Below are positions 1 to 64,000 of a DNA stretch of 64,000 nt, in pieces (the first letter of the stretch is position 1; every line of letters starts with the position of its first letter). The position numbers and the translations under genes were made by a program. Under the pieces are notes generated by a model that was not told the DNA's origin, did not search any database, and was given only the letters and a program-made list of their open reading frames with translations. This stretch comes from Cantharellus purpuraceus (taxonomy: Eukaryota; Basidiomycota; Agaricomycetes; Cantharellales; Hydnaceae), in NCBI GenBank assembly GCA_025174535.1, contig JALBUN010000015.1, forward strand, positions 680,501 through 744,500, written 5' to 3'.

Positions 1-494
1 ACTATCGCGCCCCTCGCGTACACGAAGCGTCCGTTCTACACGCACAAGCACGAGCAGTTCCTCGGCGCTGCCACGCTCCACCTCTCGTAAGTTTACGTTT
101 AGTCGTGCTTCTCGTCCTCCTGCCTGTCTGACGTTTCCGCCTTGTGATAGTGACATCACCGATCTCGACTTTGAGCAGCCTCGTGCGTTGTGGAGCAAGG
201 TCTTTGACGATGGTGCCAGGGAGCGTTTGGTGCAGAATCTCGCTGGCCATCTTGGGGGTGCCAAGAGTGCCGAAGTTAAGGCTAGGCAATGTGGGTTTCG
301 TCATCCATTGCACCCGCGTTTGACCGCTGATGACTCTTTTTGTCGGGTTAGTGTCGGTCTTTGCGGCCGTGGACCAAGGATTCTCCGACCGAGTCGCCAA
401 GGCCATAGGCGCGCCTACTGTCAAGCCACTCAAAGTGCAGCCCGTGACTGATGTCCACAAGTTCAAGCCCAACGTTCACGCGAACCCTGTCTAG
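1..494 (+). CDS. catalase, C-terminal part (5' end outside window)
   Basis: This is the 3' end of a haem catalase, which breaks down hydrogen peroxide. Three exons are visible: 1-86, 151-290 and 352-494, joined by introns of 64 and 61 nt with GT...AG ends. The spliced frame contains the C-terminal catalase features: an RLVQNLAGHLGGAK helix, then QLSVFAAVDQGFSDRVAKAI, then a PTVKPLKVQP tail, ending in TAG at 492-494. The haem pocket and catalytic His lie upstream and are not visible. The tail is short, as in small-subunit catalases, and there is no peroxisomal SKL-type end (it ends ANPV). The family call is confident; the subclass is inferred. Confidence 0.9.
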
Positions 495-2622
495 GCGATG
501 TTGAGCCATCGCCGTCGTTGTAGAAATATCCAAATGTGCTATGGAGGTACCGTACGTGGCACAGAGATAACTCTAGTCGAAAGTGGAATAGAAATGGAAA
601 TGTACGCATGTACCAGTGAGTGACTTGGGTTCAACGATGAATCCGTGTCTATGGAAATATCCAATCAATCAAATCGTGTCTTTTTGCGAAATTATGTGTT
701 TGGGCATTGTGGGTTGCGTGTACCGGTTGAAGCCAGGAACGTATCCTTGAGAATGGAAATATGTTTACGCAATGATTCTCAGCACTCTCACACGATGTCT
801 CGAATGTGCATCCATGCGTGTCAGATAATGATCTTGCCACCATGGCCGTGAAGCTAACTTACTGTGTGCAGGGGCGATAGTGACCGATGTTCTTACTATT
901 CTCAGGCACAGTAGCGGGCTTCGGGATCGTATGAGTTGTTTATAATCCCGAGACGAACCCGAAGCTCAAGGTTTCGGGGTGCCGCTTAGCGCCATGAAGC
1001 CGCCCCCAACAGCGAATAGAAAGTACAATTATAGGTATCAAGCATCTCTAAAAGAAGTCGAAGCCAAAATGCGCCTAATGGGTATTGCGTTGGAAACACG
1101 GCTGCGCTGTTCTATATGTACAGGCAGGCTCCTAATATGGGTTTATTTTTTTCAGACGAAGAGTGTGTTTTCGTGGTATGCGGTAGTGAGGGCCAATTCG
1201 AATGTTTGTTATTCACTTCTTTTGTGTCTTCATGCAGGAAGCCTTTTTGCTGGGTGATGGGGGCCACATGCATGCATCTATGACTCATTGCCTTTTGGCT
1301 GTCGATCTCCCGTGTTGATCTTGTGGCGAGTTGTTGCCTATTGGAACTGTTGCAAAGATCGCTGCGGTGACGTTCATGGGGCTCAGTCATGTTTATCCGA
1401 TGTATCGATGATCGACTCCGTTTCACCCGATCGAGCATCATCGCAAGCCAACTTTAACCTCCTGTTCGTGTGCTGCGCAACTGCCTTGTATTTGGAAAGA
1501 AATATAGGGCCAACGGGACTCTCCTTAGAGCTGGAGTGTATGGTTTCAACTCAGTCACTCGACGGCGCAATGGATGGATCTTACATCTTTCAAAGCGGCC
1601 AGCCACATGTGAAAATCCCCCAATTGGTATTCACTGCCAATTGAGTCTAGCTTCTCAAAAGCGCCCGACGACTGGGGCACAACCATATGATTTACAACCT
1701 GCACGGCACTGATGTGTATGGCCCCCAGGAGGGCATGGCTGCTCTAGCTGTTCGACGTTCGACTCTTTTGCAGGTTTTTTCTTGATTCGCAGTGAGCAAG
1801 TTACCCCCTATTTCAGCGCATGCAAGCAACCTGCACAGAATTCCGCCTGGGGCATTAGAGTTTCCGAGCCAGCTGCAAGTCAGACTTTTGGCGTTGACGA
1901 GCAAGACAGACATCCATTGGCGCATCAAATGGCGGCGCATATGATGCGTAGTATGGCTGCCAGAGCATTAGGATTCCAAGCCAGCTTTTTTTGCACGAGC
2001 AGGTGTTGATCCGTTTCATGCGGTGTAATGACAAATAGCGTAAAGGGAGAGAGACGGTAGCAATGCACTATAGCCTAAACTACTTGCGGAGCTAGGCCGG
2101 CTGTAGAATCGCCACACTTGCAAGCGACCTGGTATTGTTCCACAATCCTGCGAGATGCGGTTGGTTGGCTGGCCAGTCTCATGACAGAAAGATGACCATC
2201 GTGGATGTTTGGGCAGCCCATCTCAGGCAATTTCGCTGATGGAAGCGCAAAACTCCCATGTCAACATGACACACGATCACCGTCCCGAGCTAAAGTCACT
2301 GCAGGGTCATTCCCTGTTTGAACAGTGATTTACGCGCCTATCATCTGCTGCCACTGAAAGGAGTCCTTGAGCCACTAGATCAGCGGTTATTCAAGCACGA
2401 ATATTCACCAGACATGGCAGCTCACGCTCAACAAAATACAAAATCTTTACCAAAAACGCACACTAGTCTACATCGATGAGCTGCTAGGAACGTCATTCTT
2501 GACGCGTCATGAACAGCCATTTACCCTTGCGATTAATTCCTCTCACGCGGTGATTGAGGTACATATACTGTCCCGTCTTTTATACTATCTCACACCTAGC
2601 ACATCGTCTCCTACTCCCGTCC
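495..2622. other. intergenic, no gene recognised
   Basis: About 2.1 kb between the catalase and the peroxiredoxin. Open frames here are short, start at arbitrary places, lack splice-linked partners and show no family motif. I see no tRNA-like T-loop, no long repeat and no transposon ends. Confidence 0.6.
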
Positions 2623-3461
2623 ATGACCTCGATACTTACCTCTGCTACGACCTCAGCCGCAGACGCTGCACACGCAGCGGCAGCGGCGGTCCTCGCTGCT
2701 TCCCAAATCAAGGTATACTCATCCCCTCTCGCGTTCCACTTGTCGCACGCGTCCTTGACCTTGTTACCACCAGCCTGGTGCATCGCTCCCCGACGTACCT
2801 GTGAAAGAAGATGGTCCCGAGAAAACGTTCTCTCTCGCTCATCTCCCCGGAAAGAATATCATTGTGAGTACGCCACACCGAATGAACACGGTTCATGGCA
2901 TGATCCCAAGGCAGTAAATTGAATCGCATTGTAAACTCATCTTGCTTCGTGTTAGGTCGGTGTTCCTGGAGCCTTCACTCCTTCATGCTCTTCCCAAGTC
3001 CCAGGGTACATCTCCAACTATGAAAAGTTTACCGCCAAGGGCGTGCAAGGCATATATATAGTCTCTGTCAATGACGCCTTTGTCACCCAGGCGTGGAAGG
3101 AAAAGTTGGCGAGTGACGGCACCCGTACGTCAACCCCCCCCCCTCCCCTACGCCTTGTTTGACGTTTGCTCTCGCCATGGTAACATTGTCATGTTTCTAG
3201 CTGTTCACTTTGTCGCGGACGACAAGGGCGCATTCTGTTCTGCTGTCGGTCTTATTTTTGACGCTTCCCCCCTCCTGGGTGGCCCACGTGCAAAGGTGAA
3301 TATCCTATCTTCTTGAAACGTCCCCTGACTGATAATGATATATCCACCTAAAGCGATTCGCCCTTGTCGTAGACAATAACAAAGTCACCTCCGTTCATGT
3401 TGAAGCCAACCCTGCTGCTGTTGAGGAGACAGCCGCAGAGAAGATTCTCTCTATCCTATAA
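2623..3461 (+). CDS. AHP1/PRX5-type peroxiredoxin (thioredoxin peroxidase)
   Basis: Atypical 2-Cys peroxiredoxin of the AHP1/PMP20/Asp f 3 group, which reduces alkyl hydroperoxides using thioredoxin. Five exons (2623-2712, 2774-2863, 2956-3124, 3201-3295, 3354-3461) give an uninterrupted 183-aa protein. The peroxidatic cysteine sits in VGVPGAFTPSC at about residue 70, followed by VPGYISNYEKF and VQGIYIVSVNDAFVTQAW, all hallmark blocks. A second Cys lies in the KGAFCSAVGL block. The first 30 residues are alanine-rich and less conserved, slightly longer than typical for the family. The C-terminus (LSIL) is not a canonical peroxisomal signal, so cytosol is the likely site. With the catalase next door it makes a small peroxide-defence neighbourhood, though co-regulation is only inferred. 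Confidence 0.92.
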
Positions 3462-3567
3462 GCTTTTCTTGGACAGTTGCACTTGTAGGCTGTTAACAAT
3501 GTAGATCAGACACGAATAAACACGAGCGTCACGAGCATCTTTTATACCACCGTCGCAAGCCATACGA

Positions 3568-6500
3568 CTAAATGTTGTCCTCCTGACTTTTTTCAATCAT
3601 TGCGGCATAATCCTCATAGCTCGCAAAGGTTGCCAACTTTCTGCGCTTCTTTTTCCCCTCCCCTGCCTCCTTGTCTCTACCCCGTTTCCGCGTCTTCACG
3701 TCGGAGCCGAAGCCCTGCCACTCATCATCATCACCATCACTGTCTTCGCCTGACGAGCCAGATGGAAATGCAACAAGTCCAGTTGGATTGCCGCCCTCAT
3801 CACTGATGATGTCGTCTTCGTCTTCGAGAAAGTCCATCTCTGATCCGCCACCACTGTCCGATGCCGCGGAATCGTCCAGCTTAACGTTCGCACTCTTGTC
3901 ATCCTCGTCATCGCCATCATCGCCATCCCCCTGTGATCCTAGGGAACCTAAACTCTCGTCATCCAAGTCACTCTCTCCCAGCTCAGGCACCGATTTTTTC
4001 ATTGCCTGATAAAGTTTCAATTTTCACAAACACGGACAACTGACACAGCATGGAGAGACTCACGCTCCAGATCTCAGCTTCATCCGGATCGCTAACACTC
4101 CCGTCATTCCTACCATCATCCAATTCGTCATCGTCATCGTCCTCTTCTCCATCGTCCCCTTTTTGCTTCCCTTTCCTTTTATCCGCTTTCCCAGCCCGTG
4201 CCTGCTCCTTTTCGTGCTTCCGCGAGAAGAACTTGTGGAAGAACACCTAACGCAACCGGGGAACCCATCAGAATCGTTTCATGCCTCACGCCTCCTCTGC
4301 GCAATGCAACGCACCTGGTCAGCCGGTACATCATGTTCGTTCCGTTTCCGGAAACCCTCAGCGGTGACAACATCACCAGCGCCCGCTGCCTTACCAGCAT
4401 GCACCATCCCCGTACCGTTAGTATGTGCCGCTGGCTGCATCGCAGATGCGCCTTTTGGACGCGCCTTCTTAGGGTTCCGATACACAAACCGATCGAGAAA
4501 GTGAGAAAGCGAATTCAGTCCCAGGTCTGCAGTGGCCGTTACTCTGGCGTGCGTAAGGAGTTGGCGCGCGTGGAGCGCGACACTAGGGTGGTAATGGTTC
4601 AACAAGGGTAGCTGACGCGTAGAGATACAATATCAGCATGACAATATCCGCACGTCGCGCATCACTCACTAATTCCCATAAACATGACGATTCTGCATGC
4701 GCATATTGAGGATCGCGTTTTCGAGGGTCATAGACTTCTGGTTCCTCGTGTCCAACAGTTGTCATATCTGGCACATTAGCAGCGCTCGCGAACAGCTATA
4801 CAAGACGCTGTCGTTAGTTGCAACAGGCGACTCAAGTATGCAACTTACTTCTCCCAGCAGATACAAGCCTCCACAAATAAACTCTGGCCGGTGCATCCCT
4901 AGTATTTGAACCACACGCTTGACAAATGCTGCGACGCGTGCATGCTCGCGATCCGCCTTGACAGCTTTGAACAGGAGGTTAAGATACATAGCTTGCTTGG
5001 CCGACGTCGCTAGCCGTGGGTCGACAAGCGATGCGTAAAGTGCCCGGTAGAACCTCGACGCGACGGCCGGTCTAGCTGCAGACACCTGGTGTATGAGCAT
5101 TAGCGCTTGCAAGCTGACGCTGAACGTTGCCGTGTGTGTAATGCGGAAGAGTGTGTCAGTGTGCTTATTGAATGTCCTGCCACGGCGGGAAGTATATCAG
5201 ATCTCTAACGAATCGCGTGCAAATACGCTTACTCGGAGTTTTCTGTCTTCGCAAAGGGAAGCGCGCGATTGACTCCAGTCAGTATAGCTGACACCAACTT
5301 GGAGTTTGCATCTGGGACCTCCTGGAAGCCCAAGTCCACGGCTTTCCCCTTTCCTTTGCGGTCTTTCTGTGTTGCCTTTGCTTTCCCTTTGAACCCTCTG
5401 CGTTTCTTCGGCGTATAATCTCGAGCTTCTGCATCCTGTACTTTCACCTCTGGAGCGTCCTCACCCAACAACTCTTTAAACAGTTCGAAATACACATCAA
5501 CAAGCTTCGCAGCAACGTCCTTGTCCCCGGGAGTCAAGACAATCTGGTTAAAGGTGATGACAGCGTAATAACGCGAGTGGGTATTGCCTTCTCGTGGCTC
5601 CTTCTTTGGCGTGGGTGCAGAGGACGACGATGCGACTTGCGGTCTAAGAATGAGCGTAGACACCTCGTTCACGATGATACCCTTCATTTGAGGATGTAGT
5701 TGGAGCAGCTCAAGCAGGTGATGTGACGCTTTCGATGCCACGGACTTCTCAGAATCATTCTGCATTGAATTGGTGAATAGGATCAACAATAATATGAACC
5801 CAGACTTACCAATTTATTCACAAGGAGCCGGAGAAGATTTTGTTCTTGTTCGGGTTTGTCACGGAGAAGTTGAAATATTAGATTCATAGCCTGCGTACGA
5901 ACATACGGTAATGGGTCCACAGAAAGGGCCTAGAGCACTAAAGTGAGTACATCCTTGAGTTCATCGGAGTCAGCTATTGAACATACCTCTAGCAACTGAA
6001 GAATGGCGAAAAAGTACTTTTTTAGCCAATCCTCAAAATACCACAATAGAAGGTGCTGATCGGTCACGTCTGGATGAGTCAAAGGCTGATCACGAAAGTA
6101 TCTGTTGGAGACGTGGTGTCCATTGATGCACCCTCGTCTGACGAATATTAAGCTCACTTGAGTTTCCGATCCGGTGCGCCCCCACCAATCCACCAATCCA
6201 CCACAGCTCGAAGTGCCTTTAAGCTCTCCTCGCGTCCCTTCTTGGAGGCCATACCCTTAAGACTTTCCAATGCGCGCATATTGTGCATGGGGGAGCCTTG
6301 CACCATGAGCGTTAGTGCTGAAAGCCGATCAGACAACGTGCCAGATGTAAGAACACGGGACAGAAAGCGCGCATCAGAGGAAGAGGTGGTATGCGAAGAT
6401 GACTCAGTGTACTTTGTAGCATCCTTCGTAAGAAGGGATGACGCGAGATTGGATTTGGAAGACAGAAACTCCGGGGAGGCAGTCGGGAATGAAGTCAAAG

Positions 6501-7066
6501 ACGTGAGGGCAGGGAGAATACGGTACCATTGAGAGGTAGGTGGTACAATCTATAGGACCCGTGAACTCACTTCTAGCAGTATACGAAACGACACGTACAA
6601 ATTTGGTTTTATCACCTTTGGTGTTTCCTCCGACCTTGCCTGCGATCTCAGCCACTCTGGCATCTGCCTTTCCGTTGGAAGGGCGTCGTTGAGATTTGTT
6701 TTTATCTTCCGCTTTGTCTTCGTTGCTAGAGGACATAGCTCCCAATTCCTCTTCAGGCGTTGCCATTCGAGCAGAACCAAAGTCAAGCGATTTCATAAAT
6801 TTAGCGACATCCTTTGTGAGCTTGGTCTGAATAGAAAATACATAAATAAACAGGTCAGCAGCAAACGACAACCTCACATTTGCAGGAGAGCTTTGTTTGT
6901 CTTCCAGACCATCACTATCCGCACCCTTGACTAGCTCAAAGTCTTCATCAACATCTCCACCCAAAGCGCGAATCTGACCCTTTAGATCATCTTCGCTTCG
7001 TCGCTCCGGTACATGAGCTCCCTTTCCGCCTTGCGTTTTACCGCGTTTTGCACGCGGAGGCTTCAT
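3568..7066 (-). CDS. MAK21: Mak21/Noc1, CBF-domain ribosome biogenesis factor
   Basis: Nucleolar factor needed for 60S pre-ribosome maturation and export, working with Noc2. The start at 7064-7066 opens a basic tail (MKPPRAKRGKTQGGKG), then a charged linker. Conserved blocks follow: PPTSQWYRILPAL, ADARFLSRVLTSGTLSDRLSAL-type segment, WWIGGGAPDRKLK, YFRDQPL...LLWYFEDWLKKYF, HSRYYAVITFNQIVL, and the CBF core QALMLIHQVS...FYRALY and MHRPEFICGGLYLLGE. After it come YDPRKRDPQYAHAE and SHFLDRFVYRNPKK, then an acidic tail ending FASYEDYAAMIEKSQEDNI. Around ten short introns interrupt it. One clear case runs from GTACGT after a KTKF codon block to CCTATAG near 6545-6593, restoring the frame. The acidic runs are encoded by TCA/TCC-rich repeats on the plus strand. 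It shares a 78-bp divergent promoter with mago nashi. Confidence 0.93.
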
Positions 7067-7144
7067 GCAGGATTTTTCCCTAACAAAAATTAGCGAGGCG
7101 CTCAGCTTACGTACACGCCCTTTCCGTCGTTCATTGTTTCGACG
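7067..7144. promoter_or_regulatory. 78-bp bidirectional promoter, MAK21 / mago nashi
   Basis: The start codons of the two divergent housekeeping genes are separated by only 78 bp, so both promoters and both 5' leaders must lie here. No clear TATA box is visible. Confidence 0.6.
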
Positions 7145-8024
7145 ATGGCTCTCGAAAAGGACCCATTCTACCTAAGGTACGGTGATCATCCCATCCACGG
7201 ATGCCACTACTCTAAAGTCTTCGATCTTTAGATATTAGTTAGTCCGCGTTGCAAACGATCGCGTCCCTGCAACTGACCAGTCCGCGTCGTTCTCTAGCAC
7301 AGGTCACTCCGGCAAGCATGGGCACGAATTCCTTGAGTTTGAGTACTCGCATGGACGTTTGCGATATGCCAACAACTCGAATTACCGTAATGACAGCTTA
7401 ATTCGGAAAGAGAGTGCGTTTTTTTGCTTTTGCTCTGCCTGTGGCGTCTCGCTGATGGGACTCGTCTTACGTGGCGGCATGATGCAGTGTGGGTAGGCCC
7501 ACTGATAGTGAAGGAGTTGAAACGCATTGTGGCTGCGAGTGAGATTACAAAGTGAGTAGTCTCATCCTAACTCGTGTTACATACACCTTAACCTCTCGTG
7601 TCGTTTTGTTCTACAGAGAGGACGATACCAACTGGCCGAAAAAGAACATCGTAGGCAAACAAGAGCTAGAAATCCGTCTTGGGAGCGACCATATCGCCTT
7701 CGAGGTAAGAAAAGAATGTCTTAATATCATAGAGGTAATAAACCAACACAATGTTAGACGGCAAAAATCGGGTCATTGGTCGACGTATCGGACAGCGAAG
7801 ATCCAGATGGCTTACGAGTTTTCTACTATTTAGTTCAAGATCTGAAGGTGAGCACATGCTTCTATGCGTCAATCACATCGTTTGGGCCCGGTCCATTACG
7901 TCGGCTTGTGTTCGGTGGCAACGTTTATCGCCATTCAATGGCTTTGTTGAACCTCACTAACAAACGTCCCTAGTGTCTCATTTTCTCTCTGATATCTCTC
8001 CACTTCAAGATCAAGCCTATATAA
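7145..8024 (+). CDS. mago nashi homologue (exon-junction complex core)
   Basis: MAGOH binds Y14/RBM8A in the exon-junction complex, marking spliced mRNA. Seven exons: 7145-7176, 7232-7237, 7298-7413, 7488-7551, 7617-7704, 7758-7847, 7974-8024. They encode 148 aa, against about 146 in animals. Diagnostic blocks are [92 protein letters not shown] and [13 protein letters not shown]. Exon 2 is only 6 nt: it completes Arg and supplies Tyr-Tyr of the universally conserved RYY. Without it the frame stays open but loses those residues. Both flanking introns (55 and 60 nt) have normal donors, acceptors and CTAA/CTGAC-type branch sites. Confidence 0.95.
7232..7237 (+). other. 6-nt microexon of mago nashi
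   Basis: The six bases ATATTA lie between an acceptor (CTTTAG) and a donor (GTTAGT). They join AG from exon 1 and C from exon 3 to read Arg-Tyr-Tyr, the residues expected in this protein. Confidence 0.85.
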
Positions 8025-8362
8025 TTGATTCTCTGATGTCCCGACTACGCTGTGTGTAATACAGTCAGGCTGAAGTATAAATACTTGTTTGTGTAACTCC
8101 CCGTGATGGGGTGCTTGTCGTATCAATACCGTTCGAAACGTTCAAAGTGGCCAAATGAGAGGTTCTGATGCTCTACACTCGAAATCTGGCGGTGATGGGT
8201 AAATATAAAAAGTGTGTGAATGTTGACAAAATCCAGACGCACATCTACAACTGCTTCTCCCAGATGTCGATCCTTTCCAATGATTTTATGATGTTAGACT
8301 GCAGCAACAAATTTTTCGTATCAAGACCAACGGTAAAACTGAATAGCTCTTCCCTGTATGCC

Positions 8363-8873
8363 ATGGTGCGAGTAGAGATGCGACAATTGACTGGAGCTTA
8401 CCCTTCAAGTGTCATCGTCTTCGCTGTGTGTCTTGTCGTCTGCTCCTTTTCGCCTGCTGTAACAACTGGATCCGCTACTAGAAGGTAAGGCTAGAACAAC
8501 CCCGGACATGGGTAGGCCAGCGGACTCTCTGCTAATGACACTATCAGCGACTTCTCAAAGTTGCGTGGTTGGCAGACTGCGGTTCAAGGAGAACCATTCG
8601 GTGGAATCTGCAGAGAAGAATCTGAGCTGTTACGGTCACGCATGCTTCAACGCTATGTACGAGCACCTTGCCGGCACCAAAGTAGATCCCACCCATTTAA
8701 GTCATTGCGCTCACGACAATGGAAATGTGGAGATGTTTTTCGCCAATTTGGTGTTTGATATAACGGGCTGGAAGAGGATTGATGCGAAGCTCGCCCATGG
8801 CGCCCGCCATGCATATTCGGGCCGGCGGAGTCTAACGGTTCTCGTCGTCGCTTGGGAAGGTTCTATACAGTAG
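8363..8873 (+). CDS. candidate small secreted protein, unrecognised
   Basis: Two exons, 8363-8484 and 8561-8873, join in frame to a 144-aa protein. The intron begins GTAAGG and carries a GCTAATGAC branch-like motif; the acceptor at CTCAAAG is the one that keeps the long frame. An alternative acceptor (CTATCAG, 8547) gives a ~110-aa product instead. The N-terminus has a basic stretch followed by a hydrophobic run (SSVIVFAVCLVVCSF) ending near SPAVTTGS, which looks like a signal peptide. The mature part holds several Cys (CYGHACF, SHCAHD) and a FFANLVFDITGW block. I recognise no family. It sits tail-to-head after mago nashi. Low confidence because only sequence texture and one intron support it. 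Confidence 0.35.
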
Positions 8874-9214
8874 GTACTTCCAGATCAATGTAGTGCCGGT
8901 TCCCAGTAGTCTGGGTTGGCTTCAATCCATAATCTTACTTCAGACTCGAAGCGCAAGAAGGCTGAAAAAGGTTCTGTAACAGCAATATTTAGTTTTCAGG
9001 AAGAATGGCTATATAGCCACTTACCACGGAAGTTGTGAGCAATATGTTGCCTGTTCGAGAGAATACATGCATGTGTACACGTTATGTACCCATCTTAACA
9101 CTCAAGCGTAGATCACAATCAGACTAATTCCACGTATGATATAAAACAACATGGTATGATGATACATGCAACGCGAAACAGACGTACTTCAATAAAAATA
9201 TCATAAAATCCTCC
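8874..9214. other. intergenic, nothing recognised
   Basis: About 340 bp, AT-rich toward the right side, between a plus-strand candidate gene and the 3' end of the saccharopine gene. It probably holds the two 3' ends. Confidence 0.5.
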
Positions 9215-12200
9215 CTACCCTTGGCCATTAAACACAAGTTCCCCTCGCAAAGTCGACCGTAATTCCTCCCTCAAGACTTGGCGACTTCCGCCATCGAAGG
9301 TGATGTTTTCCTTCATTCCAAGACCATTCTCCTCCAACCCTCGCAACACAGGTCCATACACACCCTCCATCGTAGGACCGTGAACCCCTCTTACCTGAAC
9401 TTCCCCATCTAGGACAGCCAATGTTGCAAGCGCAACAGGTAGACCAACTGTGCGAGACATCGCGGTGGAGGTCGGTGTACCATAAGCAATGAGAGTCGAC
9501 GTATGTGTTTCCTCCCCCATAGTCCTCCCATGAGCCGAAGTCGGCTCAACTGTTATTTCATGAAGAAGAACCACCATATCGCGCTCATCACGTTGATAGC
9601 GAAGTTGATGGGACAAGATTATCGTTAGTAGATCGATTGGCACCAGCGGCTTGGCAGGAGGCAACAGGGAAAGTGTGTTGTTTTGCGGGGAGTGCGACGA
9701 ACTGTGCTGAACGGGACTAATGCCGAGCCATGCAAGAGTGTGAATTAGTTGCGGGAGTACGTGTTTAGGAATATCGATTATATCGCTCAAGGCGGAGTGA
9801 AATGATGCTGCATCAGTATCGGATAGAGGAATAGCGAATTTCGATGCCAGAGCACGAGGGGCGAAAGATGCCCAATTGCTGAGCGAAATTGGACGCTCAG
9901 TCTCGAGTAATCCAATACGCTGGAAGAGATGCAGGAGTGTGCAAAAGCCTGGGTATCTGAAGGTGACAATCATTTATCGTGGATTGAACAGACACTCAGA
10001 CGACCTACCTCAATGTTCCTCTGAGAACTGTGTCCAAAGAGTTGACAGGGCCCAAGTCGTAGGTCTTGGCATAAGGAAGGCTATCACGATTGGCGATGCC
10101 CTCAAATCTGAATACATTAGATAATGGTACAGTGCGGAAATATGATTTTAAGAGGTCTTCTCCGTGAATATTATATTCCTGTAACGATAATCAGTGGATG
10201 CAATTAAAGACTTCAAAAAGTATGTACTTCTTGTATCAGTTTGAAGCGTGCAGGATTGAGTGCGGCATTCAAGACTCCTCTAAAAAGTCATGTCAGAAAT
10301 AAACCCATCGTTTGATACCGTTTGTACAACTACCTAGGACTCCACGAGAACTTGTACCCCAGAGGTACATCGGCAACTTCAGGTGCTGGGAGTCCACCAC
10401 AGAAGGATATAAATGACTTGATGGTCTTATTCTGAGACCTTAGGCGTTGTAATAAGGAGATCGCTGAACAATGGTCAATGCCAGGATCCAGTCCAATTTC
10501 ATTAAGCAAGAGAACATCAGACTCTATGGCCCTACATTTAAAAGCTGTCAGCGGTCAACCACGGATGAGTTGAAGACTGGCTAACGTTTCGTGTAACTCT
10601 CTCATGGCGGGAGATATATAGCTAGCGGTTACCATATGTTTCTTATGGGCAATACATAACCTGGCGACCGTTGGGTGGAAAGGTACGGGTAACAAGCTGG
10701 TCATGATAAGATGCAGAACACCGCATTAGAACATAAACGTAAGCATACACACTTCCTAGCTGCACCTTACAACAACGTCCGCCTCGCTGATCAAACTATC
10801 CACGGCAGTAAGATCGGCCAAATCGACCTGTTTGAATGTCACGTTCTCAAACTCCTTGATGAACGGAGCTTCGGAAACGTTGTTGCTTGCTGCCAGTAGA
10901 TTGAGTATAGATATCATTCACGAAAATCACAGAGCCTTCAAAGGACTCACCAACAACAAGGCTCACATCTTTCCGCTTTAAAAATTGTTCCACTGCGGGA
11001 CGTGCGACCATACCGGTGCCTAAGAGCAATACCTTCTTTTTCGGCGCCACATTCACCCATTTCTCTCTGTTGTCTACGTAATCCTGTGCCTGCACGGCAG
11101 CAGGAGAGGAAGTTGCATCTGTCGCTTGCGTCTGCTTTTGCCGGAAATCTCGCAGAGGTGTTGCGAGCCATTTATGCACACCCATGAGCTCTCCTCGCTG
11201 TGTAATGGAAGCTCTATTCAAAGCTTCAACCCTGTCCCGATCATCACTGGTGAGAGTCCCTTGATATTTCCGAATCAGCGTACGAAGATAAGGCATCAGG
11301 GCCTTGCTAAAATGGGCAGATGCGTCCTGGGGAATTTGGGTGGGTAAAATGTCGACAGACATAACTTGCACGCCAGAGAAAGATGAGGGTAACGAAGAGG
11401 GGCAAGATGTAAAGAAAGGGGAATCGATCTGTTCACATATCTCATGTAAACTATCACTTCAGTATGAGAATTATGTCTATTCACCGTCGTTGATTGTTCG
11501 ACAAATTCCAAGCCACCTTTGACGTCGCAACTGACATCGGCGACAGTGCGGAATCGTCCATGACGGGACAGCGCACGAGAAGTACGAAGCGCGATAGCTA
11601 GCTGATCATTAGTCATAAGACGTGGAAAACCTGGTTGCCATCCAGCGCCATTAATAAGAAGTGTTGTATATGGGGCAATCTAGTCAAAGAGATGTGAAAG
11701 CGATTCCGTGAATCCAACGGACGGGTGAGTAACAATGACTGGAGAGATAAAGTTTGGTATAGCCGCACCCTCTCATGGAAAATGCTCCTCCAGTTGGATG
11801 GTTGGGCATAGTAGGATGCACGGTCAAACATTCGTGAAGAGCCGTCAGAAGGCACTAGGTAGTGGCTTGGTTTGGAATGAACAATGTAAACCTGTAACGT
11901 GTTCACGAAGACCAGTCATAGCAATTCTATCATACATACCTTCCGCAGGTCCGTATCTTCACAGAATGTTAATAACAATTAGGAGTTTCAGGTTATTTGC
12001 GCAATACATAGACGTACCAGGAGAAGAGACAAGAGCTGGCAAGTCCTCGGGAGGGATAAACGCATGCGGTAGATCCTTCAGGATCGCCAGGGCACCTTGG
12101 GCTACATTCCCATTTCTACATTATGCCATCAGACCCCTTGATCAGAACGCACAAATATATGTATACCCTGTGACAGTGATCACAAAAGGGCCGGTGGCTG

Positions 12201-13142
12201 CAGGAGTGCCGTGCTCTGCGATGAGTCTACCGACTGACCGTAAGGACTCTCGCAATCCTTCGATCGTGCGAGACATGTATGGCCGAGGAAGATGCTATAA
12301 AATGTGTTGTATGCTACTGCAATCATTGATATTTCGCAAGAGGGGGCGTACCAAGAAGGGAGACGCTACGCCAAACGACAAAAAGTCGTGGGCTGATGCG
12401 CAAAGGCCTTCAACAGCCCCAGTGGCTGGTAGATAATAGTTGTGGGTTGTGTGGGGTATACGGATCCCTTAGAGAGACGTACCGCCTGCAAACCATCCGA
12501 ATGCAACAACTCGCTTGCCAACTGGTGTAGGTCCATCAGTAAGAAGCTCATAATCAATTAAGCGCGCCATCGCATCCGCTTTCTGATTCGCAGACTCTTC
12601 CGCATTTACGAATTTAGACAAGAGCGGCATATTATAAGGCTGCCCCTTGCCAGTGTGCGAGAACATCAAATGAGTTCGTGGCACTTGCAGAACGCGTCTC
12701 TCATCAGAAAAGAGTGGCCCAGAAAATGGTAAAGGACCAGATTGGTCTGTTAAATCACAGAGAGGAATTTCCTTAATTCCTAGAACTATGTGTGCTGGGG
12801 AGAGGTTCGGATGCACGATCGCACCAGCCTGGGAACGTCAATATATATATATGAGTTGTGGGCAACGATATTCTGCAAGAGTATACTCACTCTTTCAAAC
12901 TCCCGCACTCCGAAGACACGTCGGTGACAATCCTGCACCAAAACACGTACCCCTGCGTCCCGCACGAGTTCCTCCACAGCAGACGGCGTCAGGGGACATC
13001 GACGCTCCCACAGCCTCGCAGGATCTTCACGCCTAATTCCTATAGTCAACACATTAGTTCTCTGATGGACAGAGCATGCAAAGAGCCGTTTCAAAAGAGG
13101 GCGAGAGGGCACTGCAGTCGCAGTGCTGTTATAGTAAAACAT
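9215..13142 (-). CDS. bifunctional lysine-ketoglutarate reductase / saccharopine dehydrogenase
   Basis: One gene carries both activities that link lysine and alpha-aminoadipate semialdehyde through saccharopine. From the start at 13140-13142 the LKR half shows [88 protein letters not shown] and [15 protein letters not shown] linker follows, then the SDH half: [20 protein letters not shown] (Rossmann motif), [18 protein letters not shown] segment, [34 protein letters not shown] and the C-terminal catalytic region ending VFNGQG. Many short introns interrupt it. The first residues are weakly basic and could target mitochondria, but this is uncertain. Most fungi are known for separate LYS1 and LYS9 genes, so the animal/plant-like fusion is worth noting. 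It diverges from the RAMA-like gene. Confidence 0.9.
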
Positions 13143-13292
13143 GATAGAGAGGGTGTGGAGTAAGAAAGTAAAGAGGGGTTAAATAGGGGACAGCATGCGC
13201 GCAGGGTTTGGACACGCGACATAATCAGGAAAAGATCCGCCCGACACAGGCGCATGGCACAGGGAGAGCGTCTCGTCACGTGATTCGTCGAA
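13143..13292. promoter_or_regulatory. 150-bp bidirectional promoter
   Basis: The region separates the start codons of the saccharopine gene (minus) and the RAMA-like gene (plus). It contains TCACGTGA at 13275-13282, a palindromic E-box/CACGTG core that could bind a bHLH factor. Function is inferred. Confidence 0.4.
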
Positions 13293-14780
13293 ATGGATGG
13301 TCATGGTGGATCATTGCGGACGCGTCTGCCACCTCCCGTCATGGCAGCAGAACGACCTCGACGTTCCACGCGGCTGCCTTCAAAATATCAAGATACAAAA
13401 CGCGTTGAAGAGACTTACACAGTTGGGCCACCCGCGACCAAGAAAAGGAAGGCATTCCCATCAAGCAGCCAAGATGTGACCTCACCTGAATTCTTGCTCA
13501 CAAATCCAAAGAGTCCACTCGTCAATGTGGATATGTCTGTGAGTGTCTGATAAATAACAGGCACCTGTTAGAGTAAAGTTATCCATATCTTAGACACTAA
13601 TAAACTATAATACTTGGTCCGCTTTATCACAAGATAATCAAGCGTTATTAGCAACGATGCTTCCTCCTACCGTATTTCCCTTTTTCAGACCAAGTCTCAG
13701 CCCAAATCATCCCTCAAACAAGCAAATCACGGAGGAAGCAGCTACGGACGCCTCACAAATGGATGTGGACAATATGGCTTTCGCATCCGAGCCAGATCCT
13801 TCCTTCTTCACAGAGCCATTTTTTGAAGCTGCTACCAAGACGTTCCAAGTATGTCTTTGTTTTTGTTTTTTTGTGTCTTCTGCAGCAATATGTTTCTTCT
13901 GCGAGCTAAATTATTTGTCTCTTCATTAAGGATCACCTATATTCCGGGTGGCTAACACCAGCGCATGACACTCTTGTACGTGAGTACACAGAAAAGCTGC
14001 AGAGAGGAGAGCTACATGCCGCATGGAAGGACGACGTTTGGGCATCAGAGCATCCCATCGTGGAGCGAAACGCTGCGGATCCAGCTGGACTGGCTGGGTT
14101 TGTAACATTTTACTTTAATTTTCTCGTCATATTTAGTGACCCTTATTATTTATTAAGTGATGCCTCCATGATCACGTTGAAGGACCTAGTCAAACACTCT
14201 ATCATCCGCGTCGGAGACGTCTTAGCCTATCGCCGTCATTTCCCACAATTCAACTGTACCGTCGCCAAAGACGCACTCGTAAGGCTCCCCTACATAAAAA
14301 AACCTCATATAACCGCTCAATTCATCACTTAGGTCCATTCTGTTCAGCCCAGCACTCACTCCCTCACCGTCCTCGTTGCGACTTCCACCGAAATACACCT
14401 TCCCCCTGCACATCTCCAGCACCCCGAGTCTACCACACACGTCCCAGAGGACGACCTTGACACCCTTTTACGATCAATGACCATAACAAATCCCTCTCAA
14501 CTAGAAAGTGCTCTCCTTGACATCGATGGCAGAATTGACAATGGCAGAAGACGCAGCGCTAGCGCCTGGAAATCATTCACCTTATGGCGGTGCGTCTTTC
14601 TTTGTCTACTTGGGTCTGAATTCTCTGCAACATATTGATTCTTCTATGTGCAGATGGAGAGACGGCGAAGTGCCCGATCCATCCTTATATGCAGAGGATA
14701 CTGAAGAAGCTGCGAGGGGATATAGAGAGTACCGCGGTACCTTGTTCTATCTACGGGGGTGTTTCTACGATGATTTATAG
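13293..14780 (+). CDS. protein with RAMA-like (HARE-type) domain
   Basis: Likely nuclear protein of unknown role. Exons supported by signals: 13293-13538, one ending at 13848, 13931-14097, 14137-14278, 14333-14589, and a last exon starting near 14653 that ends at TAG 14778-14780. The join between 13538 and the second exon is unresolved. The N-terminus is basic and proline-rich (PRRSTRLPSKYQDTKR, PPATKKRKAF, a likely nuclear signal). The second half reads MITLKDLVKHSIIRVGDVLA, then LTVLVATSTEIHLP, then SASAWKSFTLWRW. That order, leucine-rich TLKDL start, GDVL, and a Ser-Ala-W-K-x-F end, matches the RAMA domain found beside restriction/adenine methylases and in eukaryotic MPND-type proteins. 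The match is by eye. An alternative is an unrelated fungal domain with the same look. Confidence 0.6.
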
Positions 14781-14944
14781 CCATAGCGTGCTGTCAATTC
14801 ACACAGGCCGCGTCCTATGAAAGGTAATCTCATTCATCCCTGCCATCAAGACAGCTAGCTATAGGTGGATGTACACCTCTATATGTTGGGTATTTTGAAG
14901 CGAGTGCATCAGCACGAGTGACAAGCAAGGTAGTAGAACAGCAA

Positions 14945-16204
14945 GGTGGATTGATTGATTTGAGCAGTGGCTGAACTCACGGGTCCTGGTTATGCGTTGC
15001 GCATTTATTCCTTGTTGATGAGTCGGAACTTACACTTGCATCGCAACAATTTTCATAATGCGAAGTTACAAGTACAGTTCGAAGTGAATAGATTCAAGAG
15101 CATGCCTTTGAGTCTTCTGCTACATTTTCACTTGGTAATGCAATAGTCAACCCTTGACCCAATCCTAAGTCATTTTATGAACTAGAATCACCGTTAAAAG
15201 GCAGCATACTTGAGTTGAACTTTAGAGTGTCTGACCCCAAGTGCCAGATCCAGAGACGCTGCTCGCAGGGTGGATAGGTTGGTTGAGCGTCCCCTCAATC
15301 TTGGGAGTGTTGGCGATGTTGAGGACAATGCCCTGCACCCCGATTTTTCCATTGAAATCCCTCGTAGCCGTCAAGTCGCCCACATTGTTATATGTGAGCG
15401 TAGCGTTGGTCGCAGTGAAATTCTGTACGCTGGGGAATAGCTGTCCCGAGAAGATGTACTGGAGCTCATTGATCTCGAAAGCACCGATGAAGTTGGTACC
15501 AGAGCCAGCAGACTTGATCCAGCCGTTAGCAGTTTGAGACATTGTATTAGATACTGGTACTACATTGAGCATTAGTATTGCTTTCTCTGTAGCACTTATG
15601 AACAGAGTTAAACTCACGATGAAGAGTACGGGGGAATGCTTTGGATGGGGTGTAAGTCGATGTGACTTACTGCTGGATACTTAAATAGCTCGTGGAGCCG
15701 GCTTTGAAGTAAGCTAGAAGGGGCGGATAGACATCCGTAGACTGTCAAACCCCATATCCAACGGTTATCAAAGCGTTTGCATCAGCGGAACAAATCTGGT
15801 AAAGAGTTCTTCGGTTGCTGAGGGTCTTCCAAATTCACCGAAAGAATTGCTCGGTTTCTGCTGGTCTTCCAACTTCGTCGTCACAGTGCTCATATAATGA
15901 GCTCCCCCTCGTGGACAGGTACATATGACATGGCCGCTTCCGGATTTCAAACCACCGTCAATGTATCTACCCTATCCAGACGCAAGGTTTAGCTTTGAAG
16001 TTTTCGCAAGTTTGGTGCTCACAAAAGACCTCATGAGGTGCAGCAAATCAATGAGAGGAGGTTCTCCGCTCAACCAGACAGTTTGTGAGTCGCTATTTAC
16101 GTGTCATATATTTCGGAGACGGCCAGCTTTACCATCGACTATGCATATGCATTTAGTTCGGTGGCGACGTCATTAGGTCATAGTATGTATTATATTCCCT
16201 ATCC
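14945..16204. repeat. left arm of ~1.2-kb inverted repeat
   Basis: Reads, in reverse complement, almost the same as 16563-17778, with scattered substitutions and small indels. The arm contains the minus-strand small-protein gene (15222-15542), its upstream region, and 3' flank. Matching landmarks include a TGCATATGCAT segment, a region matching TCTGGTTGAGCGGAGAACCT on the other arm, and the 3'-flank segment ending in repeated TCAA/TTGA tetramers. Confidence 0.85.
15222..15542 (-). CDS. small ~106-aa protein, copy 1 of a local family
   Basis: A 106-aa protein starting MSQTANGWIKSAGSG and ending SGSGTWGQTL, without signal peptide or membrane segment. Alternating hydrophobic residues and many Gly/Asn/Thr suggest an all-beta fold. 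Its size and lack of a leader resemble small cytosolic fungal lectins, but I recognise no defining motif and do not assign one. Conserved core across the three local copies: LQY-F-G, SV-NF-A-NATL-YNNVG, LTATR-F-G-IGV, P-IEGTL-QPIHPAS-VSGSGTW. It stands head-to-head with copy 2 at 17165 on the opposite arm of the inverted repeat. Confidence 0.8.
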   Translation of the reverse strand: MSQTANGWIKSAGSGTNFIGAFEINELQYIFSGQLFPSVQNFTATNATLTYNNVGDLTATRDFNGKIGVQGIVLNIANTPKIEGTLNQPIHPASSVSGSGTWGQTL

Positions 16205-16562
16205 ATGAAGCGTTGAATTTCAGTGTCCAACAGGCTTGTGGCAATAGCCCCGTGACTGGTCTGTATGTTCTGCCAATACAGTACGTAGTTGCGGCGCTTA
16301 AGAGCATTTGCTTACGTAATGAACTGCTGTAATTGGAACATACAGACCAGTGACGAAACTGTTGTCACTGTTGTATTATCGACAAAGACCAAACGTTGGT
16401 ACCACAAAACAAAAATGACCGCAAACATACACGTACAGTCAGCTGTAGGAAGCGGTAGTCCCTATTTTCTGTGTCAGGTGCTCATATGATTCGGTATGAT
16501 ATAAACCATATACCAGAAATTCAAAGCATTTAAAGTTTAACAGCAGCCACATTGGTTTCCCC
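16205..16562. repeat. spacer of the inverted repeat with a short internal hairpin
   Basis: The 358-bp centre between the arms. It contains a perfect 16-nt inverted pair (16255-16270 and 16336-16351, ACTGGTCTGTATGTTC and its complement). It would be the shared upstream region of the divergent copies 1 and 2. Confidence 0.6.
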
Positions 16563-17778
16563 TGGATAGGGAATATAATACATAGCATGACCTAATGACG
16601 TCGCCACCGAACTAAATGCATATGCATAGTCGATGGTAAAGCTGGCCGTCTCCGAAATATATGACACGTAAATAGCGACTCACAAACTGTCTGGTTGAGC
16701 GGAGAACCTCCTCTCATTGATTTGCTGCAGACCTTGTGAGGTCTTTTGTGAGCACCGAACTTGCGAACATTTCAAAGCTAAACCTTGCGTCTGGATAGGA
16801 TAGATACATTGACGGTGGTTTGAAATTCGGAAGCGGCCATGTCATATGTACCTGTTCACGAGGGGGAGCTCATTATATGGGCACTGACGACGGAGTTGGA
16901 AGACCAGCAGAAGCCGAGCAATTTCGCTAGTTCTGTTCCGCTGATGCAAACCCTTTGACGGGCGTTGGACATAGGATTTGACAATCTGCGGGCGTCTTTC
17001 CATCACTTTAAAGCTGGCTCCACGAGCTGCTCAAGGATCCAGCAAGTCACACTAACTCACACCCCATCCAAAAGATTCTCTCGTATCCTTCATCGTGAGT
17101 TTAAATCTGTTCATAGCGTGCCACAGAGATAGCAACACTAATGCCCAATGCAGTATCTACTACAATGTCTCAAACTGCTACCGGCTGGATCAAGTCTGCC
17201 TCCTCTGGCACCAGACTCGTTGCAGATTTCACTATCGATGATCTCCAGTACACCTTCTCAGGACACTTCTCCCCCAGCGTACAGGCTTTCAGTGCGACCA
17301 ACGCCACGCTCATATATAACAATGTGGGCCAATTGACGGCTACTAGGTCTTTCGATGGAAGAATCGGGGTGGATGGCATTACCCTCACCCTCTCCAATAC
17401 CCCCAAGATTGAGGGGACGCTCGACCAACCTATCCATCCTGCGAGCACCGTCTCTGGATCTGGCACTTGGGGTCAGACACTCTAAAGTTCAACTAAGGTA
17501 TGCTGCCTTTCAGCGGTGATTCTAGTTCATATTTTGATTTTGGATTAGATCAACAGTCGACTATTGCATTATCACCAAGTGAAAATGCAGCAGAAGACTC
17601 AAAGGCGTGCTCTTGAACCTGCTCATTTCGAAATGTACTTGTAGACTCGTGTTATGGAAACTTTTTTGAATCGTAGTGTCAGTCCTGGCTCATCAACACA
17701 GAATGGATGCGCAACGCATAGCCAGGACCCCTGAGTCCGGTTACCGCCGCCTACATCAATCAATCAATCCATTTTAAT
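16563..17778. repeat. right arm of ~1.2-kb inverted repeat
   Basis: Complement of 14945-16204, carrying copy 2 of the small-protein gene. Its right part is also directly repeated around 20240-21255, so this locus has both an inverted and a direct duplication. Confidence 0.85.
17165..17485 (+). CDS. small ~106-aa protein, copy 2
   Basis: Second member of the local family (MSQTATGWIKSASSG ... SGSGTWGQTL, 106 aa). An intron at about 17095-17153 (GTGAGT...ATGCAG, branch CACTAAT) lies just upstream of the ATG, in the 5' leader, and is conserved at copy 3, which supports a real transcription unit. The reading frame is intact with mostly conservative changes from copies 1 and 3. Function unknown. 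Confidence 0.82.
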   Translation: MSQTATGWIKSASSGTRLVADFTIDDLQYTFSGHFSPSVQAFSATNATLIYNNVGQLTATRSFDGRIGVDGITLTLSNTPKIEGTLDQPIHPASTVSGSGTWGQTL

Positions 17779-18086
17779 ATTATACCGTCTTACGCAAGCC
17801 GCTGAATGGATTCCAAGTTCTGAATATAAGTGACCAACTCATTTTTTATTTATTCAAGTAGACACGCAATTGGTAAATAAATAAATAACGCACACGGTGG
17901 TTTATTCGATGTAAGGAATTACAAACACGACGGAGCAGGGGATGAAATGTTTCTTTTCACTTATTTATCAAGGACTATGGTTAGTTCTCAGTCTTCTTGC
18001 CTCTCCAGGGAAGCACATGGATACATGGACGTTCGGGACGATAACAATGGGCGGAATGTCGGTGTAAGTTAGACGATTCAAAAGAT

Positions 18087-19058
18087 TCAGGCGGCGGCTT
18101 CGATGGGCTTCTTGTCTGTCTTGCCGTGACTTTTCCCCCCACACGGCATGAACCTCCCCAGTTTCTTTTTCTTGTTGCGGAGTTTCGCCCCCCACTGGAT
18201 GAGCTTCCGCAGCTTCTTGTCCGAGAGGTGTTTTTTGGATGTTCCGAGGAATGTCATGGCAGGTTTAGGCAAAGACGTTGGGACGTGAATAGAGAAGGTG
18301 GAGATCTTTGCGCGTTCACCACGCTTTTCACGAGGCTAGGAAACGTCAGCCGACTCAGTAATCATAGCGTGTCTGGTAATCGGCACTCACGATCAACCCA
18401 ACTGCAGTTGAGCCCAAAAACTTGGTAACGCAGCCGTCGTACACCGCGTCAAGCTTTGTGTTGTTCGCAAACTTGACTGCAAGTTTCGCAGTGCCACTGG
18501 CGACCTTGTCGTCGTGCGTGATGACGATGTCGCCTCCTGAGAGAGTGTCGTGCACAATGAGAGAGTGGCTGAGGGGAATCGTGACAGCGAGACCATCCGC
18601 ATGTTCACCAGGAGTGATGGCCATGCACTTGAGAGACTTCATGGCCTTGTAAGTCGTCTGTGCAGTGAGCGATTGCATCAGCATGAGCGAAGCGTAGGGA
18701 GTTCACTACGCACGATTCCTACCATGGAGAGGCGGATGATGTTCAGAAGCATCCAGGCTGCGAAGATAAACATGATCGCGCGCAGGATCTTTCTCTTGCG
18801 ACCTCCACCTTCATTCCTTCGTTGCCACTGTCAGTGCTAGTCGCCATGTCACACCCAATACACTTACCCTTCGGCAAAACCGTGATATCTAGTCCTAAGA
18901 CCCCTGGTCCAAACAACAAACCTAGGAACGCGATTCCAAGGTCCCCCCACGGTGAGCTCTTCAGTCTCATGGAAAGGGGATTTAGATGAGGGCGGCGGGT
19001 TGACCCTGCCATCCTCAGTAGGTAGGTTAGCAAAGTCGGAGTGCTTGTCGTCTTTCAT
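18087..19058 (-). CDS. single-pass membrane protein with basic C-terminus, unrecognised
   Basis: The best model starts at 19056-19058 (MKDDKHSDFANLPTEDGR); an in-frame upstream Met lies at 19139. The N-tail is polar and proline-containing, then a basic stop (GGGRKRK) precedes a transmembrane segment AIMFIFAAWMLLNIIRLSM. After an intron follows a soluble domain: KAMKSLKCMAITPGEHADGL, SLIVHDTLSGGDIVITHDD, KLAVKFANNTKLDAVYDGC, TKFLGSTAVGLI. After a second intron (GTGAGT...CCTAG) comes PREKRGERAKISTFSIHVP and a lysine-rich end finishing PIEAAA. It looks like a type II membrane protein of the fungal kind with a short lumenal domain. The splice near 18830 is the least certain. It lies inside the duplicated block between copies 2 and 3. 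Confidence 0.65.
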
Positions 19059-19526
19059 TAGTCGTGTGTGGATGTACGTGGTTGTAAGGAGAGATGTCCC
19101 GTGCGTGCAGCGCTCACTAGGGAAACTGACCGCAGTCAACGTCAGGCACGTGATGATATAACCTGCGACAATAACATGCAGGGCGTATTTTACACGTATA
19201 GCTCAGTTAATCAATCAATGTACGCCAAGCACGTCCTGGTATACCAGTACCAATGTTAGATTACTGGCTGTCTGTGGCATAAGATGACGAGCAGACAATA
19301 CAGTACGTTTGGCTGTTCGGCTGTTCGGGTAGGTAGGCACAGGCTGTGCAGATTGTGACCTGCATGTGCTATATGCTAAGGCCTAGATATCTCTTTCAAA
19401 ATGCTAGCAACTCCTGTGGATTCAGAGACATCGATGAAAGGCGAACTGCTATACCTTGACGAAACACTCATAGGCAGTGAGCTCTGGGACATAGGGAAGA
19501 GGAGGATGAGGAGGGGGGCAAGTTGA
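19059..19526. other. intergenic; end of duplicated flank
   Basis: No gene seen. 19345-19450 (GACCTGCATGTGCTATATG..., GGCGAACTGCT) repeats at 21295-21410, showing that the flank of copy 2 continues here after an interruption by the membrane-protein gene region. Confidence 0.6.
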
Positions 19527-19539
19527 TTGTGGGAAGTGG

Positions 19540-20085
19540 TCAAGGGGAAAGATATGAGTTGCGCCTCGCATCTGAAGATGTTCGGACCATTTCCAACGTC
19601 AATAATTAATATGTTAGCCAAAGTCACTAAGCCAGAGCAGCGTAGGACTTACGTAGAGCGGCTCGCAGGCATACGCACTTCCTCAGATGCTCTAAGAGGT
19701 CGTATCAGGTATTCTCACGTGTTCAAGTGGCAAGGTATGATTTGCGTCCCGCGTCTGAATTAAAGTGCTTGGAACATTCATAATTAATATGTTAGTCAAA
19801 TTTCGCTAAGCCAGAGCAGCCTAGGACTTACGTAGAGCGGTTCGCAGGCGTACGCACTTCCTCGGATGCTCTAAGAAGTCATGTCAGGTATTCTCACGTG
19901 TTCAAGTGGCAAGGTATGAGTTGCCCCCCGCGTCTGAATTAAGGTGTTCGGACCATGTCCAACATTCATGATTAACATGTTAGTCAAATTTCACTAAGCC
20001 AGAGCAGTGTGAGACTTACGTAGAGCGGTTCGCAGGCGTACGCATTCCCTCATGCAGATGCTCTAGAGGTCATAATAGGTATTCT
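19540..20085. repeat. tandem repeat, three units of ~180-190 bp
   Basis: The landmark CTAAGCCAGAGCAG occurs at about 19628, 19807 and 19996 (spacing 179 and 189), each followed by a GACTTACGTAGAGCGG-like stretch and a TACGCA...CTCTA segment. Units differ by point changes and small indels. No open frame is conserved through the units. Confidence 0.85.
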
Positions 20086-20239
20086 CACTTGCCCAAGCGC
20101 TCACGGTTTGAGCATACTTGTTCCCTGGAGCCATTCTGAACTGGATGTCAATATGTCGGCTGCCCACCAGGCTGCCGATTATAACAGCTAGCCCTCCAGA
20201 TATAAACTGACAAAACGCAGTGACTGTCACCGTGGATTT

Positions 20240-21255
20240 GGAAGACCATTACGAACAATTGTTTGCCAGTTCTGCTCCATTGATGCAAACAGAAACGCTT
20301 TGACTGGCGTTGGACATGGGATCTGATAGCCTGTGAGCGTCTTCCCACCACTTTAAAGCTGGCCTACGAGCTGTCCAGGTATCCAGCAAGTCGCATTGAC
20401 TTACACCCCGTCCATCCAAAAGATTCTCTCATATCCTTCATCGTGAGTTTAACTCTGTTCATATTGTGCTACTGAGATAGCAACACTAATGCCCAATGTA
20501 GTACCAGTATCTAGTACAATGTCTCAAACTGCTAACGGATGGATCAAGTCTGCCGCCTCTGGCAACAGATTCGTTGCGGATTTCATGATCGATGGGCTCC
20601 AGTACACCTTCACAGGAAACCTGTCCCCCAGGGTACAGAATTTTAATGCGAACAACACCACACTCAGATATAACCATGTTGGCCAATTGACGGCTACGAG
20701 GACTTTCCATGGAAGAGTCGGGGTGCAGACCATTGTCCTCAACATCGCCGGTACCTCCAATATTGAGGGGAGGCTCGACCAACCTATCCACCCTGCGAGC
20801 AGCGTCTCTGGAACTGGCGTTTGGCATCAGTCCTGAAAGCTCGACCAAGGTATGCTTGCCTTTCACCGGTGATTTTATATTTTGACTTTGGATAACAGTT
20901 GGCTATCGCATTATCACCAAGCACCAAGTGGAAATGCAGCGGAAGACAAAGGGCGTGCTCTTAAATTTGTTCACATTGAAATGTGCTTGTAGCCTCGCGT
21001 TATGGAAAATTTCTTGATTCATAGTGATGCAACCGTCAGTCCCGGCTCAACAACACGGAATGGATGTGCAACGCATGACCACTGGCAGGATCCATAAGTT
21101 CAGTCACCACCTATCAATCAATCAATCGAGCTTGCTGTTCCACCACCTTGCGCAAGCTGGCGTTGAATGGTTTCAAGTTATGAACCAACTCACGGCATTT
21201 TAAATGGCTTTCATTCAGATAGACATGCAATTGGTAAATAAATAACGCACACGGC
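20240..21255 (+). repeat. direct segmental copy of 16890-17890
   Basis: Promoter, leader intron, coding region and 3' flank of the small-protein gene are repeated in the same order and orientation as at copy 2, about 3.3 kb downstream, with roughly one difference per ten bases or fewer. Confidence 0.8.
20519..20836 (+). CDS. small ~105-aa protein, copy 3
   Basis: Third member (MSQTANGWIKSAASG ... GTGVWHQS, 105 aa). It keeps the family core but is the most diverged at the C-terminus, where WGQTL has become WHQS. The leader intron upstream (GTGAGTTT at about 20442, acceptor CAATGTAG) is retained. The frame is intact, which argues that purifying selection still acts. Function unknown. Confidence 0.78.
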   Translation: MSQTANGWIKSAASGNRFVADFMIDGLQYTFTGNLSPRVQNFNANNTTLRYNHVGQLTATRTFHGRVGVQTIVLNIAGTSNIEGRLDQPIHPASSVSGTGVWHQS

Positions 21256-21596
21256 AGTTTATTGAAAACAACAGGACAGACACAGGGCGTGTTAACTGTG
21301 ACCTGCATGTGTTATATGTCTAGGGTCTAGAGGTTTGCAAAGGCTAGCGACTCCTGTGGATTTAGAGACCTCAGTGAAAAGGCGAACTGCTAAACCTCGA
21401 CTCATAGGTGACTACATGCACAAGCGCCTATTATAATCTGAAGCCTTTGCAGTCTTTAGTATACTTGTCTGGGGCAAGGTCTAATAATTAAGGCACGACT
21501 AAAGTATAGTACTAGTAAGCTAATTAGGTGTGACACCGACGTGGCCGTTCAAAGGTAATTCAGACTCGGACGGTTTGCATAATCACCCCTACCTTC

Positions 21597-22418
21597 TCAC
21601 GGATAGCGAAAACGCAGTCTCTCTCGCAACAGCCGCTGCATAATAATATAAGTGAGTACGATGGCATCAAGCAGCTGCGGGGCGTCCGAGTTCGAGTCCG
21701 CGTCGAGGAGGGAAGGGTGCAGGGAGAGCGAGGGGTGGGATGGACGGGGATCGCGGCATGCCGTGGGTTTATTTGTAAAAATACTGGGGATGGCCGCGGC
21801 GTGTGTAGTAAGGCTTGTTATCCCCATGAGTGAAAGTTGCAGGGAGACTTTGGGGGGGCGGGGGTTGGAGTGTGCAATGAGGGCGTGGGTGGTGGTGTTG
21901 AAGAGCTAGCGGGGATAGACCATCCGTCGGATGAGGGGGTATAGGGAAGAGGAGTGGAAGAGGTACGTACCTCGAGTCTCTCCCCATTGACACGCCATTT
22001 GTATACTATACCATCAGCACCCACAAAGATCCTCGAGCTATAGCAGCAAGTAAGAATTCTGCGCTTCAAAATAGGGATATACTTACTTGCTATACGCCTT
22101 CCTCCGCCGCAGGAACGCATCTAGATCCAACCCCTCCTGCTCTCCCACCGCCTGACCCTCCTCTCCGTCAAACAGATCCCTCGCAAACGTAACACGCGTC
22201 GTACCGGCGTCGATGTAGAACACCGTAGCGAGTTCCGTGCGTCTCTTGTGGGAGTCATTGGGTGTGGCTTCCGCATCCCGTTCAACACGATAAACGACAT
22301 CGGCCCAGCTCCCATCAGAGTCCCGACGCGATACAATGGTGTATAGTGTCGATTCGTCGAAGGGCGAGACGAGACTTGTGGAGAAGGGGGTGTTCTGGAC
22401 TATGGAGAGAGAGTCCAT
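21597..22418 (-). CDS. DUF6593-like protein
   Basis: Three exons (22418-22087, 22037-21971, 21905-21597) give 235 aa. The layout fits the DUF6593 family that is expanded in agaricomycetes: an N-terminal strand region with STLYTIVSRRD, then SWADVVYRVERD, then TRVTFARDLFDG and a DLDAFLRRRKAYS block, followed by the signature SRIFVGADGIVYKWRVNGERLEL. The C-terminal helix reads LLDAIVLTYIIMQRLL, the usual end of these proteins. No signal peptide is seen. The function of the family is unknown. The middle (PSIFTNKPTACRDPRPSHPS) is longer than usual. Confidence 0.75.
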
Positions 22419-25400
22419 GGGGGGGTGCTGGCTGCATGGGTACTAGGACGGCATTATATATTAATCGTATATTGTGCGAAGTGGTAAATGAGTAAGATGA
22501 CATGGAAGAGGGACTCGGAGGTGATCGTTATACCCGGTCTGCCGGCTGATCCCCTGGTAATTGATTGGTAATTGCCATTCCGAACCGCTTCGTTTCGGAA
22601 TTGAGTGGACGATCAATGGCGTGCCAATTGATGGATATATTACCGGCAATCTCACAACACCTGTGCGCATCTCTTCTTTCTTCCTCATCAAACCGTCGAC
22701 CGGGTTTCTCAACTTGACCTCGAGTTTTCCATTTTTGGCACCGCTCCGAGTGTTGATAAGATAATGATATCATCCCGGTGATCGGTGTCGTGCCAAGGAA
22801 TATCACGTGAACAAGCTTCGGGATATTAACTTAAATCGTGTGCTGTATGTCATCTATCCACTCCGAGTCTTTACCGGAGCGGACTCGGAGTGTGTCCTTA
22901 TGTTACACTGCTTCAATTACCTCAGTCTTCAAGTGGACCCACGTCTGTTAACTACCGGTTGTACGTAATGGGTTAGTAGCGATACGCGATGAGTTAACGC
23001 TGGTAAAACCCGAGCCTGAAGGCCTCACCCTGTATATCACTGAAGCGTTTCATGCAGGCTCGACACGGGTCAGACTAGACACCGAGCACTCGAAACAAGA
23101 AAGAGAAAGGTATGGCCTGACGCTCGCGAGAGAGTCGCAAAACTGGTCAGCCCCAAGGAAACCTGGGGGTGCCTTGCCGAGTCCACCATAACTAAACGAC
23201 GACGATAGACGTTTATAGAATCCATATTGACTCAGACTCTCCAAGTCTGGTGGAAGGTTACTGGCTTTGATGAGGAAGACCCAGACGTGGCCGGCAAGAA
23301 GAACAATGTTTATTGCTATGTCATTCAGTATAGCTCGAGTTCTCGTATTGCCGGATCCCTGGATATTATGGTGACCCAGGCGCTGCGTTAGAGTACTAAG
23401 CAACAGTTCGTGACTCCCTGGATTCTGATACTGATACACAACATAATGTGCGGGCCTAGTCCTTTCACGCTCTGTAACATGATGCTTATACTTTGCAGAA
23501 CTGGATTATAGCCGCGTCAACATGCCGGTGGATGACGACAGGCTGCACTATTTTTTGTTCCCCAGTCTTATCTGTGCTCCCAGTTTCCGCAGTTTGTGAC
23601 GCCACATTTACCCGAATAATTGACCTTGTCAACCCTGGCGGAATGTCCGTAATCGAAGACGCGTGGTGAGGTTATTGCTGAGGATATTGCTGAGGATATG
23701 GATGATCCAGTGACGAGGAGGACCGGCAGGCAACGTTAGGAAGTGACGCGAGAATGGGGGATACACAATAGGCTACGTCTTCCCTGACCGATCGCCTCCC
23801 CACCCTTATACAGTCAGAGCCTAACTCTTTCCACGGCCCCTACTCTTCCTGCTCAGACGCTTTCCACCGCGAGCCCATGCCTATTCCCGAGCATATGCCG
23901 CTCTCAGCCGATCCTTCCACCCTCCACGGCCACCCCAACGACGAGCTCTATTTATTGTCCGCCTCTGCTCCCCACTCCATTCACGGATTTGATTCCATCG
24001 ACAGCAACCATCCCTCTCCCGTAACCGTCCCCTCACTCCCATACCTTCTCTATTTTATTACCTTATGGACAGTTGCCTCGATCTTTCTCCAGACTCCTCT
24101 GCGCCCTGCACACCGTCTTCCCAGTTCACACGCACCCCGACGCTCCCCTGGCCAACGTCAAAATCCACTCAGATATCGACAACTAGCCCATCCCCGACCA
24201 TCCCCGCTCCAGCTCCTCCCGCGGTTCCTATCTCTCCGACCTCTACGACGACCGCAAGGAGGTTGACGTTGCTGCCCCCCTATGTGTCACATCTTGCAGA
24301 GTCGGATGGTTAACAGCGAGGTTAATATGAATGCCCTGATGTCGGGTCAAACAGATGGCGAGGATGTGAAATTCTCTGATGGGGAATTGACGGAACCGAT
24401 GTCGGGGCAATAGGAGACTCGGGTGGTGATGCATGATGCAACTAACGTGTGCGCTCGGAAACCATTGCGACTTCTTGCACGTATCCGATATTGTATCGTA
24501 ATGTGATCACGCTGAAAATATGATGCTGAAACAACAGAGTTTACTATAACTCGTGCTAACTGGAGTTGGCGCAAGAGCGTCGTCCGGATACTTTACAGTC
24601 AGACGGCCCGTCAACCACTCTGAAATGAGACTTGAGCGCAGCTTAACCTCGCGTTTTCTATTTTGGTACCATCTGCGGTGTGTATTCGAGTATGAGGCGA
24701 GAACATGGTGCTGTGACCTATGCTAATTGATGATTGGAGTGTCTGGGGAGGGTGAAAGGCTTGGATTAGGTCTGAGCCAGGATGTGAGGATGTGCCATTG
24801 GCATGCCTGCGATGGCGTATGGGCAATCATACTATGGCATGGCTCTCCCCACCCCATTCATATCGTTGTCACTTACCGAACCCAAGGGAAGACCGTATGT
24901 GTCCCTACGCACATGAGGCTTTCAGGTTGCTGGCACTGGAGCCAGCCTAAAGCCTTGCCCGGTCGAGGCTTCAAAGGTGTTCCCACAGACACTTGCAGGT
25001 CTCGCATATGCCATGAGTTGCCGATGATAATCGAATCGATAGAGGATAGCAAATGGGTGATGCATCCCATCTATGAGGGACCTGGGCTTGTCGGTTGGTT
25101 ACTGACTATGACCGGCTTGGCTGTCTCGTGTCACTGGCCGACAATGAGTGTGTCTATGGCGTTATTCATTTATGTGGTGGGTTAATTTTAGTCCGGAGGG
25201 GCATGGATGCAGGCGCAGTGGCAAGACTGGTCAAGGGCATGTCTGGTTGATGTTATAGGATATTGGTCGAGGAAAGGATGTCCGGCTGGTTCACAGACTT
25301 ACACGTGAACTTTTATCGGCATCATTATTTGTCGTAGACTGGTAGTACAATCATTGCGTGCATAGGCACTGTGCGACGCTTGCGAGTTGTATACCAGGCA

Positions 25401-25734
25401 CCATGCAACAACTGACGAATGAGACTCTTGCCCTCGTATGCAACGCAGCAACGAGCACCACGCGTCTGGAGGTGTTCATAGTTCCCCCTCGCCCCGCCGT
25501 GCTGAGTCGATCATCGATGGGGTCTAAAGATCTGAGGGTGTGTGGTCGGTGGTGCGAGTCAATCCAAGGTCGCTAACTTGGGACGCTGCATCAAATGAAT
25601 CTGGAAGATAAGGTGGGGCGCAGGGGCGGCGGGCATCAGTGAAATTGACATTTGCAGCGGCGACCCAAAAGAGGATGACCTAATCGGGTGGATATGGATA
25701 AATAGACGGTGGCTAGACGGTAGTTGTCCAACTT
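22419..25734. other. 3.3-kb stretch without a convincing gene
   Basis: Open frames are short and mostly begin at non-ATG codons. Around 23870-24310 a plus-strand stretch has protein-like, proline-rich texture (ending DLYDDRKEVDV) but is broken by a stop and frame changes, so it may be a decayed gene fragment. No repeats with clear ends were seen. Confidence 0.5.
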
Positions 25735-28700
25735 ATGCTCCTGTCCTCCATCCTCGCCTATTTCTACACAGAGTACAATGAACATTCCAGGCGTTCTCCT
25801 CTCTCCACCCTTGGGGATGAGCCTGTCCTCCACACCCTCGCGCGTCGCGCCCAGCCACACACCCACGCCACTTTCTTCGTCGTCGCCGCCTGTCTCATCC
25901 CCATCCTCGTTGTCCTCTCAGGCATCTTTGCCGGACTTACGCTGGGTTATATGAGTCTTGATGAGACTCAGCTGAATGTGCTCGCGAGCTCCGGGACTGC
26001 GTGAGTGGCTGCATCTATTCACATAATACCTCTATGCCTTGTTGCCCTCCTTGTCCACTTTTCTCGCATTCCTATGCCACTCATGCTCCCACGCGTCTTC
26101 ATTTCCTTCATCCATTCACTAATGTTTCGTCATAGCAAGCAACGCGAATACGCAAATAAGATCATCCCGGTCCGCAAGAACGGCCATCTTCTCCTCGTCT
26201 CCCTCCTCCTCGCCAACATGGTCGTCAACGAGTCCCTTCCCATCATTTCTGACGAGGTCCTAGGCGGAGGAGTGCCTGCCGTTGCGGTCTCGACCGTCCT
26301 CATCGTCATGTATGGCGTCTTTTTTGACTCCTTCCCGCCTTTTTGGCGGTCCCATCCTTTTCGGATGATCTTACTTCTCAAATGATTTTATACGTTTGCG
26401 GCTCATCTAATACCACGTGCTTCCCTAGATTCTCGGAAATTATTCCCCAGTCCATATGCACCCGTTACGGCCTCTACATTGGAGCCAAATGCGCGATTCC
26501 AGTGCGGATTCTAATGTATTCATTGGTGAGTAGCGTTTGCGCACGCATTTTCCTTTGTTTTACACGTTTTCTTTCCATCCCGGTTTTGGTCATTTGAGTG
26601 CGTCGGCCAGTGCTGGACCTGCCTCGCAAAATGCTCTCCCTCCCCGACCCTCTAACGCTCCCTTTTTCCTCTTCCCCTCAGTACATTGTTGCCTGGCCCG
26701 TTGCCAAACTGCTCGAGACTGTCCTCGGTCCACACCATGGCATCATCTATCGTCGCGGTGAACTTAAGGAGCTCATTAACATGCACTCGAGCGTTTCGCC
26801 CCATGGGGGTGATTTGAAGGATGACACTGTCGCGATCATTGGTGAGTATCTTCCCTACGTATCCTTTCCTACATATCCTTTCCCCCGACCAATCTGAATC
26901 AAGTTGACGATTTTTTATTCTATTCTCCAGGCCACACCCTCGATCTCCAAGAGAAAGTTGTCAAAGACGCCATGACGCCCATCGAGAACGTTTTCATGCT
27001 CCCCCTTGACGCCCGTCTTGACTACGCAACTCTCCGCATGGTGTGCGAGTCCGGTCATTCGCGTGTGCCGGTGTATGAGGAGATTGACGTGCCGGTGTAT
27101 AAGGGGGGCGATGGAAAGAGTGATGGTGGGAAAGCGAAGAAGATTGTGGGCATATTGTTGGTGAAACAGTGTGTGCTTCTGGACCCCAAGGGTAAGTTCA
27201 CTAGCATATGCTGATTTATTTATTAAATTACGTTTGAACTCTTACCCGCGCGCAATTAGAAGCGACCCCCGTTCGCTCTATTCCCCTCAACAAGGTGCCT
27301 TCTGTACCCTTTGACGAGCCCCTCCTTGGCATCCTGGACCGTTTTCAGGAAGGCCGCTCTCACATGGCCATCGTCTCCCTCTACAGCAAGGGGCGTGCCG
27401 CGAGCGTCAAGGAAGCTGTCAAGACGGGTCTGACAAGGCGTTTCCTGAATAGCGTGGGGCTTGGCGAAGACGGGAACGAGGAAAGTGGGGGGAAGAAGGA
27501 TAAGGATTTGGAGAAGGCGTGGGGGGATCTGAGGGAGGGGAAGATTGGGGGTGTTGGGGGAGACGGTGCTGAGAAGGAGAAACCAAGAAGGTTTACAGCG
27601 AGCATCGAGGGGAGAGAGCAGGCTATGCCTGCAGATGCCGTGCTTGCAAGTGAGGATGCAGATGATGTATGTTGGCTTCTTTGGGCAGGAAACAGGATGT
27701 TAACGAGCGTTTTAGTTTCTTCGTGGAATCGACACCGACGTCAACCCTCTCGGTATTATCACGCTCGAGGATGTCCTCGAAGGTACATTCTCACTCATAA
27801 TATGTACTCCGCGCTTACTCACGCCACACTCATAGAACTCATTGGTGAAGAGATTCTTGATGAGTTTGACCTCACTGGCCCGCAAGCTGCATCTTCCTAT
27901 GTTCCCCCGTCTGCCAAACGTGCCGCCGAAGAACAATCCCGGCGTACCCTCTCGTACACTGTCCCTTCCGGCACCACGACGCTCCCTGCACCGGTACCTG
28001 TTGCGGTCACACGAGCACCCGTGCTCTCTACGCTCCAGTTCCCTCGCGTTGCGTCGGGCCTTAGCATCTTCACCCGTGCGCGCACTCAGCCGGGAACGCC
28101 ACGGCTTGAGACGCCGGGACTGCCGGAGCATGTGTCTGCGCGCGACAAGGAGAAGGAGCACTTGATGATGATGGGAAGTGGGGGCCTAGGAGTAGGCACT
28201 GTGGATGGTGGGAGCGTCGTGCCGGAATTGATGCGTGACGGGACGGATGCGTCGACGCTGCGTGCGACGCTGACGTCGGAGACGGGTACGACGGCCGTTG
28301 TGAGTGCGGCGGGGGGCTACGGCAACAGGGAAGATATAACGGATGTGCCGAATATTCTCGTGTCGGACGAGCATGGACAGTCCAGGGTGCCGGTGGCGCC
28401 ACCTACTGTGCCCCTCGTGCCGCGCGTTACAGAGGCGATCTTGCAGACGCACACGCGGCGTCGCGCACAGCAGCTGCAGCAGGCAGCACTGGCGCAGGGA
28501 CAGCATTCGCATTCTGCGAGTAGTTTACCTCTGCCCACGTCGCTCGTAGCTGGAGGCGTCGGCGGAGCAGGAGAGATGCAACTTCCGGCTCCGGTACCGC
28601 GCCAAGCCCACAAGGGAGGATTCAAGAGCAGTCCGCTGGTGCTACCCGCGGCGGAAATGCAGCCTCGTGCGGCGGAAGAGGAGGGCGGGGATGATGATAA

Positions 28701-28776
28701 GGTGGTTGACGAGAGCGTGGGTATGAGGGTGTCCCAGTCGGATCCGAAGTTGAAGGATCTCAAGGAGGGTCTATAA
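25735..28776 (+). CDS. Mam3/CNNM family protein (DUF21 plus CBS pair)
   Basis: Vacuolar or plasma-membrane protein of the CNNM/Mam3 family, tied to magnesium and manganese homeostasis. Eight exons (25735-26000, 26136-26309, 26429-26525, 26682-26841, 26931-27191, 27260-27666, 27716-27782, 27836-28776) encode 790 aa. The DUF21 membrane domain shows FVVAACLIPILVVLSGIFAG LTLGYMSLDETQL, LLLVSLLLANMVVNESLP and the signature IFSEIIPQSICTRYGL. The CBS pair follows: VKDAMTPIENVFMLP...RMVCESGHSRVPVYEE and GILDRFQEGRSHMAIVS...NPLGIITLEDVLEELIGEEI. A long low-complexity tail after about residue 480 ends LKDLKEGL. The intron at 27783-27835 is in frame and easily missed. The second CBS domain carries a charged, glycine-rich insertion. 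Confidence 0.93.
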
Positions 28777-28980
28777 CATAGGCTATGAAGTTGGATTCGC
28801 ATATCGATGGGAACGAGAGTCTGCGAATCCGACGTTAACTTTGATCATTCTTGTTTAGTTGTGCGGATTAATCGAACGTTCTGTACAATACACGGAATTA
28901 CCCTAGGAGCCTTTTGAAAATCAAGTGCTTGGAGCCAGATCTAGAACTGGAAGTGCATTGTAAAAACGCGTGTATTAAAT

Positions 28981-31900
28981 CTACTTCAATCTTTCAAACA
29001 TGGACCGCGACAGCTGCAGCGTCGTGATCTCCGCCTCTGCCGTCCGCAACTGGCAGGTGATCACTTGATTGTCAGAAGCGAGATACCTTACCAACGCAGC
29101 TGCACTCACCTTTTCCGAGTTGGATGCACGCACGGTTTCTGGTATCATGGTTTCGTAATCCGGTTGCGCCTCGATCTTGCGTAGTTTGTCTGCGTTCAAC
29201 GTGGCGAGACCTAGCTTCTTGTCGCATTTAGCGATCTCGCTATCAAGGTCTACCAAACCCTGTGTGCGAGAAAAACACCAGTTCAGTCAGCTTTCCTGGA
29301 TAAGTAGTGAAACGCAACGCACGCGAACGAGAATGTACACCGTCAGCGTGTCGCTGAGCACAACGGAGCCACACCCGGCCGGCACGTTGTCCACGCGGCG
29401 CACTACCCTGGCACTCTTGCATCCCTTGGTGAGCGCCACGATGGTGGGCATCTGCGATTCGAACACGGCCTCATCTGCACTTGCCTGCACGTGGAAATAC
29501 ACTAAGAGCAACGGTATCAGCGATATGTCACGTTCCTTTTTTTTGTTTGTTTGTGTGGTAGAGAAACGCACGTTGGATATCGGATTGTAGCGAGTATGAG
29601 GCCGCGAGAGATCGGGAGGCCCGGATGGCAGCGAACACAGTGTCAAACTCCTTCTCCGCCTTGTCGAAGACCATATCATCGTCCTGCAGCATCTCATGGT
29701 CACCTTGCGGCTAATAGCAGAAAGGATCAAAACTCACTAGCACAGGGTATGATGTCAGCATTAGCGAAGAAGGATCTCTCTCCCGGCGAGGTAATCGCTG
29801 CCATAGCTCCTCGGTCACGAAAGGCATGAATGGATGTAATAATCGCAGTCCATAGTCAAGGCAAGTGTAAAGAGTGTGTTGTGCCGACTTCTTCATCGCC
29901 TCTGGTGCAGCTTCCTCCGTCATTGGTTTCATCGCTTCCTATGGAGCCATATGCACATCAGCATTAAATACCCCAGCGTAGTCCCTGAATTACGCACAAT
30001 ATATACATCGCAAAGTTCATACAACCAAAAGTTGTACGCTGCGCTCGTCGCGAGCATGAAATTTCGCTCGATAAGTTGGCGATTGACCTCGGTAGCAGCG
30101 ATGTTGAGCTTATGAAGAATCCACTTCTCGACCAGGCTCTCTCTGCCAATAGGCTGAAAAGATTGAGATACATAAGTATTAAAACCAACGAACATAACGT
30201 GTTGCTGACCTTGGGTGGTGCGGGAACAAACGCTTCATCTAGTTTAAGCATGGCAAAACGAGTGGCGTTCCAAATCTTGTTGCAGAACTTGCGGTAACCT
30301 TCGACCCTCAAGATATCCAAATTGATATCTCGACCTATATCAATCGATCGATAAGAGGTGGAGGCGGGTATTAATTTTAAACTACGTACCTCCAGCACTA
30401 TAGGCGCATAGCGCCATACGAAGGGCATCTGTACCACACTGAGGAATTCCTTTGGGGAAATCCTTCTTTTGGCCCTGCTTGGCCTTTTGGATTTCCTTGT
30501 CATCAAGATTACCCTCGAGCAATTGCTCATGCAGTCGCTCAAGTGGTACCCCTGTGATGACGTCGACGGGGTCGATAACATTGCCGAGAGACTTGCTCAT
30601 CTTGCGGCCATGTGCATCACGAATCATCGCGTGGCATAGCACTTCTTGGAATGGCACTTTCCCGGTAAGCCTGATGCCTAACATCACCATCCGCGCCACC
30701 CAGAAGAACAAAATGTCCCAGCCCGTCTCAAGCATGGAGGAAGGGTAAAAGTGCTTCATGTCAGCCGTCTACGACTCGCTGAGATGGTAAAATACGCCAA
30801 GAAGATACACAATGAAGCGCACCTCTGAGGGCCAGCCAAGAATAGACCATGGCCACAGCCCCGATGAGAACCATGTGTCGAGGACATCCTCGTCCTGCTC
30901 CAGCTGAAATGGCGCACCGTTCGCCACCTTCTTTGCGCGTTCAGTTGCCTCTTCCAAGTTTCGTCCCACGACCCAGTATTTCTCGTCGGTATTCTGTGAG
31001 AAACATCATGTCAACACTACTAGGATCTCTAACATATTGAATATAAGGAAAAACATTTTGCTCGATTCCCTGTATACGAACGAAATACGCAGGAACACGG
31101 TGGCCCCACCAAAGTTGGCGTGAAATACACCAGTCTTGGATGTTCTCCAGCCACCGATACCATTCATTCTCAGATAGCTTGGGGGTTATCACGAGCTCAC
31201 CCACTCGTGTGCGCTGTGTAGACATGCAGAGTAAGGCATCGTGAAACGCAGCTCCCAGAGTTGCGCACCTTGATTGCCTCATCAGCTAGTGGTTTGCAAC
31301 TGACCCACCACTGCGGCTTCATCACAGGCTCTATGACGTCTCCGGATTTCCTGTATAAGTGAACTACGAGTTGAATTTCGTACATAGAAGCTTAGGGCTA
31401 CTCACGCGCATATAGGGACCGTCATGGGGTTATCTTTGGTATCGACGTAAAGTCCCAAATCCTTGAGTTTATTAACCACCTGCACTCTGGCATGGAACCG
31501 TTTCATACCCTATCATACACTAAACAAACTGTCCGACACAAACATATGATGTACGTACCTCAAATTTGGGACCAGCGTTAGCATTAAAGGTTCCATCATC
31601 GTTCAATATGTTGACAAACTCCAATTTGTGGCGTACGCCGACCTCGTAATCATTTGGGTCATGCGCCGGTGTAATCTTCACTGCACCAGTCCCGAACTCC
31701 ATATCGACAATGATAGCATCGGTGACAATGGGCATGCGACGGTTAGGGAGGAATGGGTGGCGAGCAAACTTTCCGTGGAGATGCTTGTACCGTGGATCAT
31801 CAGGATGTACTGCAATTGCAGTGTCGCCAAGCATTGTCTCCGGACGTGTGGTCGCTACAACGATTCTTTCATCTTGACATTATCGCATATGTCATTGGAT

Positions 31901-33297
31901 GAAAAGAAACAACGCCTGTAAAATGCAATCATACCAGAACCCTCAATAGGGTATGCAAACTCTGTGATCACGCCGAACTCAAACTTCTCTTTGCCGTCAT
32001 AGCCTGGCACATTCATTAGCGTTCGGCCCTCTAGTTTCTTTTGGTCCACCTGGGTAAGATAATGTCAGTATCGTGCTTAATGACTAAGATTCAATCGTAC
32101 CTCAAGGTTAGACAGGGTGGTATTCAGTTTTATGCACCAGTTGACGAGACGGTTGGCGCGGTAGATGATTCCATCCTCATGAAGGCGGCAAAATGTCTCT
32201 GCAACGGCCTTTGACAGATTCTAAATAAGAAATAAAAGGATTAAACAGGACATTCATTGCAGGTAATACATATACACGAACCTCATCCATGGTAAATGCT
32301 ACTCGATTCCAGTCATACGACCCGCCCAGACGACGCAGTTGACCAGAGATCCGGTTCTGGTAACTGGGACACAACTGTTAGCTTTCTTACAATGTAATCG
32401 TATAGCCCGTTGACACATACTCATGCTTCCATTGCCAAACAGTCTCAAGAAATCTCTCTCGACCAAGGTCATGACGCGTCTTGCCGGAAGTTTTATACAG
32501 ACGCTTTTCGACGACTGATTGAGTGGAAATCCCGGCATGATCAAACCCAGGAACAAACAATGTTGCTTTCCCAAGCATGCGGTTCCTTGTTACACGCAGC
32601 AGATCAGTATATCTCCTACATTCATTGATAGATATTGGATATACCATCGAACCAGAGCATCCTGAATGGCCACTGTCAAGCCATGTCCAATATGCAGAGC
32701 CCCGGTGACATTTGGTGGTGGCGCTGGAATGACAAAGGCGCCTTTACTAGCGTCCTGCGGCGACCCATCCTCGTTTATTTTGGGTGCAAAGAAGCCCTGC
32801 CCTTCCCACCAGTCATACCAGGCAGATTCTACTGCGATTGGATTGTAGCCACTGGCCATGGGTTGCGACATGTCTATACGGAAGCCATGTTATCAACACG
32901 CAAAAGCCACACACTAATAACACTATGGGACCTTTCTTATGACCCTTTGGAGTGGTGTTGACGAACGGCACGTCCTCTTCTTTCTTTTCCTTCATCGGCT
33001 TGACCTTCTCCTTCTTCTCTCCGGTAGCAACTTCTTTGACTACCTTGGCAGCCTGCTTGGCCTGCTTTTCGGCCATTTTGGCGGCCTTTTTCGCTGACCA
33101 AACGAATGCAGCATGTCAGCATGATATATGTTGAATGATATGGTCAGCAGACCTTGACTCTTGGAGTTTGGATTGGGTACATCAATGCCTGGAGTGGCTG
33201 TTCCATTGGCGATATCTGACATTTTGCGTAAAAAGCGGACTGTGGGCAGACGATGTGGTGCTAAAGCTCGAGTCAAGGCGAACCAACCAACTCGCAT
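28981..33297 (-). CDS. VAS1: valyl-tRNA synthetase (cytosolic/mitochondrial)
   Basis: Class I aminoacyl-tRNA synthetase charging tRNA-Val. Conserved blocks: [20 protein letters not shown], the HIGH site in [55 protein letters not shown], editing-domain pieces ([24 protein letters not shown]), [35 protein letters not shown] and the KMSKS site in [18 protein letters not shown]. It ends with a VALRS-type coiled tail ([20 protein letters not shown]). More than ten introns. The cytosolic start is ATG 33220-33222 (MSDIANG), with a lysine-rich fungal N-extension. An in-frame ATG at 33295-33297 adds [20 protein letters not shown]..., basic and free of acidic residues, as expected of a mitochondrial presequence. 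Yeast VAS1 uses the same trick. Confidence 0.94.
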
Positions 33298-34315
33298 GCA
33301 AGGTCGGTGACTCAAGAAATTTTACTTCCGCGCGCCATCAAATTACCATATTTGTCACTGCATTCTGAACGCGTACAGGTATGTACTCAGCAGAAACTTT
33401 GTGAGACAGTAATTGGTTGAACATGAAACAAGGCATTCATGGACACGCTTGGCACCATTTCATTTGATTCCTCAGGAAAGGCTCCACCACTGGTTGTAAC
33501 TTTTTATTGGATGCTGGTGTCTCGATGCTCGGCATTATGCTGCTTATAGCATAGAACGTTTGGCAGTGACCTCCAATTTCTTTTCCGTTGTTCAACTAAT
33601 TGTTGATGGAATCTAGGGATGAAAAGGTACAAACGAGTTGATCAAATCAGAAACGCTCAAACACTGGCTTAAGCTGACGAGCGACCACTGCTCTACCATT
33701 TACACCCCAATGGCTTGATTAGAAGTGCTCTGTTCAAAACCGCTGGCTATATGATGCACTCACTACCCTTGCCTGCCTGCTGGTTAGATTCACAAACTCC
33801 AATTCCACCTACACCATCATCTCCCATTCTTGCATCTTGACCATCCGATCATTAACATCACTTGTGTCGCATTCCTGGTAATGTAAGGTCGTTCAGTACA
33901 TGTAACATATATCCCATGTCCAGAGTCGCCATTTCCCTGGCCCTGCGCATGATATCAAATTGTGTGGGTGGAGCCTTAGGGTCAAGCCAACTATTGCACA
34001 AACAATGTTCTGGAAGCCATCTGTTTTCATAAATCTCAGGTTTTCAGCACTTCAGTGATGAAACACAGTCAAAAGACTAAGGACTAATTGGCTGACAGTA
34101 TTTTCTCTCTTCCAATGTTGAGTTGAAAGTTTATACATGGGACAAGAGCACAAGGAGATCCCCCATCATCTGGAAAGAAGAGGATGTGTATATAGCTATA
34201 GTCTATATATCTGTCATACCTGCCTAGACAACCCCTAAATATAGCCCATAACCAATCCACATGGATTGGTAAGCAAAAAGTCTTGGTGCATCCCAAGCAT
34301 CCTGTATCACTTACT
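33298..34315. other. intergenic, nothing recognised
   Basis: About 1 kb left of the retrotransposon debris. No coding frame with support. The right part becomes AT-rich and TpG/CpA-rich like the neighbouring repeats. Confidence 0.5.
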
Positions 34316-34536
34316 TGTTATGCACTAAGTCTGTTGGGGTTTGAAGCTTCAGGGTCAGAGCAAGGGTTGGGATTGGTTGGATCAGACATGGATTCAGCTT
34401 ATGTGCTGCACCCTCACATATACCTACATCTGATATTTTGGAGTTGGAGAAATAGAGACAGATAGGAGATGGGCTCAGGACTTGGACAAACTTTGATATT
34501 GTTAAGGGTTGATGTTACATTCTGTAATGTTACATC
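34316..34536 (-). repeat. diverged fragment of LTR family C
   Basis: Begins TGTTATGCACTAAGTCTG and contains the TTCAGCTTATGTGCTGCACC segment found in the other family C LTRs (for example 61680-62184, same orientation). It degrades after about 34450 and is cut by LTR A at 34537. Confidence 0.65.
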
Positions 34537-36562
34537 TGTATGGGAACCACCTTTTCCCTATCAAATTCCATTTATGCAGCACCAATGTGCTATTCTTTGC
34601 TTTTCCATTCCTAAATATCAGCATATATTTGATGCTTGTACCTGGAATGGACTTATTCAAATATTCTCTATTTTTCCATATTTTTTCAGGAATATTCCAT
34701 GCAGAACTCGGCCCAGAATCATTTATTTCTGCTGTGCTACAGTTGTGGACCCATAGGCACCCACAAACCTTCCCACAGCCGGCTCTCCCCTTTTGGACCA
34801 GGCATTTGGCCTGAATTCAACCTCAGATGTCTCTCATCAATAAATATTCTCTAACTTGACAACCACAGCCTCTCAGGGCACTATTTTCCATGCAGATCAT
34901 CACATGACATGTGGCTATCCATGGCTGTCCAAACCAGTGCAGAAAACAGGGTGGACACCCTTCTTTTTGCCTGATCAGTGCCTAGTTCAGGGATCAAATC
35001 AGCTGATGGGTGATCAAATCAGGTGATTGCCTTGGAATATTCTACCCCTTTCCATAACATTCTAGCTGTTTCCCTCTATTATTAGATAGAACTTTCCAGA
35101 ACCATTATTCAGCTCCTGATCAGTGTTAGTGCTGTGATCAGATCCTGTGATTGGCTTGGAATATTCTACCCCTTTCTTCCACCTTCCACAACCTTCCAGT
35201 AGTTTCCATCTATTGATAGGTAGAATATTCCAGAAGCATTAGTCAGCCCCTGTAAATACAATATATAAGGAGGCCATTCTGCCTCTGAAAGAATAACATA
35301 TTCTACCATTTCTACCCATCTTCTGCACACCAGTGTGACTAGAGTGGCATACAGTGTCATCCTCTATCTCAGTAACTGTTGATTACCAGTTCAAGGATCT
35401 TTTACAGTTGTGTAACTGTACTTGATTGCACTCAAAGTAGTGATATTCCTGCTTTGGGCGTGAGTGTAGTATCTGCCTCACGTGACTATGAATCTACAGG
35501 GTGAGATTGTCTGTCGATAGTCCTGCCATTAGTGCTCTTGTTTAAGTTACTAGTGTGTACTGCCTTTGCAGAGCATTAGAAGCTTTGTTGGGGTATATGC
35601 AGTTCTAAACTACTTCAAATAAGGACTATTATTTAGTAGTTTATAGGTATTTCAAATGTTCTATTGAATGTACTTATATTTCGCTTTTTTGTGTATTTGA
35701 GCCCACAAGTGTACACAAGGGGTCAGTTGCTGATATAATCTGTCATTCAACTCCGACGAGCACTCGCGTGCGAGCAAACGATGTGCGCTGTCGGTTCGCT
35801 TAAGGAATAGATCCTATAAGCCTGCGCGCAACGGTCCTAGCAAACAGACGGTGTGTAACGCAGTTGTTCAGCACTCCAAAGATCAATCAGGGCGAGGGGT
35901 ACGTAACAGGGAAGTGGGATAGTGCTCTGTGGTTGGATGAGGATGGGAGCAAAAGGTCGGTCCCGATGGCTGATCGTGCTCTGTGACTGGATGACAATGC
36001 GGAGCCCGGTTGGGAGGTACGCGAAAGCTGGTTTCAGGAGAATCAACCTCTCAGTGGCGGAGGGAAATCTGATCGTTGAACCAAGGTGTTTTACCTCAGT
36101 GTAGAGATGATGGATTGTGATGTAGAGCGTAGAGCGTAGACTTAGAGCGTGGACTTTGACTTTAGAGCATTGGCTGGGAACTTGTTGGTTGGTTCCGAAG
36201 GCGGAGGCTAGCGCCCTTTTATATACAAATCCCCAGGGGACAACGACACAATATGAGGAGCAAATGATGCGATATGATGCAAGAAATGCTGATCAAGCCA
36301 GCTGACGAAGCGTGTGAAGTTGAACTACTAAAGGGGAAATCATGGAGAAATGAAACGACAGATAGGGGTAATCTTTGTAAGAATAGGGGGCGATGAGTAA
36401 TAAAAGAACCAAAAATAGAACAAGGATGAGTAAGTCGTGTATGAATGAATTAAAAGATGAAACAGGGGTGAATCATATAAAAGAACAATAGAAACGTCCA
36501 CCAATACCATCTTTCCTACGGCTCCGAAGGTTAATTGACCCTGAGTCACATGAGGACTTCCG

Positions 36563-36997
36563 TCAGCATCCACAACAAATACTCCTTATTGTCTTAGTGA
36601 TCCGTCTCCATATGGTATCCCGCTCCAAGAGTATTTGGTCCCTTTGCCTGACACGATGTAACCTGAGTCGGATTGAAGTGGGAGGATAGGTCGGCAATGG
36701 CGACTGAAATTCTACCTCACGTTCGACTCTTCTATCCGTGTTACGATATAGAGGTGAAATGTCGAGGAATGTATATGGTTCAACGGAATTGTGAAAGAAT
36801 ATGGGATCGCCAATGGCATAAGAGAGACATGGTGGGGATCTTGGACGTTGAAAGAGTTTTGGAAGTATTTTGACATGTGGAGGTGGCTTAACATGCCCGT
36901 GGAGCTCGGCGTATTTTTGATAGTCCTCTGTGTCCAGAGACCAGTGTGACGCATTATTAGAAGTGATGTTGGAGAGGGGAATAGAATGGGAAGCCAT
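36563..36997 (-). CDS. 144-aa ORF with its own promoter inside element B
   Basis: The ATG at 36995-36997 is in good context (ATTCACATGGCT). It opens MASHSIPLSNITSNNASHWS and runs 144 residues to a stop at 36563. The product is rich in Arg, Pro and Tyr, with blocks YAIGDPIFFHNSVEPYTFLD and RLRLHRVRQRDQILLERD, and no membrane segment. A TATA-like TTTAAATAG (minus strand) lies about 120 bp upstream, followed by a pyrimidine-rich leader. I recognise no family. It could be a captured host gene or a gene of a secondary insertion within B. Confidence 0.45.
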   Translation of the reverse strand: MASHSIPLSNITSNNASHWSLDTEDYQKYAELHGHVKPPPHVKILPKLFQRPRSPPCLSYAIGDPIFFHNSVEPYTFLDISPLYRNTDRRVEREVEFQSPLPTYPPTSIRLRLHRVRQRDQILLERDTIWRRITKTIRSICCGC

Positions 36998-37374
36998 GTG
37001 AATGATGATGAAAGGATCGGTGTGAATAGAAGGCTGATAATGATCGATGGCGATGAAACACGAGTGACGATCGATGGCTAGAATTAGAGACTGAGGTGGA
37101 GAGGGAGTTGTGGCGCTATTTAAAAGTTGATACGAAAAGACGCTGGCGGAGTTGGACTGTCAGAGTGGTTCGATATGCGTCCTCGATGCGTCCTGGCTCG
37201 TCAGCGCATTACATAATCATTGGAGTTCACGCACTTCAGCCAAAAGTGGCCACAGAAGGTTCTGACACCTTCCTGGACCTTCCACAAGGTTCCCCGGCCT
37301 TCTCTTTCCTTCCAGGGGCTTCCCTAAGCACCAGGAATGTTCTCTGATTAGTTACATAAGCTAGATAGTCCATG

Positions 37375-37409
37375 TATATAAAAAGGGCTGCAACAGCTGT
37401 GCAATAAAT
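37375..37409 (+). promoter_or_regulatory. TATA box and AATAAA of element B
   Basis: TATATAAAAAGGG at 37375 and AATAAATA at about 37403 lie 20 bp apart. The layout resembles the promoter and R region of an LTR. Confidence 0.45.
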
Positions 37410-37616
37410 AAGATCTTTTTACCACACACACACAGCAGTGTCTACTCAAGCATTGAGTAATCATCACATAAGCCAGAAGTTATTATATTACAAGTGCAGC
37501 AGGCTCTAATATTAATCAAACTTGGAGAAGAGGTTAATACGGAGTAACTGATTAGTAATTAACACACTACAAACCCACTCGGAGCAGTAACTTGAAGTGT
37601 ATTAATTGTTATTCAT

Positions 37617-37830
37617 TGATCAAGAACCTTACACGTGTAATTGAGACTCTGAGGTTAGTCAAATTATCACATATTGGGCTATTGGTTATAATCAAGAATC
37701 TTGCACGTTTAATTGAGACTCTGAGGTTAGTCAGGTTAATACATACTAGGCTATTGATTGGTCAAGAATACTGCATGTTTAATTGAGACTCTGAGGTTAG
37801 TCAGGTTAACACATACTTTGCTATTGATCG
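37617..37830 (+). repeat. three tandem units of 70-72 bp inside element B
   Basis: The phrase TTGAGACTCTGAGGTTAGTC recurs at 37641, 37713 and 37783, each preceded by TCAAGAA and followed by a CACATA/TACATA stretch. The units differ at few positions. Confidence 0.85.
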
Positions 37831-38730
37831 GTTGGTTCAATTGTGGGCATTTCAATAAATCAACAACACAGTCTATTAACTCACCTCTTTGAGACGAGAT
37901 TAATATCCCTTGACTGTTGATTCTATCACGGATAAACACGTACAGTGAATATGCTTGTTCAGAAGGAAGTGTTCAAGTGCATATCTATCTTTTTACGTTG
38001 AAGGGATTATTGTTAGCTTTAATCCACTCAACCTGCGGTACTAAGGCACTAGGTTACTTCCCCCTTTGAAGTATCTGAACCCTTGAACGCCTGTTAATCT
38101 TTGACTTTACATTGCATCAGCAGTAAAGTGTGAACTACACGTGACAACCATAAATCTCTATTGCTTCACTTCCTGTGGCAACATTGATTGTGATTGTTCA
38201 CCGGAGTATAATTTCTTAATTGGGTTCTCCGTTAAAATAGTTTCAAGCTTATTGCTAGCCTTGAAAGGTCATACATCCTTGGGCTAAACTTAGATTGTGA
38301 TTAACACCACAGTTTAGGTTGAAGTTCACGGTTCCAAAACAAGCTTGAACTCGTGTGAAGCAGTTGCTAGACTACTTCACACATCACTGTTACCCGCTTC
38401 TGAGTGCCACTGGTTGGACGGTTGGATTCATCCACCTACTTCCTTTAGCCTCTAAGTGCATTCCCCTCTTTTTGGAATATCTGGACCCCTAAGCGTCTGT
38501 GAACTCTAGACTCTGGAAGTCTTATTCATTTCTTGCTGCTAAGAAACATATTACTTTTCTGCGTATAGTCTGCATTGACCAATACAAAGGATTGTAACCA
38601 AAGTACAAACATTAAATTGTTTCTGGAGTTGTGCTGCAGCAGGGTTTGATATTCTTCTCAGCTGTTCATTCACGGAATTGTGGTGATTTAGAGTTTGCCC
38701 TAACACCATAATTTTGCGGGTTCCAAAACA

Positions 38731-38984
38731 ATAGGAACCTGGACATCCATCCCCGTCGGACTCAGACATACTCATGTAAGGCCGTTGGCCTCAGAGACCC
38801 ATCACCAGAGTAATTATTATTAGATTTCAAAATATGTATTTAAGTTGCCCAACTGGGGACTTCATTCCCCAGTTTGAATATTGAATCACGCCTAGTTCCT
38901 AAGTCTGATTCTAACTCTCTAAGTCATACTCCGTCTCCGAAATCTCAGACACCGGTATTAGTGAGGGCGCAGCACATAAGCTGA
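38731..38984 (+). repeat. fragment of LTR family C between two A LTRs
   Basis: Matches 63242-63497 of the family C LTR (ATAGGAACC... to ...AGCACATAAGCTGA). It is bounded exactly by the ends of LTR A on the left and inverted LTR A on the right. Confidence 0.8.
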
Positions 38985-40419
38985 TGTTTTGGAACCCGCA
39001 AAATTATGGTGTTAGGGCAAACTCTAAATCACCACAATTCCATGAATGAACAGCTGAGAAGAATATCAAACCCTGCTGCAGCACAACTCCAGAAACAATT
39101 TAACGTTTGTACTTTGGTTACAATCCTTTGTATTGGTCAATGCAGACTATACGCAGAAAGGTAATATGTTTCTTAGCAGCAAGAAATGAATAAGACTTCC
39201 AGAGTCTAGAGTTCACAGACGCTTAGGGGTCCAGATATTCCAAAAAGAGGGGAATGCACTTAGAGGCTAAAGGAAGTAGGTGGATGAATCCAACCGTCCA
39301 ACCAGTGGCACTCAGAAGCGGGTAACAGCAATGTGTGAAGTAGTCTAGCAACTGCTTCACACGAGTTCAAGCTTCTAATGCTCTGCAAAGGCAGTACACA
39401 CTAGTAACTTAAACAAAGAGCACTAATGGCAGGACTATCGACAGACAATCTCACCCTGTAGATTCGTAGTCACGTGAGGCAGATACTACACTCACGCCCA
39501 AAGCAGGAATATCACTACTTTGAGTGCAATCAAGTACAGTTACACAACTGTAAAAGATCCTTGAACTGGTAATCAACAGTTACTGAGATAGAGGATGACA
39601 CTGTATGCCACTCTAGTCACACTGGTGTGCAGAAGATGGGTAGAAATGGTAGAATATGTTATTCTTTCAGAGGCAGAATGGCCTCCTTATATATTGTATT
39701 TACAGGGGCTGACTAATGCTTCTGGAATATTCTACCTATCAATAGATGGAAACTACTGGAAGGTTGTGGAAGGTGGAAGAAAGGGGTAGAATATTCCAAG
39801 CCAATCACAGGATCTGATCACAGCACTAACACTGATCAGGAGCTGAATAATGGTTCTGGAAAGTTCTATCTAATAATAGAGGGAAACAGCTAGAATGTTA
39901 TGGAAAGGGGTAGAATATTCCAAGGCAATCACCTGATTTGATCACCCATCAGCTGATTTGATCCCTGAACTAGGCACTGATCAGGCAAAAAGAAGGGTGT
40001 CCACCCTGTTTTCTGCACTGGTTTGGACAGCCATGGATAGCCACATGTCATGTGATGATCTGCATGGAAAATAGTGCCCTGAGAGGCTGTGGTTGTCAAG
40101 TTAGAGAATATTTATTGATGAGAGACATCTGAGGTTGAATTCAGGCCAAATGCCTGGTCCAAAAGGGGAGAGCCGGCTGTGGGAAGGTTTGTGGGTGCCT
40201 ATGGGTCCACAACTGTAGCACAGCAGAAATAAATGATTCTGGGCCGAGTTCTGCATGGAATGTTCCTGAAAAAAACATGAAAAATTAGAGAATATTTGAA
40301 TAAGTCAATTCCAGGTACAAGCATCAAATATATGCTGATATTTAGGAATGGAAAAGCAAAGAATAGCACATTGGTGCTGCATAAATGGAATTTGATAGGG
40401 AAAAGGTGGTTCCCATACA
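38985..40419 (-). mobile_element. solo LTR of family A, inverted, uninterrupted
   Basis: A 1435-bp complement of family A, reading TGTTTTGGAACC at its left edge and GGTTCCCATACA at its right. It preserves the site into which B inserted in the other copy. Adjacent 5-mers are GCTGA (left) and GCTAC (right), so only three positions agree and the target duplication is doubtful. Confidence 0.87.
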
Positions 40420-40973
40420 GCTACAAAGATCTCAAACTCTTTGAGATCCATGTCTCCTGTGTATTGCTCAGGAGGCGATACCTTAATGCCCACCTTGGCA
40501 AGTACAGACTTCTCCAGGTCTGTGTCTCTATTATCAACTATGGCTACTTGCACCATGCAATTAATGCTGTCAATAGGATCAATTGTATCCAATTGATCTG
40601 GTATGCCTTGACCTTCTAGGGTCAATGACACTGATTGTTCCCTTTTATGGGGAACATCTTCTTGAGGTACCCATTGGGTATCTCATTGCTCATGGTGGGT
40701 GTCTCCTAAAAGGTCCGCCACTCATACATGCTGATAACTGTTCAGTGCATGTTGGGACTGTTGGTTTAAGTTGACAGCTACATTGAGCTCTTGCTGGGGC
40801 TGCTGCTCTCTAAACAGCTGGCTGAGCTCCTGCTCTGCATGTTTAGCCTTTTGTTCAAGGGCTAATCTGTGTTTATGAGAAGCCTCAACTTCTCGTTGTT
40901 TCCATAGCTTGATCTCTTGATCAAGCTCCTTTGCCGTAGATTGAGAAGAAGAAACACCTGAGAAAACAGGCAA
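40420..40973 (-). pseudogene. 5' fragment of a Ty3-type gag, cut by LTR A
   Basis: One continuous minus-strand frame with two in-frame TGA codons. The upstream half is glutamine/glutamate-rich coiled coil (ELDQEIKLWKQREVEASHKH), the downstream half reaches the gag capsid entry VSPPEQYTGDMDLKEFEIFV and then stops exactly at the LTR A boundary. Both stops could come from CGA to TGA deamination. It is a dead fragment. Confidence 0.65.
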
Positions 40974-41712
40974 ACTATCGGCATCAGTGAGCCCGAGAGG
41001 GAAACATCAGTATCTTCAATCTCCCTCGCAGCTTCACTCCCATAAGAGTCTGTGCACACACTGGGGAGACCGGGCGACAACAAGTAATAAGATGACACGT
41101 ACAGTGGTCGCATATTAATATCAATACGGTGTGAACGCACTTGCAACCAAACCAGCTGTTTATTTGATACGGCAGTGACAAGCTGTGTGAACCATGATCC
41201 TTATCATGGTAAAAATATTCACAAATGACAGATCCATGTCCCCTTCCCATTTTACTTGTGAATCAACGGCATTTTTCAAACATGGGATAGCTTCATGCAA
41301 AGTGAGAAATACAATACACAGCGGAGCTAGAATCCTGGCGTTTTCCGTCGATTTACAATGGCCGAAGCATTGCAGTGCGCCGCCTCTAGCAGTACAGAGC
41401 TCCTAGTACAATTTCTAACAGTAGTATTCGCAGTACAATAGCTACCGCAGACCGTTCCAAACAGGTGCAAAGTACAAATCGGTAAAGCATACATAGCCTG
41501 CATCTCTACAGTGATGAGTATCATCACAGCGCGAGTGTATAACTACCAAGTTTTTTGAGGGGTGGTGATGAAGCAAGATGTTCGTGGGCGAGACGTTCAT
41601 AATAGGTTGGTTACTAGGGTGTGGGGTGGTCTGATGCGAGTACATTTGATGATGTGACTTTGGAATAATGAACCATGCAAGAGATGAAAAAAAGTGAAAT
41701 GCTGGATGTAAA
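40974..41712. other. no gene recognised
   Basis: Between the gag fragment and the phosphatase stop codon. Probably the 3' region of the phosphatase gene plus old repeat debris. Confidence 0.45.
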
Positions 41713-43133
41713 TTATGATGGAGCCGACGACCGTTCCTGATGTGGCGATATTACAGCGACCAACACGGAAATGTCTGCCAATCTCTTAGCACCATCGAGG
41801 CAACAATACTTAGGAAACAACACACCATCACACTTTCCACCAACAAACTTAATGCCCTCTTCCCTTGCTCGCCTTGCAAACGGTACTTCATCCGATGTCT
41901 CCCCCAACGACGACACATGCGCCTCACTAACCCGCTTGGCTCTCGAGCACAGCGCCTGACTTAGCATGCTGGGAAGCGTCTTTTTCCACTTGTCCCCAAT
42001 CCACGGCATCGCAAACCTCTCCGAGGCCGTGAACTTGTTAATCTCATCCAACACATCCTCATCCCACAGATTGTCGGTCATGCCATCAGAAGACAAGATA
42101 AGGATGTCATTCTGCTGAACCGGCAGCGAGATTGCACGAGCATGTGCTGGAAGGGTGGGAGACGACGGGCCAAGTTGAAGGGGATAATTGAACTGCACAT
42201 GAAGTATAAGTGACTGACCAGACAAGGCAGATAAGGGACACTCACGGCATGTTGCATCTCCTCGCTCCGATATACGATGCTACCATCGCGAACGAGACAG
42301 ACTGCACAGTCGCCCAGGTGAGCTATACGAAGCTCCTCATCGCGTAGTACAGCGAGCAAGGCGGTAGCGCTGCCCCCGGTCAGACCATGATGCTGGAAGA
42401 CTGATATACACTTGTCATACGACCGCTGAAGAATGTCAATAGGGTGTACATCAACCGTTGAAGGTTGGGGGCGCTCTGCGGGTGATGGCGGAGGAGGTGG
42501 GGGAGATAGAAGCGAGAGCTCATATGAACAAAAGTGCATGAGACTTCGGGAAAAAAGAGCCGAGTTGGCTGTGGCAGGGGCTGCTCTCGACCAGCCACCG
42601 ACGCCATCCGCAACCCCCATGGCATCTGGACGAAGGAAGTAGGCATCCTCACCCACTTGGACTGCCAGATCGAGATCCGGTACAAATGTGGCAACATGTG
42701 TATGTGCGCGACGCTTCGGAATGCCATACGCACCAGAGTCGAGGTGGTAGGTTAACCGAGAGCGTTTTGATGCCGGACTAAGAACGCTCGAAGGGGAAAG
42801 ATATGGGAAGTGTGAAGGAAAGGTTGTGGGTGGGAAGAGGTATGCTTGGGTCGTGGAGTTGGAGGATTGCGGTGACCGTGGTAACGGCGAGAGCGCTATT
42901 TGCAGGGGGGGAGATGGAGTCAAGGGCTGACTGGGCTGCGTCTGCGAGTTGTGCGTCGTCGACGAGTTGGGCGATGTTCCGCCTGGATGGCGCGACGTCG
43001 CGACTGGTGAGGGACGGGCATAGGGTTGGGGAGGAGGCGCAGAGTCGATGTGGGACACAGAATATAACGACAAGGCGCGGGACTGGCGAGGAATGACTGT
43101 GCATAGCCTCTTTGACATTGTAGTCGACGACAT
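41713..43133 (-). CDS. PP2C/PPM-type phosphatase, PTC7-like
   Basis: Metal-dependent Ser/Thr phosphatase of the PTC7 group, which in yeast acts in mitochondria on coenzyme Q biosynthesis. Two exons, 43133-42246 and 42192-41713, give 455 aa. Visible motifs: YGIPKRRAHTHVA, VQVGEDAYFLRPDAMGVADG VGGWS (metal-binding Asp), GGSATALLAVLRDEELRIAHLGD, NDILILSSDGMTDNLWDEDV, and LADISVLVAVI near the end in place of the usual DDI. The first ~45 residues are basic, rich in Ser/Arg (MSKRLCTVIPRQSRALSLYS) and suit mitochondrial import. A long Ser/Pro-rich stretch separates this from the catalytic domain, and a poly-proline insert lies within it. Confidence 0.9.
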
Positions 43134-43752
43134 AATGGCAGCTCGCTGGCGGCTGCAGCGAGCAACAAAGGTTGGTGATGACAGTTGATTCTAACTCTGA
43201 ACTCGCTTTTTTAACACGGGAGAAGCCGGGTTCGGGTCTCCGATTTCCGGCGCCGCTTTCTCACATGACTCAGCGGCGACGCATAACCGTAGCCGCGACC
43301 TCAACCAGCGCGTCGCACCGTATGGCACAGACCCTGACTGAAACTCACAGTCGACTTGTTGGCAACGAACAACTACGCCAGGCGCACACATCCGTCTATT
43401 GTGGTGCTCTAATGGCTGGGGCTGCTCAACATCAACGCTGATGGTCCCTAGGTGGGGTTAATCACGCTTTCCTTTACATTGAGACTGCAGAAAGTCTAAC
43501 CATCCAGCAAAGCAAGCAGTAAGAAAAGATTGATTGCTGAGCAACAGTTTGTTTGAGTAGTGCACTTTATAAAATAAATAATATGGTATCGACAACGTCT
43601 GGAAAGATCGACAGCGAATACTAGTCCTGGGGGAGATGCAGTACCTTCCAAAATAATCCAAAGATTTGTAAAGCAAGGGGAGATCTACAACGTCGACTTC
43701 CAGCCTCCCTCCCGGCATTTCGCCACAAGCCTTTTCACCTGGTTATGCAGGT
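43134..43752. other. intergenic, 3' end of GMP gene and phosphatase promoter
   Basis: About 620 bp with no supported gene. Both neighbours run on the minus strand. Confidence 0.5.
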
Positions 43753-45432
43753 CTAGTGAGTCGCAGTCACGGAGAGTGGAAGAAACACGTTCACCTCTTG
43801 ACTCCTAGCACGTGTCGTGATCAATAGCGCGTCTGGTGTATCGACGACCACAAGATCATCCACGCCCAGGCACGCTACCAGGCGTCCCGATGCAGGGACG
43901 ACAATTCCGCCAGCGGATTGGTCAGTGACGACTGTAGAGGAACCATGAGCAGATCCCCCGTGGATATGACAAACACCCGCACCCAGTCCTGAATCCCCGA
44001 GAATACGGGGCTGGTCAACTTCCGCAGGAAGCAGATCAGCGAGGGACGAAAAGTCGCCGACGTCGTCCCAACCTACGTAAGTCAAGTCAACAATATACAC
44101 GTAAAGTCGCTTAGCTAACGCTCACCGAAAGTCGCAGGCACTACAGCTACTTTGCCAGCAAGAGCAGCCGGTTCTGCTACAGCAGTATCAATGGCGATCT
44201 TGGGAAGAGTGGGCCACACTTCATCAAGCACTTTTTCCCGTGACTCATCGTCCCAATGTGCAGCGATGGTCTGCAAGCCTTCTGCAAGTTCCGGCTCATA
44301 TTCCGCCAGAAGATCCATAAGAATACGGGCTTTGACGACAAACATGCCGCCGTTCCAACGGTAATTGCCGGTGCTAAGGTAGGTAGCAGCGGTGCGGGCA
44401 TCCGGTTTCTCTTTGAATTGACTCACAAGGCGAGCATTGGGAGCATCGTCAATGTCTAAATTCTCTCCGAGACGGATGTATCCGAATCCCGTGGCGGGAT
44501 GGGACGGAGCAATGCCGATGGTGACGAGCAGGTCATGGCGGGCAGTAGCCACGGCTTCTGCAACAGCGCTCATGAACGCATCGGTGCCGTTGATCATATG
44601 GTCAGCAGCAAAACTACCAAGAATGGCTTCCGGGTCTCGACCGACGAGGACCGCTGCAGCTAGTCCGATCGCTGCGGCACTCTCTTTAGGGCTGGGCTCT
44701 GCGAGGAGGTTGCCTGGGAGTATGTCTGGGAGCTGACCACAGACAGCTTGGCTGTGCACGCGTCCCGTGACGACCATCATTCGTGCAGGGCTTGCAAGTG
44801 GGAGAAGCCGGTCCCAGGTGGCCTGGATCAGAGAACGGCCCCGGAGGGTGAGGTCGAGGAGAAACTTTGGACAACTCTCGCGTGAGAGTGGCCAGAGGCG
44901 AGTACCAGCACCGCCAGCTGGAACCACAGCCCAAAATCCTTGTAACTCGTTCAACCTGAACGGGTACGCAGAGAGCGCACGGTCGCCCAATGGAGAAGGA
45001 ACGTATATGGCAGAGGTGCCGCTGGGACCGCTGGGGCCCAGGAACGGACTGCGCGCGCGCAATTGCGGGGAAGGAGGTGCTATGACTTTGCCATTTTGCG
45101 TTTGCTACCAGCACACGGTTAGAGCCCACTTGTGCAACACTGAATATACGCACGATGCTGGATTCGCGAATATATCGCTCGAGGTTGGCATTAGCTCGCC
45201 TGAGGTCGCTGCACTCTTGCCTGAGGTCGGCGATGTCCGTGTTCTAACAGGAAGCTCAAAAAACGTCTGAGCTCTCTGTGTAATGATGACTCGCCGACTT
45301 TTGGACGACAGACATGATTTGGGTGAACATGTCCTCGACGGCAAGACCTCCTGACGCATTTTTGCTTCTGTCGGGTGGAGGGACGACAATGGGACGGAAG
45401 GGTCTTGAAGTGGGAAATCTTGGAGAATCCAT
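43753..45432 (-). CDS. mannose-1-phosphate guanylyltransferase, bacterial (actinobacterial) type
   Basis: Makes GDP-mannose from GTP and mannose-1-phosphate. Four exons (45432-45299, 45220-45154, 45104-44126, 44072-43753) sum to exactly 1500 nt, 499 aa. The start ATG is in CACCATGG context. Residues 1-123 are a non-bacterial extension: a proline-rich stretch, a short coiled coil (ECSDLRRANANLERYIRE) and a Ser/Pro linker. From residue 124 the enzyme reads FWAVVPAGGAGTRLWPLSRE, CPKFLLDLT, AEPSPKESAAAIGLAAAVLV, GSFAADHMI, ATGFGYIRLGE, FKEKPDARTA, YRWNGGMFVV, PKIAIDTAVAEP and FGWDDVGDFSSLADLL. These match actinobacterial ManC-type GMPs rather than the eukaryotic Mpg1/GMPPB type. The last intron splits the Gly of FGWDD. 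Another intron (49 nt) has GTGCGT, CTCTAACC and TAG. It shares a 106-bp promoter with MID1. Confidence 0.85.
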
Positions 45433-45538
45433 GGTGAAAGACAGGTTGTGTGTCGCTGTGACAGGGTCACCACTGTGACCTGCTCTAAAAAAGGCTTGAG
45501 TTGCGCTATTGCTAGCAACGACGCCGGCGTCGCTCACT
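45433..45538. promoter_or_regulatory. 106-bp bidirectional promoter, GMP / MID1
   Basis: Only 106 bp separate the two divergent ATG codons. No obvious TATA box. Confidence 0.5.
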
Positions 45539-47183
45539 ATGGTTTGTAGTCTACCACAATCCCTTCTTCTTTTATCTCTTTGTTCTCTACAATATCCTCG
45601 AGCTTACGCCCAAGAAGCCAACATGTCCCTGTCACTCAATACCCTTCTTCCTATGACACTCAACTCCACTACGCCATCTCCAATAGCCTTCTCCCTCCCT
45701 CCCAGCACATCGGATTCACCCCTCAGCATATCCGTTGCACTCTGCAGCAACACACAACCTTTCCCACAGTTCTCTGTGAGGAACAACTCAGATACCAATG
45801 GTGCAGGGGGGGGCGGTGCACAGATCAGTTTGGACGAAGGTATTGGCGTATGGAGCGGTGTCACAAGACCCGGGGACACGCTGGTGGTTTCTCTTGGCAA
45901 TGGAGCGTCTAGTTCTTCAGGAAGCGCATGGTCCTTCGAGCTTGCTGTCTCCAGTGGGGGTGAGTAATTTAGACGCCACTCGTTCTCACACACTCTCTCA
46001 TATATACAATTGCAAACCCTTGTAGCGCCGCTACATCGGACTATATCCACCCCTCCTCTTCTAGGAGACACAACGGCAACACAAGCCTTACTCTTCTCGC
46101 CGCCCTTCGCGTCGCCCACCCACGTCTCTCCTAGCTACCCCAACTACTCTCTCCCTAGCGGGAACGTATCATTTCCAGATGCCTCTCCTCCTTCCTCTTC
46201 CGCACAGCCGAATGCATCCCTCATTCTCACGCCCATATCCCAATTCCAGCAGCAATCCATGAATTTGTCGAAGTCAGCCTGTGCAATCCGGAACGCTGCT
46301 ACGAGTATTTCCGGGTCATGGCTTGGTGCAACTGGAACCGGTGATGTGAACGGTAGCACGAGTCTTGTTTTGAGAGATACAGACGGATGGAGATCGCAGT
46401 GGATCATTGAAGGCTTGACGGCCAGTACAAACTATTCGGCATGGGTTGTACAAGATGGCGGCGCTCTAGCGGGACCAATATACGCATATACCAAGTCATG
46501 TGCGAGCTTTACTCTAAGTTGTGTCATTTCTTCAGCTAATTTGTCCCACAGCATCATTTGCTTGCCCCCTAGTGCATTCCCTTCCATACTGTCCGTTAGC
46601 GTCTTATGCAGTACCCTTCCCGCCGGCGCCTAACGGAGCGACGACGTATACGGCTTCAAATCTTCCATCAAACGTATCCGACCTCCTTATTTCCTCAATA
46701 TCCAATTTCACCATCGCTCTCTTAACCTTCCCTTGCGGCCGCGATTTCTATTCGCCCATCCAAACCTGCGAGTCCTGCGCAAACGCCTATCGTGCATGGG
46801 CATGCGCGGTCTCCCTGCCGCGTTGCGGTGAGATCCCATCAACCCTCGCCTCCTCTCTAGCCTCCCCGCCCACCTCATCAAAGGAATCTAATTCACAATC
46901 CTTACCAACCCCCGCAATTTTATCTCATCCTTCTGCACAGTCTCGTTTGAGCGGGTCGATCAGCACGTACGATGAGCTTCTCCCGTGCATTGAGAAGTGC
47001 AATGCAGTGGACCGTGCTTGCCCTTCCTTCCTTGGTTTCACATGTCCTCATACGACAGTGAATGCCAACGAGAGCTACGGTGTGGGCTTCATTGATGCCT
47101 GGGAAGGTGCTCAAGGCATTCAAGGCCAGGGCGTCCCGGGCGTTGCACAAGACCAATGGGGCGTCGCATGGTGTAATGGATAA
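45539..47183 (+). CDS. MID1: Mid1, stretch-activated calcium channel subunit
   Basis: Accessory subunit of the Cch1-Mid1 plasma-membrane calcium channel. The signal peptide is MVCSLPQSLLLLSLCSLQ with a likely cut near AYAQE. The first exon ends at 45959, the next begins at 46026, and a 52-nt intron (GTGCGA...CTAAT...CCCACAG) precedes the cysteine-rich half. The extracellular part shows LSISVALCSNTQP, GGAQISLDEGIGVWSG, YSAWVVQDG, then SSFACPLVHSLPYCPLASYA VP. The Mid1 signature FTIALLTFPCGRDFYSPIQT CESCANAYRAWACAVSLPRC is followed by CIEKCNAVDRACPSFLGFTCP and ends WGVAWCNG. Several N-glycosylation sites (NST, NNS, NAT) are present. Length and order agree with fungal Mid1. Confidence 0.92.
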
Positions 47184-47783
47184 CTTCTGGAAAGTGGATC
47201 AGGTCGTCGTCGGTGGACAGGTCTCGATCTCCCTGGAGGTTAATGTGGCATCACATCTACTGGAGCGCGTTCGGAGAACAGCCACGAGTATGGTGACAGC
47301 GGTGCTTCATTGGTTCTTCGCGAGACAGAGCTTCAACGAACGTCAACGGGAATACTCGATGATGAAATGACTTGTATTCATTGACAGGTGACGTCTGTTG
47401 TTGTTTGGACCAAGTAGGAACAGGTTTCATCTTTGCGGACTGATATAGAGTTAGATGTGAACTGCTTACACTGTGCTTTTACGGAGCCATTGTTACTTTA
47501 TTGCTTGAATCATCATCGCACATAATATTTTATAGTACTGTCGATCATTGTATCTCGTAGTCCTTGCCTCAGGCTTCAGTACTCCATGGCCAAGTCGAAT
47601 TGCAGAGAAAATGTATTCAATGGTCGTATACAACAACCCTAAAGCGCCAGCACTTCTAGAGTAGACAAACATGTGGGCAAGACACTTGCCCACTTATAAC
47701 CATATGGCGCTACAGGCACCCCATTCAGCAAACAAACACCCATCCAATAATGGGCAAGCTATCACATGCATCTTAATCGGTGC
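47184..47783. other. intergenic between two 3' ends
   Basis: 600 bp between the convergent stop codons of MID1 and the first acyl-CoA synthetase. No gene seen. Confidence 0.55.
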
Positions 47784-50622
47784 TCACAGCCGGGCATTTG
47801 CATTCGTGTTATTTCTCCTCTCCCATTCTTTCACGAGTCGCTTTTGGATCTCCCGCTTTAATGTCTTGCCGGCCGCGTTACGCTCCGCTGGCGAGATGCG
47901 TGTCAGGGCCAAAAAAAGAGGAGCGTGCACACATGCACCTTACCTATCATCTCCGCCTGTATAACAATCAGAGACGGCACAGCGAATGCGGGGAGACTGC
48001 AAGATGTAAGGCAGACGTCAGATCGCCCTTTCTACTTCTGCTCCCACTCCCTACACAATCTGTCAATATCACTGACCTGGGTTTGACCTTCTCCAAAATC
48101 GCTTCCTCGGTCAATTTGCCCAACCATTCTCTCCGTGGAACCACCAGCGCACCCACGAGCTCGCCTAATCGCTTGTCTGGGATGCCAACAACGGCGCAGT
48201 CCAGCAGTCTAGGATCGGCGAATAATGCGTTCTCCACCATGACAGAATGCTATTTCCGGAAATGTGTGAATAATGAACGAAGAAAACATGCTTTTGGAAA
48301 CGAACAATATTCTCTCCCCCTCTATGTTGGACGAGCAGTGGCGTGAGACAAGTGGTCCTGTTGATTATGATAGAACGTACCGGATAATCATATCTTTCAC
48401 TTAAAACATTGATACCTCAGTTACTGAAGTCGAATGAATGATGTTGGCATGTACCTCTATCCTTAATATATACGAACCCTTCCTCATCGATACTCGCAAG
48501 GTCTCCAGACTTGAACCACCCATCACGGGTAATGACCTCGTCCGTCGCCTTTTGATTGTTGTAGTACCCACGCATGATAATGGGGCCCCGGCTAGATGGT
48601 AAATCAGAATATATGCCAAAGTGCTGGTGAAGGTTGGAACGCACATCCACAACTCCCCAATTTCACCAGGCGGAAGCACTCTATTGCTGTTCGGTTCAAC
48701 AATGAGGAGGTCCACTACGGGGAGAGGTAAACCTCTGAAGACATTGGATGTATATTACACCGTTGTTATGAGTTCGATCCCCATACTGAAAATTTGGTGC
48801 GACTTACGTGCTTCCAGATCTCGCAAGATAGTCTTCGCCTTTCGACCAAAGCAATCATAAGTGTCACAACCAAAGAGGAAACTGCCAACACTCACCCATA
48901 AATGACACTGCAATACAATTCGTTTCTGTTAAACCGTACCCTTGCTGGCTGCATTAGATAGAGGTGAAAGAAATGTCACAGACTAGTACGCCATACAGCA
49001 GGTTGAAGTAAAAATGTACGTACACTATGGCGTTTGGAAATTTCTTTTTGATCTCCAGAGGAAGAGAATCGGCCGCAGGGGCTCCGCCAGTACCAATGCC
49101 TTCGATGAGCGTATTTCCTGCAAGGGGATCAGACATTCCACTAGAGTACACGACATTGGGAATATGACAGATCCTGGAAAAGACATAAAGCTATTTAACA
49201 AAGGCATGTTACTAACCTGTTGCGCCAGTCTCAAAGATGTCATAAACTATGCTTGGGACGCCCACGGTCGCAGTTATTTTTTCCTCTTGAATGAGTTTGG
49301 CGGCTGAATATGGGTAATGCATTGATTTGCCGAAGATCAATAAGATATTTTGTACGCATAGATTTTGAAGGATTGAAGGTGGCACATACCTAACTCCTTT
49401 CCCCACTGTTATGACGATATAATAATTTGAAAATAAATGAACGTTTCTGAAAGTATATGGACTTTCCTTGCGCATTAAAACGACCTTGCTGCCTAGGGTC
49501 GTTGCGAAGAGCTTTAAATTGCCATGGAATAAAAATTGCATCAGTGGTGGAGAACACAGAAACCGTCTGCCTAACCAATTGACCAGTACAGGCAGTGACG
49601 TGAAAAAGTGGAACTGCAACAAGGTTTGCAAGTGCCTTCGTCTCCTGTGAGGGGCCTTGACCTAAAGGTGGGGGCACTGCAAAGTGACTGTTACGAATGT
49701 CCCTCAAGGGAAAGCCGGGGAAAGGATACTCGCAATCACCACCTAATCTGAGCTCCCTCCGACGGGCTGAGAAAATAACATGAAACGTGTTTGCAAGGAA
49801 ACCGCGCTGAGTCGAGAGAACGCCCTTGGGTAACCCTGTCGTTCCCGACGTGAAGAAAATCTAAGCGTTATGGGTAGGTCATGAAATCGAGAGCAATCAC
49901 TTCCTACACTAACCGTAGCATTGTCCTCAGGTAGAATTTCTGGCCCCTTTTGCCATGCTGTTAGGGATCCGGTATATGATGCCATAACATGCGACCATTC
50001 CCTGACACGAGAACCAGCCAGAGGCCTCGAGGAAGAAGGCCGGACAAGGATCACAGGCATGTGGAGCGCAGGTAGGTGAGAACTCAGAAGACTCATACGC
50101 TCCGAGTCTAGAATCATCACTTTCGGGGTTGTGAGATTGACACAATGCATGAATGGCTCAATCGGTAACCATGCATTGAAGGCAGTCGGAACTGCTCCCT
50201 GTTAGAATTCGAGTGTCAATAGTCGCAAATTTCGAGAGGCTGAAGTGAGTACCAGGATCGCCGCACCCCAGAAAGAAATGATCCATTCCGGATAATTGCG
50301 CATAGCAATCCCAACCCTATCACCCTTTCTGATCCCATAGACCTTCATGTGGTGTGTCAAGCACCGTTATCAAAGCTACATAATCATGACTTCCTACCTC
50401 GCGCAACAAACTGGCTAAGCGCTGCACCATGGCGTCCGCTTGGCCGTAAGTTGTCCGTGTGTCCTCAAATACGATATATTCGTCGTTATGTATTTCCTTC
50501 TTTTCGGAGACATTGACTCGCCAATGCACACGAAGAGATGGCCAGAGATTTTTGTAGACCCTGTAAACACGGTTATCAATCACAGCATGTTCCATCTCGT
50601 GGAGTTGGCCAGGTGCGGTCAT
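47784..50622 (-). CDS. AMP-forming acyl-CoA synthetase, copy 1 (PTS1)
   Basis: Adenylating enzyme of the acyl-CoA synthetase/4CL superfamily activating a carboxylic acid with ATP and CoA. The start (50620-50622) gives MTAPGQLHEMEHAVIDNRVY. Blocks in order: FEDTRTTYGQADAMVQRLAS, GDRVGIAMRNYPEWIISFWG, AVPTAFNAWLP, the P-loop FFTSGTTGLPKGVLSTQRGF, ITRDGWFKSGDLASIDEEGF (A8), RLLDCAVVGIPDKRLGE, and the catalytic-lysine motif ERNAAGKTLKREI. The end is NANARL: Ala-Arg-Leu is a permissible peroxisomal PTS1, also kept in copy 2. About ten or more introns. Chain-length preference cannot be read from the sequence. The 5' ~0.9 kb is identical to copy 2. Confidence 0.85.
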
Positions 50623-50712
50623 GATTGCGGTGCCTACAAGTGTGCATCAGCTAAAGCGACAAGCATAGAAAATGAGGATTACATTCTTGTAGAGACCTTG
50701 CGGGTTTCCATT
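49801..50712. repeat. identical tract shared with 57437-58346
   Basis: The two stretches read identically through exons and introns, offset by about 7634 bp, and include the start codon and ~90 bp upstream. Outside them, both toward the promoter and toward the 3' end, the copies differ at once. Confidence 0.85.
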
Positions 50713-51613
50713 CCATGTCAGACATTGCTGTAGATGTCCTGTATCACCTGTGAGTCCCATCTTATAACTGCTCGGAAATCTTCGTTCCGGTGTTGCACAT
50801 AGGACAACAACCGGAGGTCCCTTGGATGCGTGATTCCGTACGGAAAACTGATGGTGACCTAGCAGGTTAATATATGGCCCACCATAAATTTCCCAGCACC
50901 GTGACCGTTACATACGTCAGAACCCGGCCCAACTGTCGAAAGGGGCATATACGAATCGCTAGGCATCAGCCGAAATTACTGCTTCCATCTGGATCTGGAC
51001 GGCATTTTCACAGATTGTTGCGGAGGCCAATCATACCCATCCTATCCCTACAGGTAGAGAGCTTATGTACTAACAATTACACACATAAGTATCAAATATA
51101 TTCACTAACATATCATCTCATAGCATTACACTGATATGAGTATCTACAATAAGGCCAATAAATTGAAACCACAAACAAGTCAAGGTTCCACCATCATGCC
51201 AGCTCCCTAGACGCTGTCGGTTCCTTAAGATATCCGGTGTGTTCTCGCTGTTGTGCGGTCTTCAATTGGACTTACACTATCCTTGGCATAGCTTTACTAG
51301 CACTCGTTGGGATCTGGCATAACATGTACTCCAGTGTAAGAGAGCTATGCTCTCTAGTTGGAGAATGGAGATTATATGTTATTTGTTTATGTTTTGTTGT
51401 CATGGAGCCTTTGTATATAATAGATCACCCCATATATTCCAGATATGCTTTAGTCTCATCGATGCTGGACTCTGACCGCGTCGTGGTCTCTTAAGTTGGC
51501 AGGGGCAGATGTAACCCGCTGGCGCCAGATCCTGCCAGAAGCGAATTTCACCGGGGGTAAACAGTACTTGTTTCCGCGATGTTTCCGTCATATTGTGACA
51601 CTGTCACGTCAAG
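50713..51613. other. promoter region between divergent synthetase and dehydrogenase genes
   Basis: About 0.9 kb with no supported gene. It would hold the 5' regions of the acyl-CoA synthetase (minus) and the aldehyde dehydrogenase (plus). Confidence 0.5.
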
Positions 51614-53750
51614 ATGACCACGTCCCAAACTACTTTGATCCCTCATTCCCAAAAGCCACTAGTAACTCGTATATATCCCTCACCGGAGAGGCTCAGTGAT
51701 ACTATAAGACAAGCTAAGGAAGCTCAAAGGAAATGGCAAAAGGTTTCTTTGGAAGATCGCATCGCTATCGGGCGCAAGTTCATGGTGTGCAGGGTGTCAA
51801 GGTCAAAGCGGTACAATGCTGACCCATCATCCTATGTAGAGTGAATTCCAGGCACAGGTCCCTGAGATCACAATGGAACTCAGCAATCAGATGGGTCGCC
51901 CTGTGAAGTTCAATCACCTAGAATGCAAAACCATGTTAGCTAGAGCCGACTACTTGCTGAGTGTTGCACCAGCCGCGTTGAAAGATGTGGGGATTCCTGA
52001 TTATGACAAGTCCTCCAACAAACGTTACATACAGCGTGTTCCTCATGGTGTGATATTAGTGGTAGGTCAACATTCCGGAAGTCGCAACGACAGTGATCGA
52101 TTTAATACAAGATTGCTCCATGGAATTATCCCTTTCTGGTGACGGTCAACAGTGTCATACCAGCCATTATTTCGGGCAATACGGTCATTCTAAAGCCATC
52201 ACCTCAGACACCAGTGCGTTTTTGTAGTCGCATCACGCATTGATACTAAATTGCATGTTTGACCAGTTAACAGCGGAACGTCTTGCTGCTGCTTGGTCTC
52301 GCGCTGGTCTTCCTGAGAATGTTTTTCAGGTTGAGCACCTCTCGCCTGAGCTCACTGAGAAAGCAATCCAGGACACTCGTGTGAACTTTGTGGTCTTCAC
52401 AGGGAGTGTTAAAGGCGGTAAGGCTGTAGATTCTGCAGCAGCACGTGCTGAAGGATTCAAGGGCGTCGCTTTGGAGGTAAGTGACGAGGGTAGTTAGTGT
52501 CCACTTTGATATGAATGTCACCAAACCGTATAGCTTGGCGGAAAGGACCCTGCGTACGTACGCGAAGATGCCGACTTAGATTCTGCTGTACCCGAGCTTG
52601 TCGATGGTGCGAGTCCATTAGACGACCGATTCTTCTCTCTTTAATCCACTCGCACTAGGTGCCTTCTTCAATTCTGGCCAGAGCTGTTGCTCTGTGGAGG
52701 TTCGTTCACCTTAATCGGAATACCAATAGTTATCCATTTGGGAGGTAGAGGATATATGTCCATAAGGCCAAATATGATACCTTTGTGCAAAGGTTTGTAG
52801 AGGAGACAAAGGTATAGGACCTGCACCCTGATGGCTGTAATGGGCTGACACGTTACCCAGCAATATAGTTTGGGGGATCCCACAGATGCCAATACTTCAC
52901 TGGGACCGGTTGTCAGCGTAGCATCCGCCGAACGAATTCGGAAACAAGTGGCTGATGCAGGTTCGCAATTACCCCCTGTACTAGCAACAAATTGCTCAAT
53001 GCAATACTCTTGACAGTTGCTGCTGGAGCCAAGGAGCTGATTCCTAGTGCCCTTTTCCCCGCCGCAAAAGAGTAAATACATACACGCACTGGAATTCTGT
53101 AATTTCTCTAACGTCGTCTAGTGGTACTACATTCGTCGCTCCTCAGGTGTTGGTCGACGTCAATCATTGTGAGTGCTCTGCAATGCGATGCAGGACTTGC
53201 TGATGAGTGTCAAAAGCTATGGATGTCATGAAAGTCCGTGGTGCCAAAATTCAAGTGTCTGTAATATTAATATTATTCCCAGGAGGAGACATTTGGTCCC
53301 GTAGTTGGCATTATGAAGGTAAGGGATACTCTGCACTTTGTTAGCGATCAACACTCATTGTCTTATGATCAGGTGACGTCAGACTCGGAGGCCGTAAAAC
53401 TCATGAACGACTCGCCGTACGGATTAACAGCGTCCATTTGGACGGGTCCCCAGTCACAGTCAATTTTCAACGAGCTAGCTTCTGAGATCGATACAGGGAC
53501 TGTATTTCTAAACAAGTATAGCCTATATTCCTCTTGTTTTTCTTGAATAGCTGGTTTAATCTGCTTGACAAAAGGTGCGACTCTGTTGACCCGTCTCTTG
53601 CCTGGACTGGAGTCAAGGACAGCGGCCGTGGTGTCAGCTGCAGCGAATTTGGTGGGTAAAGTGATGTTCTATTTCAGAGAAGCCTAACACTGATGCTGTG
53701 AAGGCTACGATCAGCTGACCAGGCCAAAATCCATCTTTATCAAGGCGTGA
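51614..53750 (+). CDS. NAD(P)-dependent aldehyde dehydrogenase
   Basis: Oxidises an aldehyde to the acid, plausibly the substrate of the flanking synthetases. Start [20 protein letters not shown]. After splicing: [110 protein letters not shown] (catalytic Glu), [20 protein letters not shown] (catalytic Cys), [54 protein letters not shown], and [14 protein letters not shown]. The 52.7-53.1 kb part looks broken unspliced but resolves into three short exons with good ends. Around ten introns. The frame appears intact. Confidence 0.85.
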
Positions 53751-55325
53751 CGACACGATTTACGCCTTTGATTGAGTTCCAGAGGGGAGCCTTTGACCAG
53801 TGGTAGACATCCTTTGGGCATCGACGTCATCTGTGATATGAAGAGCGTCGGTTTCTTCTTCAGGAAAACATGTTTTGCTAGCGCCTCTTGGTGCGCATTT
53901 ATACGGATAGTCGTGTAAGTGATGCTCGATCAACGTAGCGCTATGACTTGGAACCTCGTGATTGAAAGTGATTTTTATACCCCCGGCTGGGGGGAAACAA
54001 GTTGAAGACCCGCTTAAACCAGGTTGCACAAAATATCATTTTGCCCCCCTGACAGTACCGTTCATAAACACACAGCAAGGTCTTCAGTTGATTGCACATT
54101 TAACTAGATGTATGGCTTCTGTCAGGGTCTGAATCAATTGGCATGAGTACAAAACTGCAGATCCATCATCATCATACCTCAGTGAAATTCTTCACCTCTA
54201 CTTCTCACTTTGCCAGCCCATCATTTGCATATGGGTGATAGGCACCTTAATTGAACTACTGTCAGTATCAGGACTTGAGATTGATGGCACTATTTTGAAG
54301 ATGCAAAGCCACTGCACTTCTTTGGTGAATGTATCCTGGCCAAACTCATTTTACTAGGATATTACTCACATGGAGCCTTTGGATGACAGCAGGGCCAGAT
54401 GACCTAGCTACTTTGAGTCATGGACCTCACAACAGTGTGGACAGCAACTCAATACACCATTGTCAAGAGTTAGGGGTAGCATTGAATGCCTGGATAGAAA
54501 GGCTGATGTCATGATCATAAATTCTGCCTAGGGGTAAGGTGAGGAACTGTGGATCCTGCTTTGAATGTGGTTTAAAGAGGTAAGTAATGCTCCAAATAAC
54601 AAGCATACAGTTGAAACATTGACACAAGTGATTATGTTTTATTATATGCTAATTTTGCAAAAAAATCTATTCTGAATAACTTCAAGATGATCCCCCTCAT
54701 GTGCATCACTGCAAAGACAAGGTTTCAAGTGGGTCTTGCATGTCATAGTCAACCTTCATATCACTAGGATACCATCTGCATGGGGTCTTCAGGACATTGC
54801 AGGGTCAAATGATCCCCAGCCATCTTCAGTGATGGACCTCACATTTTCCCTGACAGCAGTTCATTGCTCCGCTATCATGAGTCCAGAGTAGGATTGAGCT
54901 AAGTGACAGGAAAGACAGGGTAGAGGCAGGTTCATTGCAACATGCTCACTTCATGATACAATCTCCGTGTTCCATGCAGTGTAAAATATTTTCAACTCGG
55001 ATTTGTGCCTGACCGAGAAGCACAGATTAAACATATTGATTTCTGGTTTAACCCGAGAGGCACCGAAATCTACTGAACTTACACGAGAGAATTCGCCAGC
55101 AGCCGACCATAACCGAGTCGATTTTCACTGGGCTTCAGTACTTGCCGGGTCCAAATGAAGTGTACAGCAATGTTATATAAAGTACCAGTCGAAGCAAATG
55201 TGGGCGCGATGCTGAAACAAGTATGCTTGCCTGGACAGTAACCAGATAAAACGCTACCGGAAAGCACTCGCGTAGCAATGAACACATCCCCATCCACTAC
55301 AAGTTACACGAATCATATTCGACGC
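53751..55325. other. gene-free stretch with decayed direct repeat
   Basis: About 1.6 kb. 54330-54500 and 54755-54930 resemble each other weakly in direct order (TACTAGGATA...CATGG.. , TGGACCTCACA), rich in TpG/CpA, as in old transposon debris. No coding region is supported. Confidence 0.45.
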
Positions 55326-58256
55326 TCACAGCCGGGCCTTTGCCTCTGCCTTGTTTTGCCTCTCCCACTCTTTCGCGAGCCGCTTTCGGATCTCCCGCTT
55401 CAATGTTTTTCCGGCCGCGTTACGCTCTGATGGCAAGATGTACCGTCAGGACAAAAAGGAGTCCAGAGGCATGTTTCTTACCTATCGTCTCATCCTGGAT
55501 GACAATTAGGGACGGGACGGCGAATGTGGGAAGACTGCATGATGAAATATGTCAGATCACTTTTCCAGAGTCCCAGTTTAGGAACATGGGGAGGCCTCTG
55601 CTGAATTCCTAACACGATTCGTTAATTAGTACTGACCTGGGTTTGACCTTCTCCAAAATCGCTTCCTTGGTCAATTTACCCATCCATTCTCTTCGTGGAA
55701 CCACCAGCGCACCCACGAGCTCGCCCAATCGCTTGTCTGGAATACCAACAACAGCGCAGTCTAGCAGTCTATGATCGGCGAATAATGCGTTCTCCACCAT
55801 GACAGAATGCTAGTTCGCAAGCCGGTAATGAGTAAATAATAGAAGAAAGTATTCTTTTGGAAACAAACAATATTTTCTCCCCCTCTATGTTAAACAAGTC
55901 GTGGGTATGAGATACTATCACTGGGGTGATGGAACGTACCGGATAATCATATCTTTCACTGGAAGTATTGAAAAATCAGTATCTTATGTTGAAAATGAGC
56001 AAGGGACATTGCAATTTACCTCTATCCATGATATATACAAATCCTTCTTCATCTATGCTTGCAAGATCTCCAGACTTGAGCCAACCATCGCGTGTAATGG
56101 CCTCATCCGTCGCCTTTTGATTGTTATAGTACCCACGCATAATATTCGGACCGCGGCTATATGGAGAATCGGATATGTCCCAAAGTGCAACTAATGAAGG
56201 ATGGAAACGCACATCCACAACTCCCCAATTTCTCCAGGCGGTAGTACCCTATTGGTATTAGGTTCAACGATGAGGAGATCTACCACCGGGGGGGGTAAAC
56301 CCCTAAAGAAAGAAATGACAGCAATTTCTAAGAATAAATTAGAGAAACATGAATTTTATCGTGACTTACGTGCTTCCGGGGTTTGCAAGATAGTCTTCGC
56401 CTTTCGCGTTAAACGAGCTTGAGCGTTGAGAGACCACTTAGAAAACAGCCAACACTCACCCACGACTTGCACCGCAAGTGAGTTTGTTTCTGATAGACCG
56501 TACCCTTGCTGACTGCAGCGACATGAAAGTTGAAGTAATCAGCATTCCGTAGGCAAGTACACCAAAGACGGAAGCCCTATAAAACGTTTCGAGAAGTATA
56601 CATACACGATGGCATTTGGAAATTTCATCTTGATCTCCCGAGCGAGAGAATCGGCTGCAGGGGCACCCCCGGTACCCAGGCCTTCGATCAGCGTATTTCC
56701 TGGGAAGGGATATCATGTCAGTAACGGACGTTCCACTAAAATGTATGATTTAGGAAAAGAAACTTGGTAAGGATAATCCGCGGAGAGGCGTGGCTTGAGT
56801 TGCGAACACACAGTAACCTAATGAAGTAAAGACATGAGAGGGATTACCAACCTGTAGCGCTGGTCTCAAAAAGGTCATATACTATGCTTGGGACCCCCAC
56901 AGAAGAAGTTATTTTCTCATCGTAAATGAGTTTGGCAGCTGAAATATGCCGTTGCGGGAGACGAGACCAATAAGATCCTGTACACAACGGTTTTGAAGGA
57001 TCAAACGTGACACATACCCAATTCCTTGTCCCACTATTATAACAATCCAGGATTTAAAAGCGATGAACACTTCCGAATAAATCATTATCTATGGCTTGCC
57101 TTGCGCATTAAAACAATCTTGCTGCCCGTGGTCGTTGCGCTAAGCTGAAACGGCCATGGAAATAACAGAACGTCGTGAGCATGAAGAAAACGGGAACCGT
57201 CTGCCTCACCAATTGACTCGTACAGGCAGTGACATGAAACAGTGGGACTGCGACGAGAATCGCAAGCGCCTTCTTCGTCTGTGGAGGACCTTGGCCGAGA
57301 GGTGGAGGCACTGCGCGGTGACCGTTATGATAGGCCCTCAAAGAAAAGCTGAGTGAAGTGTACTCACAATCACTACCTAATCTGAGCTCCCTCCGGCGAG
57401 CTCCGGCAATACCGTTAAATGTGTTTCCAAGAAAACCGCGCTGAGTCGAGAGAACGCCCTTGGGTAACCCTGTCGTTCCCGACGTGAAGAAAATCTAAGC
57501 GTTATGGGTAGGTCATGAAATCGAGAGCAATCACTTCCTACACTAACCGTAGCATTGTCCTCAGGTAGAATTTCTGGCCCCTTTTGCCATGCTGTTAGGG
57601 ATCCGGTATATGATGCCATAACATGCGACCATTCCCTGACACGAGAACCAGCCAGAGGCCTCGAGGAAGAAGGCCGGACAAGGATCACAGGCATGTGGAG
57701 CGCAGGTAGGTGAGAACTCAGAAGACTCATACGCTCCGAGTCTAGAATCATCACTTTCGGGGTTGTGAGATTGACACAATGCATGAATGGCTCAATCGGT
57801 AACCATGCATTGAAGGCAGTCGGAACTGCTCCCTGTTAGAATTCGAGTGTCAATAGTCGCAAATTTCGAGAGGCTGAAGTGAGTACCAGGATCGCCGCAC
57901 CCCAGAAAGAAATGATCCATTCCGGATAATTGCGCATAGCAATCCCAACCCTATCACCCTTTCTGATCCCATAGACCTTCATGTGGTGTGTCAAGCACCG
58001 TTATCAAAGCTACATAATCATGACTTCCTACCTCGCGCAACAAACTGGCTAAGCGCTGCACCATGGCGTCCGCTTGGCCGTAAGTTGTCCGTGTGTCCTC
58101 AAATACGATATATTCGTCGTTATGTATTTCCTTCTTTTCGGAGACATTGACTCGCCAATGCACACGAAGAGATGGCCAGAGATTTTTGTAGACCCTGTAA
58201 ACACGGTTATCAATCACAGCATGTTCCATCTCGTGGAGTTGGCCAGGTGCGGTCAT
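55326..58256 (-). CDS. AMP-forming acyl-CoA synthetase, copy 2 (PTS1)
   Basis: Paralogue of the gene at 47784-50622, same orientation. It keeps the N-terminal MTAPGQLHEMEHAVIDNRVY, the P-loop FFTSGTTGLPKG, ITRDGWLKSGDLASIDEEGF, RLLDCAVVGIPDKRLGE and NAAGKTLKREI, and ends AEAKARL, again a PTS1-type Ala-Arg-Leu. The 3' two thirds has diverged from copy 1, including intron lengths and the region after the P-loop, whereas the 5' ~0.9 kb is identical. Some middle exons (57050-57360) are harder to follow, so loss of function cannot be excluded. Confidence 0.78.
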
Positions 58257-58346
58257 GATTGCGGTGCCTACAAGTGTGCATCAGCTAAAGCGACAAGCAT
58301 AGAAAATGAGGATTACATTCTTGTAGAGACCTTGCGGGTTTCCATT

Positions 58347-59698
58347 TCGTGACAGACATCGTGAAAGTAGTATGCAAGCTGCCAGTCCCATCTTATAACT
58401 GCCAGTGCTCGGTAACCCATCGACCCGGTGCTTGTCACCATCACGTGATGTTTTCGGGACTTATAGCATGCAGCAACCACTGGCAGAGGCGTGATGACCT
58501 TTGGCTACCAAAGCCACGTACTGAGACCCTTTGATCAGGAAGCCCCGGAAGGATAGACTGTGCACTTGGTTGCGTTCCTACGGTCGAAATCACAAAGTAT
58601 TCAACGCTGCGTTACTTTTTGAAGCGTAGTGAGGACGGCAGATCAGGAAGTAATACGCGGATCCTGTCTGCGCACCAGGCGGTGCTGATTAATAGCCGTG
58701 TGTTCATGTGATGCCCTGCTAGTGCTCCCGGGAATTCTTACATGTATCTTCCTTGAATAACACCATGAACGTTATCATAACTCCCGTGACCTGCCACTAG
58801 TGAGTTCACTGTCGCTTCCTGTTATATCTTCAAGAGGCGCCTGAGGAAGACTTACTCAAATATCCAAGATGGTAAGTGCTAAAAATCTTGGAAGGCCACT
58901 GTCGAAACGTCCTCTGAGGTAAACCCCAGTGAAAACCGTCTCTGGCAGAATTGGGCACCAGGTGTCCAAAAGGGTAGATCTGGCGCATCGGATAAGACAG
59001 TTGACCAAAATCTATTTTAAGGTCAAGTCTCTCGACACTTGCCAAACGCTTTCCGGAAACATGAACTTGATAAAAAATCAATGAATGAAATTTCTTGCGC
59101 GAACTTCACTTTGTCAAGAATTTCTTTTCTGAAAATGATACTATCAGGCATCAGGTAATTGACCAAAATCACTAAGTGACTCCTGAGACAATAAAAACAG
59201 TGTAAATCACTTATTTTTTTCTGATAAAACCTTGCATGAACATGTCAGCTTCAATAATATCAAGTTATATTGATAAATACTTTCGAAACTTAGGAATGCG
59301 CTGGGAAAAGCTGATGAACCACCTAGATGCACATTTTTCCGGCTGATTCGTCACGCATTTGTCACATACCCGTCACATATGGTCACTGCGGCAGATACAC
59401 AAGCCGTGTCAAAACTCAGGCCCTTAAACACTTCAAGCTCCACTTGATTCATGTGTATTGGGCCGGTGTCATGCTCACATCACGCTATGAATATTTCTCC
59501 CCCCGCATGTGGGAGGGGCTTGGAGAAATTTGCTACTATTTTTGTCCATGTGATATATTACTTCTATACAAAAAAAAAGCAGTCAAACAGGTGTCTGGAT
59601 TACTAAAGTGCATTTACCCTCCTCAGTTGCCTTGTGGCTATCATGCAGCTGTGGGTAGAGGGGCCAGGTACTTGTACCAGTACACACATATTTATTGT
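58347..59698. other. intergenic, nothing recognised
   Basis: 1.35 kb between the second synthetase and the LTR cluster. Short frames only. Sequence diverges immediately from the upstream region of copy 1. Confidence 0.5.
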
Positions 59699-59703
59699 TA
59701 AGT

Positions 59704-61667
59704 TGTTATGACTATATTCATTAATGCCCAGATCCCCGTCCGATCCACTCAGATCCCCATGCACATGAAATCTATACTCCATTTGGAAACTGCCATGTCT
59801 CCATCTACCTGTCTGTATGGGAATCACCTTTTCCCTATCAAATTCCATTTATGCAGCACCAATGTGCTATTCTTTGCTTTTCCATTCCTAAATATCAGCA
59901 TATATTTGATGCTTGTACCTGGAATGGACTTATTCAAATATTCTCTATTTTTCCATATTTTTCTGGGAATATTCCATGCAGAACTCGGCCCAGAATCATT
60001 TATTTCTGCTGTGCTACAGTTGTGGACCCATAGGCGCCCACAAACCTTCGCGCAGCCGCCTCTCCCCTTTTGGACCAGGCATTTGGCCTCAATTCAAGCT
60101 CAGATGTCTCTCATCAATAAATATTCTGTAACTTAACAACCACAGCCTCTCAGGGCACTATTTTCCATGGAGATCATCACATGACATGTGGCTATCCATG
60201 GCTGTCCAGACCAGTGCAGAAAACAGGGTGGACACCCTTCTTTTTGCCTGATCAGTGCCTAGCTCAGGGATCAGATCAGCTGATGGGTGATCAAATCAGG
60301 TGATTGCCTTGGAATATTCTACCCCTTTCCATAACATTCTAGCTGTTTCCTTCTATTATTAGATAGAACTTTCCAGAACCATTATTCAGCTCCTGATCAG
60401 TGTTAGTGCTGTGATCAGATCCTGTGATTGGCTTGGAATATTCTACCCCTTTCTTCCACCTTCCACAACCTTCCAGTAGTTTCCATCTATTAATAGGTAG
60501 AATATTCCAGAAGCATTAGTCAGCCCCTGTAAATACAATATATAAGGAGGCCATTCTGCCTCTGAAAGAATAACATATCATCATATTCTACCCATCTTCT
60601 GCACACCAGTGTGACTAGAGTGACATACAGTGTCATCCTCTATCTCAGTAACTGTTGATTACCAGTTCAAGGATCTTTTACAGTTGTGTAACTGTACTTG
60701 ATTGCACTTCAAGTAGTGATATTCCTGCTTTGGGCGTGAGTGTAGTATCTGCCTCACGTGACTACGAATCTACAGGGTGAGATTGTCTGTCGATAGTCCT
60801 GCCATTAGTGCTCTTGTTTAAGTAACTAGTGTGTACTGCCTTTGCAGAGCATTAGAAGCTTGAACTTGTGTGAAGCAGTTGCTAGACTACTTCACACATC
60901 GCTGTTACCCGCTTCTGAGTGCCACTGGTTGGACGGTTGGATTCATCCACCTACTTCCTTTAGCCTCTAAGTGCATTCCCCTCTTTTTGGAATATCTGGA
61001 CCCCTAAGCGTCCGTGAACTCTAGACTCTGGAAGTCTTATTCATTTCTTGCTGCTAAGAAACGTATTACCTTTCTGCGTATAGTCTGCATTGACCAATAC
61101 AAAGGATTGTAACCAAAGTACAAATGTTAAATCGTTTCTGGAGTTGTGCTGCAGCAGGGTTTGATATTCTTCTCAGCTGTTCATTCACGGAATTGTGGTG
61201 ATTTAGAGTTTGCCCTAACACCATAATTTTGCGGGTTCCAAAACACTGTCTGATTGTCACCGCCGATTCCGCCCATCCATCTGCGGGTCCAATTGATGCA
61301 TCAGCATCACCATAGGAACCCAGACATCTGTCCCCATCAAACTCGGACATACTCATGTAAGGCTGCCAGCCTTGGAGACCCATCACTGGAGTAATTATTA
61401 TTAGATTTCAAATATGTATTTAAGTTGCCTGACTGAGGACTTCATTCCCCAGTTCGAATATCGAATCACGCCTAGTTCCTAAGTCCGATCCTAACTCTCA
61501 AAGTCATACTCCATCTCCGAAATCTCAGACACCGGTATTAGTGAGGGTGCAGCACATAAGCTGAAGCCAAGTCTGTTCTGACCCCCATGATGTAACCGAC
61601 TCCTTCTCCTTCTCTGACCAAACCTCCGACCAAACCTCTGACCCCCAATCAGACCTAGTGCGTAACA
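59704..61667 (+). mobile_element. solo LTR of family C, interrupted by LTR A
   Basis: Begins TGTTATGACTATATTC and ends GTGCGTAACA, with a perfect 5-bp target duplication TAAGT (59699-59703 and 61668-61672). Without the inserted A LTR and its duplication the length is 527 bp, against 530 bp for the LTR at 63072-63601. Confidence 0.93.
59814..61245 (+). mobile_element. solo LTR of family A nested in LTR C
   Basis: 1432 bp from TGTATGGGAATC to GGTTCCAAAACA, flanked by a perfect 5-bp duplication CTGTC (59809-59813, 61246-61250). The empty site is visible in the LTR at 63172-63190. A TATATAAGG box lies at about 60539-60547. Confidence 0.95.
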
Positions 61668-61679
61668 TAAGTGCTGAAA

Positions 61680-62184
61680 TGTTATGCACTAGGTCCGGTT
61701 GGGGGTTGGAGCTTGGATCAGAGTCAATGGTCGGAGTTGGAGTGGGGATTGGAACGGACTTGGCTTCAGCTTATGTGCTGCACCCTCACTAATACTGGTG
61801 TCTGAGATTTCAGAGATGGAGTACAACTTAGATAGTTCAGATTGGACTTAGGCATGATTCAATATTCAAACTGGGGAATGAAGTCCCCAGTTGCACAACT
61901 TAAATACATATTTGAAATCTAATAATAGTTACTCCAGTGATGGGTCTCTGAGGCTGGTGGACTTACGTGAATATGTCTAAGTCCAATGGGGATGGATGTC
62001 CAGGTTCCTATGGTGATGCTGATGCATCAATTGGAACCAGAGGTGGATGAGCAAGGTCAATGGTGGATGATCAGACAGATTAAATGGAGATGTGATGGTT
62101 TCCAAATGGAGTATAGATTTCATGTGCACAGGGATCTGAGTGGATCGGGCAGGGATCTGGGTGTTAATGAATATAGTCATAACA
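61680..62184 (-). mobile_element. solo LTR of family C, inverted
   Basis: 505 bp from TGTTATGCACTAGG to ATATAGTCATAACA, complement of the family C LTR, with a perfect 5-bp duplication TGAAA (61675-61679 and 62185-62189). It starts only 7 bp after the target duplication of the preceding solo LTR. Confidence 0.92.
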
Positions 62185-63071
62185 TGAAAATGCTGGGGTT
62201 CAAAGACATAACCAGAGTTGGTGCTAGAGGGATGAAGAAAGACTTTACTGTTCCAGTTCAACTGGAGACAGGGTAGTGCAATAACTATTGAGTTGGATTG
62301 AGTGGACTTGGTGTGTGCTGTTACATGGGGTTCAATGGAGTAACCAGAGTTCAGATGCTAGTGATGAAAAGAGAGAGGACTTTACTGTTCCAGTTCAACT
62401 GGAGACAGAACAGAGCAATAACTATTGAGTCAGATCAAGTGGACTTGTGTTGTGCCCCCTTGGATCATCAGTCCAATATTTTGGAATTTGCAGTACAGAG
62501 TTGGATCAAGGATCTGGAGTTTGACTTGTCAAGGAAACACTTGTCAAGAAGCTAGCAACCAAGAAGATAGAGAGGTTAAACTTAGTTGATATACAAACTG
62601 CTGTAACATACAGAGAATAGCCCATATAAGTATGTGAAGAATTAAATGGAAAAACTAAAGTGAGAGAACAATAAGATGGATATGGAGTACAACATGGAAA
62701 GGAGTTCAGAGTTTGGACCAAAGTTGGGCCTAATACTAAGCAATATAAAAGATAATGGTTTGTTGTAACCCATGATAAGAAACTACTTATAGAGAGAACA
62801 ATAGTGGAGTTTGGGGTTGACAGAGATGGAGTTGTGTAAGTACCCAAGGTACTTACTTACTATAGTATATAATTATAATTAATGTATGCAGCATTCCATT
62901 AAGAAATGCTGTCTTCTTGGTAGATATATGCACCCATAGGGTACATATGTATAGTTATTATGTAAGCCAGTGGACCCAAGTACACATGTGGGTCCACATA
63001 TAGTAGACAGACCTTAGTAAACAACCAGCACATCACACAACCAATATACTTGGTTGAGTTCTGTGTAACAG
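62185..63071. other. AT-rich debris with a 140-bp direct repeat
   Basis: The phrase ACTTTACTGTTCCAGTTCAA recurs at about 62241 and 62381 with similar flanks. Later parts hold short palindromes (GTACCCAAGGTAC near 62840). No gene seen. Confidence 0.55.
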
Positions 63072-63601
63072 TGTTATGACTATATTCATTAATGACCAGA
63101 TCCCCATCCGATCCACTCAGATCCCCGTGCATATGAAATCTATACTCCATTTGGAAACTGCTACATCTCCATTTACCTACCCGATTGTCACCACTGATTC
63201 CGCCCATCCATCTCCGGTTCCGATTGATGCATCAGCATCACCATAGGAACCCAGACATCCGTCCCCGTCGGACCTCGGACATACTCATGTAAGGCTGTTG
63301 GCCTCGGAGACCCATCACCGGAGTAATTATTATTAGATTTCAAAATATGTATTTAAGTTGCCTGACTGGGGACTTCATTCCCCAGTTCAAATATTGAATC
63401 ATGCCTAGTTCCTAAGTCCGATCCTAACTATCTAAGTTGTACTCTGTCTCTGAAATCTTGGACACCGGTATTAGTGAGGGTGCAGCACATAAGCTGAAGC
63501 CAAGTCCGTTCCGACCCCCATGACATACTCTGACCCCAACCCAACCTCCAACCCGACCTCTGATCCAATCTCCGACCCCCAATCGGACCTAGTGTGTAAC
63601 A
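63072..63601 (+). mobile_element. 5' LTR of a family C Ty3-type element
   Basis: 530 bp, TGTTATGACT...GTGTGTAACA, with 5-bp terminal inverted TGTTA/TAACA. It lies 32 bp before a gag start codon in the same orientation, so it is the 5' LTR of an element running off the window. No standard TGG-type primer site is obvious directly after it. Confidence 0.85.
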
Positions 63602-63633
63602 GTATATTTGAACTGCCACACTCACTCCTACCA

Positions 63634-64000
63634 ATGCCACGATCCACTGCCAATTCCGAACGTGCACGAACCGTCGAGGTGCCTGCCCCCAGCATCGACA
63701 CCATTCCCGAGGTCATCGAAGAACCGACAGACCACATAGAGGCCATCAATGAAGAAGACGACACCCCACCCTCTCCAAATCTGGTGCAAGCCATCTCCCT
63801 GCTCGCTAGCAGCATCTGTAACCCACAAGCCCCTAAGTCCCGGACCAAGGTCCGAGAACCCGACCCATTCGATGGCTCCGATCCACAAAAGCTCCAGCCA
63901 TTCTTGGTGCAATGCCGGTTGAATTTCCACGACCGCCCCGATGCATTCACATCCGATCAGGCGAAGGTCACCTTCACCATGTCCTATCTCAAGGGCACCG
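63634..64000 (+). CDS. Ty3-type retrotransposon Gag, N-terminal part (3' end outside window)
   Basis: Structural protein of the virus-like particle of an LTR retrotransposon. ATG at 63634-63636, then 122 codons open to the edge. The first ~70 residues are acidic and proline-rich (TIPEVIEEPTDHIEAINEED). The capsid entry follows: KVREPDPFDGSDPQKLQPFL VQCRLNFHDRPDAF, then QAKVTFTMSYLKGT, the standard start of the fungal Retrotrans_gag domain. There are no stops or frameshifts in the visible part, so the element may be fairly young. Confidence 0.85.
   Translation, partial: MPRSTANSERARTVEVPAPSIDTIPEVIEEPTDHIEAINEEDDTPPSPNLVQAISLLASSICNPQAPKSRTKVREPDPFDGSDPQKLQPFLVQCRLNFHDRPDAFTSDQAKVTFTMSYLKGT

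What the first reader, a model, noticed from the sequence alone, without database searches (positions are those of the whole stretch)
43753..45432. Actinobacterial-type GDP-mannose pyrophosphorylase with spliceosomal introns in a fungus
The catalytic domain carries blocks typical of actinobacterial ManC-type enzymes (FWAVVPAGGAGTRLWPLSRE, AEPSPKESAAAIGLAAAVLV, GSFAADHMI, FGWDDVGDF) and not the eukaryotic Mpg1 pattern. Yet three introns of 78, 49 and 53 nt interrupt the gene, one inside FGWDD, the exon lengths sum to an exact 499-codon frame, and it shares a 106-bp promoter with the fungal MID1. Contamination is therefore unlikely; transfer from a bacterium followed by intron gain and fusion to a 123-aa fungal extension is the best reading.
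Basis: partly seen in the sequence, partly recalled or inferred. Interest (0 to 1): 0.75.

Follow-up and report, generated by a model that had tools for sequence, protein, structure and literature searches.

The report
Bacterial sugar-nucleotide enzyme in mushroom fungi
A mushroom-type fungus carries, as an ordinary intron-containing gene, an actinobacterial-type enzyme predicted to make GDP-mannose; relatives in many mushroom genera have it too and the usual eukaryotic version was not found here, so an essential step may have been swapped by an ancient gene transfer.

Summary
Real, and broader than reported. The minus-strand gene (45432 to 43685) encodes a 495-aa single-function ManC-type GDP-mannose pyrophosphorylase in a Gomphales-like fungus. 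Of the 120 best homologues, 81 carry organism names and by my reading all 81 are Agaricomycetes. The nearest bacteria are Kineococcus (68-72% identity; every other listed prokaryote at most 64%). Fungi form one clade (100/99) joined to Kineococcus (99/99). Kineococcus manC sits beside sdhC in 11 of 11 testable loci, as in 25 of 71 other loci, so bacterium-to-fungus is the likely direction. Canonical eukaryotic Mpg1 was not found in the 40-Mb assembly, and no named row in two 120-row lists seeded with basidiomycete-type Mpg1 is an Agaricomycete. Best reading: an ancient transfer into the Agaricomycete stem, with loss of native Mpg1. Activity, timing and loss are inferred; the distant-outgroup root is unresolved (AU p 0.52), and the gene's range outside Agaricomycetes is untested.

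The parts
45295..45432 (-). exon 1 (start codon at 45432; codons 1-46)
   Evidence: aligned to homologues
45244..45294 (-). intron 1, 51 nt, GC-AG (GCGAGT...TTAG), phase 0
   Evidence: placed by homologues QKS|N..DIADLR; GT donors at 45309 and 45306 would keep the frame but drop the conserved VQKS
45154..45243 (-). exon 2
45154..45339 (-). conserved N-terminal helix (residues 32-80), likely a coiled coil, interrupted by intron 1; its last codons lie in exon 3
   Evidence: pLDDT block means 72-94; conserved MFxQIM..KS..EIAELR.EC pattern
45105..45153 (-). intron 2, 49 nt (GTGCGT...CTCTAAC...TAG), phase 0
44126..45104 (-). exon 3: linker and most of the nucleotidyltransferase domain
44041..44942 (-). 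catalytic NTP_transferase domain (about residues 131-413), interrupted by intron 3
   Evidence: PF00483; fold match to 2cu2 and 2x65
44073..44125 (-). intron 3, 53 nt, phase 1, inside FG|WDD
   Evidence: inserts at the same place in 4 of 120 homologues, and 2 more leave the family sequence right after FG
43983..44072 (-). exon 4
   Evidence: inserts exactly there in 8 of 120 homologues
43795..43931 (-). exon 5: C-terminal beta-helix domain
   Evidence: PF22640
43685..43738 (-). exon 6 with the true C-terminus and stop
45433..45538 (.). 106-bp head-to-head spacer shared with MID1
45539..47183 (+). MID1 stretch-activated Ca2+ channel component (fungal neighbour; exons not refined)
   Evidence: PF12929 in two of three pieces scanned, 1.8e-8 and 1.2e-36

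Best explanation
The gene is a bacterial-type (ManC, single-function) mannose-1-phosphate guanylyltransferase. An ancestor of the Agaricomycetes took it from an actinobacterium of, or close to, the Kineococcus lineage. It gained spliceosomal introns and an N-terminal helix plus disordered linker before or early in the radiation of the class, and displaced the canonical eukaryotic GMPPB/Mpg1 enzyme, which was then lost. It would work as in bacteria: GTP + mannose-1-phosphate gives GDP-mannose + PPi through the GGxGxR...PK loop, D244, K309, N327 and D406 (roles recalled), feeding mannosyl transfer downstream. Shown by computation: family, fold, intact active site, gene structure, nearest relatives, breadth among listed Agaricomycetes, no detected Mpg1 in this assembly. 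Inferred: catalytic activity, the time of transfer, loss across the class, and a self-assembly or regulatory role for the helix.
Against: The AU test does not reject a tree with all 58 actinobacterial rows on one side and fungi plus the four distant outgroup rows on the other (p 0.523, likelihood 1.56 higher than the free search), so outgroup rooting does not prove nesting. No activity has been shown. PMC8092308 says GMPP clades C and D hold all major fungal lineages, Basidiomycota included, and calls a third long-branch GMPP clade 'Dikarya specific'; if that is this gene, it may also occur outside Agaricomycetes, which I could not test.
Confidence: 0.83

Rival explanations
1. The bacterial-type gene is an extra enzyme and the canonical Mpg1 still exists in this fungus, undetected because of assembly gaps or tiny exons.
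Against: Two recalled fungal Mpg1 queries gave no candidate, Dacryopinax Mpg1 only a weak 25% hit, PF00483 only this gene, PF25087 nothing over cut-off. The same tool found Sec53 in five pieces at 51-66% identity. None of 93 named rows or 76 named rows is an Agaricomycete by my reading.
Confidence: 0.1
2. The last transfer went the other way: stem Agaricomycetes held an actinobacterial manC and passed it to the Kineococcus ancestor.
For: Fungi and Kineococcus are both monophyletic sisters, so the tree alone cannot orient the last step.
Against: Kineococcus manC lies divergently beside sdhC in 11 of 11 testable loci, as in 25 of 71 other loci; its matches begin at fungal residue 129, so no part of the fungal extension is matched; GC3 is 0.995 in the one measured. 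Replacement in place would be needed.
Confidence: 0.05
3. The enzyme has changed substrate (another sugar-1-phosphate or nucleotide) and does not make GDP-mannose.
For: No experiment; the score is below the cut-off of TIGR01479 (228.6 against 372.95).
Against: The match covers profile positions 3-339 of 467, the isomerase part being absent, and Kineococcus ManC also falls below the cut-off (263.5 and 260.2). The active-site residues are kept, and a GDP-mannose source is needed for the mannosyltransferases present.
Confidence: 0.06
4. Contamination or a very recent transfer into one genome.
For: Only the high identity to Kineococcus (68-71%).
Against: Present in all 81 organism-named rows of the best 120, spread over many Agaricomycete genera; spliceosomal introns partly shared; fungal neighbour; base composition unlike Kineococcus.
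Confidence: 0.01
5. Ancient eukaryotic inheritance of ManC with loss in nearly all other lineages.
For: The AU test leaves the distant root open.
Against: Fungi plus Kineococcus against all other rows at 99/99 and 100/99; ancestor-deviation rooting puts the root elsewhere.
Confidence: 0.02

Closest known systems
Actinobacterial ManC (single-domain mannose-1-phosphate guanylyltransferase), Kineococcus
   Same: 68-72% identity over about 360 residues, same two domains, same active site
   Different: matches begin only at fungal residue 129 (no shared N-terminal extension); uninterrupted reading frame; bacterial place beside sdhC and sdhA
Thermotoga maritima and Thermus thermophilus GDP-mannose pyrophosphorylase (2x5s/2x65, 2cu2)
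   Different: aligned part covers model residues 131-488 only; bacterial
Eukaryotic GMPPB/Mpg1/Psa1
   Different: different branch of the superfamily; the hexapeptide/GMPPB_C domain of Mpg1 proteins (PF00132, PF25087) is not matched here; not found in this genome
Third 'GMPP' clade (split E) of Schwerdt et al. 2021, PMC8092308
   Same: an uncharacterised long-branch fungal GMPP clade lacking early-branching fungi; may be this gene (my inference, not tested)
   Different: the paper discusses early duplication and loss and calls the clade Dikarya specific; in the parts read it names no bacterial donor for it and reports no Mpg1 loss
TIGR01479 bifunctional GMP/PMI
   Same: matches profile positions 3-339 of 467
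   Different: rest of the profile (isomerase part, recalled) not matched; below cut-off

Membership tests
Bacterial-type ManC GDP-mannose pyrophosphorylase | NTP_transferase domain followed by the ManC_GMP beta-helix domain | tested here: met
   PF00483 125.8 bits and PF22640 37.5 bits, both over cut-off
Bacterial-type ManC GDP-mannose pyrophosphorylase | active-site residues conserved (GGxGxR, PK, D244, K309, N327, D406; roles recalled) | tested here: met
Bacterial-type ManC GDP-mannose pyrophosphorylase | fold of solved bacterial enzymes over both domains | tested here: met
Bacterial-type ManC GDP-mannose pyrophosphorylase | guanylyltransferase activity | not testable with these tools
   needs an assay
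Bifunctional GMP/PMI (TIGR01479) | full-length score over the curated cut-off | tested here: not met
   228.6 against 372.95; profile 3-339 of 467
Eukaryotic GMPPB/Mpg1 | GMPPB_C / hexapeptide C-terminal domain | tested here: not met
   not among the three Pfam families matched
Interdomain transfer replacing a native gene | recipient clade monophyletic and placed with the donor lineage | tested here: met
   100/99 and 99/99, 100/99
Interdomain transfer replacing a native gene | recipient nested within donors when rooted by an outgroup | tested here: inconclusive
   AU p 0.523; ancestor-deviation root favours nesting
Interdomain transfer replacing a native gene | native gene absent | tested here: inconclusive
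   no Mpg1 found in this assembly, none named from Agaricomycetes in two capped lists; absence cannot be proved here

The most novel reading that the evidence does not exclude
In the stem lineage of the mushroom-forming fungi the eukaryotic GDP-mannose pyrophosphorylase system was replaced wholesale by a Kineococcus-type bacterial enzyme, re-tooled with a fungus-invented coiled-coil regulator; every Agaricomycete now makes its GDP-mannose with a bacterial-type enzyme.
Probability: 0.73. Interest if true: 0.72.

Novelty: new variant of a known kind. Interest (0 to 1): 0.64.

Why it matters
GDP-mannose is needed for N- and O-glycosylation and cell-wall mannans, and its synthesis is essential in yeast (recalled). 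A class-wide swap of that enzyme for a bacterial one would be a rare case of transfer into core, not accessory, metabolism. It would give a marker on the Agaricomycete stem, could explain an unexplained long-branch GMPP clade in a published fungal phylogeny, and predicts different control of mannosylation in mushrooms than in yeasts, which can be tested by complementation.

Tried and rejected
The search and the scans used a provisional 504-aa model that still carried the unspliced intron 4 and the wrong tail; later work used the 495-aa model. A first regular expression for inserts at intron 4 was greedy and useless; an alignment-based count replaced it. For intron 3 the reverse holds: the alignment count found 0 rows with the insert exactly at the junction, because the aligner set it a column off, and the regular expression found 4; it also failed on 6 rows, 2 that leave the family sequence after FG and 4 that merely carry substitutions. 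At introns 1 and 5 the count is 0; at intron 2 it cannot be read because the linker varies in length. A low-depth model (mean pLDDT 60.7) was replaced by a deeper one (85.6). L092, the weak PF25087 hit, did not look like Mpg1. Nothing is said about folds for the N-terminal helix, which the structure comparison barely covered.

Literature: ten searches. No listed title, start of abstract or passage that I saw reports a bacterial origin of GDP-mannose pyrophosphorylase in fungi; only the open-licence library was searched and no supplements were read. PMC8092308: outline, passages, sections 6 and 11, and part 1 of 2 of section 12. PMC11708051: passages only ('mannose' does not occur in its main text; it reports that Agaricomycetes have the lowest median number of transferred genes, which neither helps nor hurts). 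PMC6298397: passages only (one Ganoderma gene assigned EC 2.7.7.13; its type is not told). All other papers: search listing only.

Full report
What is there. On the minus strand, 45432 to 43685, lies a six-exon gene. The spliced protein has 495 residues and ends in KRLVAKCREGGWKSTL, like its relatives. The start codon lies 106 bp from that of MID1 on the other strand. The window sits at 680501-744500 of a contig in a 40.15-Mb, 50-contig assembly, so contamination is not a serious option.

Who else has it. The best 120 of 7299 hits were listed. By my count 81 carry an organism name, and by my reading of the genera all 81 are Agaricomycetes, from Auriculariales, Cantharellales and Sebacinales to Agaricales, Boletales, Polyporales and Russulales (orders recalled). 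Ramaria rubella (Gomphales) is closest among the named, 89% over the protein and 92% over the tree columns. What lies below rank 120 among eukaryotes is unknown.

Introns are shared. Several unnamed relatives look like uncorrected translations through introns. At FG|WDD 4 of 120 rows carry 16-22 extra residues, and 2 more leave the family sequence right after FG and end 2 and 22 residues later. At GDSGL|V 8 of 120 rows carry 15-22 extra residues that all begin with G, as a phase-1 GT donor would give. At introns 1 and 5 no row shows an insert. By nearest named row, from a chosen set of 32, the ten rows are closest to Russulales (3), Hymenochaetales (3), Boletales (1, at only 75%), Desarmillaria (1) and Gomphales or their kin (2) (orders recalled). 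So introns 3 and 4 probably predate much of the class. No genomic DNA of another fungus was read.

Where it came from. A scan of bacterial and archaeal genomes returned 43 loci: six Kineococcus at 68-71% identity, the rest at most 60%. That scan used two short motifs and so favours fungus-like rows. Without that bias, 12 of 12 genomes of the Kineococcus family match at 69-72%; 58 of 296 genomes drawn from the class and 330 of 347 drawn from the order match; outside the Kineococcus family no listed match exceeds 64% (weaker matches are not listed, and only the best 5 or 6 candidates per genome were scored). In a tree of 85 rows (the window protein, 22 of the 120 fungal hits, and 62 of 84 locus proteins, duplicates and some near relatives left out) fungi are one clade (100/99), Kineococcus is one clade (100/99), and the two together stand against all others (99/99). 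A second tree of 91 rows, with eight long rows dropped and 14 order-level rows added, gives 100/99 for all three splits.

Rooting, told in full. An AU test of 'all 58 actinobacterial rows on one side, fungi plus the four distant outgroup rows on the other' was not rejected (p 0.523), and that tree scored 1.56 log units better than the free search. The outgroups are too distant to root the tree. Minimal-ancestor-deviation rooting of the 91-row tree, which I coded, gives its best root on a branch to 15 other actinobacterial rows (0.165); the joint stem of fungi and Kineococcus scores 0.195, the fungal stem and the Kineococcus stem 0.324 each (lower is better). Gene order helps more: sdhC lies divergently within 1.5 kb upstream of manC in 11 of 11 Kineococcus loci with at least 700 bp held upstream (one more was not testable) and in 25 of 71 other loci (two not testable; 13 duplicate loci removed first). 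Kineococcus manC thus appears to sit at an inherited bacterial place, so bacterium to fungus is the likely direction. GC3 is 0.995 in Kineococcus vitellinus manC and 0.562 in the fungal exons, as expected after long residence.

What happened to the native enzyme. In this assembly, recalled yeast Psa1 and Cryptococcus-like Mpg1 gave no candidate. Dacryopinax Mpg1 gave one weak 25% hit (E 0.195), which I read as eIF2B epsilon from its reading frames (recalled resemblance). PF00483 found only this gene and PF25087 nothing over its cut-off, though none of that search's 14 control genomes is over the cut-off either. As positive control, yeast Sec53 was found in five pieces at 51-66% identity. Protein searches with the Cryptococcus-like and Dacryopinax queries list 120 rows each; by my count 93 and 76 carry organism names, and by my reading none is an Agaricomycete. 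Between them the lists hold Tremellomycetes, Dacryopinax (in one search only as the query itself), Wallemia, Pucciniomycotina, Mucoromycota and Ascomycota. Since ascomycete and mucoromycete enzymes make the lists, Agaricomycete orthologues of usual conservation should have shown. This is strong but negative evidence. The fungus still needs GDP-mannose: a phosphomannose isomerase match, Sec53 and O-mannosyltransferase pieces at three places are present.

How it most likely works, and what is new. The simplest account is one transfer from a Kineococcus-like actinobacterium into the Agaricomycete stem, intron gain, addition of a helical N-terminus that may drive assembly or control, and loss of Mpg1. 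Transfer from bacteria to fungi is a known kind of event. What seems new is the place in central metabolism, the breadth, and the apparent replacement. Schwerdt et al. 2021 (PMC8092308; passages, sections 6 and 11 and part of 12 read) describe a third, long-branch, uncharacterised GMPP clade whose annotation may need reassessment; this gene is a candidate for it, though 'Dikarya specific' would reach beyond Agaricomycetes. In ten literature searches I saw no report of the bacterial origin.

Noticed in passing
I saw no Ustilaginomycotina name in either best-120 list for canonical Mpg1, although Tremellomycetes and Pucciniomycotina are there; they may simply score lower, or have diverged.
   Followed up: no
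window 45244-45294: A GC-AG intron lies within the conserved N-terminal helix region; its donor GCGAGT fits the usual strong consensus of GC donors (recalled).
   Followed up: partly
L007-L011, L018-L021, L042-L044: manC and sdhC/sdhA are head-to-head in many Actinomycetes (25 of 71 testable loci outside Kineococcus); why a sugar-nucleotide gene stays beside succinate dehydrogenase is unexplained.
   Followed up: partly
window 45433-45538: Only 106 bp separate the start codons of manC and MID1; whether they share control, or are neighbours in other Agaricomycetes, was not tested.
   Followed up: no
window 47968-48249: An AMP-binding enzyme C-terminal domain on the minus strand (PF13193), an ordinary neighbour.
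   Followed up: no
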